Below, piece by piece: positions 1 to 64,000 of a stretch of DNA of 64,000 nt. Source of the DNA: Bryobacterales bacterium (lineage in GTDB: Bacteria; Acidobacteriota; Terriglobia; Bryobacterales; Bryobacteraceae); contig PLOR01000097.1 in the NCBI GenBank assembly GCA_003142185.1, forward strand, positions 63,523-127,522, given 5' to 3'. Under the pieces are notes generated by a model that made no database searches, was not told the origin of the DNA, and was given only the letters and a program-made list of their open reading frames with translations. The stretch's first letter is position 1; the number at the start of each line of letters is the position of its first letter. The position numbers and the translations under genes are program-made.

Positions 1-2
1 CG

Positions 3-140
3 GGGTTTTCCGGCATCTTCCAGGCGGCCGAAAACGGCGTCGTCGTCGAATACTATCTCATCGAGCAGGAAGGCAGCCGCTTCCCGGAGCTCGAAGGCGT
101 CGAACGCTGCCTGGCCAATTGGAAGCACATCAAGGGCTGA
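3..140 (+). CDS. Sugar phosphate isomerase/epimerase, C-terminal fragment
   Basis: An open frame enters from the left edge and ends at TGA 138-140, giving the last 45 residues of a protein (ending ANWKHIKG). The pattern EYYLIEQEGSRF followed by an ELEGVERC helix resembles the end of xylose-isomerase-like TIM-barrel sugar phosphate isomerases/epimerases, which are abundant in Acidobacteria. The catalytic part lies outside the window, so the substrate cannot be judged. Confidence 0.6.
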   Translation, partial: GFSGIFQAAENGVVVEYYLIEQEGSRFPELEGVERCLANWKHIKG

Positions 141-331
141 GACGCGGCAGCGGTGGGTCACCGTAGAACTGTGCTATTGGATACTCTCGCCGGTTCGATT
201 TCCTGGGACCAGGTTGATGTTTTACTGAACCTTTAGGCTCGCAAACGCGTACCTCCTGATCGAACTCGTTCCGAGGCCTGTTCTCAGCTTTTCTCGGAGC
301 GATGTGACCTCATCTCAAAGGAGCGTTCCAC

Positions 332-913
332 GTGACCAGAAGACTCGCTTTTTTGCTCGCCACTTTGTCTGCCGTCCCGGTTGCAGTACTCGCGCAAGCA
401 CCGGCATCGGCACCTGTACAACCTTCGCCGTCGGCACCCGCTAATCCCATTTCTGTCAGCCAAAACAAGATGTACACCATGCTCAGCGGCATCGTCATCG
501 CTGCTGCCGAGAAAATGCCTGAAGCGAATTATTCGTTTAAGCCGACCCCGGATGTTCGGAGTTTCGGGCAACTGGTCGGCCACCTCGCCGATTCCCAGTA
601 CTTCTTTTGTTCGTCGGTTGTAAGCGAAACTGCGCCCGCTGGCGGGATCGAAAAAAACAAGACCAGCAAAGCGGACCTGGTCGCTGCGCTGAAGGAGGCG
701 GTAGCCTATTGCAGTAAGACGTATGCCGGCATGACCGACGCCAAGGGCAGCGAGATGATGAAAATGATGAACTACGATTTCGCCAAGCTTACGGTGCTCT
801 CGGCCAATACCGCACATGACTACGAACACTACGGGAACATGGTCACATACATGCGGCTGAAGGGAATCGTCCCCCCTACGAGCGAGAAAAGCGGCGCTGC
901 AGCGGAGAAGTAA
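332..913 (+). CDS. Secreted DinB-family protein
   Basis: A 193-residue protein starting at GTG 332 behind a strong AAAGGAG at 317-323. Residues 1-22 form a signal peptide ending at AQA, followed by a short Pro/Ala/Ser linker. The rest is a four-helix DinB-like domain. The conserved features are a GHLADSQ helix and, near the end, AHDYEHYGNMVTYMRLKGIVPP-type residues, with His positions that would form the metal site. DinB proteins are often thiol-dependent transferases, but the substrate of this exported member is unknown. Its 3' end overlaps the truncated gene on the other strand. Confidence 0.8.
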   Translation: MTRRLAFLLATLSAVPVAVLAQAPASAPVQPSPSAPANPISVSQNKMYTMLSGIVIAAAEKMPEANYSFKPTPDVRSFGQLVGHLADSQYFFCSSVVSETAPAGGIEKNKTSKADLVAALKEAVAYCSKTYAGMTDAKGSEMMKMMNYDFAKLTVLSANTAHDYEHYGNMVTYMRLKGIVPPTSEKSGAAAEK

Positions 914-1043
914 GTTCGCCGCGAAGAAAGGGCCTCGCTGCGCCCCAACGCAACACCGCGAGCCCCCCGATGAAGCAGAAGCCCCAGCCACGCATCTCGA
1001 GCAACGTTTGAAGCTCACGCGCCGCGTCAAATAGTGCGCTCAT
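876..1043 (-). pseudogene. Truncated AbiEii-type nucleotidyltransferase (toxin remnant)
   Basis: The frame starts at ATG 1043, overlapping the TAA of the upstream small gene (TAATG). Its first ~33 residues contain LQTLLEMRGWGFCFIGGLAV and LRWG, the N-terminus familiar from AbiEii/AbiGii-type nucleotidyltransferases, where an aspartate-rich catalytic stretch should follow. Here the frame runs instead into unrelated residues and stops after 55 codons, antisense to the end of the DinB gene. The catalytic aspartates are missing, so this is most simply a toxin gene cut by a deletion. The family assignment is from motif recall. Confidence 0.55.
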
Positions 1044-1297
1044 TACTCGCGGGGGGCCCCTTGAATTCGCGCGAACCACGCCTGCTGCTCGACCAGCCCC
1101 AAGGTTGACGAAGGCGCTGGAAGGGCTGGGCCGTCTCCTCCGAAAATCTGCCGGACAGCCTCTTCGGTGTCGACGGATTCGAGCTCAATTCGGCGAAGTA
1201 ACGCCAGTTCCTCGCCCGCGCGACGCCACGTCTCCACCCATCGCCGGCGAAGGGAATCGTCCGGGCTGTCGTGTTGTGACATCGCGCTTTCAATCAT
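1043..1297 (-). CDS. Small antitoxin-like partner of nucleotidyltransferase
   Basis: An 84-residue protein (ATG 1297; a second ATG at 1282 is possible). It holds RRWVETWRRAGEELALLRRIEL near the front and LVEQQAWFARI near the end. The pattern WVETW-RAG-EL followed by LVEQQ-WF is one I associate with small proteins encoded just upstream of AbiEii-like nucleotidyltransferases. Its stop overlaps the start of such a remnant, which supports a decayed toxin-antitoxin operon in which the antitoxin frame survives. No DNA-binding domain is evident. Confidence 0.6.
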   Translation of the reverse strand: MIESAMSQHDSPDDSLRRRWVETWRRAGEELALLRRIELESVDTEEAVRQIFGGDGPALPAPSSTLGLVEQQAWFARIQGAPRE

Positions 1298-1423
1298 AGC
1301 AAGACGATACAACGAACCTTCTATCGGCGCGACCGCCCGCGGCCAAAAATTCACAGTTTGTAGAGAACCCCGGCGGCGCAGTTGCGCCAGCCCCCGCATT
1401 CTCTTATCGTGGTTATTCCCCTT

Positions 1424-2863
<1,440 letters not shown>

Positions 2864-2866
2864 AAT

Positions 2867-3364
2867 ATGGCCATGGTCGAGACCGTGCCGTGGGTCGCCG
2901 TCATCATGGGCAGCAAATCGGACTGGGAAGTCATGCGCCAGGCCGATGAGACGCTCGCCCGCTTTGACGTTCCACACGAGTGCCGCGTGCTTTCGGCGCA
3001 CCGCACGCCCGCGCAAACCGCGGAGTATATGAGCCAGGCCGAATCGCGCGGCATCGAAGTGGTGATTGCCGCGGCGGGCGGCGCCGCGCACCTGGCCGGC
3101 GTCTGCGCCGCGCACACGCTGCTTCCCGTATTGGGCGTGCCGATGGAAAGCGCGTCGCTGAAGGGCCTGGATTCGCTGCTTTCCACGGTGCAGATGCCGG
3201 CCGGCATTCCCGTGGGGACGCTCGGCATCGGCTCCGCCGGCGCACGCAATGCCGCGCTGCTGGCCATCGCCATCCTGTCTGCCAGCCGCCCCGCTTTGCG
3301 CGAAAAACTCCGCCGCTTCCGCCAGGAACAAAGCGAAAAGGTGTTGCGCGAAACCCTGCCGTAG
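2867..3364 (+). CDS. purE: N5-carboxyaminoimidazole ribonucleotide mutase
   Basis: A 165-residue class I PurE, the step after PurK in purine synthesis. Diagnostic motifs are GSKSDW near the N-terminus, LSAHRTP, AAAGGAAHLAGVCAAHT and LPVLGVPMES, followed by the STVQMPAGIPVGTLGIG core. It follows icd by 3 nt and is probably cotranscribed with it. No purK lies alongside in this window, unlike the common purEK pair. Confidence 0.94.
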   Translation: MAMVETVPWVAVIMGSKSDWEVMRQADETLARFDVPHECRVLSAHRTPAQTAEYMSQAESRGIEVVIAAAGGAAHLAGVCAAHTLLPVLGVPMESASLKGLDSLLSTVQMPAGIPVGTLGIGSAGARNAALLAIAILSASRPALREKLRRFRQEQSEKVLRETLP

Positions 3365-3644
3365 GTGGGCATGCTCTGGCGGTTCCGTCAGTTTCTCGCG
3401 CAGAGCCGCTTTTTCCTTCCAGCAACGCCTTAGTGCTCGAAGGAGTACGACCGGTCGCGCCTCCATCTTGTTGTTCACACCTGTGGCTCGGCGGTCACAA
3501 GGCCGGCGTGCGGGGGGATGTGCGCGGCAGCACCGGGTTGAGGCAAAATAGTAGAGCGGCGTCGAAGGCAGGCGTTTGGCCGGACCCGTGCAGCGGGGTC
3601 TGGCGGCATCCGGATTCATCCTAAATCGGAACAAAGAGGAATAC

Positions 3645-4694
3645 GTGAAGAAATCGGCCATGGTGTTGGTTTGTGTTTTGTTGTTGACGTGCTGGGCGCA
3701 GGCGCAGCCGTCGGACCCGGACGCTCCGGCAGGCGACACGAGCGCCACCCCGGCGAGCGCCACGAGCGCTGCGCCAGCGGAGCAACAGAGCGCGCCCGCA
3801 ACCGCGCAACCGCCGGCCGATCAACAGAGCCCGCCGCCAGCCACGCAACCGGCGAGCCAGGCGCCGGCGCAGACCGGGCAGCCTAACATTTCAGCGCCGC
3901 CAGAGCTGCCCAAATACCCGGACGTGCGGATGCCCGGCGAAGCCGGGTTCTGGGTGGGCATCAGCGGATCCGAGCCCACCAATAGCCCGATTTTCGATAA
4001 GGGGCGGGCCTCCGGAATTACCACCAGTTCACTGATCACCTTCCAGGGCAGGCCGAAACTGGGAGAAAGCGCCGAAATCGGTTTCGCGATCGGTTTGCAT
4101 AACGCGTTGGTGGTCTCCGGGTTTAACACGCGCGCCGCGGGCGATTTCACTTCGGCCACGACTCTTACCATGTGGAGCCAGGCCTATGACCCGGGCGTTC
4201 TGATTTCCACCAACTATCATTTGCAGGAGCTCAAGCTTTCGTTCGAATACCTGACGTGGCCGTATCCGGTGGAAAGCCGGCACTTCCGTTTGAAAACGCT
4301 ATGGCAGGTGCAATATGTCAATGTCAACACCGGGTTTGATGCGCCGCTGTTGCCGGTCACCGGTCCCTCGGGCGGTCCCCTGATTGGCGCCAACGGCACG
4401 CCCGTGAGCTATCAGGTGAACGGGGCCCGCTGGTTTCTCACCCCCACCCTGGGCTTGGGAGCGACGGAGTATTTGTCGAAATTCGTGCGTCTGGAACTGA
4501 ACGGTTCGGGCTTTGCGCTCCCACGGCGCTGGACGATCTGGGATACCGAGGGTTCCATCAACTTCCGTTTCGGACATTTCGAATTAGGCGGCGGCGCGCG
4601 CGCCTTCCATTTCAAGACTTCGACGAACGGCCCCTACTACATACGCGGGACCTTGATCGTGCCGCAGGTCTCGCTTCGCTGGTATTCGAAGTAG
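3645..4694 (+). CDS. Predicted outer-membrane protein with Pro/Gln/Ala-rich linker
   Basis: I do not recognise a named family. The start is GTG 3645 behind AAAGAGG, giving a signal peptide (KKSAMVLVCVLLLTCWAQAQ) and 349 residues. Residues ~22-90 are a low-complexity Pro/Ala/Gln/Ser linker. The remainder has alternating hydrophobic/polar stretches with many aromatics and Gly (e.g. RFGHFELGGGARAFHF), ending VSLRWYSK, as expected of a beta-barrel. The function is probably porin-like or structural. Its last 83 bp overlap the tail of rluB on the opposite strand. Confidence 0.6.
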   Translation: MKKSAMVLVCVLLLTCWAQAQPSDPDAPAGDTSATPASATSAAPAEQQSAPATAQPPADQQSPPPATQPASQAPAQTGQPNISAPPELPKYPDVRMPGEAGFWVGISGSEPTNSPIFDKGRASGITTSSLITFQGRPKLGESAEIGFAIGLHNALVVSGFNTRAAGDFTSATTLTMWSQAYDPGVLISTNYHLQELKLSFEYLTWPYPVESRHFRLKTLWQVQYVNVNTGFDAPLLPVTGPSGGPLIGANGTPVSYQVNGARWFLTPTLGLGATEYLSKFVRLELNGSGFALPRRWTIWDTEGSINFRFGHFELGGGARAFHFKTSTNGPYYIRGTLIVPQVSLRWYSK

Positions 4695-5454
4695 CGGGCC
4701 CGGGCGGGCGCACGCGCCCTCCGAGCGCACCGACTTCCTCTTCCGTCAGTCGCCGCCACTTGCCGATCGCGAGGTCCGCGATGCGGACCGGGCCGATCGC
4801 GGTGCGGACAAGTTTCAGCACGCGGCTGCCGGCGGCTTCGACCATGCGCCGCACCTGCCGGTTACGGCCTTCGGTGAGGATGATTTCGATAAACGTGTGC
4901 CTCGCGCCGTCGCGCAGCCGGCGCACCTCGGCCGGGCGGGTTGGGCCGTCGTTCAGTTCGATGCCGCGGCGCAGGCGCTCGATTTGCTCCTCGCTGAGCA
5001 GTGTCGCGGTTTTCGCCTGGTAGGTTTTGGGCACCAGGTGCGCGGGGCTGGTGACGTGGTCGGCGAAGGCGGTGTCGTTGGTCATCAGCAGCAGGCCGCT
5101 CGAGTCCAGATCGAGGCGGCCTACCGGGGCCAGCCAGGCGTCCAGATCCGCGATCAGATCGTAAACCGTGGGGCGATTCTCCGGGTCGCGATAGGTGGTC
5201 AGATAGCCCTTCGGCTTGTATAACAGGATGTAGATTCCGCGAGTGGTGGTGATTGGTTTGCCATCCAGGGTGACCTTATCGCGCGCGAGGTCGATCCACT
5301 GGTCGGGGCTGCGCGCGGTGACGCCGTTGACCGAGACGCGCCCTTCGCCGATCCAGCGCCGGGCCTCGGTGCGAGATCCCCTTCCGGCTTTCGAAAACAC
5401 GCGTTCCAGCGTTTTGAGAACGCGATTATTCGGCTGCTGTGCAGATACCTTCAA
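4612..5454 (-). CDS. rluB: rRNA large-subunit pseudouridine synthase (RluB/RsuA family)
   Basis: A 280-residue RsuA-family enzyme that isomerises a specific uridine in 23S rRNA. It starts at TTG 5454 with AAGGA six bases upstream. Residues ~17-65 are an S4 RNA-binding domain (LERVFSKAGRGSRTEARR). The catalytic segment is GRLDLDSSGLLLMTND, and EGRNRQVRRM is the family motif near the C-terminus. The normal fold ends around RRLTEEEV. The remaining ~35 residues (Ser/Arg-rich) lie mostly antisense to the end of the facing gene and look like stop-codon readthrough into extra sequence. Confidence 0.88.
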   Translation of the reverse strand: MKVSAQQPNNRVLKTLERVFSKAGRGSRTEARRWIGEGRVSVNGVTARSPDQWIDLARDKVTLDGKPITTTRGIYILLYKPKGYLTTYRDPENRPTVYDLIADLDAWLAPVGRLDLDSSGLLLMTNDTAFADHVTSPAHLVPKTYQAKTATLLSEEQIERLRRGIELNDGPTRPAEVRRLRDGARHTFIEIILTEGRNRQVRRMVEAAGSRVLKLVRTAIGPVRIADLAIGKWRRLTEEEVGALGGRVRPPGPATSNTSEARPAARSRSRVCSRGRSSKS

Positions 5455-5495
5455 GACTGATCCTTAGTACATCATTACGCAATGGCGCCATTCCG

Positions 5496-5532
5496 GTCTT
5501 CTGTCTTCTGACTCCTGTCTTCTGACTCCTGT
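5496..5532. repeat. 14-bp tandem repeat, left copy of an inverted pair
   Basis: The unit GTCTTCTGACTCCTG occurs at 5503-5517 and 5517-5531, with a partial unit before it. The same unit in reverse orientation stands at 6837-6864. The two arrays therefore flank the amidohydrolase gene as inverted repeats. Confidence 0.75.
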
Positions 5533-5585
5533 TTTCCGTCGGCTGCTACAGTGAAGTCTGGGGGCGAAAACAAACGCGGGCCATA

Positions 5586-6815
5586 TTGATTCGGGGCGCG
5601 CGCCAGCTTCTTACCATGCGCGGCCCAGCGGAGGCCCGCCGCGGATCTTTCCTGAAGGAGCCGGGACTGATACTCGACGGATCGGTGCTGATCCGCGATG
5701 GGCTGGTCGAGGAAGTAGGTCTGACGCGCCGGGTGGAGAACCTGAAGGCGGCGCGTGACGCGGTGGAGATCAGCGCGGCCGGGCGGGTGGTGATGCCGGG
5801 ATTCGTGGACAGCCACACCCATTTGGCTTTTCCGCCGCCGGGCTGGGCGCACACTGATGCGGCGTCGGCGCTGAACGCGGTCAAGACATCGAGCGCTAGA
5901 AGCGTCGCCAACCAGATGCGGAAATATCTGCGGGCGATGGCGCGTCATGGCACCACCACGGTAGAGGTCAAGTCCGGGTGCGGGGGAGGGCCACGCGCCG
6001 AGCTGAAACTGTTGCGTGCGCTGTCCCTGGCTGGTCAGGACCCGATCGAGGTGGTAGCCACTTTCCTCCTGCGTCTGCCAGCGCCCGCGGAAGGGCCGGA
6101 TCCGGCGGAGGCAGCCGTGGAGTGGGCGTGTGCGGAGTTCCTGCCGCTGCTCAATCGCCGGCGGCTGGCCCAGTTTGCCGATATCGTTTGGAGCCCCGTC
6201 GAGAGCCGGCAGCGGCTGATCCGGCGCTACCTGGAGACGGCTGCCCGGCTTGGCTTGGGCTGCCGGGTGCACGCCGATGGCGGTGGGTCGCGCGAAGCGG
6301 CGGCGCTGGCGTGCGATCTGCGGATCGCCGGCATCGACCATCTGGAGCAAATCGCGGTCGCGGAACTGGGAGGGCTGGCGGCATCGGGTCCGGTCATCAC
6401 ACTGCTGCCCGGTCTGGCCTTTCACACAGGCAGCCGCCCGGCCCCTGCGCGGGCTCTGCTCGAGGCTGGCGCCGCGGTGGCGCTGGGCAGCAATTTCAAT
6501 CGTTCCGATAGTCCCATGCTCAACATGCAAACCGTCGTATCGCTGGCATGCCGGGAACTGGGAATGACACCGGCCGAAGCGCTGATTGCGGCCACCATCA
6601 ATGGCGCGCATGCGCTGGGCCGCGCGGCCACCGCCGGGTCGATCGAACATGGCAAGCCGGCCGACCTGGTCGTTTTCAACGTCTCGGACTATCGGGAACT
6701 GGGATACCATTCCGGCATGAACCTGGTGCATCTCACCATGAAGCGCGGTGAATTCATTTACCAGGAAGGCGATGTGGCGCCGCTCGCGGCCGAACATCTG
6801 CGCCGCGCCTGGTAG
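5586..6815 (+). CDS. Imidazolonepropionase-like amidohydrolase
   Basis: A 409-residue metal-dependent hydrolase of the HutI branch, which in histidine breakdown opens imidazolonepropionate. The likely start is TTG 5586. Visible are the metal ligands H77-T-H79, GTTTVEVKSG, VHADGGG, IDHLEQ and GSNFNRSDSP, then a typical C-terminal NGAHALG and GKPADLVVFNV. The usual HutI motif KSGYG reads KSGCG here, so the substrate may differ. No other hut genes are nearby. It is probably cytoplasmic, as there is no signal peptide. Confidence 0.75.
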   Translation: MIRGARQLLTMRGPAEARRGSFLKEPGLILDGSVLIRDGLVEEVGLTRRVENLKAARDAVEISAAGRVVMPGFVDSHTHLAFPPPGWAHTDAASALNAVKTSSARSVANQMRKYLRAMARHGTTTVEVKSGCGGGPRAELKLLRALSLAGQDPIEVVATFLLRLPAPAEGPDPAEAAVEWACAEFLPLLNRRRLAQFADIVWSPVESRQRLIRRYLETAARLGLGCRVHADGGGSREAAALACDLRIAGIDHLEQIAVAELGGLAASGPVITLLPGLAFHTGSRPAPARALLEAGAAVALGSNFNRSDSPMLNMQTVVSLACRELGMTPAEALIAATINGAHALGRAATAGSIEHGKPADLVVFNVSDYRELGYHSGMNLVHLTMKRGEFIYQEGDVAPLAAEHLRRAW

Positions 6816-6836
6816 ATATCCCGGCGGGATGTGGAA

Positions 6837-6864
6837 GTCAGGAGTCAGAAGTCAGGAGTCAGAA
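6837..6864. repeat. 14-bp tandem repeat, right copy of an inverted pair
   Basis: Two units of GTCAGGAGTCAGAA (6837-6850 and 6851-6864) form the reverse complement of the array at 5496-5532, 22 bp after the amidohydrolase stop. Confidence 0.75.
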
Positions 6865-6904
6865 TTCTCATTGCAGCCCGCGTAACGGTCCAAAATCCCT
6901 TCAT

Positions 6905-6938
6905 CAAAAGAAACCGGGCGGCTGGTTGGGCCGCCCGG
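6905..6938 (-). terminator. Intrinsic terminator of the large surface-protein gene
   Basis: Perfect 9-bp arms (CCGGGCGGC at 6914-6922 and its complement at 6930-6938) close a 7-nt loop. On the minus strand the hairpin is followed by TTTCTTTT. It lies 28 bp beyond the stop of the minus-strand gene. Confidence 0.8.
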
Positions 6939-6965
6939 CATGACTAGCGCGATCGGGGTCGCGGG

Positions 6966-9900
6966 TTACCTGACGAACACCGATATGCTGACGCTGACGT
7001 TCTGGCCTCCAGGTCCGTAAGCGGTCAGGGTATAGGTTTCATTGGTAATCGGGTTGTCGGTGAAGGAGCCGTTGACCGGCAGTGTCATCGGCTGAATATC
7101 GGCGCCGGTGAGCACCACCGAGGTGGCGTTCGAGGTAGTCCACGACAGCGTTACCGGGGCTCCGGCGACGGGCGAACTCACCGGGCTGGCCTGGAACGAA
7201 AGGATCTGGACCAGACCGACGTTGACCGTCAAGTTGCCCTGCACCGTGCCCACCGCGTTGGTGGCGGTCAGGGTGTAAGTGGTGGTGGCGCTCGGCGTAA
7301 CGGTGGCGCAAGCGTTGGCATTGAGGTTGGTGCCGATGCCGGGCGCGATCGAGATGCTGGTCGCTCCGGTGACCTGCCAGCAGATCTGCGTCGAACCGCC
7401 CGGCGCGATGCTCTGCGGGGTAGCGACGAAGGTCACGATCTGCGGAATGGCGGATCCGCTCACGGTCACGGTTGTCACGGCGGTGACGGTCTTGCCGTCC
7501 GCGCCGGTGGCGCTGAGTGTGTAACTGGTGGTGGTGGCCGGCGAGACGGTTGTACTCCCGTTGGCGGACACAGTGCCGACGGTCGGCGAGATGGAGAGGG
7601 AGGTTGCGCCAGAGGTGCTCCAGCTCAACGTGGTCGACGCGCCGAGGCCGATGGTGCTCGGGCTCGCCGCGAAGCGGAGGATCTGAGCCGTCAGGGCGCC
7701 CACCGTGATCTGCACAGTAGCGGTGACAGTCTTGCCATCGGTACCGGTGGCAGTGAGCGTGTAGACGGTGGTAGCGGCCGGCGAGACAGGTGCACTCCCG
7801 TTGGCGGCCACAGTACCGATGCCCGGCGAGATAGACACGCTGGTGGCGTTGGACGTGCTCCAGCTTAACGTGGTTGACGCGCCGGTGGCGATGCTGCTCG
7901 GGTTTGCCGCGAAGCGGACAATCTGAGCCGTGACAGCGCCCACCGTGACCTGGGCGACAGCGGTGACGGTCTTGCCATCGGTGCCGGTGGCGCTGATCGT
8001 GTAAGTGGTGGTAGTGGCCGGCGAGACGGTTGTGCTCCCGTTGGCCGACACCGTGCCGACGGTCGGCGAGATGGAGATGGTGGTGGCACCGGAAGTGCTC
8101 CAGCTCAACGTGCTTTGCCCGCCGCTGGCGATGCTGTTCGGGCTTGCCGAGAAGCGGAGAATCTGAGCCGATGTGGCACCCACCGTGATCTGCACGGTCT
8201 GCGTGGTGGAGCCGTTGGGACCGGTCGCCGTGAGGGTATAGGTGGTGGTGGCCGTGGGCGACACCGCAACCGAACCGGTGGTGGCGCTGACGGTGCCCAC
8301 GCCCGGCGAGATGCTGGCCGACGTGGCGTTCTGGATCACCCAGCTCAGCGTCGAGGTCTGGCCGGATGTGATCGCCGCCGGCTGCGCGGTGAACTGCACG
8401 ATCTGCGCCTGTACCGGCGCAGCCGTGGTAACCAGGGTAGTGGCCTGCGCCGAGATGCCGTCGGTGTTGGTGACCTTGAGCAGGAATGTATAGCTCTGGC
8501 CGGCGGCAGCGGTGAACGTAGCCACCGCCTGGTTGGCGTTGTTAATCGTCACCGTAGGCCCGGAGATCTCCGACCAGGCATACGTGAGAGCTTCGCCCAG
8601 AGGATCGTACGATCCGCTTCCGTTGAGCGTGATAGTTCCGGCGGGAACTCCGATCTGGTTGGGACCGGCGTTGGCAATAGGCGGGCTGGTGCCGACGCGC
8701 CGCGTACCAAACTCGTAGCGGATGCGCGGGACGTCCATCGGCACTGGCGTCTTGATGCTGCCGTAATCCTTGGGATGGATGTAGGTGCCCATTTCCAGAC
8801 CGACCATCACCTGGCCATTGCCGGTCGATCCGATGCCGGTCTGATTGTAGTCGAGGGCAGCCGTAAAGGCGACGCGCGAGCTCACTGGCTGCGTCAGCTT
8901 GATTTCACCGCCGACCGTCCGGCCGCCAGTCACCTGGCGCGTCAGCAGGCCGAGGTTGCCTTGCAGGTAGGCGTTGCCCCACACGCCGACCAAGGCATCG
9001 GCGCCGTACTGGTTGACCACCTTGGCGTAGGTCTGCAGGTAGGCGCCGGGCGCCAGGGTCACGCTGTTGACCACGGCGTAATTCTTGAAGCCCTGCGTGC
9101 CGAAGACGCCGATGCGGCCGCGGCCGAAAATATAATCGAGCAGGAAGGCTCCCTGGCCGAGCATCCCGCCGTTTTGATACTGCTTGTAGTCCAGATACTT
9201 GAAACTGCTGAATACGCCGGCCTGCACATTGCCCCAGCGGTTGACCAGGCCGATATCGAATTGGCCTTCCTGGGCCTGCGGGTTGTAAATGTACTCGCCT
9301 TGCGCCTGTACGGCGGCGGTGCCGTCACTGCCGAACGGCGAGAAGAAGCGGCCGTTGGCATCGAAGGTCGCATTGCCGCGGCTGGTCGAGCCGAAGGTCG
9401 GACCCACGTTGATCCCGAGCAGCGAAAACTTGTCGTTATGCTTCTTTGCCTGGTCGGGCGGGTTGACGGGCGGGGCCATCGGCGGTTCGATCACCGGCTT
9501 GGGCGGGTTCTCGATCCGGTCGCGCAGCGTGTTGATCTGGTTGCGCTGGTCGGCCAACTCGCCCTTGAGCGCCGCGTTTTCGCCCTGGAGGGCCTTGAGC
9601 GCCGCCAAAATGTCATCCAGTTTGTCGAGCCGTTTCAGAATGGCATCGCAGCATTCCTGCTGCTTCTTCCCCAACTGGTCCTGCATAGCCTGTATCACGT
9701 CACGGATGCCGCCATCCTTCACTAGTCTGCCTTGTCCATCCGTCACCCGGAGGGAGACGCGGCGGTTTATGAAGCGGCCTTCCTTGGACTTGTTGTCGAC
9801 TTCCGGCTGGCGCTTGCCTTCGCCGGCTACCGTCACCTGATCGGCATTGGCGCCGTACTTGGTGAGAAACTGCTTTACCGTATTGGCGCGCTCGAGCGCC

Positions 9901-10154
9901 AGCTTCTCGTTGTAAGTGGCGGAACCGACGTAATCGGTGTTTCCGGTGACCGCCACCTTGTAATCGCGATGCTGACCTAACAGATCGGCGAGACGAAGCA
10001 GGCTGGGGTAGCCATCCGAAAGAACGGAAGAGTTGAACTCGAAGTTGATCTCTTCCCAGTCCTCTTTGGTCTGATTTGCAGGCGCATTCAGGCCTTGAGC
10101 AAAGAGTGCGGAGGCGATGACCCCGAGCGCGCTCAACGCTACGATTCTCTTCAT
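6966..10154 (-). CDS. OmpA-domain/beta-barrel/PKD/Ig-repeat surface protein
   Basis: A 1062-residue envelope protein; ATG 10154 has GAGGAG upstream and leads into a signal peptide (residues 1-19). Residues ~36-137 are an OmpA/MotB peptidoglycan-binding domain (FEFNSSVL, LALERANTVKQFL, INRRVSLRV). Residues ~150-215 are a coiled coil, then a Pro-rich linker. Residues ~241-485 are rich in alternating and aromatic residues like a beta-barrel. Residues ~489-577 are a PKD domain (DPLGEALTYAWSEISGP). Residues 582-1062 are six Ig-like repeats of ~80 residues. The order (periplasmic anchor, barrel, surface Ig stalk) resembles intimin-type inverse autotransporters, with OmpA in place of LysM. A role in adhesion is inferred. 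Confidence 0.8.
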   Translation of the reverse strand: MKRIVALSALGVIASALFAQGLNAPANQTKEDWEEINFEFNSSVLSDGYPSLLRLADLLGQHRDYKVAVTGNTDYVGSATYNEKLALERANTVKQFLTKYGANADQVTVAGEGKRQPEVDNKSKEGRFINRRVSLRVTDGQGRLVKDGGIRDVIQAMQDQLGKKQQECCDAILKRLDKLDDILAALKALQGENAALKGELADQRNQINTLRDRIENPPKPVIEPPMAPPVNPPDQAKKHNDKFSLLGINVGPTFGSTSRGNATFDANGRFFSPFGSDGTAAVQAQGEYIYNPQAQEGQFDIGLVNRWGNVQAGVFSSFKYLDYKQYQNGGMLGQGAFLLDYIFGRGRIGVFGTQGFKNYAVVNSVTLAPGAYLQTYAKVVNQYGADALVGVWGNAYLQGNLGLLTRQVTGGRTVGGEIKLTQPVSSRVAFTAALDYNQTGIGSTGNGQVMVGLEMGTYIHPKDYGSIKTPVPMDVPRIRYEFGTRRVGTSPPIANAGPNQIGVPAGTITLNGSGSYDPLGEALTYAWSEISGPTVTINNANQAVATFTAAAGQSYTFLLKVTNTDGISAQATTLVTTAAPVQAQIVQFTAQPAAITSGQTSTLSWVIQNATSASISPGVGTVSATTGSVAVSPTATTTYTLTATGPNGSTTQTVQITVGATSAQILRFSASPNSIASGGQSTLSWSTSGATTISISPTVGTVSANGSTTVSPATTTTYTISATGTDGKTVTAVAQVTVGAVTAQIVRFAANPSSIATGASTTLSWSTSNATSVSISPGIGTVAANGSAPVSPAATTVYTLTATGTDGKTVTATVQITVGALTAQILRFAASPSTIGLGASTTLSWSTSGATSLSISPTVGTVSANGSTTVSPATTTSYTLSATGADGKTVTAVTTVTVSGSAIPQIVTFVATPQSIAPGGSTQICWQVTGATSISIAPGIGTNLNANACATVTPSATTTYTLTATNAVGTVQGNLTVNVGLVQILSFQASPVSSPVAGAPVTLSWTTSNATSVVLTGADIQPMTLPVNGSFTDNPITNETYTLTAYGPGGQNVSVSISVFVR
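6969..8411 (-). repeat. Six coding 240-bp tandem repeats (Ig-like domains)
   Basis: The coding repeats have a period of exactly 240 bp: the segment ending CTTGCCATCG recurs at 7740 and 7980, with a near copy (CTTGCCGTCC) at 7500. The central units are almost identical at DNA level, and the outer ones (below 7440, above 8220) have diverged. Such uniform units are prone to recombination and copy-number change. Confidence 0.85.
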
Positions 10155-10411
10155 TGTTTTCTTGATCTCCTCAACAGAAACAGGCCGGGCATATAGACCG
10201 AGTATGGAAGTCTTTCTTCCTTCCTCCAACGGGGCGAGCCAATGCCTTCCAAGCAGCGTCCGAACGGCAAGGCCGATTGCGGTATTGACTCGTTCCCACT
10301 CACCTGGGCCGATTACGATATATTCTACACCTGAAATGCGGCATATTCGCAACAATTGGATCAAGTTACTTTGAGTCGCGCGCGCTTCCGCCCAAGATCT
10401 GCGTGACATGA

Positions 10412-10417
10412 GATAAT
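10412..10417 (+). promoter_or_regulatory. Probable -10 element of rnpB
   Basis: GATAAT stands 7 bp before the first base of the rnpB P1 helix, the right distance for a -10 box. No good -35 is visible. The rest of the 270-bp gap from 10155 carries no gene that I can see. Confidence 0.45.
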
Positions 10418-10424
10418 CGGATGC

Positions 10425-10836
10425 GGGAGCTGCCGGATGGGCAGTCGCCTCCGGAAACGGAGGAGGAAAGTCCGGTCTCCATAGAGCAGCGTGCCGGCTA
10501 ACGGCCGGGGTCCCTACCGGGATACGGAAAGTGCCACAGAAAATATACCGCCTTGAATGGTGGTGGCAGGCTTCAGCCTGCCACGCCGGGCAGGCCGAAA
10601 GGCCTGCCCCACCATCAGAGGTAAGGGTGAAATGGTGCGGTAAGAGCGCACCGCGGCTGGAGCAATCCCGCCGGCAGGGTAAACCCCACGTGGAGCAAGA
10701 CCAAATAGGGGAGAAGGGGCGGCTCGCCCCGCTTGACTCCCGGGTAGGTCGCTTGAGCCTGTCAGTAATGGCAGGCCTAGAGGAATGACTGTCGCCCTGG
10801 CGGGTACAGAAACCGGCTTACAGTCCGGCAGCTCCC
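10425..10836 (+). ncRNA. rnpB: RNase P RNA, type A, with hairpin insertion in P12
   Basis: The catalytic RNA of RNase P, which trims the 5' leaders of pre-tRNAs. The ends pair as a perfect 13-bp P1 (GGGAGCTGCCGGA at 10425-10437 with its complement at 10824-10836). Conserved cores are present: GAGGAAAGTCCGG, CCATAGAGCAG, GTGCCACAGAAA, GGTAAGGGTGAAA, GGTGCGGTAAGAGCGCACC, GAGCAAGACCAAATAGGGG, CTTGAGCC and AGAGGAATGACTGTC. The outer P12 region (10557-10615) is replaced by a short stem carrying two REP-like hairpins. All catalytic core segments look intact, so the RNA should still work. Confidence 0.93.
10557..10615. repeat. Inverted REP-like pair inside rnpB P12
   Basis: An outer stem (ATGGTGG at 10557-10563 with CCACCAT at 10609-10615) encloses two hairpins: GTGGCAGGC-TTCA-GCCTGCC and GGGCAGGCC-GAAA-GGCCTGCCC. 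Both carry the GTGG head, in opposite orientations, as do the intergenic elements elsewhere in the window. Confidence 0.8.
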
Positions 10837-10979
10837 TTATCTGATTGTGCGTTTGAGTACTATTTAAGCTCCGTATAGATGCGCACATTGATTCTGCATA
10901 ATTGAAGTTAGCCGTGACTTATGTTGGGTTTCGGACGCGCCTGCCCGCGCATACGCTAGAATCGTAACTTCGAGTCACC

Positions 10980-12413
10980 ATGAAGATTGCACGATTTCTC
11001 ATTGCCGCGCTGCTGCTGGCGCCCGCCTGGGCAGCCTCGCTCGACGAACCGACCCGCAGACTATCGCGTGAGATCCTCCAGGAGCTGATCGAGATCAACA
11101 CCACCGATTCGGTGGGCAGCACCACCGTGGCCGCCGAAGCCATGCGCAAACGTCTGCTCGCGGCGGGCTTTGCGGCCGAAGACGTGACGGTGCTGGGACC
11201 CAACGAGCGCAAGGGCAACCTGGTGGCGCGGCTGCGCGGCGCGCACGCGGGTGGGCCGAAGCCCATCCTCATCATCGCGCACCTGGATGTGGTGGAAGCC
11301 CGGCGCTCCGACTGGACCACCGATCCATTCCGCCTGGTGGAGCAGGACGGGTTCTTCTACGGCCGCGGCACGCAGGACATGAAGGGCGCCGACGCCATCA
11401 TGGTGACCACGCTGATGCGGTTCAAGCGCGAAGGGTACCGGCCCGACCGCGACATCATCCTGGCGCTGACCGCCGACGAAGAGGGTGGCACCTTCAACGG
11501 TGTCGATTGGCTGCTGAAGCAGCATCGCGACCTGGTGGACGCGGATTTCGCGCTCAATCCGGATTCGGGCGGTGTGACCACTCAGCATGGCAAGGCGCTT
11601 GCCGTGGAGGTGGCGTCCGCCGAAAAGCTCTACGCGGATTTCGAGCTGAAGGCCACCAATCCCGGCGGGCACAGTTCGCTGCCGGTGGCGGACAATGCCA
11701 TCTACCACGTGGCCGATGCGCTGGTGCGCCTGGAGCGCGCGGTGTTTCCGTTCGAGCTCAATGCCGTGACGCGCGCTTATTTCGAGAACTTGGCGAAAGT
11801 GGAATCCGAGCAGAACGCGGCGGACATGCGCGGCATGCTGGCGCAACCTCCGGATCCGGCAGCCATCGCGCGGCTGGGGCGTGTAGCCCAGTTCAACGCC
11901 CTGGTACGGACCACATGCGTGGCCACCCGTCTGGACGCCGGGCACGCCAATAATGCGTTGCCGCAGAGCGCGCGGGCGATCGTGAACTGCCGCATTCTAC
12001 CAGGCCACTCGGCCGAAGAGGTGCGGGTGGAGCTGGTGCGGATTTTGGCCGATCCAGCGGTTTCGGTTCGGCATATCAGCGACTTGACCGGCGAGATCGC
12101 GGACCGCGCACCGCTCGACAAGCCATCGGCGCCGGTGACGCTGCGGACGGACGTGCTGGCGCCGCTCGAACGGCTGGCGGCGCAGTTCTGGCCGGGCGCG
12201 CCGGTGGTGACGGACATGGAAACCGGCGCTTCGGATAGCAAATACACCAACGCCGCGGGCATCCCCAGCTTTGGCTTCTCGGCGCTCGCCATCGATCGCG
12301 ACGACGTGCGCGCACACGGCAAGGACGAGCGCCTGCGCGTAAGTTCCTACTATGACGGCGTGGATTTCTACTACCAGTATCTGAAGGCGTTAACCGGAGC
12401 AACCGCAAACTAG
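10980..12413 (+). CDS. Secreted M20/M28-type zinc peptidase
   Basis: A 477-residue exported metallopeptidase of the M20 group (carboxypeptidase G2/ArgE/DapE relatives). The signal peptide is MKIARFLIAALLLAPAWA. Metal and catalytic residues are visible: H101 and D103 in AHLDVV, D133 in GTQDMKG, the E167-E168 pair in ADEEGG, D195 in NPDSGG and the last His in RAHGKDERL. The dimerisation domain begins near NPGGHSSLP. It probably cleaves peptides or N-acyl amino acids in the periplasm. It converges on the GH16 gene 11 bp downstream. Confidence 0.88.
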   Translation: MKIARFLIAALLLAPAWAASLDEPTRRLSREILQELIEINTTDSVGSTTVAAEAMRKRLLAAGFAAEDVTVLGPNERKGNLVARLRGAHAGGPKPILIIAHLDVVEARRSDWTTDPFRLVEQDGFFYGRGTQDMKGADAIMVTTLMRFKREGYRPDRDIILALTADEEGGTFNGVDWLLKQHRDLVDADFALNPDSGGVTTQHGKALAVEVASAEKLYADFELKATNPGGHSSLPVADNAIYHVADALVRLERAVFPFELNAVTRAYFENLAKVESEQNAADMRGMLAQPPDPAAIARLGRVAQFNALVRTTCVATRLDAGHANNALPQSARAIVNCRILPGHSAEEVRVELVRILADPAVSVRHISDLTGEIADRAPLDKPSAPVTLRTDVLAPLERLAAQFWPGAPVVTDMETGASDSKYTNAAGIPSFGFSALAIDRDDVRAHGKDERLRVSSYYDGVDFYYQYLKALTGATAN

Positions 12414-12424
12414 CCAAAGCCCGA

Positions 12425-13273
12425 CTAGCGGATTCGGTTCTCAGGCTGCTGCGCGGGTCCGTATTGCTGGCGGCGCAGCAGGCGGTCGGCATCGGCGTAG
12501 ACGCGGACGTAGTCGACCACCAGGCGCTGCGGAAACTCGGTGGTTCGGTCGGGCGGACCAGGCCAGTCCCCGCCCACGGCGAGATTCAGCAACAAATAGA
12601 AGGGATGGTCGTACACCCAGTGAGCGCCGGCCGGCAGGTTCGACGGCGTGACATGGAAGTACGGTTCGCCATCGAGCAGGAACTGAATGCTGTCTTCCTC
12701 CCAGATGACGCCGAAAACGTGGAAGTCATCGGCGACCTGGCGGCCGGTGGTGAGAGTTGCCGTGGCGCCGATGCCGCCCGCGCCGGAGTAGCCGGGCCCA
12801 TGCACGGTGCCGTGGATGCTGAACGGTTCCTTGCCGATGTTCTCCATGATGTCGATCTCGCCGCAGGCGGGCCAGCCTTTGTCGGCGAAATCGGCGCCCA
12901 TCATCCAGAACGCGGGCCACATTCCCTGGCCGTAGGGAATCTGCATGCGGGCTTCAATCTTGCCGTAGGTCACGCTGAACCGGTCCTGGGTCTTGAGGCG
13001 CGCGGAGGTATAGACGCCCTTCGGCTTGGCCAGCGCCATGATGACCAGGTGGCCGGCGCCATCGAGGGAGGCGTTTTCGGGGAGCTTGGTGTAGTGCTCC
13101 ATCTCATGATTGCCCCAGCCGCGCGCGCCCGATTCGGCGACCCACAAAGTGGGGTCGGGCGGCGCGCCGGCCGGACCGTCGAACTCGTCATGCCAGATGA
13201 GGCGCCACTTTTCCTGGGCCGCCACGGGAGCGGCCAACACCGCAACCAAGGCCAGAAGGCCGAAAAACCGCAT
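12425..13273 (-). CDS. Secreted GH16 beta-glucanase
   Basis: A 282-residue exported glycoside hydrolase family 16 enzyme with signal peptide residues 1-19. The fold is marked by WHDEFDG, a Trp-rich middle (MWPAFWMMG) and the catalytic motif GEIDIMENIGKE, giving E139, D141 and E144 as the retaining triad. LLNLAVGG-W and VVDYVRVY close the domain. The spacing fits laminarinase/licheninase-type endo-beta-glucanases, probably acting on plant or fungal beta-1,3-glucans. A short basic tail follows the domain. Confidence 0.9.
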   Translation of the reverse strand: MRFFGLLALVAVLAAPVAAQEKWRLIWHDEFDGPAGAPPDPTLWVAESGARGWGNHEMEHYTKLPENASLDGAGHLVIMALAKPKGVYTSARLKTQDRFSVTYGKIEARMQIPYGQGMWPAFWMMGADFADKGWPACGEIDIMENIGKEPFSIHGTVHGPGYSGAGGIGATATLTTGRQVADDFHVFGVIWEEDSIQFLLDGEPYFHVTPSNLPAGAHWVYDHPFYLLLNLAVGGDWPGPPDRTTEFPQRLVVDYVRVYADADRLLRRQQYGPAQQPENRIR

Positions 13274-13290
13274 ACCTCATTATGACCTTG

Positions 13291-13314
13291 GTGGGGCATG
13301 CTTTTAGCTTGCCC
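13291..13314 (+). repeat. REP-like element, GTGG family A
   Basis: GTGG followed by the hairpin GGCATGC-TTTT-AGCTTGCC. Near-identical copies occur at 37538, 48403 and 62756. Confidence 0.7.
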
Positions 13315-13397
13315 ATGCCAGAAGGATTTGATTTGCGTAGTCGCCACCTTCAAGTCGCGCATGCCCGGTTTGTCGATAATGAGAGAGAGCGATTCTT

Positions 13398-13703
13398 ATG
13401 CTGATTCTCTGTGTGTACGTGCACGTGAAGCCGGAAGCGGTGGAAGCTTTTCGGGAAGCCACGATGGAAAACGCCCGCAACAGCCGGCGCGAGCCGGGCG
13501 TGGCGCGTTTCGACCTGATGGAGCAGGCTGACGATCCGGCGCGCTTCATGCTCTACGAAGTGTATCGGGACGCCGCCGCGCAGGCGGCGCACAAGGAGAC
13601 GGCGCACTACCGCGCCTGGGCCGCGAAGACGGCCGACATGTTCGTCGAGGCGCGCACGAGGCAGTTGTACCGCGCGATCGATCCGGCCGACGGCGAATGG
13701 TAG
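13398..13703 (+). CDS. Antibiotic biosynthesis monooxygenase (ABM) domain protein
   Basis: A 101-residue dimeric alpha/beta-barrel protein of the ABM/YgiN/LsrG type. It begins MLILCVYVHVKPEAVEAF and contains REPGVARFDL and FMLYEVYRD, followed by H-ETAHYRAW, the usual order of that fold. Members oxidise quinols or process small aldehydes/autoinducers without cofactors. The iron alcohol dehydrogenase gene follows within ~15 bp, so the two may act on related substrates in one operon. Confidence 0.82.
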   Translation: MLILCVYVHVKPEAVEAFREATMENARNSRREPGVARFDLMEQADDPARFMLYEVYRDAAAQAAHKETAHYRAWAAKTADMFVEARTRQLYRAIDPADGEW

Positions 13704-13718
13704 AGGCAGCGATTGGTA

Positions 13719-14879
13719 ATGACAATGCCCTTCGAGTTCGCAACGGCGGGGCGAATTGTGTTTGGCGAAGGCGCCGCGAACGAAGCGGCTCCGGCGGCAG
13801 CCGCCATGGGCCGGCGTGCGCTGCTGGTGACGGGCGAAAGTGCAGAGCGGGCGGCGGGGCTCGCGCGGGCGCTCGAGGCTGTTGGACTGACGGTGGCGAC
13901 GTTTCGGGTCTCCGGCGAACCGGCGATTGAAACGATTGCGGCCGGCGCCGCCTATGCACGCGGCGAAGGCTGCGACCTGGTGGTGGCGCTGGGCGGCGGC
14001 AGCGCGATCGACGCCGGCAAGGCGCTGGCCGCGATGTTGACCAACCCGGGCGAGCCGCTCGATTATCTGGAAGTGGTGGGGCGCGGCCAACCGCTGCGGC
14101 AGCCATCGGCTCCGTTCATCGCCGTTCCCACCACCGCCGGCACCGGCTCGGAGGTCACGCGCAACGCCGTGCTGGCCGCGCCCGAACGGGGCGTGAAAGC
14201 CAGTCTGCGCAGTCCGTACCTGTTGCCGCGCCTGGCGTTGGTGGACCCCGAGTTGACGCTGGATCTGCCGCCGGCGCTGACTGCATCGACCGGTCTCGAT
14301 GCGCTGACGCAGCTCATCGAGCCCTATGTATCGATCCGCGCCAACGCGATGACGGACCTGTACGCGGTGGAAGGCTTGCGCACGGCGGGGGCGTCGTTGG
14401 CGCGCGCATGGGCCAACGGCGGCGACCGGGAAGCGCGCCGCGGCATGTGCTGGGCCAGCCTGCTGGGCGGACTGGCATTGGCCAACGCGGGGCTGGGCGC
14501 AGTGCACGGTTTCGCCGCGCCGGTCGGCGGCATGTTTCCCGCGCCGCACGGGGCGGTCTGCGCAGCGCTGCTGGCGCCGGCGATCACGATCAACGTGGAA
14601 GCCTTGCGGCAGCGCGCACCGGAGAGCCGGGCGCTCGGCCGGTACGATGAAGTGGCGCGGCTTTTGACAGCGAAGCCTCACGCGACCGCAGCGGATGGCA
14701 TTGAATGGATAGCCGCATTGTGCCGGCGCTTCGAAATTCCTCCGCTCCGCGTCTACGGAGTGACCGCGGCCCACATCCCCGCTCTGGCCAGCCGCGCAGC
14801 CGAGGCCAACAGCATGAAAGGCAATCCGATCAAGCTGACGCATGAGGAGATCGAGGAGATTATTGGGCGCGCGATCTGA
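13719..14879 (+). CDS. Iron-containing alcohol dehydrogenase family protein
   Basis: A 386-residue group III dehydrogenase. The start is ambiguous: ATG 13719, or TTG 13713 six bases after GAGG. The N-domain has the NAD-binding ALGGGSAIDAGKA, then PTTAGTGSEVTRNAV. The metal region reads GLDALTQLIEPYVS, where the usual first His of the D-H-H-H set is Gln, while VHGFAAPVGG and PAPHGAVCA keep the later two His. It may reduce maleylacetate, aldehydes or similar compounds. The Gln variant seems common in this subfamily, but activity should not be assumed. Confidence 0.82.
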   Translation: MTMPFEFATAGRIVFGEGAANEAAPAAAAMGRRALLVTGESAERAAGLARALEAVGLTVATFRVSGEPAIETIAAGAAYARGEGCDLVVALGGGSAIDAGKALAAMLTNPGEPLDYLEVVGRGQPLRQPSAPFIAVPTTAGTGSEVTRNAVLAAPERGVKASLRSPYLLPRLALVDPELTLDLPPALTASTGLDALTQLIEPYVSIRANAMTDLYAVEGLRTAGASLARAWANGGDREARRGMCWASLLGGLALANAGLGAVHGFAAPVGGMFPAPHGAVCAALLAPAITINVEALRQRAPESRALGRYDEVARLLTAKPHATAADGIEWIAALCRRFEIPPLRVYGVTAAHIPALASRAAEANSMKGNPIKLTHEEIEEIIGRAI

Positions 14880-14886
14880 GGGCGAG

Positions 14887-14975
14887 GTAGGCCAGACGAT
14901 CGTTTTTTGTCGTCTGTCAAGTTATCGCGCTTTGGCGAGGTGTGACAGACCACGAAAGGCGATGGTCTGTCCTAC
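14887..14975. repeat. GTAG-type REP doublet
   Basis: GTAG with hairpin CAGACGA...TCGTCTG, a ~20-bp spacer, then an inverted hairpin ACAGACCA...TGGTCTGT ending CTAC. The same architecture and nearly the same second half occur at 62998-63075. Confidence 0.75.
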
Positions 14976-15018
14976 CTGCATCGGCATTCGTGTCGATGCT
15001 GTCTTTGAAACTCAGCTC

Positions 15019-15062
15019 GTAGGAGCCGGGCACGCCCGGCCCGCCCTCCGACGCGGGCGTGC
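15019..15062. repeat. GTAG-headed hairpins
   Basis: GTAG followed by GCCGGG-CACG-CCCGGC, then a second hairpin CCCGCC...GGCGGG-like (15041-15062). Together with the doublet before it, this fills the gap up to the next gene. Confidence 0.55.
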
Positions 15063-15085
15063 TTAGCAATAGGAGCCAACGAAAC

Positions 15086-15403
15086 ATGGCGAACAAATTC
15101 GGTACCGATATTCTGATTCAAGCACAGGATCCAAAACTCGCGGCATCCTTCTATGTCCAGCAACTCGGCTTCGAGATCACCGACGCACAGCCCGACATGA
15201 TCAGCCTTCACGGCAAGCACATCAACTTATTCATCGAACGCGGCCCGGCGCTGGGGCCGGTGTTGGAAGTGACGGTAGGCGACGTCGAAGAAGCCAAGCT
15301 GCGCCTCGTAAAGAATGGGTGCGTGATCGTCAAGGATGAGCCGGATTTTCCGCGATGCTACATCAAAGATCCCTACGGATTGATTTATAACTTGACGAGG
15401 TGA
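15086..15403 (+). CDS. Glyoxalase/VOC-fold protein
   Basis: A 105-residue single-module vicinal-oxygen-chelate protein. The start ATG 15086 has AGGAG 10 bases upstream and sits after the repeat array. Characteristic is ILIQAQDPKLAASFYVQQLGF at the front and CYIKDPYGLIYNL at the end, the strand where a metal ligand usually sits. It probably functions as a dimer. The substrate is unknown, as these proteins include lyases, dioxygenases and resistance proteins. The next gene starts on its stop codon (TGATG). Confidence 0.8.
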   Translation: MANKFGTDILIQAQDPKLAASFYVQQLGFEITDAQPDMISLHGKHINLFIERGPALGPVLEVTVGDVEEAKLRLVKNGCVIVKDEPDFPRCYIKDPYGLIYNLTR

Positions 15404-15996
15404 TGAGCATGGCTACTCGTAGAGCGATCCTGATCCTGGGCGGTGTGCTCAGTGTTCTAACCCCTGGTTTCGGACAGCAAGCTCCATCCGGACCCAAGAC
15501 AGTCGTTACACCCGAGCAGCCGGCCTTGCCGCAACAAGTGAAGCAGGCCGGAGCGGACCGCGGAAACCTGCGCAACGAGGGGCAACAAGCTTTCGACGCA
15601 GAGATGACACAGGAAAAGGCCGGCGACTGCCCTGACGCCCATAGCACCTACGCGTTCATTATGTGTTACGAGAAGGCACTCGCCGCCACGGACCAGCATC
15701 TGAAAACCTATGAAGAAATGATCCGCGATTTGCTCGGCCGGAGGGGGTCGGATGCCAGTGGCCAGCCAGCGCCGCCCGGACCTGGCGGGCCGTTGACATC
15801 AGCGCAGCTTGTGGCGGAATTCGACCATCTGGAACAGGTCTGGCGCCCCTATCTCGATGCGGCTTGCACCGCCGCTTTCCATCAGTTTGGGGGAGGCACC
15901 GGTGCCCCGACTGCATCGATGGAGTGTAGTCTTCGGCTCTTGCGCGGTCACATGAGAGACTTGGACAACGTCTATTACATGCTGCTGCACATGTGA
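15403..15996 (+). CDS. Secreted LprI-like (DUF1311) protein
   Basis: 197 residues from ATG 15403, overlapping the previous stop by one base (coupled translation). The signal peptide reads RRAILILGGVLSVLTPGFG. The mature part has the LprI/lysozyme-inhibitor-like pattern: C-DA-S--AFIMCYEKALAATDQHL, then a Trp (VWRPYLDAAC) and a last Cys (SMECSLRLLRGH), four cysteines likely forming disulfides. A periplasmic role is probable; lysozyme inhibition is known for some relatives but is not shown here. Confidence 0.7.
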   Translation: MSMATRRAILILGGVLSVLTPGFGQQAPSGPKTVVTPEQPALPQQVKQAGADRGNLRNEGQQAFDAEMTQEKAGDCPDAHSTYAFIMCYEKALAATDQHLKTYEEMIRDLLGRRGSDASGQPAPPGPGGPLTSAQLVAEFDHLEQVWRPYLDAACTAAFHQFGGGTGAPTASMECSLRLLRGHMRDLDNVYYMLLHM

Positions 15997-16025
15997 ATCT
16001 GGCTCTCGAACCGCAGGCCGCCCCG

Positions 16026-17282
16026 TTATAGCGCCAGCTTCGCCGCCTGCCTGGCCAGCCGTGTCCGCAACCGCACCTCGCGGCGGCGCAGCCCGGGGGA
16101 ATCCTCAATCGCCAGCGCGGCACGCGTCATCTCCAGTGCCATGGCGTGATTGCGCTCGCGATGCTCATAGTGCTTGGCTAGCTCGGCCAGCGCCTGCGCG
16201 CGGTATGGATTGCGCCCGGCGGCGAGTTCCGTCATCGCTGCCAGTGCGGCTTCACCGTGGCCCAGGCGTTTTTCGAGAGCGGCCACATCCCACAGCGTGC
16301 GGAACAGCAGGTGATCCGGTAACCCAGCTTCCACCGCGCGGCGGAACAGGCCGAGCGCTTCTTCGCGACGCCCCGCCTGCTGCATCCAGCGCGCGAGGCC
16401 AATCCAATCCGCGCCATGCCGAAGCATCGCCGTGCCAGGCGACCGGAAGGCGAACGGCACAATCGCTGTCAGGCAGGCTAGCGAGAGAATGTCGATGGCG
16501 TTGTGGTGAAAGATGGGCACCAGTTTGAACGCCTGCGCGGTGCGCAAGTATTCGAAGTAGCAGTACGGGATCATCTCGCCCGGCAGATCGCCCTGGCGTT
16601 CCACGCCCAGAATCTGGTTCTCCAGTTCCACCAGGCGGCAGCTCTCCAGGCGCAGCTTCCAGAGGCGGCGTGCGCCGAAGAGCAGGTCCAGGTGCTCCAT
16701 GCGGTCGAACGGGTGCGGCGGCGCGCCCTGCGAGCGGCACATGCGGAAGCGCGTTTCGAGCAGCGGCTGGTCGAACGCCTTGCCGTTGTAAGTCACCAGC
16801 ACGTCGAACCGCGCCAGATGCTCGGCAAGCCGCCAGAGCAGCGAGGCTTCGTCGCCGTAATCGCGCATGAAGAACTGTCGCAGCCGGAAGCCGGCGGGTT
16901 CGATGGCGCCGACGCCGACCAGGAAAGCGCAGGTGCCCGTTCCGCCGGCCAGGCCGGTGGTTTCGGTATCGAGGAAGGCCCACCGCGCGGGCGCGCTCGC
17001 CGGAATGGCGCCGCCCGAAAGCGAATCGAGGAGGTCGGCGGGCAACTCGGCAAGGTCCGAAATGTCCATGCTGCCGTGGCGGCGGTGGCGCTCCCAGAGC
17101 TTTTCGGTTTCGAAGTGCTCGCCATGCGGCGTGCGCACCACTTCGCCAGAGATCAATTGCTCGATGGAGGAGCCTTCCGCCGGCGTTGCGCGCGGCGCGG
17201 CCGGTGGCGCGGCCGCATACTTGCGGTCGATGCGCGCCAACCGTTGGCGCAAGATGGCGAGTTGCTGTTGGAGATCCTCCAC
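16026..17282 (-). CDS. YprB-like RNase H-fold exonuclease with TPR tail
   Basis: A 418-residue protein starting at GTG 17282. After a coiled N-terminus, residues ~100-270 form a DEDD-type exonuclease-like domain: FLDTETTGLAGGTG (D, E), a middle segment DVLVTYNGKAFDQPLLE and the late motif HHNAIDILSLA. This is the RNase_H_2/YprB family. The C-terminal ~130 residues are tetratricopeptide-like helices (WMQQAGRREEALGLFRRAVEAG). It probably processes nucleic acid; its target is unknown. Confidence 0.82.
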   Translation of the reverse strand: MEDLQQQLAILRQRLARIDRKYAAAPPAAPRATPAEGSSIEQLISGEVVRTPHGEHFETEKLWERHRRHGSMDISDLAELPADLLDSLSGGAIPASAPARWAFLDTETTGLAGGTGTCAFLVGVGAIEPAGFRLRQFFMRDYGDEASLLWRLAEHLARFDVLVTYNGKAFDQPLLETRFRMCRSQGAPPHPFDRMEHLDLLFGARRLWKLRLESCRLVELENQILGVERQGDLPGEMIPYCYFEYLRTAQAFKLVPIFHHNAIDILSLACLTAIVPFAFRSPGTAMLRHGADWIGLARWMQQAGRREEALGLFRRAVEAGLPDHLLFRTLWDVAALEKRLGHGEAALAAMTELAAGRNPYRAQALAELAKHYEHRERNHAMALEMTRAALAIEDSPGLRRREVRLRTRLARQAAKLAL

Positions 17283-17381
17283 GCTTCGCTTTTTCTTTGC
17301 CTACTATAGCGATTCGGGCCGTGGCTTTCAAGTTTTAGATTCAACTCCCGAGTCCAACTCGCCGCCCTTGCCGCCGTCGAT

Positions 17382-17494
17382 GTGGCGCACGTTCTCAACG
17401 TGCCGTGTCCGCACTCATGCGGACACGTTCTCGTGCGACGTAAACCAAGCGTCCCCAGGAGTGGGGACGCGGCACGCACGAGTGCGTGCGCCAC
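17382..17494. repeat. Four-hairpin palindromic array with GTGG ends
   Basis: GTGGCGCACG at 17382 and its complement CGTGCGCCAC ending at 17494 enclose successive hairpins: GCACGTT/AACGTGC, GTGTCCGC/GCGGACAC, GCGTCCCC/GGGGACGC and GCACGCAC/GTGCGTGC. It occupies the leader of the glycosyltransferase gene. Confidence 0.75.
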
Positions 17495-17510
17495 GGGTCT
17501 ATACTGCGAA

Positions 17511-19121
17511 TTGACCTTGCGCCAATCGCGACTCTTCTGGTGGTTGCTTGCTGCCGCGCTGGTGGCCACCCGGATGTGCCACTCGGGGCTACTGTGGGAA
17601 GGCGACGCTTACCCGCTCGCCGGCGCGCAGCAGTTTCTGCACGGCAAAGCGCTTTACCGCGATATCTGGTTCGATAAGCCGCCGCTGCTGCCGCTCGCGT
17701 ACCTGCTGTTCGGCGCATTGCCGGGTTGGCCGCTGCGCCTCGCCGGCGCGTGCTATGGCCTGCTGGCCTGCTGGATCGCTTACGCTTTCGGCCGCGAGCT
17801 GTGGAGCGAGCGCGAGGGCCGCTGGGCGGCGGCGCTCCTGGGCTTTTCGCTCTGCTTCGATTTCCCTTCCGCGGCGATCCCCGTGGCGTCGGACTTGTTG
17901 ATGCTGGCGCCGCACTTGGCGGCGGTTTGGCTGGCCTCCCGTCGTCCGTTCTGGAGCGGCGTGTTGGCCGCCGCGGCGTTCTGGATCAATCCCAAAGGTG
18001 CGCTGGTTGCCCTGGTGTGCGTGCTGTGGAACCCGGCTGGCGTAGTGGCGATGGCCGCCGGCTTCGCCGCGGTGAGCGCCGCGATGTTGGCATGGTTGGC
18101 CGGCACCGGCGCGCTGGCGCCATATTGGGAGCAGGTGTGGCGCTGGGGGCGGCTGTATGCCGCGAGACCGTTCGAAGGTTCCCCGCTGCGCAACGGCCTG
18201 CTACGCACGCTCGGTTGGGCCGGCTTTCACGCCGCGATCGTGACCGCCGCGGCGTGGTGTTGGATCAAAGGGGGACTCGGCAACGACCGTTCCGTTGAAA
18301 GTCACGCCCGCGCGGCGGGAGGAAAAGCCGAGATGACTCTCGGCTCTGCAGGCCTGACGGCCCCGGATGGTGCACGGGCAAGCCGCGCCACGGTGCTCGG
18401 TTTCATTCCCTTGGGAAAGCCGGAGGCCCAGAGGGCACCCCGTGAGGGAGCGGTTGCTTGGGTCGTTGGAATAAGCCTCACCGCGCGCTGGCTAGCCTGG
18501 CTGTTGTTTTCGCTTGCCGGCGTGGCTGCGGGCATGCGCTTTTTCCCGCGCTATTATTTCCTGCTGTTGCCAGTGGTGGTGATGATGGCCGCGCGTGGCT
18601 TCGCGCTGCTCAAAGGTCGCGCACAATTCATCGTCTGCCTGCTGCTGCTGATTCCCGTGATTCGTTTCGCTCCAACGTACGTGGCCGCGGCGCGCAATGC
18701 CGATTGGCGCGACACCGCTATGGATCGCGACAGCCGCGCCGCCGCCGCGTTGGTCCGCGCCATGGCCAAGCCCGGCGATACGCTCTTCGTCTGGGGATAC
18801 CGGCCGGAAGATTACGTCTACACGCGCTTGCCCGCGGCCACCATGTATCTCGATGCCCAACCTCTCACCGGCGTTCCAGCCGACCGGCATCTGACGCAAT
18901 CCGCGCCGGTCGAAACCGAAGCGCCGCGCAACCGCCGCGCGGAATTGACGCGCTCCGCACCCAGCTTCATCCTCGATGGCCTGGGACTCTACAACCCGCG
19001 CCTGGCCATCGGCAACTATCCCGACCTGCACGCGTGGCTGGGGAATTATCGCGAAGTGGGACGAACGGGCGGGACGGTAATCTACAGGAGAGTGGCGGGG
19101 GCAGGCGCGGCTGCGCGATAA
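17511..19121 (+). CDS. Polytopic membrane glycosyltransferase (GT39/ArnT-like)
   Basis: About 536 residues from TTG 17511 (start uncertain; a TATACT box lies just upstream and no ribosome site is clear). Acidic residues after the first membrane helix (LLWEGDAYPLAGAQQFLHGKALYRDIWFDKPPLLPLAYLLFG) are the lipid-phosphate-sugar-dependent mannosyltransferase signature. Ten or so membrane helices follow, and a periplasmic C-domain. A hydrophilic segment of ~60 residues (DNA 18281-18468) interrupts the membrane part and looks like an in-frame repeat insertion. It probably glycosylates envelope components or proteins. Confidence 0.75.
   Translation: MTLRQSRLFWWLLAAALVATRMCHSGLLWEGDAYPLAGAQQFLHGKALYRDIWFDKPPLLPLAYLLFGALPGWPLRLAGACYGLLACWIAYAFGRELWSEREGRWAAALLGFSLCFDFPSAAIPVASDLLMLAPHLAAVWLASRRPFWSGVLAAAAFWINPKGALVALVCVLWNPAGVVAMAAGFAAVSAAMLAWLAGTGALAPYWEQVWRWGRLYAARPFEGSPLRNGLLRTLGWAGFHAAIVTAAAWCWIKGGLGNDRSVESHARAAGGKAEMTLGSAGLTAPDGARASRATVLGFIPLGKPEAQRAPREGAVAWVVGISLTARWLAWLLFSLAGVAAGMRFFPRYYFLLLPVVVMMAARGFALLKGRAQFIVCLLLLIPVIRFAPTYVAAARNADWRDTAMDRDSRAAAALVRAMAKPGDTLFVWGYRPEDYVYTRLPAATMYLDAQPLTGVPADRHLTQSAPVETEAPRNRRAELTRSAPSFILDGLGLYNPRLAIGNYPDLHAWLGNYREVGRTGGTVIYRRVAGAGAAAR
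18281..18468. repeat. In-frame repeat-like insertion in glycosyltransferase gene
   Basis: A 188-bp segment bounded by CAACGACC and GGTCGTTG, with internal palindromes (AGCCGAGA...TCTCGGCT). It encodes a Gly/Ala/Arg-rich stretch with no membrane character between two membrane helices. The short motif GACCGCTCCCT, found in reverse complement near its end in variant form, is seen again at 32488. Confidence 0.45.
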
Positions 19122-19169
19122 GTTCGGCGAAACGAACAGCACTCACTTCGCCGGCGCCTGCTGGCTCTG

Positions 19170-20173
19170 CTACTTACCCAGCCGAAAGTTGACCTCAACT
19201 GTAACCGCAACTTTGACCAGCGTGCCATCTTTCATGCCAGGCCGAAATTTCCATTTGCTGACCGCCTTGATCGCTTCTTGATCCAGGCCTGGGTCGAGCG
19301 AGCGAACTACCTTGAAGTTATGCGCCGCGCCGTCTGGCCAGACTTCCGCGGCGAGCACGACCCGTCCCGCGATGCGGGCGCGCGCCGCCGCCTTCGTGTA
19401 TTTCGGCTCAACCTTGAAAAGGACGACCGGCGCACCGACTGGGCGCAGAGGCGCACCATCACCCAGACGCATGAGTGGAGCCTTGGTGAGCCTCGTCCAG
19501 TCAATCGATGTCTGAAATGCGAAATCGGTGGGCTGCACGACGCCCTTGCTGGTTTGGCTCAGCAGCGTGTAGATGCGAACGGCGGGCTCTGCGGGGGCGG
19601 CGCGATTGGCGCGCCTTCGATCCGGTACTGCCAGATGGTTTTCGTCACATCGTCGATCCAGAGCGTACGCAGTCCCGAACGGCCGGACCCGCCATAGTCT
19701 CCGCGCACCACGGCGCAATCGATCGACGTATCGCCGACATGCAGTTCCTCCCGGCCGGTGATAGCCGCGTCGTGCAGGTCTTCCGCCAGGCCAGACCATT
19801 CATTGAACGGATCTTCGCATGGGCCGATCCTTGCATCGTCGACGATCCAGAATTGTTTTGCGGCAGGTCGGTAGCCCGCCCAAACGGATCCATCGCACAG
19901 CTGGATGAGCGGCGCTGGAACGCCGGTGATTTCGATGCGCGCGCGCCGGCTGGGCACACGCTCTATCACAACGCGAAACGAGGCCTCAGTCTGCAGAGAG
20001 CCTTCATCGGCGGATTCCTGGATCACCAGTCGGCCCTCCGCTTCCCACGTGCCCGCGTTGCTTGCGGCTCGCGATACGGCTTCGATCAAAGAGGCAGCGC
20101 TATCGGCCGCCATCGCGTGTCTGCCAGTCGGCAGCGCAATGATCATCAACAGGGAAAGCGCGATCGCACGCAT
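19170..20173 (-). pseudogene. Frameshifted TonB-domain protein
   Basis: Two frames share one gene. From ATG 20173 a signal peptide and a lipoprotein-sorting-like domain (WEAEGRLVIQES, IWQYRIEGAPIAPPP) run to a stop at 19559. In another frame a TonB C-terminal domain runs to 19170 (VEPKYTKAAARARIAGRVVL, VVRSLDPGLDQEAIKAVSKWKFRP, VEVNFRLGK). The protein continues smoothly if one base is shifted at the five-G run at 19593-19597. Joined, it would be an energy-transducer-like TonB protein of ~330 residues, an architecture familiar in Acidobacteria. Sequencing error, true mutation or programmed slippage cannot be told apart here. Confidence 0.65.
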
Positions 20174-20284
20174 GTGATACCTTTCGGACACGGCGGTCTT
20201 GATTAAGGCCGCTTGCCGCTATTGTACCCGGCTCGGAAGAGGAGCTGTGCGACACCGCCGCCGCCCTGGACGATAATAGGAGCG

Positions 20285-21052
20285 ATGGCCACGGAAACGG
20301 TTTGCGCCAAGTGCGGCGGCACGGGCTGGATCATCGTCGAGCACGCCAACGTCTCCGGCGCCGAGCCGTGTGCCTGCCGCAATGAGGGCCGCGCCAGCCG
20401 CCTCGAGGAGCGGGCGCAGATCCCGCCGCTTTACCGCAATGCATCGTTAGAGAATTTCAACGTGCCCGGTCCCGATAATCCCATCGCGCGCCGCGAATTG
20501 ACCAACGTTTTGCTGGCGGTGAAAAACTTCGTTCGCGATTTTCCCAATGAGAACCGGCCGGGCCTGCTGCTGGTCGGCGATCCGGGCACCGGCAAAACCC
20601 ACCTGGCAGTGGCCGCTATACGCCAGATCATGGCGAAGGGCTTCGAGTGTCTGTTCTGGGATTACCAGACTCTGCTGAACAGCATCCGCTCGGGCTACGA
20701 TGCCAGCTCGAATTCGTCCAACCGCGAGGCCTACCGTGCCGCGCTCGATACCGAGGTGCTGCTGCTCGACGATCTGGGCGCGCAGCGCGTCACCGATTGG
20801 GTCGAGGACACCGTTACTTCCATCGTCACCCACCGCGCCAACCACCGCAAACCGCTGATCGCCACCACCAACCTGCCGGAACCGGACGCCGGCAGCTCCT
20901 TCATCCAGCGATCCGCTTTGGGGACGCCGGAGTACCGCAAAACGCTGGCGGACCACATCGGGCCGCGTGCGCGCTCCCGCCTGTTCGAAATGTGTACCGT
21001 GATCCGAATGCCCGGTGACGATTACCGCCTGCGCAAGGCGCGGACGCTCTGA
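20285..21052 (+). CDS. DnaC/IstB-like AAA+ ATPase with zinc-binding N-terminus
   Basis: 255 residues, ATG 20285 behind AGGAG. The N-terminus has CAKCGGTGW and a later CAC, a small zinc-finger-like segment. Residues ~90-240 form an AAA+ domain: Walker A GDPGTGKTHLA, Walker B VLLLDDLG, sensor-1 ATTN and a terminal Arg-rich helix (GPRARSRLFEMC). These features match primosomal DnaC/DnaI-type helicase loaders and IstB. With no transposase alongside, a helicase-loader role is the better guess. The next gene begins on its stop (TGATG). Confidence 0.8.
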   Translation: MATETVCAKCGGTGWIIVEHANVSGAEPCACRNEGRASRLEERAQIPPLYRNASLENFNVPGPDNPIARRELTNVLLAVKNFVRDFPNENRPGLLLVGDPGTGKTHLAVAAIRQIMAKGFECLFWDYQTLLNSIRSGYDASSNSSNREAYRAALDTEVLLLDDLGAQRVTDWVEDTVTSIVTHRANHRKPLIATTNLPEPDAGSSFIQRSALGTPEYRKTLADHIGPRARSRLFEMCTVIRMPGDDYRLRKARTL

Positions 21053-23349
21053 TGTTCGCTCGATTGCGCCTAGGCGCCGGCGCATGCCGGGTTTTCGGCG
21101 TGCTGGCCCTGCTGCTCTTCTCCTTTTCCGCCGCCGCGCCCGCCGGCAATCCCTCGCCGTCCGAGTATCTGCAAGCGGTCGAGTTCCCTTACTATCTGTA
21201 CCCGCGCACGCTCTGGGAGCGCGAATTGGTGTGGCTGAAAAACATCGGTATTCGCAGCGTGGAATTCTCGATCCCCTGGAACTGGCACCAACTCGCGCCG
21301 GGCGATTTCGATTTCACCGGCCGCACCAGCCCGCGGCGCGATCTGCTCGGCTTAATCCGAATCCTGCGGCGGTTGGGCCTCAACGCCTGGGTGCGCAGTG
21401 CAGAGCCGGTCGATGGATGGCGGAATCTGGGGGTTCCGGATGTCGCCGACGCCGCCACCATGCGCGCCTGGTTGAAGCAGCTCAGCGACATTTTGGCGAC
21501 GCAGACCGCCAGCCACGGCGGTCCGGTGGCTTGGGTGGAAGGCACCGCACTCGAGATCGACGCCGCCGCCCCGCCCGTCGCCGTGCGCATCTCCGCCGGC
21601 GATCCGACCGCGCTCGCGCTCAGCCGCCAGGCCTTCGCCACCGGCAAGAGCGTGCTGTGGACCGGCGTGGAAGATCAGCTCTACCCGGCCGGCTGGAAAA
21701 GCGACAGCGGAGCGATGCTGGTGGAGGGCGCGGTCGGGTTGAGTGGCGATGAGCGTCCCACCGCAGCGGCGCTGCTGCGCCAAGCCGCGCTGTTGCGCCA
21801 TTGGGGCGACACCATCCCCGCCCTTCAACCGGCGGCCGCGCCGCAGCTTCCGTCCGGCAAGCTACCCGCCGGCGTCACCGCCATCGAGCTGGTTTCGCCG
21901 GGTGCATCGGCCGTCAACATTGTCAACCGCTCCGGCCAACCGTTCCGCGACGAGTTGCGCGTCTTCGAACCGGCTTCCAAGCGCACTATCACGATTCCCG
22001 CCGTGGTGCCCGCTGGCGAATCGGCGTGGCTGCCGCTGAGCGTTTCCCTCGCGCCCGACGGGCTCTGCCGCGAATGCTCCAACTTTTCCGCCGCCGAGCG
22101 GCTGGTATACGCAACCGCCGAGTTGCTCTCCATCGAATATGAGAACGGCATTCTGGCCATGGAATTCTTCGCGCCCGAAGATGGCGAAGCCGTGCTGCAA
22201 CTGGAGCGCAAGCCGGTCGGCCCGCTGCTGGCGGCCGGCTCGCCAATGGATTATGACTGGGACGACCATGCCCTGCGCGCGCGCCTGCCGATTCCCGGTT
22301 CCGACGCGCCCGGCCACCGGGTGCGCATCGGCATCGCGATCGAAGTGGCGGAGACCGCGGCTTTCTTCACCGACGCCCGCCGGCTCATCATTGGCCAGAA
22401 GAACGCGATTTCGACCAATTATTCCTCGGCTAAGGTTGCCGCCCGCTCCCGCCTGCGGCTACCCGACGGCTTCACGGCGACCCCCAAGGCGAAATCGCCC
22501 GACGAGATCGAATATCAGGTCGACGTTCCCGCCGACGCGTTGCACGGCGACTTTGCGACCCTCGCGCTCGAAGCCGACGGCACCCTGATGGGCCGCGCGC
22601 GGCTGCAATTGTTCCGCCCGTTTTCCATTCGCCTGATGGAGGCGATCCAACTGCATTTCGGCCAGCACGCCGAATTGACGCCCGATCCACCCATCGCGCC
22701 CATCGACGCCAAAACCGGCAGCGACCTGGAGATTTCAATCCGCAACAACTGGCCAGGCATCCAGACCTACCGGTTGGAGGCCGATGGCGACGGCTTGGAA
22801 TTCCTTCCCGCCAAAACCGAGATCAGCATCGGCGCGGCCGCCGAGCGCCGTGTCAGTATGCGCGTGTTCGCGGCCGAGGGGATGGCCGGGCTGCGCGACT
22901 GGCATCTGCGGGTGACCGGCGCCGGCGAGGCCGATCTGCCGATGCGAGTCCTGCTGCTGCCGCGGGGCCGCACCGCTGTATGGAGCGCGGATCTCGATGG
23001 CGGCGGCGCCGCCGAATGGATTCTCGAAACCGAGCGGGCGCGCGCCGTGTTCTCGGCCGAAGACGGTGGCCGCTGGATGGAGTTCACCGCCAAACAAGGC
23101 AACGCGAATTTCTTGCCTGAAGCCGGTGCGTACGCCGCGCAAGGCTCCGTCGCAGTACGGGCGCTGGAGGACGGCCTGGAGTTCACCGGCCCTGGCTGGC
23201 GCCGCACCGCGCGCATGGCCGGCGCCACATTGACCATCGAACAGGACACCCCGCTCCCCGCCGCGCCCGTCGAGCCCATCAAAATCGGCAACACCGCGCT
23301 GACTGTCGAGCGCACGTCCCCCACTCGCGTCGTGTACACGCTGCAGTGA
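21052..23349 (+). CDS. Exported GH35-like beta-galactosidase-related protein
   Basis: A 765-residue exported protein whose ATG overlaps the previous TGA. After a signal peptide, residues ~38-130 resemble the start of a GH35/GH42 TIM barrel (FPYYLYPRTLWERELVWLKNIGIRSVEFSIPWNWHQ, then GDFDFTGRTSPRRDLLGLIRILRRLGL). The expected catalytic Glu pair is not obvious, and the rest is beta-rich with a late domain (RTAVWSADLDGGG). It may be a divergent or non-catalytic carbohydrate-binding relative. Tight coupling to a DnaC-like gene is odd. Confidence 0.6.
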   Translation: MFARLRLGAGACRVFGVLALLLFSFSAAAPAGNPSPSEYLQAVEFPYYLYPRTLWERELVWLKNIGIRSVEFSIPWNWHQLAPGDFDFTGRTSPRRDLLGLIRILRRLGLNAWVRSAEPVDGWRNLGVPDVADAATMRAWLKQLSDILATQTASHGGPVAWVEGTALEIDAAAPPVAVRISAGDPTALALSRQAFATGKSVLWTGVEDQLYPAGWKSDSGAMLVEGAVGLSGDERPTAAALLRQAALLRHWGDTIPALQPAAAPQLPSGKLPAGVTAIELVSPGASAVNIVNRSGQPFRDELRVFEPASKRTITIPAVVPAGESAWLPLSVSLAPDGLCRECSNFSAAERLVYATAELLSIEYENGILAMEFFAPEDGEAVLQLERKPVGPLLAAGSPMDYDWDDHALRARLPIPGSDAPGHRVRIGIAIEVAETAAFFTDARRLIIGQKNAISTNYSSAKVAARSRLRLPDGFTATPKAKSPDEIEYQVDVPADALHGDFATLALEADGTLMGRARLQLFRPFSIRLMEAIQLHFGQHAELTPDPPIAPIDAKTGSDLEISIRNNWPGIQTYRLEADGDGLEFLPAKTEISIGAAAERRVSMRVFAAEGMAGLRDWHLRVTGAGEADLPMRVLLLPRGRTAVWSADLDGGGAAEWILETERARAVFSAEDGGRWMEFTAKQGNANFLPEAGAYAAQGSVAVRALEDGLEFTGPGWRRTARMAGATLTIEQDTPLPAAPVEPIKIGNTALTVERTSPTRVVYTLQ

Positions 23350-23413
23350 CGCCGCAGAAACCGGTCCCATAAGCCTCACCGGGCCACCACCAATAGTGAC
23401 CAGGAGCGGGTCT

Positions 23414-24562
23414 TCATGATGTCCAGTTCACGCCCCATTGTTGCCGCAATTCGAGAGGTATAGCGAAGCTTGGCCGGTTTCCGCCGCGCGCAACGTACAC
23501 GATGGAATCGATCACGGCCTGACCGGCTTTCTCGGCTATCGCGGACATGGTTTTTGAATCCTCGATCGCGCCGCTAAAGGTGAGTTCGCCGAGCCGCAGC
23601 GGCGCGGCCGCCAGATCCGCAAGAAAGCCGTCTTCCACTCCCAGCCATTGCGCCCATTGTTGGCCCAGGAAATATCGAATCATCAGCCTCGGCACGGGGT
23701 CGAATACATCGCCCGGGAGCATCTTGACGAGCATACCAATCAACGCACTGGTCAGATTCTGGCCATCTGTTGTCGGGCCGAACTGATGTGCCGCGATCGC
23801 CATGGCGAGGGCTTTCGCCTCGGCTGCGCTGATCGGCAGCAGGTCGTCACGGATGCCGAGAAGATGCCCCACGACGTTCCAGCAATGGACGTAGGCCTCG
23901 CGATCGTCGTCGGTCAACTCGACGCCAATCTTCTCAAGGCCATCCACGGCTATCCACGAGAACGCCAGCATCGTCCCTACCAGATCTTCCTGGTTCACAG
24001 GCAGTCCGAAGTCGTTTTTCCACGTGGGCGCGGTTGGCGCGAGTCTGCGAATCGTCGCGTGCATCAGGCGGACTTTCTGAATCGTCAGGCGTCCCCGCCC
24101 TCCATCGGCAGTCAGGCCGCCTTTTTGCATGACATCGACCACCATTTGCGCAGTTTCCACAATGCGCCGCGTCGGATTGCTCGAAAGCCGGTTGGTGAGA
24201 GCCAGAACCGGAACTCCGTTCCGGCCCAGATAACAGAACGGGAGCGAGTAGCAGATCAGCGTCAGAACCACCTGCGGGCCAAACCTCCAGAACAGGTCTT
24301 CACCGGCCGCTATCCGCGCCGAATCCGCCCATGGGGGCAGCACGGTCGCCTGCTCAAAGTAACGCTGGACGGGGACCGGCAAACCGGCGGGAACTGGATG
24401 CTCGTTTGCGACAAAAGACTGCATCAGGGAGTTCATCGCGGCGATTCCGCCGTCCGCGAACAACTCCGCGATGACGGCATCCGCAAGCGGATCACCCTGG
24501 GTTCGCAGGGGCTGAAGAATTTCTGCTGTCCAGGAACGGATTGGCGGACGGCTGGTGGCCAT
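23414..24562 (-). CDS. MpaB/Lcp-like oxygenase (DUF2236)
   Basis: 382 residues from ATG 24562 (TTG 24583 is an alternative). It belongs to the all-alpha DUF2236 family that includes the fungal oxygenase MpaB and the rubber-cleaving Lcp enzymes. Indicative segments are LPPWADSARI, the helix KVRLMHATIRR holding the presumed heme-proximal His and Arg, and NQEDLVGTMLAFSW. Members use b-type heme to cleave or oxidise hydrophobic substrates. The substrate here is unknown. No signal peptide is seen. Confidence 0.75.
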   Translation of the reverse strand: MATSRPPIRSWTAEILQPLRTQGDPLADAVIAELFADGGIAAMNSLMQSFVANEHPVPAGLPVPVQRYFEQATVLPPWADSARIAAGEDLFWRFGPQVVLTLICYSLPFCYLGRNGVPVLALTNRLSSNPTRRIVETAQMVVDVMQKGGLTADGGRGRLTIQKVRLMHATIRRLAPTAPTWKNDFGLPVNQEDLVGTMLAFSWIAVDGLEKIGVELTDDDREAYVHCWNVVGHLLGIRDDLLPISAAEAKALAMAIAAHQFGPTTDGQNLTSALIGMLVKMLPGDVFDPVPRLMIRYFLGQQWAQWLGVEDGFLADLAAAPLRLGELTFSGAIEDSKTMSAIAEKAGQAVIDSIVYVARGGNRPSFAIPLELRQQWGVNWTS

Positions 24563-24593
24563 TCCCGACACTATATCGCACAAATGGGTTGCC

Positions 24594-24757
24594 GTAGCCG
24601 CAGCGCCGGCGGTCTTGCCGCTGGTGTTTTTTCTTTCTCCGATCGCGTACCTTGAGGATTACCCGGTCAGAACCGGCCTGGCGGCGTGTTCCGAAGAGTG
24701 CCCCTGGTCAAGTGCGTGCGAGACACAAGACACCGGCGGCAAGACCGCCGGCGCTAC
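24594..24757. repeat. GTAG-type REP inverted pair
   Basis: GTAG with GCCGGCGG-TCTT-GCCGCTGG (24594-24627) and an inverted, cleaner copy CCGGCGG-CAAGA-CCGCCGG ending GCTAC at 24757. The pair occupies the gap between the DUF2236 gene and the NHL gene. Confidence 0.7.
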
Positions 24758-24769
24758 TGTATCCGCGGC

Positions 24770-27619
24770 TTACTGGCCGGAAACCGCCACCGTGACGCCG
24801 GCCTGCGATGGTATGGTGCCCACGGTCACCACTACCGCGGCGTTGCCGGCTGGCAGGCCGCTGGGGACTTGCGCGTTGATCTGCATCACCCCTTGCACGA
24901 TGCCCGGCGCACCGCCGGCGTAGTTGGTGTTGGCAGGCTTGCCGCCGATGGTAACCGTGACCGGCTGCAGCACCGGCAGCGGGAGCACTCCCGCGGGCGG
25001 CACTAACGTAAACGCGCCATCCTGGCCGGGCGGGTCGGTCTGGCCGAAACCGGTGGCGTACAGCGATACGTACTGGCCCGAGTTGGCGGGATTGGCGGCG
25101 TTGTTGTAAGATCCGCTCTGATTGACGGCAGCCGCCTGCCCCGTGCCGGAGTTGTTAGCCGTAAACAATGCGGGCGCGGCTGGCGCCACCGAAACGGTGA
25201 TCGGCGCGGAAGTCAGTCCCTGGTATGAGACATAGACCTGCGCGCTCGCACCGGTAAGTTCGAAAGGCACGATGGCAGCCACCTGCGTGGACGATGCATA
25301 GAGCACCGGTCCCGCGGAACCGTTGAAGTAGACGCTCGACCCGGCAACGCTTGGGGGGACGTCGCCGTTCTCCAGTTGGTAGGTCGCGAGGCTGGCCGGC
25401 CCCAGGCCAGAGCCGTAGAGCACGACCACCTCGCCCGGCGCGATGGCGCCAATCAAGTTGCTGGCGGCGTTGGTGACGGCGGAAAACTGCAAGTACAGCA
25501 GGCGAACCGCGTTGTTGCCGGAATCGGCAATGTACACGTTGCCATTGGAATCCACGGCGATTCCGGTTGGCCCGTTGAGCGACGCGCTGGTCGCCGGGCC
25601 CCCGTCGCCGGTGTAGCCGATCGAGCCATTGCCGGCGATGGTCGCAATCGTCCCGTTCCCGTAAACCTTGCGCACGCTGGCGCCGGCGTCCGCGAAGAAT
25701 ACGTCACCCCCGCTGTCCACCGCAATCCCGGCCGGGTAACTCAGTTGCGCCTGGCTGGCTGCGCCGCCATCGCCCGAATAGCCCGCCATGCCGTTGCCGG
25801 CAATCGTGGCGATGTTGCCGGCCGGCGATACCATGCGGACCCGATAGTTCAGCGTGTCCGTGATGTAAAGATTGCCGGCGGCATCCACGGCCACTCCTTG
25901 CGGATCGTTCAACTGAGCGCTCAGCGCCGGGCCGCCATCGCCCGCGTAGCCCTGCAGCCCATTGCCGGCGACGGTCGATATCGTTCCGTTAGTGACCTTG
26001 CGTACCGCGCTATTGTTGGTGTCGGCGATGTACAAGTTGCCTTTCGCATCGATCGCCAGCCCCACTGGCGAGTACAGGCTCGCGCTGGTGGCCGCGCCGC
26101 CATCGCCCGCGTAGCCCGGAGTTCCGCCACCGGCGACGGTGTCGATGGTGGCGCCGGACACTTCGCGCACCCGCGAATTGCCCGTGTCGGATATATAAAC
26201 GTTGCCGGCGCTATCCACCGCCACGCCTTGCGGGCCGTTGAGCTGCGCGCCGGTGGCCGCGCCGGCATCGCCGCCGAATCCCGCTGTTCCGTTGCCCGCG
26301 AAAGTCGTGATGGTGCCGCCCGCGCTCACCTTGCGCACCACGTTATTGCCGGAGTCGGCGATGTAATAGTTGCCGGCGCGGTCCGCGGCGACGGCGTGCG
26401 GCGAGTTCATCTGCGCGCTGGTGGCCGGGCCGCCATCGCCGGAGTAGCTGTAGCCGCCGTTGCCGGCGAAGGTGCCGATGTTGCCGCCCGCTTGGGCCAC
26501 GCGGATGCGGTTGTTCAGCGAATCGGCGATGTAGATATGACCCGACCCGTCGACCGCCACGCCGGTCGGACGGTTGAGCTCGGCTGCGGTCGCGGCGGCG
26601 CCGTCTCCGCTGAAGCCCAACGTACCGTTGCCCACAATCGTGTTGATGTCGATGTTAGCCTTGATCGTGCTGATCTCGCGGATGCGGCCATCGGTCGGCT
26701 CCGCGATGTATACGTTCCCCGACGAATCCACGGCTACCGCGAACGGCTCGACCAGGCCGCCTGCGTTCGCCAGACCTCCGTCGCCCGCATAGCCGATGGC
26801 ACAAGTCTCGCCGGTGTTGGTGTCGGTGCTGGTGCTGGTAATGTTGCAGGCTCCGGCGATGAAATTGATGATGCCGGTGCTGGCGGTGATCTCGCGGATG
26901 GCGGCGTTACCGGTATCGGCGATGTATACGTTGTTGGAGCTATCCACGAAAACGTCTTCCGGTTGGAGCAGGACCGAACCCGTTGCCGGCAAGGTATCGC
27001 CGCCGAGGCCGCCAAAACCGTTGCCCGCTATGGTATTGATGATGCCGTTGGTGCCAACCTTGCGGATCGAGTTGTCGCCGGTATCGGCAATGTAAACATT
27101 TCCCGAGTGATCCACCGCCACGCCGCCGGGCAGGTTCAGGTTCGCCGCAGTGGCTAGGCCGGCATCGCCCAGAAACCGCGGCTTGCCCACTTGGCCGTTG
27201 CCGGCGAATGTATTGATGACGCCTTGCGGCGTCACCACCCGCACGCGGTTGTTCACCTGGTCGGCAATGTAGAGATTCCCCTGTGAATCGACCGCCAGGC
27301 CCTGCGGAGTGTTGAGCTGGGCCGCGGCCGCCGGCCCACCGTCGCCGGAAAAGCCCGGCCGCGAATTGCCCGCCACCAGCGTCAGCGTCCCACTCGAAGA
27401 AATCTTGAAAACAGCGTTACCGCTGCTGAAATACACATTGCCGCTCGCGTCCGTCGTCACGCGTTTCACCGTTCCAATAGCGGTGCTGGCGGCCGCCGCG
27501 GGCGTGGTGGGTGGCGCTCCGCCGGCGACGGTCGAGATCGAATAATCTTGCGCGAAGACGGCGGCGCCAAAGAACCATACCAATCCTGCGCCGCGCAGCT
27601 TCCCTAGCGGTTTCAACAT
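24770..27619 (-). CDS. NHL-repeat protein with Solibacter-type C-terminal domain
   Basis: A 949-residue exported protein (signal peptide residues ~1-23). About twelve NHL repeats of 54-57 residues span ~25-690, each with the pattern G-SGDGGPAT-A-LN-P-GVAVD--GN-YIAD--N--VRKV, enough for two six-bladed propellers. The last ~250 residues (from VTNAASNLIGAIAPGEVVVLYGSGLGP) match the Solibacter C-terminal domain TIGR03437. Such proteins are abundant in Bryobacterales and of unknown function, probably surface-exposed and binding carbohydrate or protein. The repeats are visible at DNA level with a ~168-bp period. Confidence 0.88.
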   Translation of the reverse strand: MLKPLGKLRGAGLVWFFGAAVFAQDYSISTVAGGAPPTTPAAAASTAIGTVKRVTTDASGNVYFSSGNAVFKISSSGTLTLVAGNSRPGFSGDGGPAAAAQLNTPQGLAVDSQGNLYIADQVNNRVRVVTPQGVINTFAGNGQVGKPRFLGDAGLATAANLNLPGGVAVDHSGNVYIADTGDNSIRKVGTNGIINTIAGNGFGGLGGDTLPATGSVLLQPEDVFVDSSNNVYIADTGNAAIREITASTGIINFIAGACNITSTSTDTNTGETCAIGYAGDGGLANAGGLVEPFAVAVDSSGNVYIAEPTDGRIREISTIKANIDINTIVGNGTLGFSGDGAAATAAELNRPTGVAVDGSGHIYIADSLNNRIRVAQAGGNIGTFAGNGGYSYSGDGGPATSAQMNSPHAVAADRAGNYYIADSGNNVVRKVSAGGTITTFAGNGTAGFGGDAGAATGAQLNGPQGVAVDSAGNVYISDTGNSRVREVSGATIDTVAGGGTPGYAGDGGAATSASLYSPVGLAIDAKGNLYIADTNNSAVRKVTNGTISTVAGNGLQGYAGDGGPALSAQLNDPQGVAVDAAGNLYITDTLNYRVRMVSPAGNIATIAGNGMAGYSGDGGAASQAQLSYPAGIAVDSGGDVFFADAGASVRKVYGNGTIATIAGNGSIGYTGDGGPATSASLNGPTGIAVDSNGNVYIADSGNNAVRLLYLQFSAVTNAASNLIGAIAPGEVVVLYGSGLGPASLATYQLENGDVPPSVAGSSVYFNGSAGPVLYASSTQVAAIVPFELTGASAQVYVSYQGLTSAPITVSVAPAAPALFTANNSGTGQAAAVNQSGSYNNAANPANSGQYVSLYATGFGQTDPPGQDGAFTLVPPAGVLPLPVLQPVTVTIGGKPANTNYAGGAPGIVQGVMQINAQVPSGLPAGNAAVVVTVGTIPSQAGVTVAVSGQ

Positions 27620-27658
27620 GTATGCCTAGCCTTCTGACAGGGTGAATGTTCGAAGCTT

Positions 27659-28699
27659 TCAGTTTATCGCGACTCGGGCCACGGCTTCCGCCAGTGTTTC
27701 CACGGCCTGTGCGCATTCGGCACGGGTGACGTCATAGTGCGTCACGGCGCGCATGTGGCTATGGCCGATTCCGTTGATCAGCACGCCCCGCTGTTTCAGC
27801 CGCCGGCTCAATTCTCCCGAGGTCAGACCGGTGGCGCCGATATCGAATACCACGATGTTGGTGGCGACCTTCCGCGGATCCAACTCGACGCCGTGAATGC
27901 GGGCCACGCCTTCCGCGAAGAAACGCGCGTTCGCATGGTCCTCGCTCAGCCGGGTGCGTGTTTCTTCGAGCGCGATCAGGCCCGCCGCGGCCAGCACGCC
28001 CGCCTGCCGCATGCCGCCGCCCAGCCGTTTACGCAACAGGCGGCCCTTGTCGATCAGCGCGGCCGGTCCGGCCACCATCGAGCCGGCCGGCGCGCCCAGC
28101 GCCTTCGAGAGACAAAACATCACCGTGTCCACCGGCGCCACGATGTCTTCAACCGGCACGCGCAGCGCGGCCGCCGCGTTGAACACGCGCGCACCATCCA
28201 TGTGCACTTTCACGCCAAGCTCATGCGCGCCGTTGGAGATTTCGCGAATCGCCGCCAGCGAATAAACCGTGCCCCCGCCCATGTTGTGCGTGTTTTCGAT
28301 TTCGATCGCGCCCGTAGGCGCGTAGTGCGGATGTACCGGCTTCACCAGCGGGCGGATCTGGCTCCATTCGAGGATGCCGTCTTCGGTGGGAATGGCGCGA
28401 ATCAGGCAGCCGGAGAACCACGCCGTCATCGACAGTTCGTAATCCAGAATATGAGCGCGCGAGTCGCAGATCACTTCCTGCCCGTGTTCGGTCAGCAGTT
28501 TCACCGCGATGGTGTTGCCCATGGTGCCGGTGGGCACGAACAGCGCCGCCTCCTTGCCGGTGATTTCGGCGGCCCGCTGTTCCAGCAGGTTGACGGTGGG
28601 GTCCTCACCGTAAACGTCGTCGCCCACTTCGGCTTCCGCCATCGCCCGCCGCATCTCGGGCGTAGGCTTAGTCACGGTGTCGCTGCGCAGATCGATCAT
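27659..28699 (-). CDS. ltaE: Low-specificity L-threonine aldolase
   Basis: 346 residues from ATG 28699, which overlaps the hemW stop as ATGA, so both are translated from one message. A PLP fold-type I enzyme that splits threonine/allo-threonine to glycine and acetaldehyde. It opens [17 protein letters not shown], with [14 protein letters not shown], the TGTMGN phosphate loop, HMDGAR with the PLP-binding Asp and [13 protein letters not shown] with the Schiff-base Lys. Confidence 0.92.
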
Positions 28700-29772
28700 G
28701 AGGTAAGAAACTCCGCGAATACTTCGTTTGAAACCAGCACGCCGCGGTTCGACAGGCGCAACACGCCGTCGGCCGCTTCGAGCAGGCCGGCCTCCAGAAA
28801 CTTCCGGATCGCCGCGTCGTGGCGCTGCCACTCTTGCGCGTCGGGCCGGATGCCCTCCATCAACCGCAGGCTGACAAAAAAGCGCTCGTCACAGTGGGGC
28901 AGGTCCCCGACCTGCCGCGCTCCATTCAAATACTCATCCACCGTTTCCGCGTTCCTCGTCCGCATCCGCCCATCGAACGAATGGGCATCCGCGCCGAAAC
29001 CCGCATACGGCTCCAGCTTCCAATACTTCAAATTGTGACGCGATTCCCAGCCGGGCCGCGCGAAATTGGAAATCTCGTAGCGGTTGAGGCCAAGCCCCGC
29101 CAGCCGCTCCACGGCGATTTCGTAGAACGCCGCGACCCGATCGTCGTCCGGTGCTTCCGCCGCTCCGTAGCGCGCGCCGCCGGCCAGCAGTTCCTTGCCC
29201 AGCCGGCTGGCTTCATCCACTTCCAGCATGTAGACCGAGACGTGCTCCGGCTCGAGGCGCTCGATCCAATCGAGCGATTCCCGCCAGCTCGATTCGATCT
29301 GCCCGGAAAGTCCGGCGATCAGGTCGATATTGATGCTGCCGATCGCGGCCTCGCGCAGCAGCCGTATTTCCCGAGCGACTATTTCCGCGGTGTGTTTGCG
29401 GCCCGTGCGGCGAATCTCTTTTTCGACGAACGATTGTACGCCGAGGCTGACACGGTTGATGCCGCATGCCGTCCAGTGGCGTGCCTGATCGCCCGAGATG
29501 GCGCCGGGCGCGGCCTCGATGGTGGCCTCCAGCCACGGCCGCCCGGGAATGGCCTTCAGCACCGCGTGCAGATCGTCGGGCGCCAAGTTGCCGGGCGTGC
29601 CGCCACCCAGATAAACCGTCTCCGGCCGCCACTCCCAAGCGTGAGCGCGAACTTCCGCCAGCAACGCTTCCAGGTAGCGCCGTTCCTGCGCGCGTGGAAA
29701 CACGCCCGAGGCAAAGTTACAGTAAGTGCACTTTTGCGCGCAAAACGGATAGGCAATGTAAACGCCGGCCAC
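28696..29772 (-). CDS. hemW: HemW-like radical SAM protein
   Basis: About 358 residues from GTG 29772, the last plausible start before the conserved N-terminus [19 protein letters not shown]11, C15 and C18 bind the 4Fe-4S cluster, followed by GGGTP, GVQSF, the SAM-binding segments and [12 protein letters not shown], then the HemW C-domain. HemW inserts heme into respiratory enzymes; this family was formerly annotated as coproporphyrinogen oxidase. A REP-like hairpin (28894-28916) is translated in frame as part of [13 protein letters not shown]. Confidence 0.88.
28894..28916. repeat. REP-like element inside hemW coding sequence
   Basis: GTGG head, then GGCAGGTC-CCC-GACCTGCC with perfect 8-bp arms. 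Nearly the same element lies between genes at 51229-51251. Here it is read in frame on the minus strand. Confidence 0.65.
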
Positions 29773-29862
29773 TCGACTTGATTGTACCCGCCAGCGCCCC
29801 CGCGCGCCGGTTGGGATGCCCTCGGTTAGCCCCGCTTGCTCCCGCGGCTTCCGGGGATTGGT

Positions 29863-29868
29863 TATACT
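29863..29868 (+). promoter_or_regulatory. Possible -10 element of the ppiD-dedA unit
   Basis: TATACT ~38 bp before the ppiD ATG in the divergent hemW/ppiD gap. A good -35 at 17 bp is not visible. Confidence 0.35.
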
Positions 29869-29905
29869 ATTGTTTTCCCCTTTGTAATCAGGAGTTCTCT
29901 GACTC

Positions 29906-31834
29906 ATGTTTGATCTGTTTCGCAGCCGAGAAAAATCGGTGCGCATCCTGTTGGGCGCGCTGCTGATGGTGGTCGCATTGTCGATGCTGACCTACCTGGT
30001 GCCCAACTACGGCACGGGCGCTCCCACGCCGGACACGGTGGTGGCGTCGGTGGGCAAGGACGACATCACATCGGGCGACGTTATGCGACTGATCCAGGCC
30101 ACCATGCGTGGCCGGCAGCTTCCCCCCGATCTGATCGCCACCTACGTCCCGCAAATGGTGGACGGGATGGTGGGCGAGCGGGCGCTGGCGTACGAGGCCA
30201 CCCGGTTGGGCTTCGAGGTCAGCGATAGCGACGTGCGCGCTGAGATCCAGCAGATGATCCCCAACCTGTTTCCCGACGGCAAGTTTGCCGGCAAGGAAGC
30301 CTACGCCGCGGTGCTGGGCGAGCAGCAGTTGACGATTCCGGAATTCGAGTCCAACCTGCGCCGCCAGATCCTCATCACCAAACTGCGCGAGGTGGCGGTG
30401 GAGGGCACGATCGTCTCCGAGCTGGAAATCGAGCACGCCTACCAGGAGCGCAACGAGAAAATCAAGATCCAGTACGTGAACGTATCCGGCGACAAGTACC
30501 GCGCGGAAGCGACCCCGAGCGCCAAGGACCTGGAGACGTACTTCCAGGTAAACCACGCGCGCTACACGGTGCCGGAGTCGAGGAACCTGGCGATTCTGAT
30601 CGCCGACCAGGCCAAGATCGCCGAATCCCTCGTCCCGTCCGACGCCGACCTGTTGCGGATGTACAACCAGAACAAGGAGCAGTTTCGCACCAAGGAGCGC
30701 GTCCACGCGCAGCACATTCTGCTGAAGACCTCCGGCAAGCCGCCAGCCGAAGACGCCAAGATGAAGGCGCAGGCCGCGGACCTGCTGAAGCAGATCCAGG
30801 GCGGCGCCAACTTCGCGGAGCTGGCGAAGAAATATTCCGAAGATACCGGTTCGGCCGCCAAAGGCGGGGATCTCGACTGGATCGAGCGCGGGCAGACGCT
30901 GCCCGAGTTCGAGCGCACCGCGTTTTCGCTGCCGCCGGGCCAAACCAGCGGGATCGTCAAGACCGAAGTGGGTTATCACATCATCCGCGTGATTGCGCAT
31001 GAAGACGCGCGCCTCGCCCCGTTCGACCAGGTGAAAGCGCAGCTAGCCGCCAACTGGAAGAACGATCAAGTGAACGACATCGTGCAGCAGATCTCGGACA
31101 AGGCGCAAGCGGCGTTGCAGAAGGATCCGCTTCATCCCGACGAGATCGCGGCCCGGTTTCACATGCAGGTGGTGCGCGCGGAAGGCGCGCGCCCCGGCCA
31201 GCCGCTGCCGGAAATCGGCACCAACTCCGATTTCGATCAATCCATCGTTGGGTTGAAGCAGGGCCAGGTTTCGCAGGCGGTGGCTCTGCCGGGGAACAAG
31301 CTGGCGCTGGCCGTGGTCACCGGTGTGATTCCCGCGCGGCCCAGCACGTTGGCCGAAGTCGAGAACCAGGTGCGCGAGACCATCGTGCAAAGCCGGCTGG
31401 CGGCGGCCGTGAAAGACCACGCCAAGGAACTTGCCGACAAGGCCAAGGCCAACGGCGGCGACCTGGCGGCGGCAGCCAAGTCGATGGGACTCGAAGTCAA
31501 GACCTCCGAGGACTTCAACCGTGCGGGCTCGGTCGAAGGCATCGGCCCGGCCAGTTACGTACACGAAGGATTCACGCTGCCGGATGGCGCGGTTTTCGGT
31601 CCCCTGGGCACGCCGCAGGGTTCGGTGGTGGCCAAGGTGATCGGGCATGTGCCGGCCGATATGGCGCAGTTGGCCCAGACGCGAACCGCCATCCGCGACG
31701 AGCTCAAGAGCCAGCGGGCGCGCGACCGCAACACGCTGTTTGAAACCGGCGTGCGCGAGGATTTGCGCCGGCAGGGGAAGCTCAAGTATCACCAGGACGT
31801 GATCCAGCGCCTGGTGGCGCAGTTCCACAGCTAG
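29906..31834 (+). CDS. ppiD: PpiD/SurA-type peptidyl-prolyl isomerase
   Basis: A 642-residue membrane-anchored periplasmic foldase. It has a short cytoplasmic N-terminus, one membrane helix (residues ~14-33), then a SurA_N-like chaperone region. The parvulin domain at ~265-365 shows RVHAQHILLKT, ANFAELAKKYSEDTGSAAKGGDLDWI and VGYHIIRV. A second chaperone-like stretch continues to the end. It assists outer-membrane protein folding, consistent with the many exported proteins here. AGGAG lies upstream and dedA follows 4 bp after the stop. Confidence 0.87.
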   Translation: MFDLFRSREKSVRILLGALLMVVALSMLTYLVPNYGTGAPTPDTVVASVGKDDITSGDVMRLIQATMRGRQLPPDLIATYVPQMVDGMVGERALAYEATRLGFEVSDSDVRAEIQQMIPNLFPDGKFAGKEAYAAVLGEQQLTIPEFESNLRRQILITKLREVAVEGTIVSELEIEHAYQERNEKIKIQYVNVSGDKYRAEATPSAKDLETYFQVNHARYTVPESRNLAILIADQAKIAESLVPSDADLLRMYNQNKEQFRTKERVHAQHILLKTSGKPPAEDAKMKAQAADLLKQIQGGANFAELAKKYSEDTGSAAKGGDLDWIERGQTLPEFERTAFSLPPGQTSGIVKTEVGYHIIRVIAHEDARLAPFDQVKAQLAANWKNDQVNDIVQQISDKAQAALQKDPLHPDEIAARFHMQVVRAEGARPGQPLPEIGTNSDFDQSIVGLKQGQVSQAVALPGNKLALAVVTGVIPARPSTLAEVENQVRETIVQSRLAAAVKDHAKELADKAKANGGDLAAAAKSMGLEVKTSEDFNRAGSVEGIGPASYVHEGFTLPDGAVFGPLGTPQGSVVAKVIGHVPADMAQLAQTRTAIRDELKSQRARDRNTLFETGVREDLRRQGKLKYHQDVIQRLVAQFHS

Positions 31835-31838
31835 CCGC

Positions 31839-32483
31839 ATGCTGCGCGATCTGTTCGACCTCTACCGGTCGCTCACCGACCCGCTTCGGCTAAGCCACCT
31901 GCTGCATACATTGCTCGCGGGCTGGGCCGGTTACGCGGCGCTGTTCGCCGTGGTGTATTCGGAAACCGGCCTGCTGGTCGGGTTCTTTCTGCCCGGCGAT
32001 TCGTTCCTCTTCACTATCGGCGTGGTGGCGGGTTTCGGCGCGTTGGACATCCGGCAGGTGAATCTGTTGCTGATGCTGGCGGCGCTGATGGGGGATTCCA
32101 CCGGCTACCTGCTGGGGCGCCAGACTGGACCCAAGATTTTCAGTCGCCCCGACTCGCGATTCTTCAAGCAGGCGTACGTCACGCGCACTCACCAATTCTA
32201 TGAACGCTACGGCGGCAAAACCATTGTGCTGGCGCGTTTCGTGCCGATCGTCCGCACCTTTTCCGCCTTCATGGCCGGAGTCAGCCAGATGCCGTATCTG
32301 CGATTCCTGCCCTTTAGCGTGTGCGGCGGCATCGGCTGGGTCTTCCTGATGACCTCGCTTGGCTACCTGCTGGGCCAGGTGGCTTTCGTGCAGCGCAACT
32401 TCGACAAAGTGATCCTGGTCATCATTTTGCTTTCGCTGACGCCCACCTTCATCGAAGCGTGGCGAGCGCGGCGGAGGGCGTAA
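31839..32483 (+). CDS. DedA-family membrane protein
   Basis: A 214-residue polytopic inner-membrane protein of the DedA/SNARE-associated family, now linked to flippase activity for undecaprenyl phosphate and phospholipids. Diagnostic residues are the ETGLLVGFFLPGDS re-entrant segment near residue 41, GDSTGYLLGR and RFVPIVRTFSAFMAGVSQMPY with the conserved basic residues. It starts 4 bp after ppiD and should be cotranscribed. Confidence 0.9.
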   Translation: MLRDLFDLYRSLTDPLRLSHLLHTLLAGWAGYAALFAVVYSETGLLVGFFLPGDSFLFTIGVVAGFGALDIRQVNLLLMLAALMGDSTGYLLGRQTGPKIFSRPDSRFFKQAYVTRTHQFYERYGGKTIVLARFVPIVRTFSAFMAGVSQMPYLRFLPFSVCGGIGWVFLMTSLGYLLGQVAFVQRNFDKVILVIILLSLTPTFIEAWRARRRA

Positions 32484-32487
32484 GGCG

Positions 32488-32514
32488 CCGACCGCTCCCT
32501 ATGGTCGCGGCTCC
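32488..32514. repeat. Short palindromic intergenic element
   Basis: GACCG-CTCCCTATG-GTCGCGGCTC sits between the convergent dedA and methyltransferase genes. A related motif closes the insertion at 18281-18468. It is too short for firm classification. Confidence 0.4.
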
Positions 32515-32520
32515 GTTGTG

Positions 32521-33345
32521 TCAGGGCTGCGTCCGGCGCGTTCTCCGAACCGGCTCCGCGCTGAACAGGTTGAAACCGCCGCAGGCCGGGCAGCGGTAGC
32601 TCTCGACCGGTCCGAATTTGCGCCAGCCCGAAGCTTGTTCGCGGAGATACTCTTCGGAGTGGCCGGCGCCGCAGCGTACGCACACGTTCACCCAGGGATC
32701 GCGGGCCTCGCCTGGATCGGCGGCGCCGAAGTGGAATTCCCAGCCGTAGCGGCTCCAGCCGCTGCCGAAGACGCGGTCCACCGTCCGCAGCGACCAAAGA
32801 AGAACGGCCAGGAAGCGCTCGTCGCCTCTGGCGAACAGCAGAAGCTTCTTGGGCCCCCAACCGCGCACGTTATGGTTGTTGAGGAACGAGAGCGACGAGT
32901 AAAGGTCGCGGGTGGCGCGGTGGGAGAGGCCGGTCAGCCGCTCGATCGGCACGATGACCTCGGCCGGCTTGCGAAAAGGGTTGACGTGGCCGCCGCCCCG
33001 GCCGATCCAGCGGTAGATGCGGTCGGTCAAAGTACCGGCGTCGGGTACCGCTACGTACAGCCCTGCGCCCGGCCTAGCGACGCGGCCCATTTCGCGCACC
33101 ACCGCTTCGAGTTCGACGAAATGCTCCAGGCTGTGGTTGCTGACCAGTAGATCGAAAACGCCATTCGCAAAGGGCAGGCGGGCGGCATCGCCGCGCACCA
33201 GGCAACCCGCCGCGCCGCCTGGGTCGAACTTCAGGTCGAGGCGCACCACCAACACGCCGGGCCGGACGTCGGGAAAACTCCCCGCCGCGGCCCCCAGGTC
33301 CAGCACGCGGGCGCCGGCGGGCAGTCGGCTCAATAGGTGGATCAT
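32521..33345 (-). CDS. SAM-dependent methyltransferase with C-terminal zinc ribbon
   Basis: 274 residues from ATG 33345, chosen over ATG 33366 because AGGAAGGA stands ten bases upstream. The N-terminal half is a class I methyltransferase: ARVLDLGAAAGSFP (SAM loop), RGDAARLPFANGVFDLLVSNHSLEHF (type-11 motif) and VARPGAGLYVAVPD. The C-terminus carries CVRCGAGH and CPACGG, a probable zinc ribbon. The substrate is unknown; similar proteins modify lipids or polyketide-like metabolites. Confidence 0.78.
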   Translation of the reverse strand: MIHLLSRLPAGARVLDLGAAAGSFPDVRPGVLVVRLDLKFDPGGAAGCLVRGDAARLPFANGVFDLLVSNHSLEHFVELEAVVREMGRVARPGAGLYVAVPDAGTLTDRIYRWIGRGGGHVNPFRKPAEVIVPIERLTGLSHRATRDLYSSLSFLNNHNVRGWGPKKLLLFARGDERFLAVLLWSLRTVDRVFGSGWSRYGWEFHFGAADPGEARDPWVNVCVRCGAGHSEEYLREQASGWRKFGPVESYRCPACGGFNLFSAEPVRRTRRTQP

Positions 33346-33584
33346 GCTTGGCGCATCCTTCCTCATCGGCGCGCGGGCGCCTGCCGTCAGTTATATCAAG
33401 GGTTACACCCTCCCCGCGTTGGCCCTGGTGCCGGGACAATTGTCCGCCGAGCGAAACTAATCGCGTTCCGAGTCATAGTACCGTACCGGCTTGGGAGCCG
33501 GGTCCCAGTCCGAAATTCCCGCACCCTGGGTGCTTGCCGGCGCATCCAATTAACAAATAGGGCATTCAGGACCCGATTAAGTCC
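33346..33584. other. Divergent intergenic region, no gene seen
   Basis: Together with the promoter segment after it, this is the only gap of about 300 bp. No open frame here has family resemblance or a ribosome-binding site, and there are no strong hairpins. It probably carries the promoters of the methyltransferase (minus) and the Rrf2 gene (plus). Confidence 0.5.
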
Positions 33585-33614
33585 TTGCGTGCGATTGGGG
33601 AAACCAATTAAGAT
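33585..33614 (+). promoter_or_regulatory. Predicted promoter of the Rrf2-family gene
   Basis: TTGCGT at 33585-33590 and TAAGAT at 33609-33614, 18 bp apart, ~38 bp before the ATG. The palindrome-like ATTGGGGAAACCAAT between the boxes might be an operator, for instance for autoregulation. Confidence 0.4.
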
Positions 33615-33651
33615 ATCGAAGTAGGCTTACTCCGAATCTACCGGGGGCAGA

Positions 33652-34125
33652 ATGATTTATTCTCGATCGTCGGAATACGCGATTCGCGCTTTCGTGCACC
33701 TGGCCCAGGTGCCCGATGGCCGATACGCCATGGTGAAGAACATTGCGGAGGCTGAGGACATCCCCGCGCACTTCCTGGCCAAGATCCTGCAGCAGCTCGC
33801 CCGCAAGGGACTTCTGCGGTCGAGCAAAGGTCCAACCGGCGGATTCGCGCTGCGGGTGGATGCCGAAGACATCCGGCTGCTCGATATTGTCGAGGCGCTG
33901 GACGGCTTGGCGCCCTACCAGCAGTGCGCCAGCGGGCTTGCCGAATGCAACGACGACATGCCCTGTTCCATGCACGATAGCTGGGTGGCCCTCCGTTCGC
34001 GTATCATGGATTATCTAGGCAAGAATTCGATCGCGGACCTGGCCAAGGCGCTGGAGTTGAAGAAGAAAACTCTGGCAGTCAGCAAAGCGCGCAAGACCAG
34101 GCGCGCGGCCGCGAAACGGGCATAG
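33652..34125 (+). CDS. Rrf2-family iron-sulfur transcription regulator
   Basis: 157 residues with an N-terminal winged helix (MIYSRSSEYAIRAFVHLAQ, IPAHFLAKILQQLARKGLLRSSKGPTGGFAL), the hallmark of Rrf2/IscR/NsrR proteins. Three cysteines, C92, C99 and C105, in QQCASGLAECNDDMPCSMHD are positioned to bind an Fe-S cluster, so it probably senses iron-sulfur status, NO or oxidative stress. A Lys/Arg-rich tail follows. No isc/suf genes are adjacent; its targets are unknown. Confidence 0.9.
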   Translation: MIYSRSSEYAIRAFVHLAQVPDGRYAMVKNIAEAEDIPAHFLAKILQQLARKGLLRSSKGPTGGFALRVDAEDIRLLDIVEALDGLAPYQQCASGLAECNDDMPCSMHDSWVALRSRIMDYLGKNSIADLAKALELKKKTLAVSKARKTRRAAAKRA

Positions 34126-34188
34126 TCAGACCGCGGTCGAGCCGGAGCATCGCCGGTTCGGGATTGCGAATATGGATTCGGAGGCATA

Positions 34189-34809
34189 ATGGGCCAGTCT
34201 GTCCTTGTCCCCATGGTGGTCGAACAGACCTCGCGGGGCGAACGCGCATACGACATTTACTCCCGGCTGTTGAAAGAGAACATCATCTTTCTGGGCACGC
34301 CGATTGACGATCAGGTGGCGAATCTGATCATCGCCCAGTTGCTGTTCCTCGAGGCTGAGGACCCGGAGAAGGATATTTCCATTTACATCAATTCTCCGGG
34401 CGGCTCCATCACGGCCGGCCTCGCCATTTTGGACACGATGGCTTTCATTCGTCCCGATATCGTGACGATCTGCGTGGGACAAGCGGCATCCATGGCGGCG
34501 GTGCTGCTGGCCAAAGGCACCAAGGGCAAGCGGTTCAGCCTGCCAAATTCACGGATCATGATCCACCAGCCGTCCATGCAGGGCCTGGCGGGGCAGGCGG
34601 CCGATATCGACATCTACGCCCGCGAAATCCTGCGGATGCGCGAGATCCTCAACAAGATGCTGTCCGATGCGACCGGCCAACCCGTGGAGCGCGTAGCCAA
34701 AGATGTGGACCGCGATTACATCATGGAGCCTGACGGAGCGGTCGAGTACGGCATGATCGACCGCGTGATCGCCAGCCGCGACACGGCGCCGGTACCGATC
34801 AAGAGCTAG
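34189..34809 (+). CDS. clpP: ATP-dependent Clp protease proteolytic subunit
   Basis: A 206-residue ClpP serine protease forming the tetradecameric chamber fed by ClpX/ClpA. Catalytic residues are S101 (GQAASMAA), H126 (RIMIHQPS) and D174 (KDVDRDY). [13 protein letters not shown] and [12 protein letters not shown] are typical. The N-terminal processing segment ([22 protein letters not shown]) is intact. No clpX lies next to it; lipA follows 5 bp after the stop. Confidence 0.96.
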
Positions 34810-34814
34810 TTGGC

Positions 34815-35720
34815 TTGCCGGCCGTGCTGATCGACATCGCTCCCGCACCGTCCAAGCGGCCCGAGTGGCTGCGCGCGCCCGCGCCGGCCGGTGAAAACTA
34901 CCAGGACATCAAACAACTCGTCGGCCGCCTGCGCCTGCATACGGTTTGCGAAAGCGCCGCCTGCCCCAACGTGGGAGAGTGCTGGAACCACCGCACGGCC
35001 ACGTTCATGATTCTGGGCAATGTGTGCACCCGCCGCTGCGGATTCTGCGCGGTGGAAAAGGGCGCGCCGCTGCCGGTGGATTACGATGAGCCGCGGCGCG
35101 TGGCCGAGGCTGTGGCGGCCATGGGCTTGCAGTTCGCGGTCATCACCAGCGTCAATCGCGACGACCGGGAAGACGGCGGCGCGGAGCTGTTCGCGCTGGT
35201 CATCGGCGCGATCCGCCGCCGCGTCGAGGGCTGTGGCGTCGAAGTGCTGGTGCCCGATTTTCAGGGCAGCCGCGCGGCCGTCGAAACCGTGCTCGAAGCC
35301 GCGCCGGACGTGTTCAATCACAACACCGAAACCGTGCCGCGCCTCTACCGCCGGGTGCGCCTGGGCGCGCGCTACGAACGATCTCTCGACGTGCTGGCGC
35401 ATGCCAAGCGAACCGCGCCCGCGGTTCCCACCAAGTCCGGGTTGATGCTGGGACTGGGCGAAACCAACGCGGAAATCCTCCAGGTCATGCGCGACCTGCG
35501 GGCCAATCGGGTGGATATCCTCACCCTCGGGCAATACCTGCGGCCCTCGCCGAAGCACCTGCCCATCGTGCGCTACGCACCGCCGGAAGAATTCGCCGAG
35601 TTGCGGGTGGCTGCCCGCGAGATGGGCTTTGGCCACGTGGAGGCGGGCCCGCTGGTGCGCAGCTCGTATCACGCATCCGGGTTGGCGAACGGGACGAAAT
35701 CCATTTCGAGCCACGGATGA
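34815..35720 (+). CDS. lipA: Lipoyl synthase
   Basis: A 301-residue radical SAM enzyme that inserts two sulfurs into octanoyl groups of lipoyl domains. The auxiliary cluster motif is C45, C50 and C56 (CESAACPNVGEC), and the SAM cluster is C71, C75 and C78 (CTRRCGFC). DREDGGAELF, FNHNTETVPRLY and the C-terminal RSSYHA are also conserved. The start is TTG 34815 or GTG 34824. The last residues and stop lie in a short intergenic-type repeat (GATGAACACCGATGAACAC). No lipB is seen. Confidence 0.95.
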   Translation: MPAVLIDIAPAPSKRPEWLRAPAPAGENYQDIKQLVGRLRLHTVCESAACPNVGECWNHRTATFMILGNVCTRRCGFCAVEKGAPLPVDYDEPRRVAEAVAAMGLQFAVITSVNRDDREDGGAELFALVIGAIRRRVEGCGVEVLVPDFQGSRAAVETVLEAAPDVFNHNTETVPRLYRRVRLGARYERSLDVLAHAKRTAPAVPTKSGLMLGLGETNAEILQVMRDLRANRVDILTLGQYLRPSPKHLPIVRYAPPEEFAELRVAAREMGFGHVEAGPLVRSSYHASGLANGTKSISSHG

Positions 35721-35830
35721 ACACCGATGAACACAGATAAAACTCTTGTCATCGATCCGGGTTCCTCTGTGTTTATCGGGAGCCCTGATTTTTTCACGGC
35801 TTCTGGCGCTCGCGGCGCCGGCCCGCGGCG

Positions 35831-36688
35831 ATGACCGCTTCGCCGCTTCGCAACCGGCTGCTGCTGGTGGCGGCGGCGATTCTGTTTTCCACCGGCGGCG
35901 CGGCCATCAAAGCCGCGACCCTCACCGGTTGGCAAGTGGCTTGCTTTCGCGCGGGCGTAGCCGCCGTGGTTCTGCTGGCGGTGCTACCCGGGGCGCGCCG
36001 CGGCTGGAATTGGCGGATCGCTCCGGTGGCCGCGGCGTATGCCGCCACGTCGATCGCGTTCGCGATGGCGAACCGGCTCACCACCTCCGCGAACGCCATT
36101 TTCCTGCAATCCACCGCTCCGCTCTATCTGCTCCTGCTGGGCCCGCTGCTGCTCAAGGAACGCATCCACCGCGAGGGCCTGTTGTACATGCTGGCGGTTG
36201 CCGCGGGCATGGCGTTGTTCTTCGCCGGCGGCCAGCCGGCGCTGGCCACGGCGCCCGATCCGCCGCGCGGCAACATCGTCGCCCTGTTCTCGGGACTGGC
36301 GTTTGCGCTGTTGCTGGCCGGCTTGCGTTGGCTGGGCCGGCGCCCGGAACATGACGCGGGGCTGGCGGCGGTTGCCATGGGCAACGCGCTCGCCTGCTTG
36401 GCCACGCTGCCGATGGCGCTTCCGCTGCGGTCGCTTTCCTTTGCCGATGGCGCGGTGATCCTCTACCTCGGCGTATTCCAGATCGGCCTGGCCTATGTTT
36501 GTGTCACTCGCGCCGTGCGCCAGGTGACCGCCTTCGAGGCCAACACGGTGCTGCTGCTCGAACCGGCGCTGAATCCGGTTTGGGCGTGGATGGTTCACGG
36601 CGAGCGCCCGCCGGCGATGGCGTTGACTGGCGGCGCCATCATCCTTTCCGCCACGCTGGTGCACACGTGGCGCCAGCGGCGTGGCTGA
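35831..36688 (+). CDS. EamA/DMT-family transporter
   Basis: A 285-residue drug/metabolite transporter superfamily protein with ten predicted membrane helices arranged as two five-helix EamA repeats. The first ends near residue 135 (MALFFAGG) and the second begins near NIVALFSGLAFALLLAG. EANTVLLLEPALNPVWAWMVHGERP is the usual motif near the last helices. It probably exports small metabolites or amino acids; the substrate cannot be inferred. Confidence 0.85.
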   Translation: MTASPLRNRLLLVAAAILFSTGGAAIKAATLTGWQVACFRAGVAAVVLLAVLPGARRGWNWRIAPVAAAYAATSIAFAMANRLTTSANAIFLQSTAPLYLLLLGPLLLKERIHREGLLYMLAVAAGMALFFAGGQPALATAPDPPRGNIVALFSGLAFALLLAGLRWLGRRPEHDAGLAAVAMGNALACLATLPMALPLRSLSFADGAVILYLGVFQIGLAYVCVTRAVRQVTAFEANTVLLLEPALNPVWAWMVHGERPPAMALTGGAIILSATLVHTWRQRRG

Positions 36689-36713
36689 AGCAGGTTCGTG
36701 GGAAGGTTCCGGG

Positions 36714-37091
36714 TTAGTCTTCCAGGATCAGGTGCGCCAGTCCGTACTCGGCGGTGTGGGTTAAGGACAGTGAGATATGGCGCACGCCGAGCTTCTCCGC
36801 AACCCGCGCCGCCACGCCGTGCAGCCGCAGCGTGGGTTTTCCCGAAGGCAGGTTGGCTACCTCGAAATCCTGCCAGGTTACCCCGTGTCTCCAGCCGGTG
36901 CCGATGGCTTTCATGCCCGCTTCCTTGGCCGCAAACCGCGCCGCAAAGCGCTCGAAGCGGTTCGCTTTGCGCTCCACGTAAGCGATCTCCGACGGCGTGT
37001 AGACGCGCTCGATGAAGCGCCGGCCATAGCGCTCGACCAGGTGGCGCACGCGCGGTACCTCTGCCAGATCCACTCCCGTGCCGACGATCAT
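36714..37091 (-). CDS. acpS: Holo-ACP synthase
   Basis: A 125-residue phosphopantetheinyl transferase that activates acyl carrier protein. It begins MIVGTGVDLAEVPRV (catalytic Asp), with ERVYTPSEIAY, the FAARFAAKEAGMKAIGTG core with the metal-binding Glu, and HISLSLTHTAEYGLA. ATG 37091 overlaps the nikR stop (ATGA), giving translational coupling of a metal regulator with a lipid-synthesis enzyme. Confidence 0.93.
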   Translation of the reverse strand: MIVGTGVDLAEVPRVRHLVERYGRRFIERVYTPSEIAYVERKANRFERFAARFAAKEAGMKAIGTGWRHGVTWQDFEVANLPSGKPTLRLHGVAARVAEKLGVRHISLSLTHTAEYGLAHLILED

Positions 37092-37507
37092 TTGATCTCC
37101 GCACCCGAGGTGGTCAGGGTGAGTCGGCCGTGCTTGACGCCTTTCGTGCTGATCAACGCGTCCGCCAGCGAGCGCACGCCCCCGGCACGACCGCGAATCA
37201 CGATCACTTCCAGGCACAGGTCGTGATCCAGGTGCACATGCAGCGTCGAAAGAACCGAGCGGTGATACTCGTGCTGGATGCCGGTGAGTTTCTCTCCGAG
37301 CAGGCGCGCGTGGTGGTCGTAGACCAGCGTGACCGTCCCCACCACCTGGCTGTCCGGCGACTCCCAGGACTGTTCCACCAGTTCCTCGCGGATCATGTCG
37401 CGGAACGCCTCGCTGCGGTTGGTGTAGCCGTGTCCCGCGATCAAGCGGTCGAACCTCTCGAGCAAACCGGTGTCGATCGCCACTCCAATGCGGCTTAGTT
37501 CACTCAT
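37088..37507 (-). CDS. nikR: NikR-like nickel-responsive regulator
   Basis: A 139-residue ribbon-helix-helix repressor. Residues ~5-45 are the DNA-binding domain (RIGVAIDTGLLERFDRLIAGHGYTNRSEAFRDMIREEL). The ACT-like metal domain keeps all four high-affinity nickel ligands: H79, H90, H92 and C98 in EYHRSVLSTLHVHLDHDLCLE. It would repress nickel uptake when nickel is bound. No nickel transporter or hydrogenase/urease gene is in the window; acpS is the only cotranscribed gene seen. Confidence 0.92.
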   Translation of the reverse strand: MSELSRIGVAIDTGLLERFDRLIAGHGYTNRSEAFRDMIREELVEQSWESPDSQVVGTVTLVYDHHARLLGEKLTGIQHEYHRSVLSTLHVHLDHDLCLEVIVIRGRAGGVRSLADALISTKGVKHGRLTLTTSGAEIK

Positions 37508-37537
37508 TGCTACACATCGTAGCATTTGGTCAAGCGG

Positions 37538-37562
37538 GTGGGGCACGCTATATAGCTTGCCC
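37538..37562 (+). repeat. REP-like element, GTGG family A
   Basis: GTGG then GGCACGC-TATAT-AGCTTGCC, a variant of the element at 13291, 48403 and 62756, 31 bp upstream of nikR. Confidence 0.6.
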
Positions 37563-37664
37563 GGATCATATCCCGGTTGCGCTTCCGCAAAGCCATGGAG
37601 TAAGAGCCTGGCAGCCGGCTGGGCACGGATCGAGGTTCGCTTGAATTCCGGAGGGGAGAGCCTG

Positions 37665-37937
37665 TCAGGCCGGCTTGTTCTGCGCGGCGCGCTTGCGGTG
37701 CTCCGCCCAACGCTTTTTCTGCGCGGCCGCGATGCGTGCCCGCGCCCCCGCGCTAAGCACACGCCTGACCGCCGGCTTGGCCGGTGCAGCGGCAGCGGAA
37801 GAAAGAGGAACGCGCTTTCCCTTGAGTTGAGCCTCGATGCGGCGAATCTGATCTTCGATCTTTTGCTTCTCCACCTGATAACCCACCAGGGCCATTTGCA
37901 GCGTGGTTAAATCCTCTAAGCTTCTGCCTCTTGGCAT
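37665..37937 (-). CDS. Small basic hypothetical protein
   Basis: 90 residues from ATG 37937 with GGGAGAG four bases upstream. The N-terminal half is a helix with coiled-coil character (LTTLQMALVGYQVEKQKIEDQIRRIEAQL), then an Ala/Pro linker, and the end is strongly basic: SAGARARIAAAQKKRWAEHRKR. I have seen this last motif in many acidobacterial small proteins without known function; nucleic-acid binding is a guess. Confidence 0.65.
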   Translation of the reverse strand: MPRGRSLEDLTTLQMALVGYQVEKQKIEDQIRRIEAQLKGKRVPLSSAAAAPAKPAVRRVLSAGARARIAAAQKKRWAEHRKRAAQNKPA

Positions 37938-37959
37938 AAATCTCTCCCGCATAAATATA

Positions 37960-37985
37960 ACATACCAATTGCAGGCTTGTGTCAA
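37960..37985 (-). promoter_or_regulatory. Promoter for the small basic protein gene
   Basis: Read on the minus strand, a perfect TTGACA (37985-37980) is followed 17 bp later by a weak TGTTAT -10. This lies in an unusually AT-rich stretch of the window. Confidence 0.45.
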
Positions 37986-38022
37986 GATTAGTTATGTCAT
38001 CCTGGAGGAACGCTAAAAGGAT

Positions 38023-38481
38023 ATGCGGGCGCTAATTCAACGTGTAACAGAAGCTAAGGTTAGTGTTGATGAAAGTACTATTGGATCTATACGTAAGGGA
38101 TTACTCGCTTTTGTGGGTATAAGCCGAACCGATACGACTCTTGATGCGGACTATGTGCTCGGAAAAGTGCTCGGCCTGCGTATCTTCCCGGACGACGACG
38201 GCAAGATGAACCGCAACGTCGAAGAAGCTGGCGGGGCGCTGTTGGTGGTGTCGCAGTTCACACTCTATGGAGATTGCCGTAAGGGGCGGCGCCCTAGTTT
38301 TGATAACGCCGCGCCGCCGGAACAGGCGCTTGCGCTGTATAACTACTTGGTCGAGTCAGCCAGGCGTGGACCAGTACGGGTTGAAACCGGAGTTTTCCAG
38401 GCACACATGCAAGTACACCTGATTAACGACGGCCCAGTCACCATCTGGATTGAGTCGGAACGTACTCCCAGCCGTGTCTGA
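38023..38481 (+). CDS. dtd: D-aminoacyl-tRNA deacylase
   Basis: A 152-residue DTD that hydrolyses D-amino acids mischarged on tRNA, and also glycine from tRNA-Ala. It begins MRALIQRVTEAKVSVDE; the SQFTLYGD motif and NDGPVTIWIES form the active site at the dimer interface. GGAGGAA and AAAAGGAT precede the ATG. The first ~35 codons use AT-rich synonyms (GTTAGTGTTGATGAAAGTAC), unlike any neighbour; the rest returns to high GC. Confidence 0.94.
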   Translation: MRALIQRVTEAKVSVDESTIGSIRKGLLAFVGISRTDTTLDADYVLGKVLGLRIFPDDDGKMNRNVEEAGGALLVVSQFTLYGDCRKGRRPSFDNAAPPEQALALYNYLVESARRGPVRVETGVFQAHMQVHLINDGPVTIWIESERTPSRV

Positions 38482-38498
38482 GTCGCCAGCACCATCCC

Positions 38499-39836
38499 CT
38501 ATTGCCGATTGAGGTACTTATCGTACAGTCGAGTCTGTTTGCTGCTAAGTTCGATTTCCTGGCCGCGGATGAACACATGTTTGACCTGGGTTTGGATCTC
38601 CAGCGGATCGCCCGTAGTCACCATCAGATCGGCGGACTTGTCTTTCTCGAGGGAGCCAAGCTGGTCGCCGGCGCCCCAAATCTGCGCCGGGTTGATGGTG
38701 ATCGCCTTGAGCGCCTCTTCCTGAGGCAACCCGAAAGCCACCGCGGTCGCAGCCTGATAGGGCAAGTTTCTGACAAACTGATTGTCAAACGTGCCGAAAG
38801 CGAACTTAATTCCGGCCTTATAAGCTTCCCCCGGCAGCGTGAACGCCTGATCGTAGGGATCGTCTTGGCCGCGCGGCAGCGCGAGGACTCTCCCCAGAAT
38901 CACTGGTATGTTCTTGGCTTTCAGTTCAGCGGCTGCACTTCCCAACTCGCGCGGCTGCATGATGACGATCTTTACGTTCTGCTTCTCGGCGAACTGAATG
39001 GCATCATGGATCGAGCGCGGCGTGGCAGCGGCGATCGCCACCGGGAGTTTGCCATCCAGCACCGGCAACATGGCCTCGTACTTAAGGTCGCGCACGAAGC
39101 CAGGCAAATTGGCGGCCTTGGCTTTCTGATACCGGCGGGCTTCATCGAAAAAGTCCGCCAGCTTCGCCACTTCCTGCTGGTACGTGCGCGTCATCTCGGT
39201 GAAAGTCACTGCGCCGGTCTCGCCCGCGAGTCCGGCAATGTTCTCCGGCACGGGACCGCCGCGTCCGCCGGGGGGGCCCAAAATCGGAAACCGGACCTGC
39301 ACCGCGGCCGAACCGGAGACCGCCATATCTTCCCAGGTCCGGCCGAAAGTGTGGATAAGGGCGGCCTGCCCGGAGATGTATTGTGGCGGACGGCCGCGGC
39401 CGCCGCCGCCCTCGCCGCCGCCGGTGCCGGCCGGAAAGGTCATCACACTGGTAATGCCGGCGATCCGCACCACGGCGAAGTGTTCACTATCCGGATTCAC
39501 CGCGGCCAGCGCGCGTAACTGCGGCATGAACTCGCCCAGTTCGCCGGTGTCCACGGTCTCGCGGATCATCTCTATCTCGGAGAGCCCCAATTCGGTCCCG
39601 GAGTCGATCATTCCCGGGTAAACGCGGAGCCCCTTGCCATCCACCACACGCACGCCCTTGGGCACCACGATCTTGGCGCCAATCTCGGCGATTTTTCCAT
39701 CCAGCACCAGAATCGACACGCCTTTGACGGGCGCGCTCGTGACCGGATAGACATCCGCACCGCGAATCAGCACGCTGTTGTTCGAGGCCGCGCCGGCGGC
39801 CAGCCCGCAACCGATCAGAATCCCCAGCAGTTTCAT
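38499..39836 (-). CDS. Exported amidohydrolase-like protein lacking the HxH metal motif
   Basis: 445 residues with a signal peptide and amidohydrolase-type composite domain (VLIRGADVYPVTSAPVKGVSILVLDGKIAEIG) followed by a barrel and a closing ALKAITINPAQIWG, SLEKDKSADLMV. Where active enzymes have HxH after PGMID, this one reads SGTELGL, and later His ligands are also missing, so metal-dependent hydrolysis looks unlikely. Its start overlaps the preceding gene's stop (ATGA). A Gly-rich insert (TGGGEGGGGRGR) is present. Confidence 0.85.
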   Translation of the reverse strand: MKLLGILIGCGLAAGAASNNSVLIRGADVYPVTSAPVKGVSILVLDGKIAEIGAKIVVPKGVRVVDGKGLRVYPGMIDSGTELGLSEIEMIRETVDTGELGEFMPQLRALAAVNPDSEHFAVVRIAGITSVMTFPAGTGGGEGGGGRGRPPQYISGQAALIHTFGRTWEDMAVSGSAAVQVRFPILGPPGGRGGPVPENIAGLAGETGAVTFTEMTRTYQQEVAKLADFFDEARRYQKAKAANLPGFVRDLKYEAMLPVLDGKLPVAIAAATPRSIHDAIQFAEKQNVKIVIMQPRELGSAAAELKAKNIPVILGRVLALPRGQDDPYDQAFTLPGEAYKAGIKFAFGTFDNQFVRNLPYQAATAVAFGLPQEEALKAITINPAQIWGAGDQLGSLEKDKSADLMVTTGDPLEIQTQVKHVFIRGQEIELSSKQTRLYDKYLNRQ

Positions 39837-41173
39837 TCGACTGGCCTCCTGCCGCCCGCCGGCTTGGGCTGGCTCTGCTTTTCCTTTTCGATCAACTTCT
39901 GTTTCTCCAGGGCCTTCGCCGGCCGGCCGCTGACGTCGCTGTCGCGGTCGAAATAGAGTTGGCCGTCGATCAGCACCTTCTGCACCTTGGCGTAGTCGGA
40001 GAGCGGATACTTATCGTAGATCGCCAGGTCGGCGTCCTTGCCCGCCTCGATCGAGCCAACCCGGCCGTCGATTCCCAGTTGCTTAGCCGGGTTGATCGTC
40101 ACCATCGCCAGCGCGTCGGTTTCATTCATCCCGCCGTACTTCATCGCCTTGGCTGCCTCCGTGTTCAGGTGCCGCATCAGTTCCTCGTCGTCGCTGTTCA
40201 AGCTGACCACGATGCCCTTCTTCTGCATAAGGGCGGCATTGTACGGAATCGCGTCGTAAGCTTCAATCTTGTACGCCCACCAGTCGCTGAAAGTGGAAGC
40301 ACCGGTGCCCGACGCGGCGATCTCCTCGGCCACCTTATAGCCTTCCAGGACGTGCTGTAGCGTGCGGATCTTGAATCCGTAATCGTCCGCCACCCGCAGC
40401 AGCATGAGGATCTCGTCCTCCCGGTAACAATGAGCGTGGACGTACCGCTTGCCTTCCAGCACCTCCTTGAGCGGCTCCAGCTTCAGGTCTTTGCGGGGAG
40501 GGATGGGATGCTCACCGCGCGCCACTTTAGCGCCGTACTCGTCCCATTCGGCCTTGTAATCCTTGGCTTCGTTCAGGGCTTCGCGGATGGTGTCTTCCAC
40601 GCCCATGCGCGTCGCCGGATAGCGGGCCGCGGTTTGCGTGGCGCCCCGGCCGCCCTGCGGGTTGCCGGAACGCTTGGGGTTTTCGCCCAAGGCGAACTTG
40701 ATGCCGGGCATCGCGCCTTCGAAGATCATGCCTTGGGCGTCTTTGCCCCAGCGCATTTTCAGTACAAGGGTTTGGCCGCCGATGGGATTGGCCGAGCCGT
40801 GCAGGATGTTGGCGGTGGTCACGCCGCCCGCCAGTGCGCGGTAGATGGCGATGTCTTCGGGGTTGATCACGTCCTTGATGTTCACCATCGACGAAACCGA
40901 GACGCTGCCCTCATTCACGTTGCCGTCCACCGCGATGTGTGAGTGGCAATCGATGATGCCGGGTATTACGTACTGGCCTCCCGCGTCGATCACGGTGGCG
41001 TTTTGCGGCATCATCACTTTCTCGCCGACCTCGGCGATTTTCCCGTCCTTGATCACCACCGACCCTTGCAGGGTGCCCTTGGTCACTGTCATGATGGTGG
41101 CGTTCTGGATCACGATGTTTTGGGCGTACAGAGGCGCCAGCGCGGCCAGCGCCACAATCCAGGATTTTCTCAT
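39833..41173 (-). CDS. Exported amidohydrolase with intact metal site
   Basis: 446 residues, signal peptide MRKSWIVALAALAPLYAQ. This middle gene of three keeps the metal ligands: CHSHIAV after PGIID, a candidate Lys (GIKFALGENPKR), H in YVHAHCYRED, H in TLQHVLEGYK and D in SLNSDDEEL. It resembles imidazolonepropionase/dipeptidase-like amidohydrolases annotated as exported in Bacteroidota and Acidobacteriota. It overlaps both neighbours by 4 bp, indicating strict cotranslation with the two degenerate relatives. Confidence 0.87.
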   Translation of the reverse strand: MRKSWIVALAALAPLYAQNIVIQNATIMTVTKGTLQGSVVIKDGKIAEVGEKVMMPQNATVIDAGGQYVIPGIIDCHSHIAVDGNVNEGSVSVSSMVNIKDVINPEDIAIYRALAGGVTTANILHGSANPIGGQTLVLKMRWGKDAQGMIFEGAMPGIKFALGENPKRSGNPQGGRGATQTAARYPATRMGVEDTIREALNEAKDYKAEWDEYGAKVARGEHPIPPRKDLKLEPLKEVLEGKRYVHAHCYREDEILMLLRVADDYGFKIRTLQHVLEGYKVAEEIAASGTGASTFSDWWAYKIEAYDAIPYNAALMQKKGIVVSLNSDDEELMRHLNTEAAKAMKYGGMNETDALAMVTINPAKQLGIDGRVGSIEAGKDADLAIYDKYPLSDYAKVQKVLIDGQLYFDRDSDVSGRPAKALEKQKLIEKEKQSQPKPAGGRRPVE

Positions 41174-42570
41174 TGGCTTACTCCGGGTTCTTCGGTCGCG
41201 CCGCGCCCGCCGCCCGCGGGGGGTTCGGGGGCAGGCTTGTACTGCTTGCCGTCGACGAAGATCATTTCGATCTGCGTGTGGTCGTCGAACAGGTCGCCCT
41301 TGGTGACCACCAGGTTGGCGATCTTGCCAGCCTCGATGCTGCCCATGCGGTCCGCCACACCGTAGATTTCGGCGGGTGAAAGGGTCAGCGCGCGAATCGC
41401 ATCCTGGCGCGCCAGGCCGGCGTCAATCGCCTTCTTCACCGCGCGCTGCAGCTCCCGCGGCTGGTCCAGACCGTCGGAGTACAGCGCGAACGGAACTCCG
41501 GCCTTTTGCAGCAAGCCCGGCGCCGCCGGACCCTGGTCGATGTTTTCGAGCGAACGCATGGTCCGGTAGGCCTCCGGATCGGGATCGCGCGGCGCCTCGC
41601 TCCAGTGCATGCTCACCAGCACGGGCGAACCATATTTCTTGAGCAGCGGCGCCGCCTCGGGCCTGTAAGCTTCCCGCATGCCGTACAGAATCACCGGCTG
41701 TTGCAGCTCCGCGGCGAAACGCAGCATACGATCCATTTCCACCACCCGATTGGCCGGCAGCAAAATGCGCTTGGATTCGAGCACGCCCTCCAACGCCCGG
41801 TCATACGGCGGCCGCTCCATGCCGCGCGGCGAGTGCGCGTAAGCCTCTTTCAACAGCTTGTAATGCTCGGCATCCAGATAAATCTGGCGGATGTAGGCGA
41901 TGTAGCCCATCAGCGCATTGGGAAAGCCCGCGCCGAAACCGCCGAACATCCCACCGCCGCGCGAAACGGCCAGGTACTGCCCCACCGCCGGGACCACCAC
42001 CATTTCGCCAGCCCGCTCCGCCGAAGCCAGGTCTATGATCGACCCTTGCCCGCCGAATATGGCACGCGCGGGAAAGGTCACGGTGGTAGTGAAGCCGGCG
42101 CTGCGGACGGATTCGATGCGGTGGTCGGATGGATCGATCTCATTGGCTGCCAGAATCCAGCTCGTGGTGGCGGGACGGTCCTCCGGCCCCTTTGCCGGCG
42201 TCACCGGCGCGGCAGCAGTGGCCGGCGCGGTGGCGGGGGATGGCGGGGGCGCGGGCGTTGTCGTTGTTTGGCCGCGCCCGCCGCGCCCGGCCGGCGGCGG
42301 GGCAAGACTGGGAATGCCAACCGTACTCAAGCTGTCGATCAGCCCGGGGTAAACCGTCATGCCTTCGCCGTCGATGACCCAGGCGCCGGCGGGAACGGCC
42401 AGGTTCTCGCCGACCGCCTCGATCAGACCGTTCCGCACCACCACGGTGCCTTTGTCGATCACCGGCCCGCTCACCGTAACGATCTTGGCGTTGCGAATGG
42501 CCAGCGTGCGCGGATTCTCGGCAATGGCCCAGGCGCACAGCAGCAGTAGAGCTGGAACCAGTTTCCTCAT
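41170..42570 (-). CDS. Exported amidohydrolase-like protein lacking HxH, first in operon
   Basis: 466 residues from ATG 42570 with signal peptide MRKLVPALLLLCAWAIA. The composite-domain start (LAIRNAKIVTVSGPVIDKGTVVVRNGLIEAVG) and end (ALTLSPAEIYGVADRMGSIEAGKIANLVV) are typical, but PGLIDSLSTVG replaces the HxH motif. A low-complexity Ala/Pro/Thr insert (~105-145) follows. It is likely a non-catalytic subunit or scaffold partner of the intact paralogue encoded next. Confidence 0.85.
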   Translation of the reverse strand: MRKLVPALLLLCAWAIAENPRTLAIRNAKIVTVSGPVIDKGTVVVRNGLIEAVGENLAVPAGAWVIDGEGMTVYPGLIDSLSTVGIPSLAPPPAGRGGRGQTTTTPAPPPSPATAPATAAAPVTPAKGPEDRPATTSWILAANEIDPSDHRIESVRSAGFTTTVTFPARAIFGGQGSIIDLASAERAGEMVVVPAVGQYLAVSRGGGMFGGFGAGFPNALMGYIAYIRQIYLDAEHYKLLKEAYAHSPRGMERPPYDRALEGVLESKRILLPANRVVEMDRMLRFAAELQQPVILYGMREAYRPEAAPLLKKYGSPVLVSMHWSEAPRDPDPEAYRTMRSLENIDQGPAAPGLLQKAGVPFALYSDGLDQPRELQRAVKKAIDAGLARQDAIRALTLSPAEIYGVADRMGSIEAGKIANLVVTKGDLFDDHTQIEMIFVDGKQYKPAPEPPAGGGRGATEEPGVSQ

Positions 42571-42663
42571 AAACAAGACTGTAACCCGAATTGCGCCTTG
42601 CTTCAAAAGCCGGGCCGTTGACGGCGCAGCGAGCGGAGTACGGAAATGTCCGCAGTCCAGGCG

Positions 42664-43431
42664 TCAGGGCTTGCGGAACGTCAGGCAGTACTCGTTGCCC
42701 GCGCTAACCAGCCGCGTCTGAATCTCGCGCATTCCGGCGGGTACAAGGTCTGTGGGAGCGGAGGCCAATCTGTCCTCGCTGGCATAGTAACGCCGCGTAA
42801 AAGGATTCTCCCGATACTGCTGGCTCACCACCTTCTCGGTCTCGTCGATGATCACGATCTTCGTTCCCGGCTTGGCGACGCGAATCATCTCCGCGATGGC
42901 GCGCGCCTTGTCACTGAAGAAATTGATGCCGCCGACGTGATAAACGCAATCGAAGACCGCGTCGCGAAACGGCAGCCGCTCGCCTTCGCCATGAAACAGA
43001 TTCGCGCTGCGATGCCACCGCTTCAGGTTGTGGCGGCATCGGCGCAGCATGCCCCACGACAAATCGAGGCCGAAGAACTCGATGTCCTCGCGAAGAAAGG
43101 GCAGGTTGCCACCGGTGCCCACCGATACTTCCAGGACGCGCGCGCCGGCCGGGACTTCCAGTTCCGGAATGAACCCCAGGCGGCGGTCCGGCTTACGCGA
43201 GATCCAGTAGAAGAGCCGCTCGGCGAGGTCATAGCCCGGCGCCAGGCGGTCATACATGGTCTGATACTTTCGGTTTCTCCCCGAAGCCTCCTGGAGAAAC
43301 ACGGCGATCCCCTCGCGGATCGGGTAACTCTGTCCGGATTTCGGGTTTATCAGACAGTTATCGCCCAACTCCAGAGGGTCATGCGTCTCCGGGTCGCTCA
43401 GCAACTCTAAGACTCGCGGGTCCAGGGTCAT
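42664..43431 (-). CDS. Class I methyltransferase with Trm112-like N-terminus
   Basis: 255 residues. The first ~50 (VLELLSDPETHDPLEL, SGQSYPIREGIAVFL) resemble a Trm112-like domain, though the zinc cysteines are absent. Then comes a UbiE/Coq5-type methyltransferase: YDLAERLFYWISRKPDRR, the SAM loop VLEVSVGTGGNLPF, EGERLPFRDAVFDCVYHVGGINFF and RVAKPGTKIVIIDETEKV. Quinone or lipid methylation is plausible; no menaquinone genes adjoin. Confidence 0.82.
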   Translation of the reverse strand: MTLDPRVLELLSDPETHDPLELGDNCLINPKSGQSYPIREGIAVFLQEASGRNRKYQTMYDRLAPGYDLAERLFYWISRKPDRRLGFIPELEVPAGARVLEVSVGTGGNLPFLREDIEFFGLDLSWGMLRRCRHNLKRWHRSANLFHGEGERLPFRDAVFDCVYHVGGINFFSDKARAIAEMIRVAKPGTKIVIIDETEKVVSQQYRENPFTRRYYASEDRLASAPTDLVPAGMREIQTRLVSAGNEYCLTFRKP

Positions 43432-43505
43432 ATCACACTAATACGGTCTTTTATGATGAATTGGTTCCCTGGATTTCATTCAACCATCTGACACCTGGGC
43501 CGCCG

Positions 43506-44120
43506 CTACCGCGCCAAACCCACCAGGCCGGCGGCGAACAGGCGGTCGTCTACGCGGGCCAGTCGGCGCGTCACTCGCGGCCCGATCAGCGGCGTATGGT
43601 GGATCGTCATGAGGTGTTCGGGGATCGCCCACACCTCTTCTTCGGACGTCATCCAATGGATGGAATCGAAGCGGTGTAAGTTGACCGGGCGCGAGTAATT
43701 GCGCAGCGTCTTTTCCCGCCGCAGATTGTAATAGTGCTCGAAGTAGGACATCGCCAGCTCACGCAGGCCGCGGTATACCGGTTCGCGGTAGCGCAGCCCG
43801 GAGTAATTCGATTTGGCGATAGCGCCCCAGCAGCCGTCCCGGCGGAAGATGGCGAGCACGTGATCGTCGTCCCGCACCGCTTCGAGATCCAGCAGCAGCG
43901 GCGGGTAGCCGAGCACGCGCAGCGCCGCGGCGCCAACGAGCGCCCCTTCCATGCAGTGCGCCGTGCGCTCGCGCAATACGCGCCGCGGCGAACCGCAGGT
44001 AGGTCCGTCGGGTTCTTTGTTGTATGCCACCTCGTGGTCCAGAAAATGCTGAATCTTCTCGGGCGTGTTGAGGCGGCGGAAAACGGCGCGCTCGGCGGCA
44101 AGAAACGAATTGCGGGGCAT
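43506..44120 (-). CDS. Transglutaminase-like cysteine-hydrolase domain protein
   Basis: 204 residues without a clear name. The pattern RERTAHCMEGALVGAAALRVLGYPPLLLDLEA then DDDHVLAIFRRDGCWGAIAKSN places C56, H87 and D95 in the Cys-His-Asp order of the transglutaminase-like superfamily. A conserved C-terminal half (YREPVYRGLRELAMSYFEHYYN, PVNLHRFDSIHWMTSEEEVW) is distinctive. It could be a peptidase or amidase; this is inference from residue order. Confidence 0.6.
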   Translation of the reverse strand: MPRNSFLAAERAVFRRLNTPEKIQHFLDHEVAYNKEPDGPTCGSPRRVLRERTAHCMEGALVGAAALRVLGYPPLLLDLEAVRDDDHVLAIFRRDGCWGAIAKSNYSGLRYREPVYRGLRELAMSYFEHYYNLRREKTLRNYSRPVNLHRFDSIHWMTSEEEVWAIPEHLMTIHHTPLIGPRVTRRLARVDDRLFAAGLVGLAR

Positions 44121-44165
44121 TGGGCTTAGAGTATCGTGATTCCGCGGCCCGCCGCTCCTTCCGGG

Positions 44166-44684
44166 TTACGCTTTCTTCCACCGGTAGAAGCCGATGATGG
44201 TTTTGGCGTCGTCGAGCTTGCCGGTTTCGATCATCCGTTCGACTTCGCGCGCGGGGAACCAGCGGGTTTCGATGCGCTCGTCGTCCATCGGTGTAGCTAC
44301 TCCCGCGGTCAGGTCCTCGGCCAGGTAGATGGTCATGCGCTCATCCACGTAACCGGGGCTGACGAAGTACGACGCCAGTTTGGTCCAGCGCCGCGCGCGG
44401 TAGCCGGTCTCTTCGATCAACTCGCGCTTGGCGGCCTGGAGCGGCTTCTCGCCGGGATCGAGCCGGCCCGCCGGCAGCTCCCATATATAGCGGCCGGCCG
44501 GCAGCCGGTATTGCCGCACCAGCAGGATGCGCCGCCGGTCATCGACGGCCATCATCACTGCCGAGCCGGCATGGCGCACAACGGAACGCTTGATTTTGAA
44601 ACCGGTCTTCGGATCGGAGGCGCGGTCCTCGGTTACTCGAAAGAGGCTGCACTTGTAGACTTCACGGGAAGATGTGATTTTCAT
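44166..44684 (-). CDS. Nudix hydrolase, ADP-ribose pyrophosphatase type
   Basis: 172 residues with a full Nudix box (GRLDPGEKPLQAAKRELIEETGY) in residues ~73-95, preceded by ILLVRQYRLPAGRYIWELPAG, the hallmark of NudF-like ADP-sugar pyrophosphatases. It hydrolyses ADP-ribose or similar nucleotide sugars. ATG 44684 overlaps the polX stop (ATGA), so it is coupled to a DNA-repair polymerase. Confidence 0.9.
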   Translation of the reverse strand: MKITSSREVYKCSLFRVTEDRASDPKTGFKIKRSVVRHAGSAVMMAVDDRRRILLVRQYRLPAGRYIWELPAGRLDPGEKPLQAAKRELIEETGYRARRWTKLASYFVSPGYVDERMTIYLAEDLTAGVATPMDDERIETRWFPAREVERMIETGKLDDAKTIIGFYRWKKA

Positions 44685-46408
44685 GATCTTGTTTGGAGCG
44701 CGGCGGCGAACTCATCCGCCGCGAGCGTATTCATAATGTCGCTTTTCGCGAGCCAGCCGCGCCGCGCCATCAGCACGCCGTAGCGCATGCTGGCCAGGTG
44801 CTGGGGATGATGAGCGTCGGTGGAAATGGTGAAGCGCGCGCCCTTGGCTTTGGCGGTGCGGATGAGCGGCCCGTGCAGATCGAGCCGCTCGGGGCTCGCA
44901 TTGATCTCAAGCCACACGCCGCGCGCGACGGCTGCCGCGACCACGCGCTCGAAATCGAACGGAAACGGATCTCGATGCAGCAGGATGCGGCCGGTAGGAT
45001 GGCCGAGGATGCGCAGGTGCGGGCATTCGAGCGCGGCCAGCAGCCGGTCGGTCATCTCGGCGGACTCCTGGTTCATGTGGCTGTGCACGCTGCCGATCAC
45101 CAGGTCGAGCTCAGCCAGCGCGTCGTTGGCCAGGTCCATCGCGCCATCGCGCAGGATGTCGCATTCGATGCCGGAGAAGATGCGGATGCCGAGGCCGTCG
45201 CGGTTGATCTGGCGCACCTGCCGCGCGAACTCGACCACGCGTTTTTCGTCCAGACCGTTGGCCATGGCCAGCGCTTTGGAATGGTCGGTGATGGCGATGT
45301 ACTGGTAACCGCGGTCGCGCGCCGCGGCAGCCATTTCCTCGAGCGTGGCGCGGCCATCGGTCTCGACGGTGTGCATGTGCAGGTCGCCGCGGATATCTGC
45401 GAGATCGACCAATTGAGGCAGGCGGCCTTCCTCGGCGGCTTCGATTTCGCCCGCGTTTTCGCGCAGCTCCGGCGGAATCCAGGGCAAGCCGAGCGCTTCG
45501 TAAATGCCGGCTTCGGTTTCGCCGGCCACGCGCGCATCGCCTTCCGAACGGAACAGGCCGTACTCGCTGAGCTTCAGCCCCATCCGCACGGCGCGGGTGC
45601 GGAGGGACACGTTGTGATCCTTGCTCCCGGTGAAATATTGCAGCGCTGCGCCGAAGCTGGCGGGCGGCAGCGCGCGCACATCCACCTGCAACCCCTCGCG
45701 GCCCACCTTGGCGCTGGCCTTGTTCTCGCCGCGGCCCAGCACCTCCTCCACGCGTGAATAGGCGATGAAGCGGTCGAGCGCGGGGGTTGCGTCCGGGCCG
45801 GTGACCAGCAGGTCGAGATCGCCCACGGTTTCGCGGCCGCGCCGCAGGCTGCCGGCGGGAGTGATCCTATCGACGCCGGGGCCGCGCAGAATCCCGGCCA
45901 GCTCCTCGGCCATGGCCTCGGCATAGCTCAGCAGGTAGCGGCCGCTGCGCATGCGGTACTGCGCGATGGAGCGCAGCACCTTCTCTTCCAGCTTGGCGCC
46001 CATGCGAGGCAGCACGCGCAGCTTTTCCTCCTTCGCCAGCCGCTCCAGCTCATCCATGGTGCTGATGCGGTAATGCTCCAGGATGAGCGCGATGCTTTTG
46101 GGCCCGAGGCCCTGAATCTTCAGGAATTCGATCGTGGTGGGCGGGAATTTTTGCAGCAGCAGATCGCGGCGCTCGCAGGAGCCATGATCGACGATCTCGT
46201 GCAACACCACCGCCAGCCCTTTGCCGATGCCAGGGATGTCGGTGACTTTGCGGGCAGGGTCGGCGAGGATATCGGCGATACGCTCCGGATAGCCTTCCAC
46301 CGCGGTGGCGCCGTTGCGATAGCTGCGGATGCGAAACCCATCCTCGGCGGCGATCTCCATCAGGTCCGCCGTCTCCCACAGCACGCGCGCGATTTCCTTG
46401 TTCTCCAA
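44681..46408 (-). CDS. polX: DNA polymerase X with PHP domain
   Basis: A 575-residue bacterial family X polymerase/3'-5' exonuclease for base-excision-type gap repair. The start is TTG 46408. Order: helix-hairpin-helix repeats (TDIPGIGKGLAVVLHEIV, KIQGLGPKSIALILEHY), the palm nucleotidyltransferase with GSLRRGRETVGDLDLLV (catalytic Asp pair) and a third Asp in LQVDVRALP. Then comes a C-terminal PHP nuclease: GDLHMHTVETDGRATLEEM, ITDHSKAL, GIECDIL, GSVHSHM and STDAHHP. All metal ligands look intact. Confidence 0.94.
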   Translation of the reverse strand: MENKEIARVLWETADLMEIAAEDGFRIRSYRNGATAVEGYPERIADILADPARKVTDIPGIGKGLAVVLHEIVDHGSCERRDLLLQKFPPTTIEFLKIQGLGPKSIALILEHYRISTMDELERLAKEEKLRVLPRMGAKLEEKVLRSIAQYRMRSGRYLLSYAEAMAEELAGILRGPGVDRITPAGSLRRGRETVGDLDLLVTGPDATPALDRFIAYSRVEEVLGRGENKASAKVGREGLQVDVRALPPASFGAALQYFTGSKDHNVSLRTRAVRMGLKLSEYGLFRSEGDARVAGETEAGIYEALGLPWIPPELRENAGEIEAAEEGRLPQLVDLADIRGDLHMHTVETDGRATLEEMAAAARDRGYQYIAITDHSKALAMANGLDEKRVVEFARQVRQINRDGLGIRIFSGIECDILRDGAMDLANDALAELDLVIGSVHSHMNQESAEMTDRLLAALECPHLRILGHPTGRILLHRDPFPFDFERVVAAAVARGVWLEINASPERLDLHGPLIRTAKAKGARFTISTDAHHPQHLASMRYGVLMARRGWLAKSDIMNTLAADEFAAALQTRS

Positions 46409-46517
46409 TTCCGGCCGCCCTCAATACAATTGTAGAGTGGAGCGGGCGTGGGTGTATTCGCAAGCGGTGGTACGCTGCGGTTCGCGCCTGTTAGAATGTA
46501 GGTGAGGCTGGGAGTTC

Positions 46518-46733
46518 ATGGACGAGCGAGATGCGGGCCACTCAGTAGCCGACAAATACACGCGCGCCGGTTACCCGTCAATCCAAGAACTCATCGCTGA
46601 ACAGGGCACGAAGTTCCGTGCGGATCCGGTTGAGCTGTTAGGCGATTTCTGGCCGGAAGGCGAGTCCATTGAGGACTTTCTGAAGGCTGTTCACGAGTGG
46701 CGTGGGCACGACAGATCCGATCGCGCAGCATGA
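46518..46733 (+). CDS. VapB-like antitoxin
   Basis: A 71-residue acidic protein overlapping the downstream PIN toxin start (ATGA at 46730-46733). The end ELLGDFWPEGESIEDFLKAVHEWR is a pattern I associate with small antitoxins paired with PIN toxins. No classic DNA-binding fold is obvious; the first half contains YPSIQELIAEQG. The call leans on its position. Confidence 0.7.
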   Translation: MDERDAGHSVADKYTRAGYPSIQELIAEQGTKFRADPVELLGDFWPEGESIEDFLKAVHEWRGHDRSDRAA

Positions 46734-47128
46734 CGCCCGCCGTCGTGGACACCGACGTTGTCTCGTTTCTTTTCAAGAACGATAGCAGGGCACAGCTTTA
46801 CCTGCCCTTGCTGCGGAACCGCGATCTGTTGGTCTCCTTCATGACAGGGGCGGAACTGGAGCAATGGATACTGTTGGCCGCGTGGGGCGCAGATCGCGTG
46901 CGCCGTTTCCGCACCTTCATGACAGGTTTCGCTTCTGTTCCTTCTTCCCGCGGCTTGATCCGCCAGTGGGCCGAGGTGATGGTCGCGGCCAGAGCGAACG
47001 GTCGCCGCATTGAGGCCGCCGACTCCTGGATCGCCTCAACGGCGTTGCTCTACGGCGCCACGTTGATCACGCACAATCCGAAGGACTACCAGGGTGTGCC
47101 CAATCTTCCCCTTTTCTCCTGCTGCTGA
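46730..47128 (+). CDS. vapC: PIN-domain toxin, VapC-like ribonuclease
   Basis: 132 residues. The PIN fold is shown by VVDTDVVSFLF (D7, D9), a central Glu (SFMTGAELEQW, E42), and EAADSWIASTALLYGATLITHNPKDY with D98. These acidic residues bind Mg and cut tRNA or rRNA in VapC toxins. The gene overlaps its antitoxin and should be cotranslated. All acidic positions are kept, so it is probably an active toxin. Confidence 0.85.
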   Translation: MTPAVVDTDVVSFLFKNDSRAQLYLPLLRNRDLLVSFMTGAELEQWILLAAWGADRVRRFRTFMTGFASVPSSRGLIRQWAEVMVAARANGRRIEAADSWIASTALLYGATLITHNPKDYQGVPNLPLFSCC

Positions 47129-47147
47129 GATTCGTCGCCGCCCTTCC

Positions 47148-48356
47148 TCAATGCCGCGTCTGGTGCGCTGCCGCTTCCCAACGTCCCGCCATCAGGTCGA
47201 CGAAGCTGAGCCACGCGCTGTCGGGATGCTCGAGTTGGTGGTAGAGCGTCACGTATTCCGGCTTCTTCATCCCCATGCCGGCGAAAGCTAAGAAGTAGAT
47301 GCCGTCGGTTTCGAATTCGGCGATCTGCTCCTTGTCCCATTTTTTCCGGTCGGCCAGATGAGGCGCCAGGTAGGCGACCACGGTCGCCAGCGTGGCGCCG
47401 CCCTTGCCCTGCACGCTCCACAGGTCCACGCCCTGCGCCTGGGCGATGCGGCAGGTAGTGGCCATCCCTTCGGCGTTGAATGCGGAATAAGCGAGCGAGC
47501 GGCTGCGCTCCTCTTCGCGCGGAGTGATCGCCTCGGCGCCAACCTGCCGCGGGAAGACGGAATCGCGATAGTAGTTGAACGCCATCTGCCCAGCGGCCTT
47601 GTCGTCCAGGAAGGTGGCGATGGCCGCCACCTGCGCGGTCCACCAGGAGGCGCGGAGGTTGCCACTAGTCTTCTCGTCGCTGCCGGTCTTGCTGTGCGTG
47701 AGCCAGCGCAGGTAGTCCTCGAACCATTTGTGCGTGGCGGCCGTTTCCTTGGCGTCCCACTGTCCGCTCTGCGCCAGGAATTCCATCCCCTGCACGGCGC
47801 GAACTAAAGCCCGGCCGTCGATCGAACCGCCTCTGGCCTCATTGACGCCGCGGATAGCCTGCGAGTATTCGAGACTCGGATTCATGCGCGTCTTGGGGTT
47901 GAGAAACCAAGCGTTGATCAGTTGTGCGGCGTGGCGGCCGTAGCGTGGATCGTCCAGAAAAAAGGACGCCGCGCCCAGCGTGAAGATGGAATCGCAGGTG
48001 GCGCTGAGGGCGGTTTTGTTGGCCACGAAACGGTCCGGGTTGACATGACCCTCCTTGCGGACCCAGGGGGCGGCTGGGTTCGCCGGGTCGGGCCACCAGA
48101 AAGGCGCTTCGCCGTAGTAGTCGTGCGCGTCCAGGTTCAAGCCCGCCGGACGGTCCGTGGTGACGCTCCAGGGGCCTTCGCGCAGGCGCTTGTCGGCTTC
48201 CGCGCGCAGGCGGCGGACCGCGTCCAGCGTCCACGGTTCCTTGCGGAGAATGGCGCTGTGAATAGGTTCGGCCTCATCCTCGGAGAGCAGCGTCATGGGG
48301 ACGCTGGCAGCTCCCAGGCTGCACGAACACAATATGAGAAACCCCGCGATTCTCAT
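47148..48356 (-). CDS. Exported alginate-lyase-family protein
   Basis: 402 residues from ATG 48356 with signal peptide RIAGFLILCSCSLGAAS. It matches the alginate lyase superfamily (alpha/alpha toroid, PF05426): YYGEAPFWWPDPANP, NPDRFVANKTAL, LINAWFLNPKTRMNPSLEYSQAIRGVN-like segments and a late RSLAYSAFNAEGM region. It probably cleaves uronic-acid polysaccharide in the periplasm, complementing the GH16 enzyme. The polymer is unknown. Confidence 0.83.
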   Translation of the reverse strand: MRIAGFLILCSCSLGAASVPMTLLSEDEAEPIHSAILRKEPWTLDAVRRLRAEADKRLREGPWSVTTDRPAGLNLDAHDYYGEAPFWWPDPANPAAPWVRKEGHVNPDRFVANKTALSATCDSIFTLGAASFFLDDPRYGRHAAQLINAWFLNPKTRMNPSLEYSQAIRGVNEARGGSIDGRALVRAVQGMEFLAQSGQWDAKETAATHKWFEDYLRWLTHSKTGSDEKTSGNLRASWWTAQVAAIATFLDDKAAGQMAFNYYRDSVFPRQVGAEAITPREEERSRSLAYSAFNAEGMATTCRIAQAQGVDLWSVQGKGGATLATVVAYLAPHLADRKKWDKEQIAEFETDGIYFLAFAGMGMKKPEYVTLYHQLEHPDSAWLSFVDLMAGRWEAAAHQTRH

Positions 48357-48402
48357 TTCTCCGATTGTAGCCGATGGCGCGCCGTTCACCGCGCGCGCTC
48401 AG

Positions 48403-48425
48403 GTGGGGCATGCTTTAGCTTGCCC
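48403..48425 (+). repeat. REP-like element, GTGG family A
   Basis: GTGG then GGCATGC-TTTA-GCTTGCC with a T-T mismatch in the stem. Identical through the hairpin to 62756. Confidence 0.7.
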
Positions 48426-48451
48426 GTAAAAAGAAGGACAAACTGCGCCGT

Positions 48452-48832
48452 TCACCGCGCGCGGCGCTTTCGCTCGGCGGCGCGCACCTGCGCCTCGTTC
48501 ATGCCGAAGTAGTGGGCAATCTCGTGCCATACCGTGCCGGCTACCATTTGCGCAAGCTGTTCCGGCGAATGCGCCAGGCGTTCGTGAGGGCCCTGGAAGA
48601 TCACGATGCGGTCCGGCATGGCGAAAGACTCGAACACGCTGCGGAGGGTGAGCGGGCGCCCCTCGTAAAGCCCGAGCAGCGTACCCCCACGCGGCACCCG
48701 GCCGCGCGCCAGTTGCTCCGGCGTAGGCTCGGCCTCCACCATCAAGGCCACGTTCTTCATCCGCTTGCGAAACCGCGCCGGAATCCCCTTGAACGCCTCG
48801 GCCACCAAACCGTCGAATTCGTCCGCGCGCAT
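48452..48832 (-). CDS. Small zincin-like metallopeptidase
   Basis: A 126-residue protein of the compact zincin family (PF06262-like). The active site is VWHEIAHYFGMNEAQVRAAE, where two His and the following Glu/Met-turn fit HExxH zinc binding, and the protein ends in basic residues. The rest is RFRKRMKNVALMVEAEPTPEQL and LGLYEGRPLT. Function is unknown. It lies 48 bp after a small antitoxin-like gene, possibly as a two-gene unit. Confidence 0.78.
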   Translation of the reverse strand: MRADEFDGLVAEAFKGIPARFRKRMKNVALMVEAEPTPEQLARGRVPRGGTLLGLYEGRPLTLRSVFESFAMPDRIVIFQGPHERLAHSPEQLAQMVAGTVWHEIAHYFGMNEAQVRAAERKRRAR

Positions 48833-48880
48833 GGAAATCGGCGCTCTCCCTGCGTCAAAGATCCGTCAAAGTGAACCTAC

Positions 48881-49036
48881 TCACAAACCGAACTCGCGGA
48901 GTACTTCCTCGTGCGGTGTACCGGGACCCGATTCGCGGCGCGCCGCTTCGACTTCCGCTCGCTCCTCTTCGCTCTCCGGCTCGTCGTCAAACTGAGTGCG
49001 GCAATCGATAGTCTCACCGGATCCGCCACTGTCCAA
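48881..49036 (-). CDS. Small acidic antitoxin-like protein
   Basis: A 51-codon frame beginning at TTG 49036, too short for routine gene calls. It is very acidic (DDEPESEEERAEVEAARRE) and ends GTPHEEVLREFGL, a C-terminus typical of small antitoxins or addiction-module components. The frame is closed upstream by a stop, so TTG is the only common start. No ribosome site is clear. It precedes the zincin gene on the same strand. Confidence 0.45.
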   Translation of the reverse strand: MDSGGSGETIDCRTQFDDEPESEEERAEVEAARRESGPGTPHEEVLREFGL

Positions 49037-49050
49037 TTCTACTCGGCCTG

Positions 49051-49767
49051 GTGCGTCCCTGTTATTCTACTGGTTTGGGAAACAGCGATTCGCAACGCGT
49101 GGTGGTGGCCATCGACGGGCCCGCCGGAGCCGGCAAGAGCACCATTGCCCGCCGCCTGGCCGACCGGCTGGGATTCACTTACATCGATACCGGCGCCATG
49201 TACCGCGCGGTGGCGCTGTGGGCGCTCCGCCAGGGCGTCGATTTCGCCGATCACCATCGCATGGAGCAGTTGGCGCTGGCCTCGGAAATCGAGCTCTCCC
49301 CCGGCCGCATCCGTCTCAACGGCGAAGACGTCACCGAAGCCATCCGCACGCCCGAGGTATCGAATGGCGCATCCCGCGTGGCGGTGATCCCCGGCGTGCG
49401 CCGCGCCATGGTGGCTCAGCAGCGCGCCATCGGCGAAAAAGCCAGCGTCGTGATGGAAGGCCGCGATATCGGGACGGTCGTCTTCCCCAACGCCCAAGTC
49501 AAGATCTTCCTCGACGCGAAGCCGGGCGAACGCGTGCGCCGGCGGCTGGCCGAAGTGCGCGCCAAGGGCGATTCGGTCGCCGAAGAACAGTTGGCTGCCC
49601 AGATGAGCGAGCGCGACCAGCGCGACAGCACGCGCGCCGATGCGCCGCTGGCGCAGGCGCCGGATGCAATCTACCTGGATTCTACCCCGCTCAGCATCGA
49701 AGGCGTCGAGGAGGCCATTCTCAAGATTGTCCGCTCGCGCGTGACCAACGGGAAGGAATTCCATTGA
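49051..49767 (+). CDS. cmk: Cytidylate kinase
   Basis: About 230 residues phosphorylating CMP/dCMP. The start is GTG 49051 or TTG 49075; the family N-terminus is VVVAIDGPAGAGKSTIARRLA with the P-loop. FTYIDTGAMYRAVAL, the NMP-binding region, EGRDIGTVVFPNA and a lid with KIFLDAKPGERVRRRLAE and RDQRDSTRADAPL are conserved. The stop overlaps the lysC start. Confidence 0.93.
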   Translation: MRPCYSTGLGNSDSQRVVVAIDGPAGAGKSTIARRLADRLGFTYIDTGAMYRAVALWALRQGVDFADHHRMEQLALASEIELSPGRIRLNGEDVTEAIRTPEVSNGASRVAVIPGVRRAMVAQQRAIGEKASVVMEGRDIGTVVFPNAQVKIFLDAKPGERVRRRLAEVRAKGDSVAEEQLAAQMSERDQRDSTRADAPLAQAPDAIYLDSTPLSIEGVEEAILKIVRSRVTNGKEFH

Positions 49768-51227
49768 GCGATCTCCTGGTAATGAAGTTCGGCGGCACCA
49801 GCGTCGGCTCGGCCGAGCGCATGCGCGTGGCCGCCGGTCTGGCCGCGGCCGAGCGCGCACGGCGCCCGGTGGTGGTGGTGGTCTCCGCCATGTCCAAGAT
49901 CACCGACCTGCTGCTCGGCACCATGCGCCACGCCGAAGCCGGCGACCGCGCCGGCATGGACGCCAACCTGGCCGCCCTGCGCGCGCGCCACGAAGAGGCC
50001 TGCCGCGAACTCCTCCCGGAGCCGCGCTGCTCGGCCGTGCTGGAGCGCGTGCACGAGCTGATTGCCGAGTTTGAGCGCATCGTGGGCGGCATGGCGATGC
50101 TCAACGAGCGGCCCCCGCGCTCGGTGGATGAAGCCGTCGCCGTGGGCGAGCGGCTCTCCGCTCTCCTGCTTTCCGAGTACCTGGTCAGCCAGGGCGTTCC
50201 CTCCGCCGCCATCAACGCCTGGGACGTGCTGGTCACCGACGCCGTGTTCGGCAATGCCAGCCCGCTCATGGAACCTACCCGAACCAAGGCACGCGCCCGC
50301 GTGCTGCCGCTGATCGAAACGGGCGTCGTGCCGGTGATCACAGGCTTCAACGGCGCCACCGCCGACGGGCGGCCCACCACGCTGGGCCGCGGCGGGTCGG
50401 ATTTCTCGGCGTCGATTCTGGCTGCCGCGCTCGACGCTTCCGAACTGTGGATCTGGACCGACGTTGATGGCATCATGAGCGCCGACCCGCGCCTGGTGCC
50501 GGACGCCCAGGTGCTCGATGAAGTCACCTACGCCGAGGCCGCCGAGTTGGCTTATCATGGCGCCAAAGTGCTGCACCCCAAAACGCTGGCCCCGCTGGTG
50601 GAGCGCAAGATTCCGGTGTGGAGCAAGAACAGCTTCGCTCCCGAAAAACCCGGCACCAGGATTGTGCCCTCCGTGCGCGAGGCCGCCGGCGCGCGCGCGG
50701 TGGCTTCCATGGCCAACGTGGCGCTGGTGTCGCTCGATCCCGCCAGCCCGGAGCTCAACGGCGTGCTGGTGATGGCGCGCGCTCTCGATGCCCTGGCGCG
50801 CGCCGATGTCGAAGTGTTGATCCTCTCCAGCTCCAGCTACCGCCAGAATTTTTGCTTCCTGGTCCGCCAGGAGGAGCTGGACCTCGCCGTGCGCGCGGTC
50901 GAATCCGCCCTGGCGCTCGAACTGGCCCACGGCTACGTCGATCCCATCCGCATCGATCGCAACGTGGGCATGCTGGCCGCGGTGGGCGAAGGCATGCAGG
51001 GCAAGCGCGGACTGGCCGGACGCATCTTCACCGCCATCTCCCGCGTGCAAGTGAATATCATCGCCATCGCTCAGGGATCGAGCGAGCTCACCATCGCCGT
51101 GGTGGTGCGCCGCGAGGGCCTCGAAAAAGCCGTCGGCGCCGTGCACGCCGAATGCGGCATGGGATCGCGCCCGCCGGCCCCGGTCTTCCCCGGCGGCAAA
51201 GCCCACGCCACCAAGCGCGAAATGTAG
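49764..51227 (+). CDS. lysC: Aspartate kinase
   Basis: 487 residues, monofunctional aspartokinase opening the lysine/threonine/methionine pathway. The start TTG 49764 overlaps the cmk TGA and has GGAAGGA six bases upstream. Motifs: VMKFGGTSVGSAERM, VSAMSKITDLLL, ITGFNGATADGRPTTLGRGGSDFSAS, WTDVDGIMSADPR and AYHGAKVLHPKT. Two ACT domains close the protein (VALVSLDPASPELNGVLV; MLAAVGEGMQGKRGLAGRIF), the site for feedback inhibition. The TAG stop sits in the GTAG preceding a REP-like element. Confidence 0.92.
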   Translation: MSDLLVMKFGGTSVGSAERMRVAAGLAAAERARRPVVVVVSAMSKITDLLLGTMRHAEAGDRAGMDANLAALRARHEEACRELLPEPRCSAVLERVHELIAEFERIVGGMAMLNERPPRSVDEAVAVGERLSALLLSEYLVSQGVPSAAINAWDVLVTDAVFGNASPLMEPTRTKARARVLPLIETGVVPVITGFNGATADGRPTTLGRGGSDFSASILAAALDASELWIWTDVDGIMSADPRLVPDAQVLDEVTYAEAAELAYHGAKVLHPKTLAPLVERKIPVWSKNSFAPEKPGTRIVPSVREAAGARAVASMANVALVSLDPASPELNGVLVMARALDALARADVEVLILSSSSYRQNFCFLVRQEELDLAVRAVESALALELAHGYVDPIRIDRNVGMLAAVGEGMQGKRGLAGRIFTAISRVQVNIIAIAQGSSELTIAVVVRREGLEKAVGAVHAECGMGSRPPAPVFPGGKAHATKREM

Positions 51228-51228
51228 G

Positions 51229-51251
51229 GTGAGGCAGGTCCCCGACCTGCC
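51229..51251 (+). repeat. REP-like element after lysC
   Basis: GTGA head, then GGCAGGTC-CCC-GACCTGCC, the same hairpin as inside hemW at 28894. It begins two bases after the lysC stop. Confidence 0.65.
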
Positions 51252-51253
51252 AA

Positions 51254-51269
51254 CGCCCGCTTGCGGGCG
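51254..51269 (+). terminator. Possible weak terminator after lysC
   Basis: CGCCCGC-TT-GCGGGCG hairpin followed by GCTTCTTG, a poor U-tract. It could equally be another repeat. Confidence 0.3.
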
Positions 51270-51426
51270 CTTCTTGTCCCGGACGCGATTCGGGCAACCT
51301 AAAAAGCATGCCCTTTGGAGGAAAGGGACGCATTGTCTTCCTGCGCCCGGCTTCGCCAGCGGAACCCAAGGTAAAATAGGGGACCGCCCCGCACAAAGGC
51401 TCGGAAACCGAGATGTAGATACGTAA

Positions 51427-51480
51427 GGGGTGGTTGGCAGGCGAAATCCGCATCGGACCCGAAAACCGGGGCGCCTGCCC
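51427..51480. repeat. Inverted REP-like pair upstream of mutS2
   Basis: GTGGTTGGCAGGCG at 51427 and CGCCTGCCCCAC ending at 51480 form inverted GTGG-headed arms ~30 bp apart, 31 bp before the mutS2 start. The 51270-51426 stretch before it shows no gene. Confidence 0.5.
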
Positions 51481-51511
51481 CACTTTCCCGAATAGGGCAA
51501 GGATTCCACTC

Positions 51512-53920
51512 TTGAAAACCAGCGCGGAAGTGCTCGAATTCGAATCGCTGCTCCGGCTCGTGGGCCGTTACGTGGCTAGCCCGATGGGGCGCCGTGAACT
51601 GGAGAAGCTCGAGCCGCACACCGGCCGCGAGCGGCTGGTCGAGGATCTGGCCGAGGCCGGGGAAGCCATCGAATATTTGCGATCCGCGGCGCGCCCGCAG
51701 CAGGCGGGCCGCGGCGCAGCCATCCGCATCGACTTCGGCGGCCTGCCGGACGTGGAGCCGGCGGCGCAGAAACTGCACATCGAAGGCGCCGGCCTGGAGC
51801 CCAAAGAGATCTTCGACCTGTTTGCGCTGCTCGATCGCGCCGCGGACGCGAAGTCGGTGCTCACGGCTACCGTTGGCCGCTTCCCGCGGCTGGGGCGGCG
51901 CGGCCAATCGATCGGCGATTTTCGCGCCCTGCTACAGGACCTGGAAGGCAAGATCCTGCCCGATGGCACGGTGGCCGATCACGCCAGTGTGGCGCTGGCG
52001 CGCCTGCGCCGCGACGCGGAGCGGCAGAAAAAGGCGATTCAGGAATCGCTCGAACGCTTCCTGAAGGCGCACCGCGAGGAAGGCATCCTCCAGGAAGAGT
52101 TCGTCACCATCCGCAATGAGCGTTTCGTGGTGCCGGTGATCGCCGGGCAGCGGCGCAAACTGGACGGGGTGATCCACGGCGCCAGTTCGAGCGGCCATAC
52201 GCTGTTCGTCGAGCCGCTCGAAACAATCGACCTCAACAACGAACTGGTGCGGCTGGGCGAAGAGGAAGCGCGAGAAGTGCATCGCATCCTGCTCGAGATG
52301 ACGGACCGCCTGCGCGGCCACGCCGATTCCATCCGCCAGACGCTGGTCGTGATGGCGGAGCTGGATCTGATCTTCGCCAAGGCGCGCTTTGCGATCGAAT
52401 TCGATTGCGCCATCCCGCGCTTCGGCGAGCGGCTGCTGTTGCGCGAGGCGCGCCATCCGCTGCTCGAAGACGTGCTCCGGCGGCGCCAGCGCAAGTCCGT
52501 TCCGGTCTCGCTCGATCTCGAGCGCGAGCGCCGCACGCTGCTCATCAGCGGCCCCAACACCGGCGGCAAAACGGTGGCGCTCAAGACCGTGGGGCTGCTC
52601 AGCCTGATGGCGCAAGCCGCGCTGCCGGTGCCGGCGGCGGAAGCCGAATTCCCGGTTTTCGAGCAGGTGCTGGCCGATATCGGCGATTACCAATCGATTC
52701 AGGAAAACCTCAGCACGTTTTCGGCGCACGTATCGAACATTCGGGAAATGGCGCTCGACGTGACGCCCGGCACGCTGGTGCTGCTCGATGAGCTGGGCGC
52801 GGCGACCGATCCGGAGGAAGGCGGCGCGCTGGGCGTGGCGATTGTGGACCATTTCCGCGCGGCCGGCGCGTTCACGCTGGTCTCCACGCACCTGATGGCG
52901 CTCAAGATCTATGGCGCATCGACGGAGGGCGTGATCAACGGGTCGATGGGATTCGACGAAAATACTTTCGAGCCGACGTTTCTTCTGCAACTGGGGCTGC
53001 CAGGGAAGTCGGCGGGCCTGGAAATCGCGACCCGGCTCGGCATGCCGGAAGACATCATGTGCCGCGCGCGGATGGCGCTGAGCGACCGCGAGCGGGATGT
53101 GACGCGATTCCTCAGCGAGCTGGACCGGCGTGTCAAGGAAACGCAAGCCCTGGAACAAAGCCTGCGCGAGAAGCTGACGGCGCAGGAGCGCAGCGAAAAA
53201 GAAATCGCCCGCGAGTGGGACCGGCGCGAGACGGTCAAGCTGAAGGAACTGGAGCGCCGCACCGAGGAGGCGCTGGCCCGTTTCGAAGAGCACGCGCGGG
53301 AGACCATCGAAAAGATCGCGCAAGCGGGCGACCGGCGCAAGGCCGGGCAGGAGGCGCAGCGAAAGGTGGCCAAAGCCAAGCGCGAGTTGCGCGAGGATTT
53401 CGAAACCACCGTGCTGGCTACCGAGGATGACTCGCGGCAGGACCGCATCCAGCCGCTGCGCATCACCGAAGGGGCGCGCGTGCGGCTGAAGGACGTGCGG
53501 GAGCCGGCGCGCGTGACGCGGTTTCTGAGCAACGACCGCATTGAGGTGGAAGCCGGATTCCTGCGCTTGCAGGTTTCGTGCGACGACGTGATCGAGGTGC
53601 TGCCGGAAACTGGCGGCGCGGCGGCCAAGCTGCCGCAAGGCGTGACTTACAAGCCCGCGCCGCAGTTATCGCCGGCGTTCCAGGAAATCAACGTGATTGG
53701 CCGGCATGCCGAGGAAGCGCGCGACGCGGTGGATGAGTTTTTGGATCGCGCCGTGATGGCCACCGCGTCGCGAGTGCGCATCGTGCACGGCTTCGGCATG
53801 GGCGTGCTGCGCAAGACCATTCAGGAAATGCTCAGCAGCCATCCGCACGTGGCGAAATTCTACCCCGCGCCGCAGCAGGAGGGCGGCGCCGGCGCGACTA
53901 TCGTGGAACTGCGGGAATAG
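51512..53920 (+). CDS. mutS2: MutS2 endonuclease/ribosome-rescue ATPase
   Basis: 802 residues from TTG 51512 with AAGGA eight bases upstream. Order: N-terminal core (LEFESLLRLVGRYVASPMGRRELEKLEP), MutS lever/clamp region, ATPase with Walker A GPNTGGKTVALKT (~347), ENLSTFSAHV, Walker B LVLLDELGAATDPEEGGAL and STHLMALK. Then comes a long charged coiled coil (~510-660) and a C-terminal Smr domain (INVIGRHAEEARDAVDEFLDRA, RIVHGFGMGVLRKTIQEML). It acts on branched DNA or collided ribosomes. The usual Smr HGxG is present as HGFG. Confidence 0.94.
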   Translation: MKTSAEVLEFESLLRLVGRYVASPMGRRELEKLEPHTGRERLVEDLAEAGEAIEYLRSAARPQQAGRGAAIRIDFGGLPDVEPAAQKLHIEGAGLEPKEIFDLFALLDRAADAKSVLTATVGRFPRLGRRGQSIGDFRALLQDLEGKILPDGTVADHASVALARLRRDAERQKKAIQESLERFLKAHREEGILQEEFVTIRNERFVVPVIAGQRRKLDGVIHGASSSGHTLFVEPLETIDLNNELVRLGEEEAREVHRILLEMTDRLRGHADSIRQTLVVMAELDLIFAKARFAIEFDCAIPRFGERLLLREARHPLLEDVLRRRQRKSVPVSLDLERERRTLLISGPNTGGKTVALKTVGLLSLMAQAALPVPAAEAEFPVFEQVLADIGDYQSIQENLSTFSAHVSNIREMALDVTPGTLVLLDELGAATDPEEGGALGVAIVDHFRAAGAFTLVSTHLMALKIYGASTEGVINGSMGFDENTFEPTFLLQLGLPGKSAGLEIATRLGMPEDIMCRARMALSDRERDVTRFLSELDRRVKETQALEQSLREKLTAQERSEKEIAREWDRRETVKLKELERRTEEALARFEEHARETIEKIAQAGDRRKAGQEAQRKVAKAKRELREDFETTVLATEDDSRQDRIQPLRITEGARVRLKDVREPARVTRFLSNDRIEVEAGFLRLQVSCDDVIEVLPETGGAAAKLPQGVTYKPAPQLSPAFQEINVIGRHAEEARDAVDEFLDRAVMATASRVRIVHGFGMGVLRKTIQEMLSSHPHVAKFYPAPQQEGGAGATIVELRE

Positions 53921-54102
53921 GTGGGGCGCCAAGTTAAGAGCGCGTGCGGCACATTTGCCGATCCTGGGCGTTTGGCAGCCAACCGAGTGGACAATGCGGG
54001 GCGGAGTGTATCCTGGAGTCTGGCGGCGACTCGGCTGACGATGCGAGCGACCGACCGGCACTGCGAACGCGTTGACACCAGCGAGCGGAGGAGTTTCGCG
54101 AA

Positions 54103-55140
54103 ATGATTCAAGTCTACGCCGTTGACGCTGGCAATCTCGCCCGCCTCGGGCACGCCCGGCTGCCCAAGGAGGAGATGCTGGAGGACTGGATTGCGAAGGA
54201 CCCCGGGCTTCTCGGTCTTGATGTCGCGATCATTGGAAGGCAGGTTCAAACGAAATCCGGCGGTTTTATCGATATCCTCGCCATTGATCGCGAAGGCGAC
54301 CTCACGATCGTGGAGCTAAAGCGCGACAGGACGCCGCGTGAGGTCGTTGCCCAGGTCCTCGACTATGCAAGCTGGGTCAACACCCTCAGCACCAAGGATG
54401 TCCGCGAGGTCGCGTCCGGATGTGGCAAGACCCTTGAGGCCGTATTCTCCGACGCATTCGGTATCGAGGTGCCCGAGGACCTGAACGGGGCTCATAACAT
54501 GGTCATTGTCGCCAGCGAACTTGACCCATCGTCCAAGCGAATTGTGGAGTACCTGTCCAAAGTCCACGACGTGGGCATCAACACCCTATTCTTCAGTACC
54601 TTCGAATACGATGGGAAGCTGCTCATGGGAGCAGACTGGCTCATGGACCAGGAAGAGGTGGTCACGAGGTCCGTGAGCAAGAAGAGGGCACCGTGGACTG
54701 GGTCCTGGTACGTCAATGTTGATGACTGCAAAGCGCGTACGTGGGATGACTGCCGGAAGTGCGGTTTCTTGGGTGCGGGCGGAGGCCGCATCTATTCCGA
54801 CCAGCTCAAAAGGCTGGAAGTTGGCGCGCCGCTGTATGCCTACCAAAAGAAAGCAGGGTACGTCGGTTATGGCATTGTGAGCCAGGGGGTCTGCCCGGCA
54901 AGGGAGTTCACGGTTGGCGGCAAGCCGCTTTACGAGTGCGTGCAATCTTCTCCTGATCTGCTGCACCATCCGGACGATCCAGACATGCAGGAGTACGTTA
55001 TCGGTGTCGAATGGAAGAAGGCCCTTCCGGTCAAGGAGGCGAAGACGTTCCCTGGTGCGTTCGCTAACCCGAACGTCGTATGCAAATTGAGCGACCCCAA
55101 GACCCTGGACTTCCTCAAGCAGGCCTTTGGCGTCTCTTAA
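54103..55140 (+). CDS. DUF91/NucS-like nuclease with PUA/EVE-like C-domain
   Basis: 345 residues. The N-domain is a PD-(D/E)xK nuclease of the DUF91/NucS type: E27, D57 in GGFIDILAID, E71-x-K73 in IVELKRDRTPREVVAQVLDYASWV, with Q84 and Y88 as trailing conserved residues. The C-terminal part (~from residue 198) has WYVNVDDCKARTWDDCRKCGFLGAGGG and LEVGAPLYAYQKKAGYVGYGIVSQG, resembling PUA/EVE-type domains that read modified bases. A nuclease plus modified-base reader suggests restriction or repair. It faces the Nmad-like gene, with a 26-bp tail overlap. GC is visibly lower than the neighbours. Confidence 0.75.
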   Translation: MIQVYAVDAGNLARLGHARLPKEEMLEDWIAKDPGLLGLDVAIIGRQVQTKSGGFIDILAIDREGDLTIVELKRDRTPREVVAQVLDYASWVNTLSTKDVREVASGCGKTLEAVFSDAFGIEVPEDLNGAHNMVIVASELDPSSKRIVEYLSKVHDVGINTLFFSTFEYDGKLLMGADWLMDQEEVVTRSVSKKRAPWTGSWYVNVDDCKARTWDDCRKCGFLGAGGGRIYSDQLKRLEVGAPLYAYQKKAGYVGYGIVSQGVCPAREFTVGGKPLYECVQSSPDLLHHPDDPDMQEYVIGVEWKKALPVKEAKTFPGAFANPNVVCKLSDPKTLDFLKQAFGVS

Positions 55141-55690
55141 CGTATTTCGGCTTAGCGGTAGCGCGCGAACAACCGCACCTGCCGGGTCGATGGGGCTGCG
55201 GATTATTGGGAGCGCCGTGCACACCTGGAGCATAACCCCGCGCCGACAAGTGGGCGACCAGCCGCGAGATCTCAGCGTCGGTGGCTTTCCTGCAGCCCCG
55301 TGCGCGAATGATGAGGTGTTCCAGCCCCTGTGGGATTCGGATCGCCCGCTTTCCGAAATAGTAGAAGCGACGGGACACCAAGATCGGCCTGGACTCGAGG
55401 CCATGGATCCCGTGGCCCCGCAAGTAGTCGGTGAGGTGCGGGGACCGACGCCGAAGTTCCGCTACGGTAGGGTTTGACTCGACCTTCATCAGGTAAATCA
55501 GATCGTTGGGCTTGCCGGTCCCATTTCCGCCAATCCCCACGACCCAGCTTCCGGGCGCCGCCCAGACTTCGATCGACGTCGTCTTGCAGCCGCAAAGCGT
55601 GCAAGCGTTGCCAGAGACGTGGGGCGCAAATCCCGTATCGTGATCGAGGCGATACACGTAGTGCTTTGCGGCGAGGCGTTCAGCGCTCAT
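55115..55690 (-). CDS. Nmad-like protein (nucleotide-modification-associated domain)
   Basis: 191 residues from ATG 55690. The front, HYVYRLDHDTGFAPHVSGNACTLCGCKTTSIEVWAAPGSWVVGIGGNG, matches my recollection of Nmad2-type domains, predicted in the literature to take part in DNA base hypermodification. The middle (RPILVSRRFYYFGKRAIRIPQGLEHLIIRARGCRKATDAEI) is the same kind of conserved YFG/RGRG segment. Two Cys pairs (C30/C33 and C35, C172/C174) could bind metal. The C-terminal tail is basic. Enzymatic function is unproven; family assignment is moderate. Confidence 0.6.
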   Translation of the reverse strand: MSAERLAAKHYVYRLDHDTGFAPHVSGNACTLCGCKTTSIEVWAAPGSWVVGIGGNGTGKPNDLIYLMKVESNPTVAELRRRSPHLTDYLRGHGIHGLESRPILVSRRFYYFGKRAIRIPQGLEHLIIRARGCRKATDAEISRLVAHLSARGYAPGVHGAPNNPQPHRPGRCGCSRATAKPKYVKRRQRPA

Positions 55691-55719
55691 AAGGCCCGCC
55701 GTCCATTTTAGCCCCGTCC

Positions 55720-56265
55720 TCACTCCGCGTCCGTTTCCCCTTCCGGCGGTTCCCACGCATCCAGCAGCTCCGGGTTTTTGGCGAACCGCTTCAGGACGCG
55801 CAGGATTTCGCCTGACTTGAAGCCGGCGTGGAGCAGCCGGCGGTAGGCGGCGGCCATGTCTTTGTCCTGTTCGAAAAGGCCTTCGCGCACGGCGAGGCGG
55901 TATTTGCGGCGAACCCAGTCCTCGATCAACGCCGTCTCGTCGACGCCCGCATACACTTCGCGCACGGTGCGCTCGGCCAGCGCTGGCGCCACGCGGCGGC
56001 GGCGCAAATCCTGGACCACGCGCGTGCTTCCCAATTTTTCGCCGGAGAGGCGCGCGGTGGCGAAGGATTCGGCGAAGCGGCGATCGTCCAGATAGCCAAG
56101 GTCCTTTAGGCGGGCCACCGCGTTATCCACGTCGGCCTCGCGTTGCGCGCGGCGGCGCAACTTCTCGCGCAGCTCTCCGGTGGAATACGCCCGGCCCGCG
56201 AGCAGCCGCAATGCATAGGTCCACAATCGTTCGGCGTTTAGGCGCCGGTCCGTTTTTTCGGCCAT
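55720..56265 (-). CDS. recX: Regulatory protein RecX
   Basis: 181 residues from ATG 56265, made of tandem three-helix RecX repeats: ALRLLAGRAYSTGELREKLRRRA, VARLKDLGYLDDRRFAESFATAR and LRRRRVAPALAERTVREVYAGVDE. RecX modulates RecA filaments. No recA is adjacent in this window. The extended frame upstream of 56265 lacks family resemblance. Confidence 0.85.
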   Translation of the reverse strand: MAEKTDRRLNAERLWTYALRLLAGRAYSTGELREKLRRRAQREADVDNAVARLKDLGYLDDRRFAESFATARLSGEKLGSTRVVQDLRRRRVAPALAERTVREVYAGVDETALIEDWVRRKYRLAVREGLFEQDKDMAAAYRRLLHAGFKSGEILRVLKRFAKNPELLDAWEPPEGETDAE

Positions 56266-56344
56266 GATCGGGGTTCTTATGCGGAGTATACTTAAAATTG
56301 GCTCGGATAGAGACGGGTGAGCCGAAGGAAACAGGAGACACACG

Positions 56345-56644
56345 ATGGATAAGAACGGACTTTCGGCATTCTTGTTGGGCCTGGGCGTGGGGGTCGGCAT
56401 CGGCATATTGTTCGCTCCCAAGTCCGGTGAGGAAACACGCGAATATCTTCGCAGCAAGGCCAATGAAGGCGGCGACTTGCTGAAGCAGCGCAGCTCGGAT
56501 TTGAAGCAGACCGCGGCCGACTGGGTCGACAAAAGCAAAGACGCCCTGAACCGCCAGAAGGATAACCTGGCCGACGCGGTGGAAGCGGGCCGGCAGGCGT
56601 ATCGCGATGCGCGCGGGCCGCAGACAACCGAGGGGAAAGCTTAG
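56345..56644 (+). CDS. YtxH-domain membrane-anchored protein
   Basis: 99 residues: one glycine-rich membrane helix (FLLGLGVGVGIGILFAPKSGEETREYL, residues ~8-35), the YtxH/gas-vesicle-like motif APKSG-ETR, and a charged amphipathic helical tail. Such proteins are envelope or stress-associated with unknown activity. A second coiled-coil membrane protein gene follows 29 bp later. Confidence 0.85.
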   Translation: MDKNGLSAFLLGLGVGVGIGILFAPKSGEETREYLRSKANEGGDLLKQRSSDLKQTAADWVDKSKDALNRQKDNLADAVEAGRQAYRDARGPQTTEGKA

Positions 56645-56673
56645 TACAGATTGGGCGGGACGGAACTGACGGC

Positions 56674-57369
56674 ATGACCGACGAAGTGTTTCGCTGGATC
56701 GCGACCGCGGGAGTGGTACTGGTCGCCGCTGCGTTCGTGGTGGTGGCGGTGGCGGCTGTCGCGATTTCTCGCGGCTTGCGCCAGATGCAGGGAAAGATCG
56801 CCGGCTTCCTGGCCAGCGCCGAACCCGCCATTGCACGCCTCGATCCGATGATCGAGCGCGCCACCGTGCTGATGGACACGGCCACGCCGCAGATCAAGAT
56901 CGCCGGCGCCGCGATCGAAAAAGCCGGCCCGGCGCTGGAGAGGGCTCGCGTCACCCTGGACAAAGCCAGCAACGCCATCGACCGCGCCTCGCCGCTCATC
57001 GATCAGGCTAAGACGGTGCTCGGGAACGCAAACCTGGCGATCGAGGAAAACCGGCCGAGAGTCTCGGAAATCACCGAGCAGGTGGCCGAGATCGCACGCA
57101 CCACCCGCGAGCAGGTGGATCGCCTGGGCGCACTGGTGGAAGATGCCGGCGACCGCGCCCGCGCGCGGCTGGCGCAGATCGATAACACTGTCACCGAGGC
57201 GGTCGAGCAGGTGGGCGAAGTGGGCGACGCGCTGAAGCGCGCGGCCATGCGCCCGGTGCGCGAAGCCAACGGCGTGGCAGCCGGAATTTCAGCCGCGGTT
57301 TCCACCTTCGTCAAAGGCCGCAAATATCCCCCCGACATGGCGACCCAGGACGAGGAGATGTTCATCTGA
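56674..57369 (+). CDS. Membrane-anchored coiled-coil protein (DUF948-like)
   Basis: 231 residues. One N-terminal membrane helix (GVVLVAAAFVVVAVAAVAISRGL), then almost wholly helical repeats with heptad pattern (MIERATVLMDTATPQIKIAGAAIEKAGPALERARVTLDKASNAI) resembling DUF948/apolipoprotein-like proteins. With the YtxH gene it probably forms an envelope stress pair. Function unknown. Confidence 0.7.
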   Translation: MTDEVFRWIATAGVVLVAAAFVVVAVAAVAISRGLRQMQGKIAGFLASAEPAIARLDPMIERATVLMDTATPQIKIAGAAIEKAGPALERARVTLDKASNAIDRASPLIDQAKTVLGNANLAIEENRPRVSEITEQVAEIARTTREQVDRLGALVEDAGDRARARLAQIDNTVTEAVEQVGEVGDALKRAAMRPVREANGVAAGISAAVSTFVKGRKYPPDMATQDEEMFI

Positions 57370-57506
57370 CGCCGCTCAAGACAGGTTGACTTCGAAACCT
57401 GCTGATGAGCGGATGCCGGGCATGGCGAGGTCGCGCCAAGCCGCGGCGCGACCCGGCGCGCCTCTCCTCTTGACATTCTAAAGGAACAGGCGCATACTCC
57501 TTTTGG

Positions 57507-57857
57507 ATGTCTACAAGAGAGGCCAAAACCGACATACTGCAGGGCACGCTGGACCTGATGGTGCTGCGAACGCTGGCAACCATGGGGGCTCAGCACGGTT
57601 TCGGGCTGGCGCAGCGCATTCAACAGATTTCCGGCGGTGCGCTGGACTTGAACCAGGGTACGCTGTACCCGGCGCTGTTGCGGCTGGAGCATCGCGGATG
57701 GATCCGCTCGCGGTGGGGCGTCTCGGACAATAACCGGCGCGCCAAGTTTTACGAAATCACCGCCGCGGGACGGCGGCAGGTGGAAAAAGAATCCGAGGGC
57801 TGGGCGCGGACGGTCGCCATCATGGACCGCTTCGAGCGCTTGACGGAGACGGAGTAA
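57507..57857 (+). CDS. PadR-family transcription regulator
   Basis: 116 residues. The winged-helix PadR pattern is clear: ILQGTLDLMVLRTLATMGAQHGFGLAQRIQQ, then NQGTLYPALLRLEHRGWI and RAKFYEITAAGRRQVEKE. It directly precedes the large permease (3 bp gap), the arrangement typical of acidobacterial ADOP loci, and probably represses that operon. Confidence 0.93.
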   Translation: MSTREAKTDILQGTLDLMVLRTLATMGAQHGFGLAQRIQQISGGALDLNQGTLYPALLRLEHRGWIRSRWGVSDNNRRAKFYEITAAGRRQVEKESEGWARTVAIMDRFERLTETE

Positions 57858-57860
57858 CCC

Positions 57861-60530
57861 ATGCCGGATATCTGGATGCGCATACGGGAGCTGTTCCGCG
57901 GAGCACGCCTCGACGGCGAATTGGATGAAGAGGTCGGCCTGCACTTGCAAATGATGGAGGAGGAATTCCGACGCCGCGGCATGAGCGAGACGGAAGCTAT
58001 GGCCGCCGCGCGCCGCGAATTCGGCGGCGTGGCGCACTCGAAGGAAGCCTATCGCGATCAGCGCGGCTTCCCGTGGCTCGAGAGCTTCGGCAAAGACGTC
58101 CGCTACGCGCTGCGCGGCCTGCGCCGGAGCCCCGGCTTCGCGGCCGCGGCGGTCGTTTCGCTGGCGCTCGGCATCGGCGCCAACACGGCGATTTTCTCGT
58201 TGTTCCACACGCTGATGCTGCGCATGCTGCCGGTGGCGCACCCGGAGCAACTGGTCGCCATCCATCGCACTGGCGGTTGGGGCCGGGGAGTCATCTCGCT
58301 GCCGCTGTACAGACAGATCGCCGGCCGCGCGGATCTCTTCAACGGCGTGATCGCCACCAATGGCGTAGCCAAGGTACGGTTCTCGCCGCGCCGGGGCGGC
58401 CGTGAAGAGTTCGCGCAACAGGAATTCGTCTCAGGTAATTACTTCCAGGTGCTGGGAATCCAGCCGGTCATCGGGCGGCTGTTCACTGGCGAGGACAATC
58501 GGGTTCCGGGTGGGCGTCCGCTGGCGGTGCTCAGCTACGACCTGTGGCAAAACCAATTCGGCGCTGACCCCGCTGTGTTGGGCAGCACCGTTGTGGTGGA
58601 CGAGCAGACGCTGACGGTGATCGGCGTTGCCGCGCCGGGTTTCCAGGGTGTCGCGCCGGAGCGGCACACCGACGTCTGGGTGCCCTTGATGATGACCCAC
58701 TTCGGCCAGGTGATGAGTCCCAACATGTGGTGGCTGATGCCGCTGGCGCGCGTGCGGCCGGACGTGCCTATCCAGCGGGTGCGGGCCGCGCTCGACGTGC
58801 TGATGCAGCAGCACCTGAGAACCATCTACGGGGAGCGTTACGATTCCGCGATGCGCAAGAAGGCGCTCGATCAGCGGTTGGAAATTCGCGAAGGGAGCGT
58901 TGGCCTCTCGATGTTGCGCGAACATTTCGGCAAGCCGCTGGGCGTTCTGTTGGCGCTGGTCGCGCTGGTGCTGCTGGCGGCGTGCATCAACGTGGCGAAC
59001 CTGCTGCTGGCGCGGGGAGCGGCGCGGCAAAAGGAAATCGCGATGCGGCTTTCGCTCGGCGCCACCCGCGCGCGCCTGGTGCGGCTGGCGCTGACGGAGA
59101 CGCTGCTGATTGCCGCCGCGGGCAGTGCGGCGGGCATCGGGCTGGCCGCCTGGGGCGTCCGCGCGATCTCGGGCTTCTTGCCGGAGGTAGCCGGCAATCC
59201 ATTTTCGAGCGCACCGGATCTAGCGGTGCTCGCGTTCACCATCGCCATTTCCGCTGCCTCGGCTTTGCTGTTCGGCCTGGGGCCGGCGCTGCGCTCCACG
59301 GCTATCAATCCGGCTCTAGGACTGCGTTCGTCAGGCCTCGATCGCAGCGGCAGCCCGGTGCTGCGCCGCGTTCTTGTCGTGGCGCAAGTGGCGTTCAGCG
59401 TGGTGCTGGTGGCGCTGGCCGGCCTGTTCGGGCATAGCCTGCTCGCCTTGCGCTCGGTCGACCTGGGCTTCCGCAATCAAAGCGTGATTGCGTTCAACCT
59501 GGATTTCCCACGCCTGTGGAAAGGGGATTTCCATCGGCCGCAGGAGCAGTTGATGAAGACGCTCGCCGAAACGCCCGGCATTTACTCCGTGAGTTGCGCT
59601 TTCCCCGGCCTGTTTGGCGGCGGCTCGTCCGATTCGACCATTCGCGTGCCGGGATCGCAGCGCACCGCGACCGAGCCGGCGGACGTGGACCAGACCTATG
59701 TGTCGCCGCGATATTTCGAAACCGTCGGAGCCGGCCTCCGCGGCCGTGAGTTCGACCGGAACGATACGGCGGCCTCGCCCAAAGTGGCCGTCGTCAATGA
59801 GGCCTTCGTGCGCGAGTTCCTGCGGGGCGAGGCCCATCCGGAAGCCCGCTGGCTGAGCTTCGACGATAGCAAGCCCGAAGGCGGCGAGCGCACCAGCATC
59901 GTGGGCGTGGTGCGCGATATTAGGCAGGACGGTATCCAGCAAAAGATTGCGCCGAGGGTGTACGTTCCGCTCACCCAGAAAGCACTTGACCTGCCGCCCG
60001 ATATTCTGGTGCGAACCGCCTTGTCGCCGGCCGCGGTGCGGGCCGTTGTCCTGCGCGAGTTGCCCAAACTAGGCGCGGGCATCGCGGTGACGCAATGGGG
60101 GACCGTTCGCCAGCGGATCGACGATTCGATTTTCGAGACTCGCCTGCTAGCCACGCTGGGAGGGTTCTTTGGCGTGCTGGCGCTGCTGCTGGCCGCGGTG
60201 GGCCTCTACGGCGTGATGTCGTACGGGATGGCGAAGCGGGCCGGCGAGATCGGTATCCGCATGGCGCTTGGGGCCAGACGCGCCGATGTGGTCGGCATGG
60301 TGCTGGGCGATGCGCTGCTGCTGGTTGCCGGCGGGCTCATTCTCGGCTTCCCACTGGCCTGGGCTGCGGCGCGCGCGGTCCATTCGCTGCTGTTCGGCAT
60401 CGATGCCGTGGATCCGCTGGCGTTCGGCGGTACCGGCGCCGTGCTGATCGCCGTGGCGTTGGGGGCTGCGTTCCTCCCGGCGCACCGCGCCGCATCCATC
60501 GACCCGATGCGCGCACTGCGGCATGAGTAG
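57861..60530 (+). CDS. ADOP-type FtsX/MacB permease
   Basis: 889 residues of the acidobacterial duplicated orphan permease family. The N-terminus has the short ADOP segment (WMRIRELFRGARLDGELDEEVGLHLQMM), then a MacB-type periplasmic core and an FtsX membrane unit (LLALVALVLLAACINVANLLLARGAARQKEIAMRLSLGATRARL). A second such unit closes the protein (EIGIRMALGARRADVVGMV). About eight membrane helices are expected. No ATPase gene adjoins. Its TAG stop forms part of the GTAG head of a REP doublet. Confidence 0.92.
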   Translation: MPDIWMRIRELFRGARLDGELDEEVGLHLQMMEEEFRRRGMSETEAMAAARREFGGVAHSKEAYRDQRGFPWLESFGKDVRYALRGLRRSPGFAAAAVVSLALGIGANTAIFSLFHTLMLRMLPVAHPEQLVAIHRTGGWGRGVISLPLYRQIAGRADLFNGVIATNGVAKVRFSPRRGGREEFAQQEFVSGNYFQVLGIQPVIGRLFTGEDNRVPGGRPLAVLSYDLWQNQFGADPAVLGSTVVVDEQTLTVIGVAAPGFQGVAPERHTDVWVPLMMTHFGQVMSPNMWWLMPLARVRPDVPIQRVRAALDVLMQQHLRTIYGERYDSAMRKKALDQRLEIREGSVGLSMLREHFGKPLGVLLALVALVLLAACINVANLLLARGAARQKEIAMRLSLGATRARLVRLALTETLLIAAAGSAAGIGLAAWGVRAISGFLPEVAGNPFSSAPDLAVLAFTIAISAASALLFGLGPALRSTAINPALGLRSSGLDRSGSPVLRRVLVVAQVAFSVVLVALAGLFGHSLLALRSVDLGFRNQSVIAFNLDFPRLWKGDFHRPQEQLMKTLAETPGIYSVSCAFPGLFGGGSSDSTIRVPGSQRTATEPADVDQTYVSPRYFETVGAGLRGREFDRNDTAASPKVAVVNEAFVREFLRGEAHPEARWLSFDDSKPEGGERTSIVGVVRDIRQDGIQQKIAPRVYVPLTQKALDLPPDILVRTALSPAAVRAVVLRELPKLGAGIAVTQWGTVRQRIDDSIFETRLLATLGGFFGVLALLLAAVGLYGVMSYGMAKRAGEIGIRMALGARRADVVGMVLGDALLLVAGGLILGFPLAWAAARAVHSLLFGIDAVDPLAFGGTGAVLIAVALGAAFLPAHRAASIDPMRALRHE

Positions 60531-60656
60531 GGCGGACCCCCTGGTCCGCGCGGGGCGCCCCCGTCCCGCTGCTCCTTCAACGAATCAGTCGGCTATGCCA
60601 CTGCGAAAAAAAAGGCCGGCCAGGGGGCCGGCCGCGGACGAGGGCGTCCGCCCCAC
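60527..60656. repeat. REP doublet between the ADOP and ychF genes
   Basis: GTAG with GGCGGACC-CCCT-GGTCCGC at the left and an inverted GTGG copy (GGCGGACGCC...GTCCGCC) at the right. The left head contains the ADOP stop codon and the right head shares a base with the ychF stop, so the element fills the whole gap. Confidence 0.8.
60605..60633 (-). terminator. Strong intrinsic terminator of ychF
   Basis: On the minus strand, perfect 8-bp arms GGCCGGCC (60626-60633 and 60614-60621) with a short loop are followed by eight T's (60606-60613). Confidence 0.93.
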
Positions 60657-61729
60657 TAGCCGTGGCGAATTACTAGGACGTCGCCGTCCTTGACCAGGTA
60701 CTCTTTGCCCTCCAGACGCAGCAGGCCCTTTTCGCGCACGCCGGCATAGCCGCCGTGATCGACGAGCGCTTGCCAGTTCACCACTTCGGCGCGAATGAAC
60801 TTCTTTTCGAAATCGGAGTGGATGGCGCCGGCGGCCTTGACGGCGTGGCTGTTCATGGGGATAGTCCAGGCGCGGCATTCGTCTTCACCGGCGGTGAGGA
60901 AGCTCATCAGGCCGAGCAGCGAATAGGTGGCGGAAATCAGCCGCTCCAGGCCGGATTCCTTGAGGCCGTAGCTGGCTAGGTAATCGGCCTGCTCGGCGGG
61001 CGGCAATTCGGCGAGCTCGGCCTCGATCTTGCCGCAGACCGCGGTCACGGCGGTATTGGCGCGTCCGGCCAGCGGGCCCTCGCGAAATTCGCGCTCACGC
61101 TCGGCCATCCGGGCCGCGTCGCCTTCGCCCAGGTTCAAGACATAGAGCACAGGCTTGCGCGAAAGGAACTGAAAACCGCGAATGCGTTTCTCATCGTCGG
61201 CGTCGATCGAGAGCTGGCGTAGCGGCTGGTTCTGTTCGAGCGAGGCCTGGCACCGCACCAACAGGTCGAATTCGCGATCAAGCTCCGGATTCTTGATCTT
61301 CTTGCGATCCTTGTCCAGGCGCTCCAGGCGCTTTTCGATCACCACCAGGTCGCTGAGGATGAGCTCGGTATCGACGTCTTCGAGATCGCGCAGCGGATTG
61401 ACCGAGCCTTTCTCGTGCGGGACGGTCTCATCTTCAAACAGGCGCAGCACGTGGGCAAAGGCGTCGCCCACGCGAAGGCTGGCCAGGTAGGCTGGATCGC
61501 GCAGGCTCTCGCGCGAGACCGAAGGCATGTCCACGTATTCGACCGTAGCGTGGGTGACCTTGGGAGGCTCGAAGAGGCGGCCGAGCGCTTCGAGGCGCGC
61601 GTCCGGAACCTTGGCGACGCCGGTACGCACGGCGGTGGATCCCATGCGCGTTTCGTGATGGACGCCGGTCAGAATGGCGAACAGAGAGGTCTTGCCCGTC
61701 ATGGGCAAGCCGATAATGGCTGTCTTCAT
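60656..61729 (-). CDS. ychF: YchF/Obg-like P-loop NTPase
   Basis: 357 residues. Walker A is [11 protein letters not shown], and VDMPS with the following [14 protein letters not shown] gives the switch II region. The middle holds helical inserts, and the C-terminus is a TGS-type domain: [14 protein letters not shown], then [40 protein letters not shown] and [21 protein letters not shown]. YchF is a universal ribosome-associated ATPase with roles in translation quality and stress. Confidence 0.9.
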   Translation of the reverse strand: [357 protein letters not shown]

Positions 61730-61741
61730 AAAGGCGTGTCT

Positions 61742-62725
61742 CTACAGGGGGACTTCCACCTGGGTGAGAATTTGTTCGATGATGCGCTCGCCCGCGTCGA
61801 GGCGGCGCTCTACCAGGGTGTTGCGCGTGTTGATCACCACGCGATGGGCGAAGACGGGTACGGCCAGCCGCTTAGCGTCGTCGGGCGTCGAGTAGTCGCG
61901 GCCTTCGAGCAGGGCGAGCGCCTGCGCGGCCCGATAGAGTGCCTGCGCGCCGCGCGGGCTGACGCCCAACGCCAGCGATTCGTGATGCCGGGTCTGCTCG
62001 ACGATGGCGAGGATGTAATCCACCACCGCGTCTTCCACCAGGACGCCTTGCGCCGCGTCCTGCAGGCGCAGGATATCTTCCGCCACCAGGCCGCTCGGGC
62101 CGGCTTCGGGCAGCGCGCCGCCGGACTGGCGCACGATTTCGCGCTCGCTGGCCGTGTCCGGGTAACCGATGCGCAGCCGCATGAAGAAGCGGTCCAGTTG
62201 CGATTCCGGCAGCGGGTAGGTGCCATGATGCTCGACCGGATTCTGCGTGGCGATCACCATGAACGGGCGCGGCAGCGAGTGCGGTCGTCCGTCGATGGTC
62301 ACCTGGCTCTCGTTCATGGCTTCGAGCAGCGCGGATTGCGTCTTCGGCGTGGTGCGATTGATTTCATCCGCCAGCAGGAAGTTGGTGAAGATGGGACCCG
62401 GCTTGAACTCGAAAGCTTCCGACTGGAGGTTATAGATGGTGACGCCGAGCACGTCGCTGGGCAGCATGTCGCTGGTGAACTGCAAGCGGTGAAATCGGCA
62501 GGCGATGGAGCGCGCCAGGGCCTGCGCCAAAGTGGTTTTGCCGACGCCGGGAACGTCTTCGATCAGCAGATGGCCGCGCGCCAGCAGGCAGACCAGCGAA
62601 AACCGGATGACCTCCGGCTTGCCGCGAATCGCCGACCCGAGCGCCGCTTCGAGCGGTTCGAAGCTGGGGAGAACGCGGGGCGGGATTCCAGCCGGAGAAG
62701 CGACCAACGATTCCCGCTCGGTCAT
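61742..62725 (-). CDS. MoxR-type AAA+ ATPase
   Basis: 327 residues. The AAA_3 domain has HLLIEDVPGVGKTTLAQALA (Walker A), LQFTSDMLPSDVLG, FLLADEINRTTPKTQSALLEAMNE (Walker B) and VIATQNPVEHHGTYPLPESQLDRFF (sensor region), then the AAA lid. MoxR proteins help assemble or remodel enzyme complexes and envelope proteins, usually beside DUF58/VWA genes, which are absent here. ychF follows 12 bp downstream on the same strand. Confidence 0.92.
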   Translation of the reverse strand: MTERESLVASPAGIPPRVLPSFEPLEAALGSAIRGKPEVIRFSLVCLLARGHLLIEDVPGVGKTTLAQALARSIACRFHRLQFTSDMLPSDVLGVTIYNLQSEAFEFKPGPIFTNFLLADEINRTTPKTQSALLEAMNESQVTIDGRPHSLPRPFMVIATQNPVEHHGTYPLPESQLDRFFMRLRIGYPDTASEREIVRQSGGALPEAGPSGLVAEDILRLQDAAQGVLVEDAVVDYILAIVEQTRHHESLALGVSPRGAQALYRAAQALALLEGRDYSTPDDAKRLAVPVFAHRVVINTRNTLVERRLDAGERIIEQILTQVEVPL

Positions 62726-62755
62726 TATAAAGCCATGATACTAGACCGGCGCCAG

Positions 62756-62778
62756 GTGGGGCATGCTTTAGCTTGCCG
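62756..62778 (+). repeat. REP-like element, GTGG family A
   Basis: GTGG then GGCATGC-TTTA-GCTTGCC, the same element as at 48403, 35 bp before the hicB start. Confidence 0.7.
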
Positions 62779-62812
62779 ACCGTTGCACGCGCCGAGAAAG
62801 TAGAATGGCGTC

Positions 62813-63001
62813 GTGAGCACCGCCCGTTACGTCCACTGGCAAGACGGAAGCATGTGGCTTGGGTATTTTGTGGAGTTCCCCGATTACATGACCCAAGGTG
62901 AGACGCTGCCGGAATTGGAAGAGAATCTCCGCGACCTCTACCGGGACCTGACAAGCGGCGACATTCCCGGCATCCGCAGAGTCGCCGAGCTTGCGAGGTA
63001 G
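62813..63001 (+). CDS. hicB: HicB-family antitoxin, orphan
   Basis: 62 residues from GTG 62813. YVHWQDGSMWLGYFVEFPDYMTQGETLPELEENLRDLYRDLTSGDIPGIRRVAEL is the compact HicB fold, partner of the HicA RNA-binding toxin. The usual hicA gene is not found on either side. The TAG stop comes from the GTAG of the REP doublet that follows, so the element may have replaced the end of the operon. Confidence 0.85.
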   Translation: MSTARYVHWQDGSMWLGYFVEFPDYMTQGETLPELEENLRDLYRDLTSGDIPGIRRVAELAR

Positions 63002-63075
63002 GACAGACCATCGCCTTTTGTGGTCTGTCGTTGGCGGGCGGAAGACAGTCGACAAAAACCGATCGACTGTCCTAC
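62998..63075. repeat. GTAG-type REP doublet after hicB
   Basis: GTAGGACAGACCA...TGGTCTGTC, a spacer, then GACAGTCGA...TCGACTGTC and CTAC. The two hairpins are in opposite orientation, as at 14887-14975, whose second half has almost the same stem. Confidence 0.8.
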
Positions 63076-63124
63076 CAGGGCACGCACATTAGGCGGCGCT
63101 CCGCTAGACCGCGGAGAATTGAGC

Positions 63125-64000
63125 CTATCGCGCCCGCCCTTCCAGCACCTCCCATGCCCGCCGTGCCACGATCAGCTCTTCGTTGGTGGCGAGGGCCAGC
63201 ACGGTGACGGGCGAAGCGGCGGTGGAGACGGGGCGGTCGCCGGCACCGGCCTCGTTTCGCTCGCGATCAAGCTGGACGCCCAGGAATTCCAGGCCCTCGC
63301 AACACGCGGCGCGCAAGCGGGCGGAGTTTTCGCCGATGCCGCCAGTGAACGCAATAGCTTCAATCCCGCCCATGGCGGCGGCGTACGCGCCGATGGTCTT
63401 CTTCACCTGGTAAACGAAGACCGCCAGCGCGAGCGCCGCGCTGCGGTTGCCGGCCGCGGCAGCGGCTTCGAGGTCGCGCACGTCGCCGCCGGCGATGCCG
63501 GAAAGGCCGGCCAGGCCGCTCGCCTGCGCCAGTTGTCGGCGCACTTCCTCCACGCTCCAGCCGCGGCGCTCCATCATGTAGAGCACGGCGAACACGTCCA
63601 CGTCGCCGGAGCGCGTGGCGTTTTCCAAACCCGATTGCGGCGAAAATCCCATCGTGGTGTCGATCGAATGCCCGCCGGCGATGGCGCAGATGGAAGAGCT
63701 GCCGCCCAGGTGGCAACTCACCAGCTTCGGATTTCGACCCAACATCTCGCGCACCCGCCCGGCGATGAACTGATGCGAGGCGCCGTGAAACCCGTACTTG
63801 ACGACGCCCTCCGCGCGCCACTCCGCAGGGACGCCGTAGAGACGGGCGTACTCCGGCATCGTCGAATGAAACTCCGGCTCGAAAGCGCACACGATGGGCA
63901 GGCCCGGCATGGCCTTCTCGAAGCCATCGATGGCGGCCAGGTAGATAGCATTGTGCAGCGCCGCCGCCGCCAGGTATCGCCGCATGGCGGCCAGCACGCC
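63125..64000 (-). CDS. ackA: Acetate kinase, C-terminal part
   Basis: The frame runs off the right edge, so the N-terminus is missing; 291 codons are present. KYGFHGASHQFI (usually FHGTSH), SCHLGGSSSICAIAGGHSIDTTMGF and the GLENATRSGDVDVF segment are the acetate kinase signature, followed by FTGGIGENSA and the C-terminal EELIVARRAWEVL. It interconverts acetate and acetyl phosphate with ATP. The Gly-Gly-Ser-Ser stretch differs from the common GNGAS, as may be normal in this clade. Confidence 0.92.
   Translation of the reverse strand, partial: GVLAAMRRYLAAAALHNAIYLAAIDGFEKAMPGLPIVCAFEPEFHSTMPEYARLYGVPAEWRAEGVVKYGFHGASHQFIAGRVREMLGRNPKLVSCHLGGSSSICAIAGGHSIDTTMGFSPQSGLENATRSGDVDVFAVLYMMERRGWSVEEVRRQLAQASGLAGLSGIAGGDVRDLEAAAAAGNRSAALALAVFVYQVKKTIGAYAAAMGGIEAIAFTGGIGENSARLRAACCEGLEFLGVQLDRERNEAGAGDRPVSTAASPVTVLALATNEELIVARRAWEVLEGRAR

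Follow-up and report, generated by a model that had tools for sequence, protein, structure and literature searches.

A NucS-type nuclease with a predicted EVE-like domain and an Nmad2 protein encoded tail-to-tail between mutS2 and recX in a Bryobacterales genome

The locus between mutS2 and recX

The window (the whole 64,000 bp stretch of a Bryobacterales contig that was analysed) contains two genes, here called A and B, in the gap between mutS2 and recX. Both are real genes. They are convergent and their 3' ends share 26 bp, in agreement with the tail-to-tail pair described in an earlier, sequence-only reading of this DNA. The flanking genes, as named by Pfam, are mutS2 (MutS_V plus Smr) and recX, and these are the neighbours that the same reading had given. 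The features of the locus are as follows.

54103..55140, plus strand: gene A, 345 aa, ATG start; NucS-type PD-(D/E)XK nuclease at about residues 22-175 (D57, E71, K73) and predicted EVE/PUA-like reader at about residues 197-345; PDC-S11 family
55115..55690, minus strand: gene B, Nmad2 protein, 191 aa (Pfam Nmad2, AlphaFold model, VIA-align, Foldseek)
55115..55140, no strand: 26 bp tail-to-tail overlap of the reading frames of genes A and B
53928..55741, no strand: variable cargo segment of the mutS2-recX gap; blastn gives no similarity here to G001, a genome of the same genus

The start codon of gene B is an ATG chosen to fit the start of the Nmad2 family. In both genes, conservation is lowest at the third codon position, the pattern expected of selected proteins: identity at this position is 0.42 and 0.36 for gene A (two comparisons) and 0.37 for gene B, versus 0.60-0.70 at positions 1 and 2. 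A consensus scan of positions 53800-55800, using a consensus that may not fit this organism, found no sigma-70 promoter-like or terminator-like sites.

The GC content of gene A is 58.2% and that of gene B 62.1%, compared to 66.2% for mutS2 and 66.3% for recX. Both genes are lower in GC than their neighbours, as had been noted from the sequence, but this is mainly a property of gene A. Of the 39 roughly called genes of the window that encode 200 aa or more, gene A has the lowest GC, whereas seven are at or below the value of gene B. By GC, gene A alone is unusual in the window and gene B is not.

When positions 53000-56400 of the window are compared by blastn with G001, the alignment stops at 53927 and resumes at 55742. 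At the same place between mutS2 and recX, the window carries 1.8 kb with genes A and B and G001 carries approximately 4.1 kb of other DNA with two PIN-domain genes. The mutS2-recX gap is variable between these two genomes of the genus. The variable site is described from two genomes because only one other genome was seen to share the neighbourhood: in six other genomes of the same family, no mutS2 was found in the 15-18 kb stretches around recX, and so this neighbourhood is not widely kept. The gap may represent a general insertion hotspot.

In G001, 148 bp from the 3' end of mutS2 are repeated 1 kb downstream (91% identical). At locus L207, the 148 bp copies are located at 5022-5169 and 6058-6205 with a PIN gene between them, and this duplication is a possible integration footprint.

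Gene A and its family

Gene A has the Pfam domain NucS_C (residues 23-101; E-value: 8e-8). The residues D57, E71 and K73, which had been picked out earlier as those of a PD-(D/E)XK nuclease, are invariant in 82/82 aligned gene A homologues. This alignment comprises the window protein, 78/80 genome-contig loci and 3/12 viral-contig loci. Three loci (L088, L133 and L151) were excluded for stops inside the matched stretch; L147, L148 and L150 passed the stop check yet are not in the alignment, and L152-L156 match only the nuclease part of gene A. The AlphaFold model of gene A has a mean pLDDT of 90.7 and a pTM of 0.60, and because of this pTM the relative placement of the two domains is uncertain. 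In VIA-align comparisons, residues 22-175 match NucS (2vld_B; Z 13.9, rmsd 1.9, 108 residues aligned) and residues 15-174 match EndoMS (5gke_A; Z 13.9, rmsd 4.2, 115 residues aligned). EndoMS is also matched by the model in Foldseek (E-value: 7.5e-6). Classification of gene A as a full NucS was ruled out: it scores 45.4 bits with the NucS equivalog model, far below the cut-off of 216, and only profile positions 129-209 of 250, which cover the nuclease part, are matched.

The remainder of the protein is predicted to form a reader domain. With VIA-align, residues 199-343 are most similar to PH1033 (1wmm; Z 10.8, rmsd 3.0, 117 residues aligned), followed by MJECL36 (residues 198-341; Z 9.9); we take PH1033 and MJECL36 (2p5d) to be EVE proteins. 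YTH and ASCH domains come next, with Z values of 8.3-8.9. In Foldseek, the C-terminal domain matches 2p5d (E-value: 6.8e-5) and 2eve (E-value: 5.8e-4). Residues 199-345 also match VcaM4I (6yex_A), an EVE-HNH restriction enzyme (Z 9.6, rmsd 3.8, 125 residues aligned), and the domain matches PSPTO5229 (2eve) with Z 8.8; both 2eve and VcaM4I are designated EVE in PMC7897488. On these structural matches, which bear out the PUA/EVE-like tail suggested earlier, gene A is modelled as a NucS-type nuclease with a C-terminal PUA/EVE-like domain.

The PADLOC model PDC-S11, a candidate defence family, covers residues 3-344 of the 345 in gene A (E-value: 1.9e-120) and is matched by all 82 aligned members of the gene A family. 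PDC-S11 is named in two published surveys; the literature searched yielded no report of its base specificity or activity and no experimental test. The family is widespread, patchy and partly mobile. Relatives of gene A are found in 53 plasmid records (at least 80% cover in 41), in at least 494 stretches among 595 candidates listed from genome contigs and at 12 viral-contig loci, seven of which have the EVE part. Among 300 related genomes, 51 match gene A at an E-value of 0.001, mostly with the nuclease part only. No relative was found in phages (tblastn, E-value: 1e-5) or in a single-protein viral scan with gene A, and PHROGs gave one weak match. The neighbourhoods of ten of the 53 plasmid records were fetched, nine of them annotated and the tenth unannotated. 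In 5/9 annotated loci, type I RM-like, BREX-type, N-6 methylase or NACHT genes are located within 6 kb; two others carry a PD-(D/E)XK nuclease whose role is unclear, and no nameable defence gene was found within 6 kb in the remaining two.

In three related genomes (G046, G082 and G045; loci L019, L018 and L028), the A-family genes are apparently broken by stops or frame changes. The window's own genome encodes a second NucS_C protein (L002, G000:C101). Its nuclease part lies towards the C-terminus, and its match to Shedu (SduA_C) is weak and below the cut-off.

Gene A can be counted as a known kind of protein because EVE-PD(D/E)XK fusions have been described as putative type IV restriction enzymes (Bell, Wolf and Koonin 2020, PMC7641849). 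Like gene A, these have an EVE reader and a PD-(D/E)XK nuclease in one chain; the main text of that study never names NucS or DUF91. VcaM4I likewise joins an EVE reader to a nuclease in one chain, and it flips 5mC or 5hmC into its EVE pocket (PMC7897488). Unlike gene A, in which a PD-(D/E)XK nuclease precedes a C-terminal reader, VcaM4I has an HNH nuclease and an N-terminal reader. In the VcaM4I study (PMC7897488), enzymes of the PvuRts1I family are given a C-terminal modification-sensing domain, the position of the predicted reader in gene A. Compared by description, PvuRts1I and AbaSI are SRA-nuclease fusions (PMC12707154), whereas the predicted reader of gene A is EVE-like. NucS and EndoMS share the nuclease domain with gene A, which has the C-terminal EVE-like domain in place of the rest.

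Gene B and the Nmad2 fold

Gene B has the Pfam domain Nmad2 (E-value: 1.9e-22; 80.2 bits against a cut-off of 26.1), and so its earlier description as Nmad-like was correct. It is a short form of Nmad2, with model positions 3-72 and 130-194 matched and the middle unmatched. Eight residues (D18, G20, A22, C35, K36, G52, L104 and G113) do not vary in either of the two Nmad2 alignments (A2 and A6; 13 and 9 rows). Neither PADLOC nor PHROGs has a match for gene B. No relatives were found in plasmids and phages (tblastn, E-value: 1e-5) or in viral scans with gene B alone and with its close group. One of the predicted defence domains that DefensePredictor lists as uncharacterised is a nucleotide-modification-associated domain. 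A search for Nmad2 and Nmad3 in the literature gave unrelated matches only, and the open-licence PMC papers searched yielded nothing on the fold of Nmad2.

The AlphaFold model of gene B, built with eight viral-contig homologues, has a mean pLDDT of 76.1 and a pTM of 0.72, with the C-terminal residues 163-190 below pLDDT 50. The best 50 of 829 chains in VIA-align are 44 YTH, two ASCH and four small EVE-type proteins, with Z values of 7.2-8.4, of which those below 8 may reflect a merely common arrangement. The top match is 7nh2 (Z 8.4, rmsd 4.3, 137 residues aligned). Three of the 44 YTH chains are presumed by us to be YTH proteins, and three of the four small proteins are likewise taken to be EVE-type. 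The fourth, 2eve, is designated EVE in PMC7897488. Foldseek gave nothing at an E-value of 0.001 against either the PDB or viral models; the best viral match (E-value: 1.2e-3) is nameless, and viral models named EVE or ASCH match only at E-values of 1.2 and worse. The best Foldseek TM-scores for gene B are only 0.35-0.46.

At the sequence level, the Nmad2 profile has no credible match among PDB sequences, and comparison of the Nmad2 alignments with the A family by hhalign gave chance-level matches only and no significant link. A sequence-only connection between Nmad2 and EVE was dropped on this result. Profile comparison of Nmad3 with Nmad2 gave no match, and that of Nmad3 with the A family gave a weak, short alignment (E-value: 0.064; probability 0.9%) that is unusable as proof. 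With Z values near 8 and no profile link to the A family found, a PUA-like (YTH/EVE/ASCH) fold of Nmad2 is considered likely, with moderate support. Because the model resembles YTH, EVE and ASCH proteins, gene B may be a reader and not a modifying enzyme. Gene B had been taken from the sequence to be modification-associated; its model points to a sensor-type fold.

There is a lesser chance that gene B is an ASCH-type enzyme, such as a nucleotide hydrolase or ribonuclease, and not a reader. A Zymomonas ASCH protein accounts for the two best Foldseek matches of gene B (E-values: 7.7e-3 and 9.3e-3; probability 0.93 and 0.96), D18, C35 and K36 are among the invariant residues, and enzymatic ASCH proteins exist (YqfB, PMC12707154). 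The VIA-align results argue against this assignment, with 44 YTH readers and only two ASCH chains among the best 50 of 829, although the Z values are close. A predicted reader fold is the preferred assignment for gene B.

Searches with Nmad2 identified 27 Nmad2 genes besides gene B (18 distinct genes in genomes and nine in viral contigs). Nmad2 directly precedes Nmad3 in 5/27 (G020, G021, G039, G285 and G386), a count made with an Nmad3 profile derived from these very loci, so that distant Nmad3 genes could be missed. The Nmad3 assignment is confirmed by Pfam for G021, G285 and G386, and the G020 and G039 proteins are 81-84% identical to that of G021. A search of 396 genomes for Nmad3 gave eight genes, two of them adjoining Nmad2. 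The closest relative of gene B is the Nmad2 of G021 (52% identity over 177 residues), which adjoins Nmad3. Gene B belongs to the same family (Nmad2, PF18753) but has no Nmad3 (PF18754) neighbour, and no Nmad3 was found in the window's whole genome. With only five of the 27 Nmad2 genes next to Nmad3, a fixed Nmad2-Nmad3 partnership was dropped.

The five Nmad3 loci (L194-L198; G039, G020, G021, G386 and G285) differ in how their two genes are conserved. Nmad3 is 73-84% identical across the five genomes, and the Nmad2 of G021 is only 32-42% identical to the Nmad2 proteins of the other four. DNA similarity between the G021 locus (L196, 6567-7822) and the others starts just before the Nmad2 stop. 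From these sequence comparisons, it looks as if Nmad2 has been exchanged before a constant Nmad3, in the manner of the specificity parts of restriction systems.

Association of the two genes and proposed model

Genes A and B had been proposed to form a compact two-gene module, and a recurring module of this kind is not supported by the loci checked. The 102 A-family loci examined (10 from plasmids, 80 from genomes and 12 viral; 1.45 Mb in total; 97 with the EVE part) yielded no Nmad2 reading frame, even at an E-value of 10, and no Nmad3 with a narrow profile. Conversely, a NucS-type nuclease is near 0/27 of the other Nmad2 genes, around which 1.5 kb to approximately 8 kb per side was examined (less at contig ends). 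A conserved A and B module was dropped as the main reading because the pair does not recur in either set. The one related arrangement comes from 29 looser A-like loci of related genomes (flanks of up to 1.5 kb), a single one of which, in G221, has Nmad2. This Nmad2 gene is located just upstream of a gene (L203, 6859-7815) encoding a fusion whose start is Nmad3-like (20.1 bits, below the cut-off of 27) and whose end is NucS_C. It was met through the gene A search and not the Nmad2 searches, and so is not an unbiased draw.

The pairing of genes A and B looks like a local combination. It is unlikely that they form one module in which gene B recognises or processes a modified base, or modified nucleotides in free form, and thereby controls or permits the action of nuclease A. 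In favour of such a module, the genes are adjacent with overlapping ends, the predicted folds of both proteins resemble modified-base readers, the G221 Nmad2 adjoins a fusion containing NucS_C, and some long Nmad2 genes are accompanied by TIR, SLOG, MazG_C, UDG-like or 5hmdU-kinase genes. Against it are the absence of the pair from the 102 and 27 loci and the orientation of the genes, which converge and therefore do not form an operon. In view of the shared 3' ends and of the gene order in G221, a functional link between the two genes retains some probability.

The reading favoured here, and a reasonably probable one, is that gene A encodes a stand-alone modification-dependent (type IV-like) restriction nuclease and gene B a separate Nmad2 protein with a predicted PUA-superfamily reader fold, the two being joined as cargo of a variable site and not as a fixed system. 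Its steps would be as follows. By analogy with VcaM4I (PMC7897488), a modified base of the invading DNA would be flipped out and received in the pocket of the EVE domain of gene A. The NucS-type PD-(D/E)XK domain would cut nearby, and host DNA would be spared if it does not carry the mark. Gene A could in this way serve in phage defence. Gene B would act independently as a reader of, or an enzyme for, modified bases or nucleotides. That gene A is a NucS/EndoMS-like repair enzyme for damaged or mismatched bases, and not a restriction enzyme, is very improbable: its nuclease domain is closest to NucS/EndoMS and mutS2 and recX adjoin, but its score with the NucS equivalog model, on which this was dropped as a main reading, is far too low, its match to NucS is confined to the C-terminal nuclease part with the remainder EVE-like, its distribution is patchy and partly plasmid-borne, and mutS2 and recX border a variable segment.

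As a restriction nuclease, gene A would make a defence candidate that is widespread open to a clear test, in the form of a NucS nuclease steered by a predicted EVE reader. Of greater interest as a lead is the fold of Nmad2. A wider and more speculative suggestion is that Nmad2 proteins in general are sensors of the PUA superfamily, which would detect modified bases or nucleotides and not make them, be exchangeable between loci and feed a NucS nuclease, Nmad3 or TIR/SLOG proteins; the present locus would, on that suggestion, hold two readers and one nuclease. Should Nmad2 proteins indeed be PUA-like readers, a name that refers only to an association with base modification would stand for a family of sensors, and Nmad2 genes found with TIR, SLOG, MazG_C, UDG-like or 5hmdU-kinase genes could be read as sensor and effector systems.

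The neighbours of the long Nmad2 genes are diverse. They include a ThsB-type TIR gene (L217), TIR and SLOG genes (L187), MazG_C and UDG-like genes (L214), MazG_C (L189) and a 5-hmdU DNA kinase gene (L215). The long Nmad2 loci are apparently nucleotide-based conflict systems of several make-ups.
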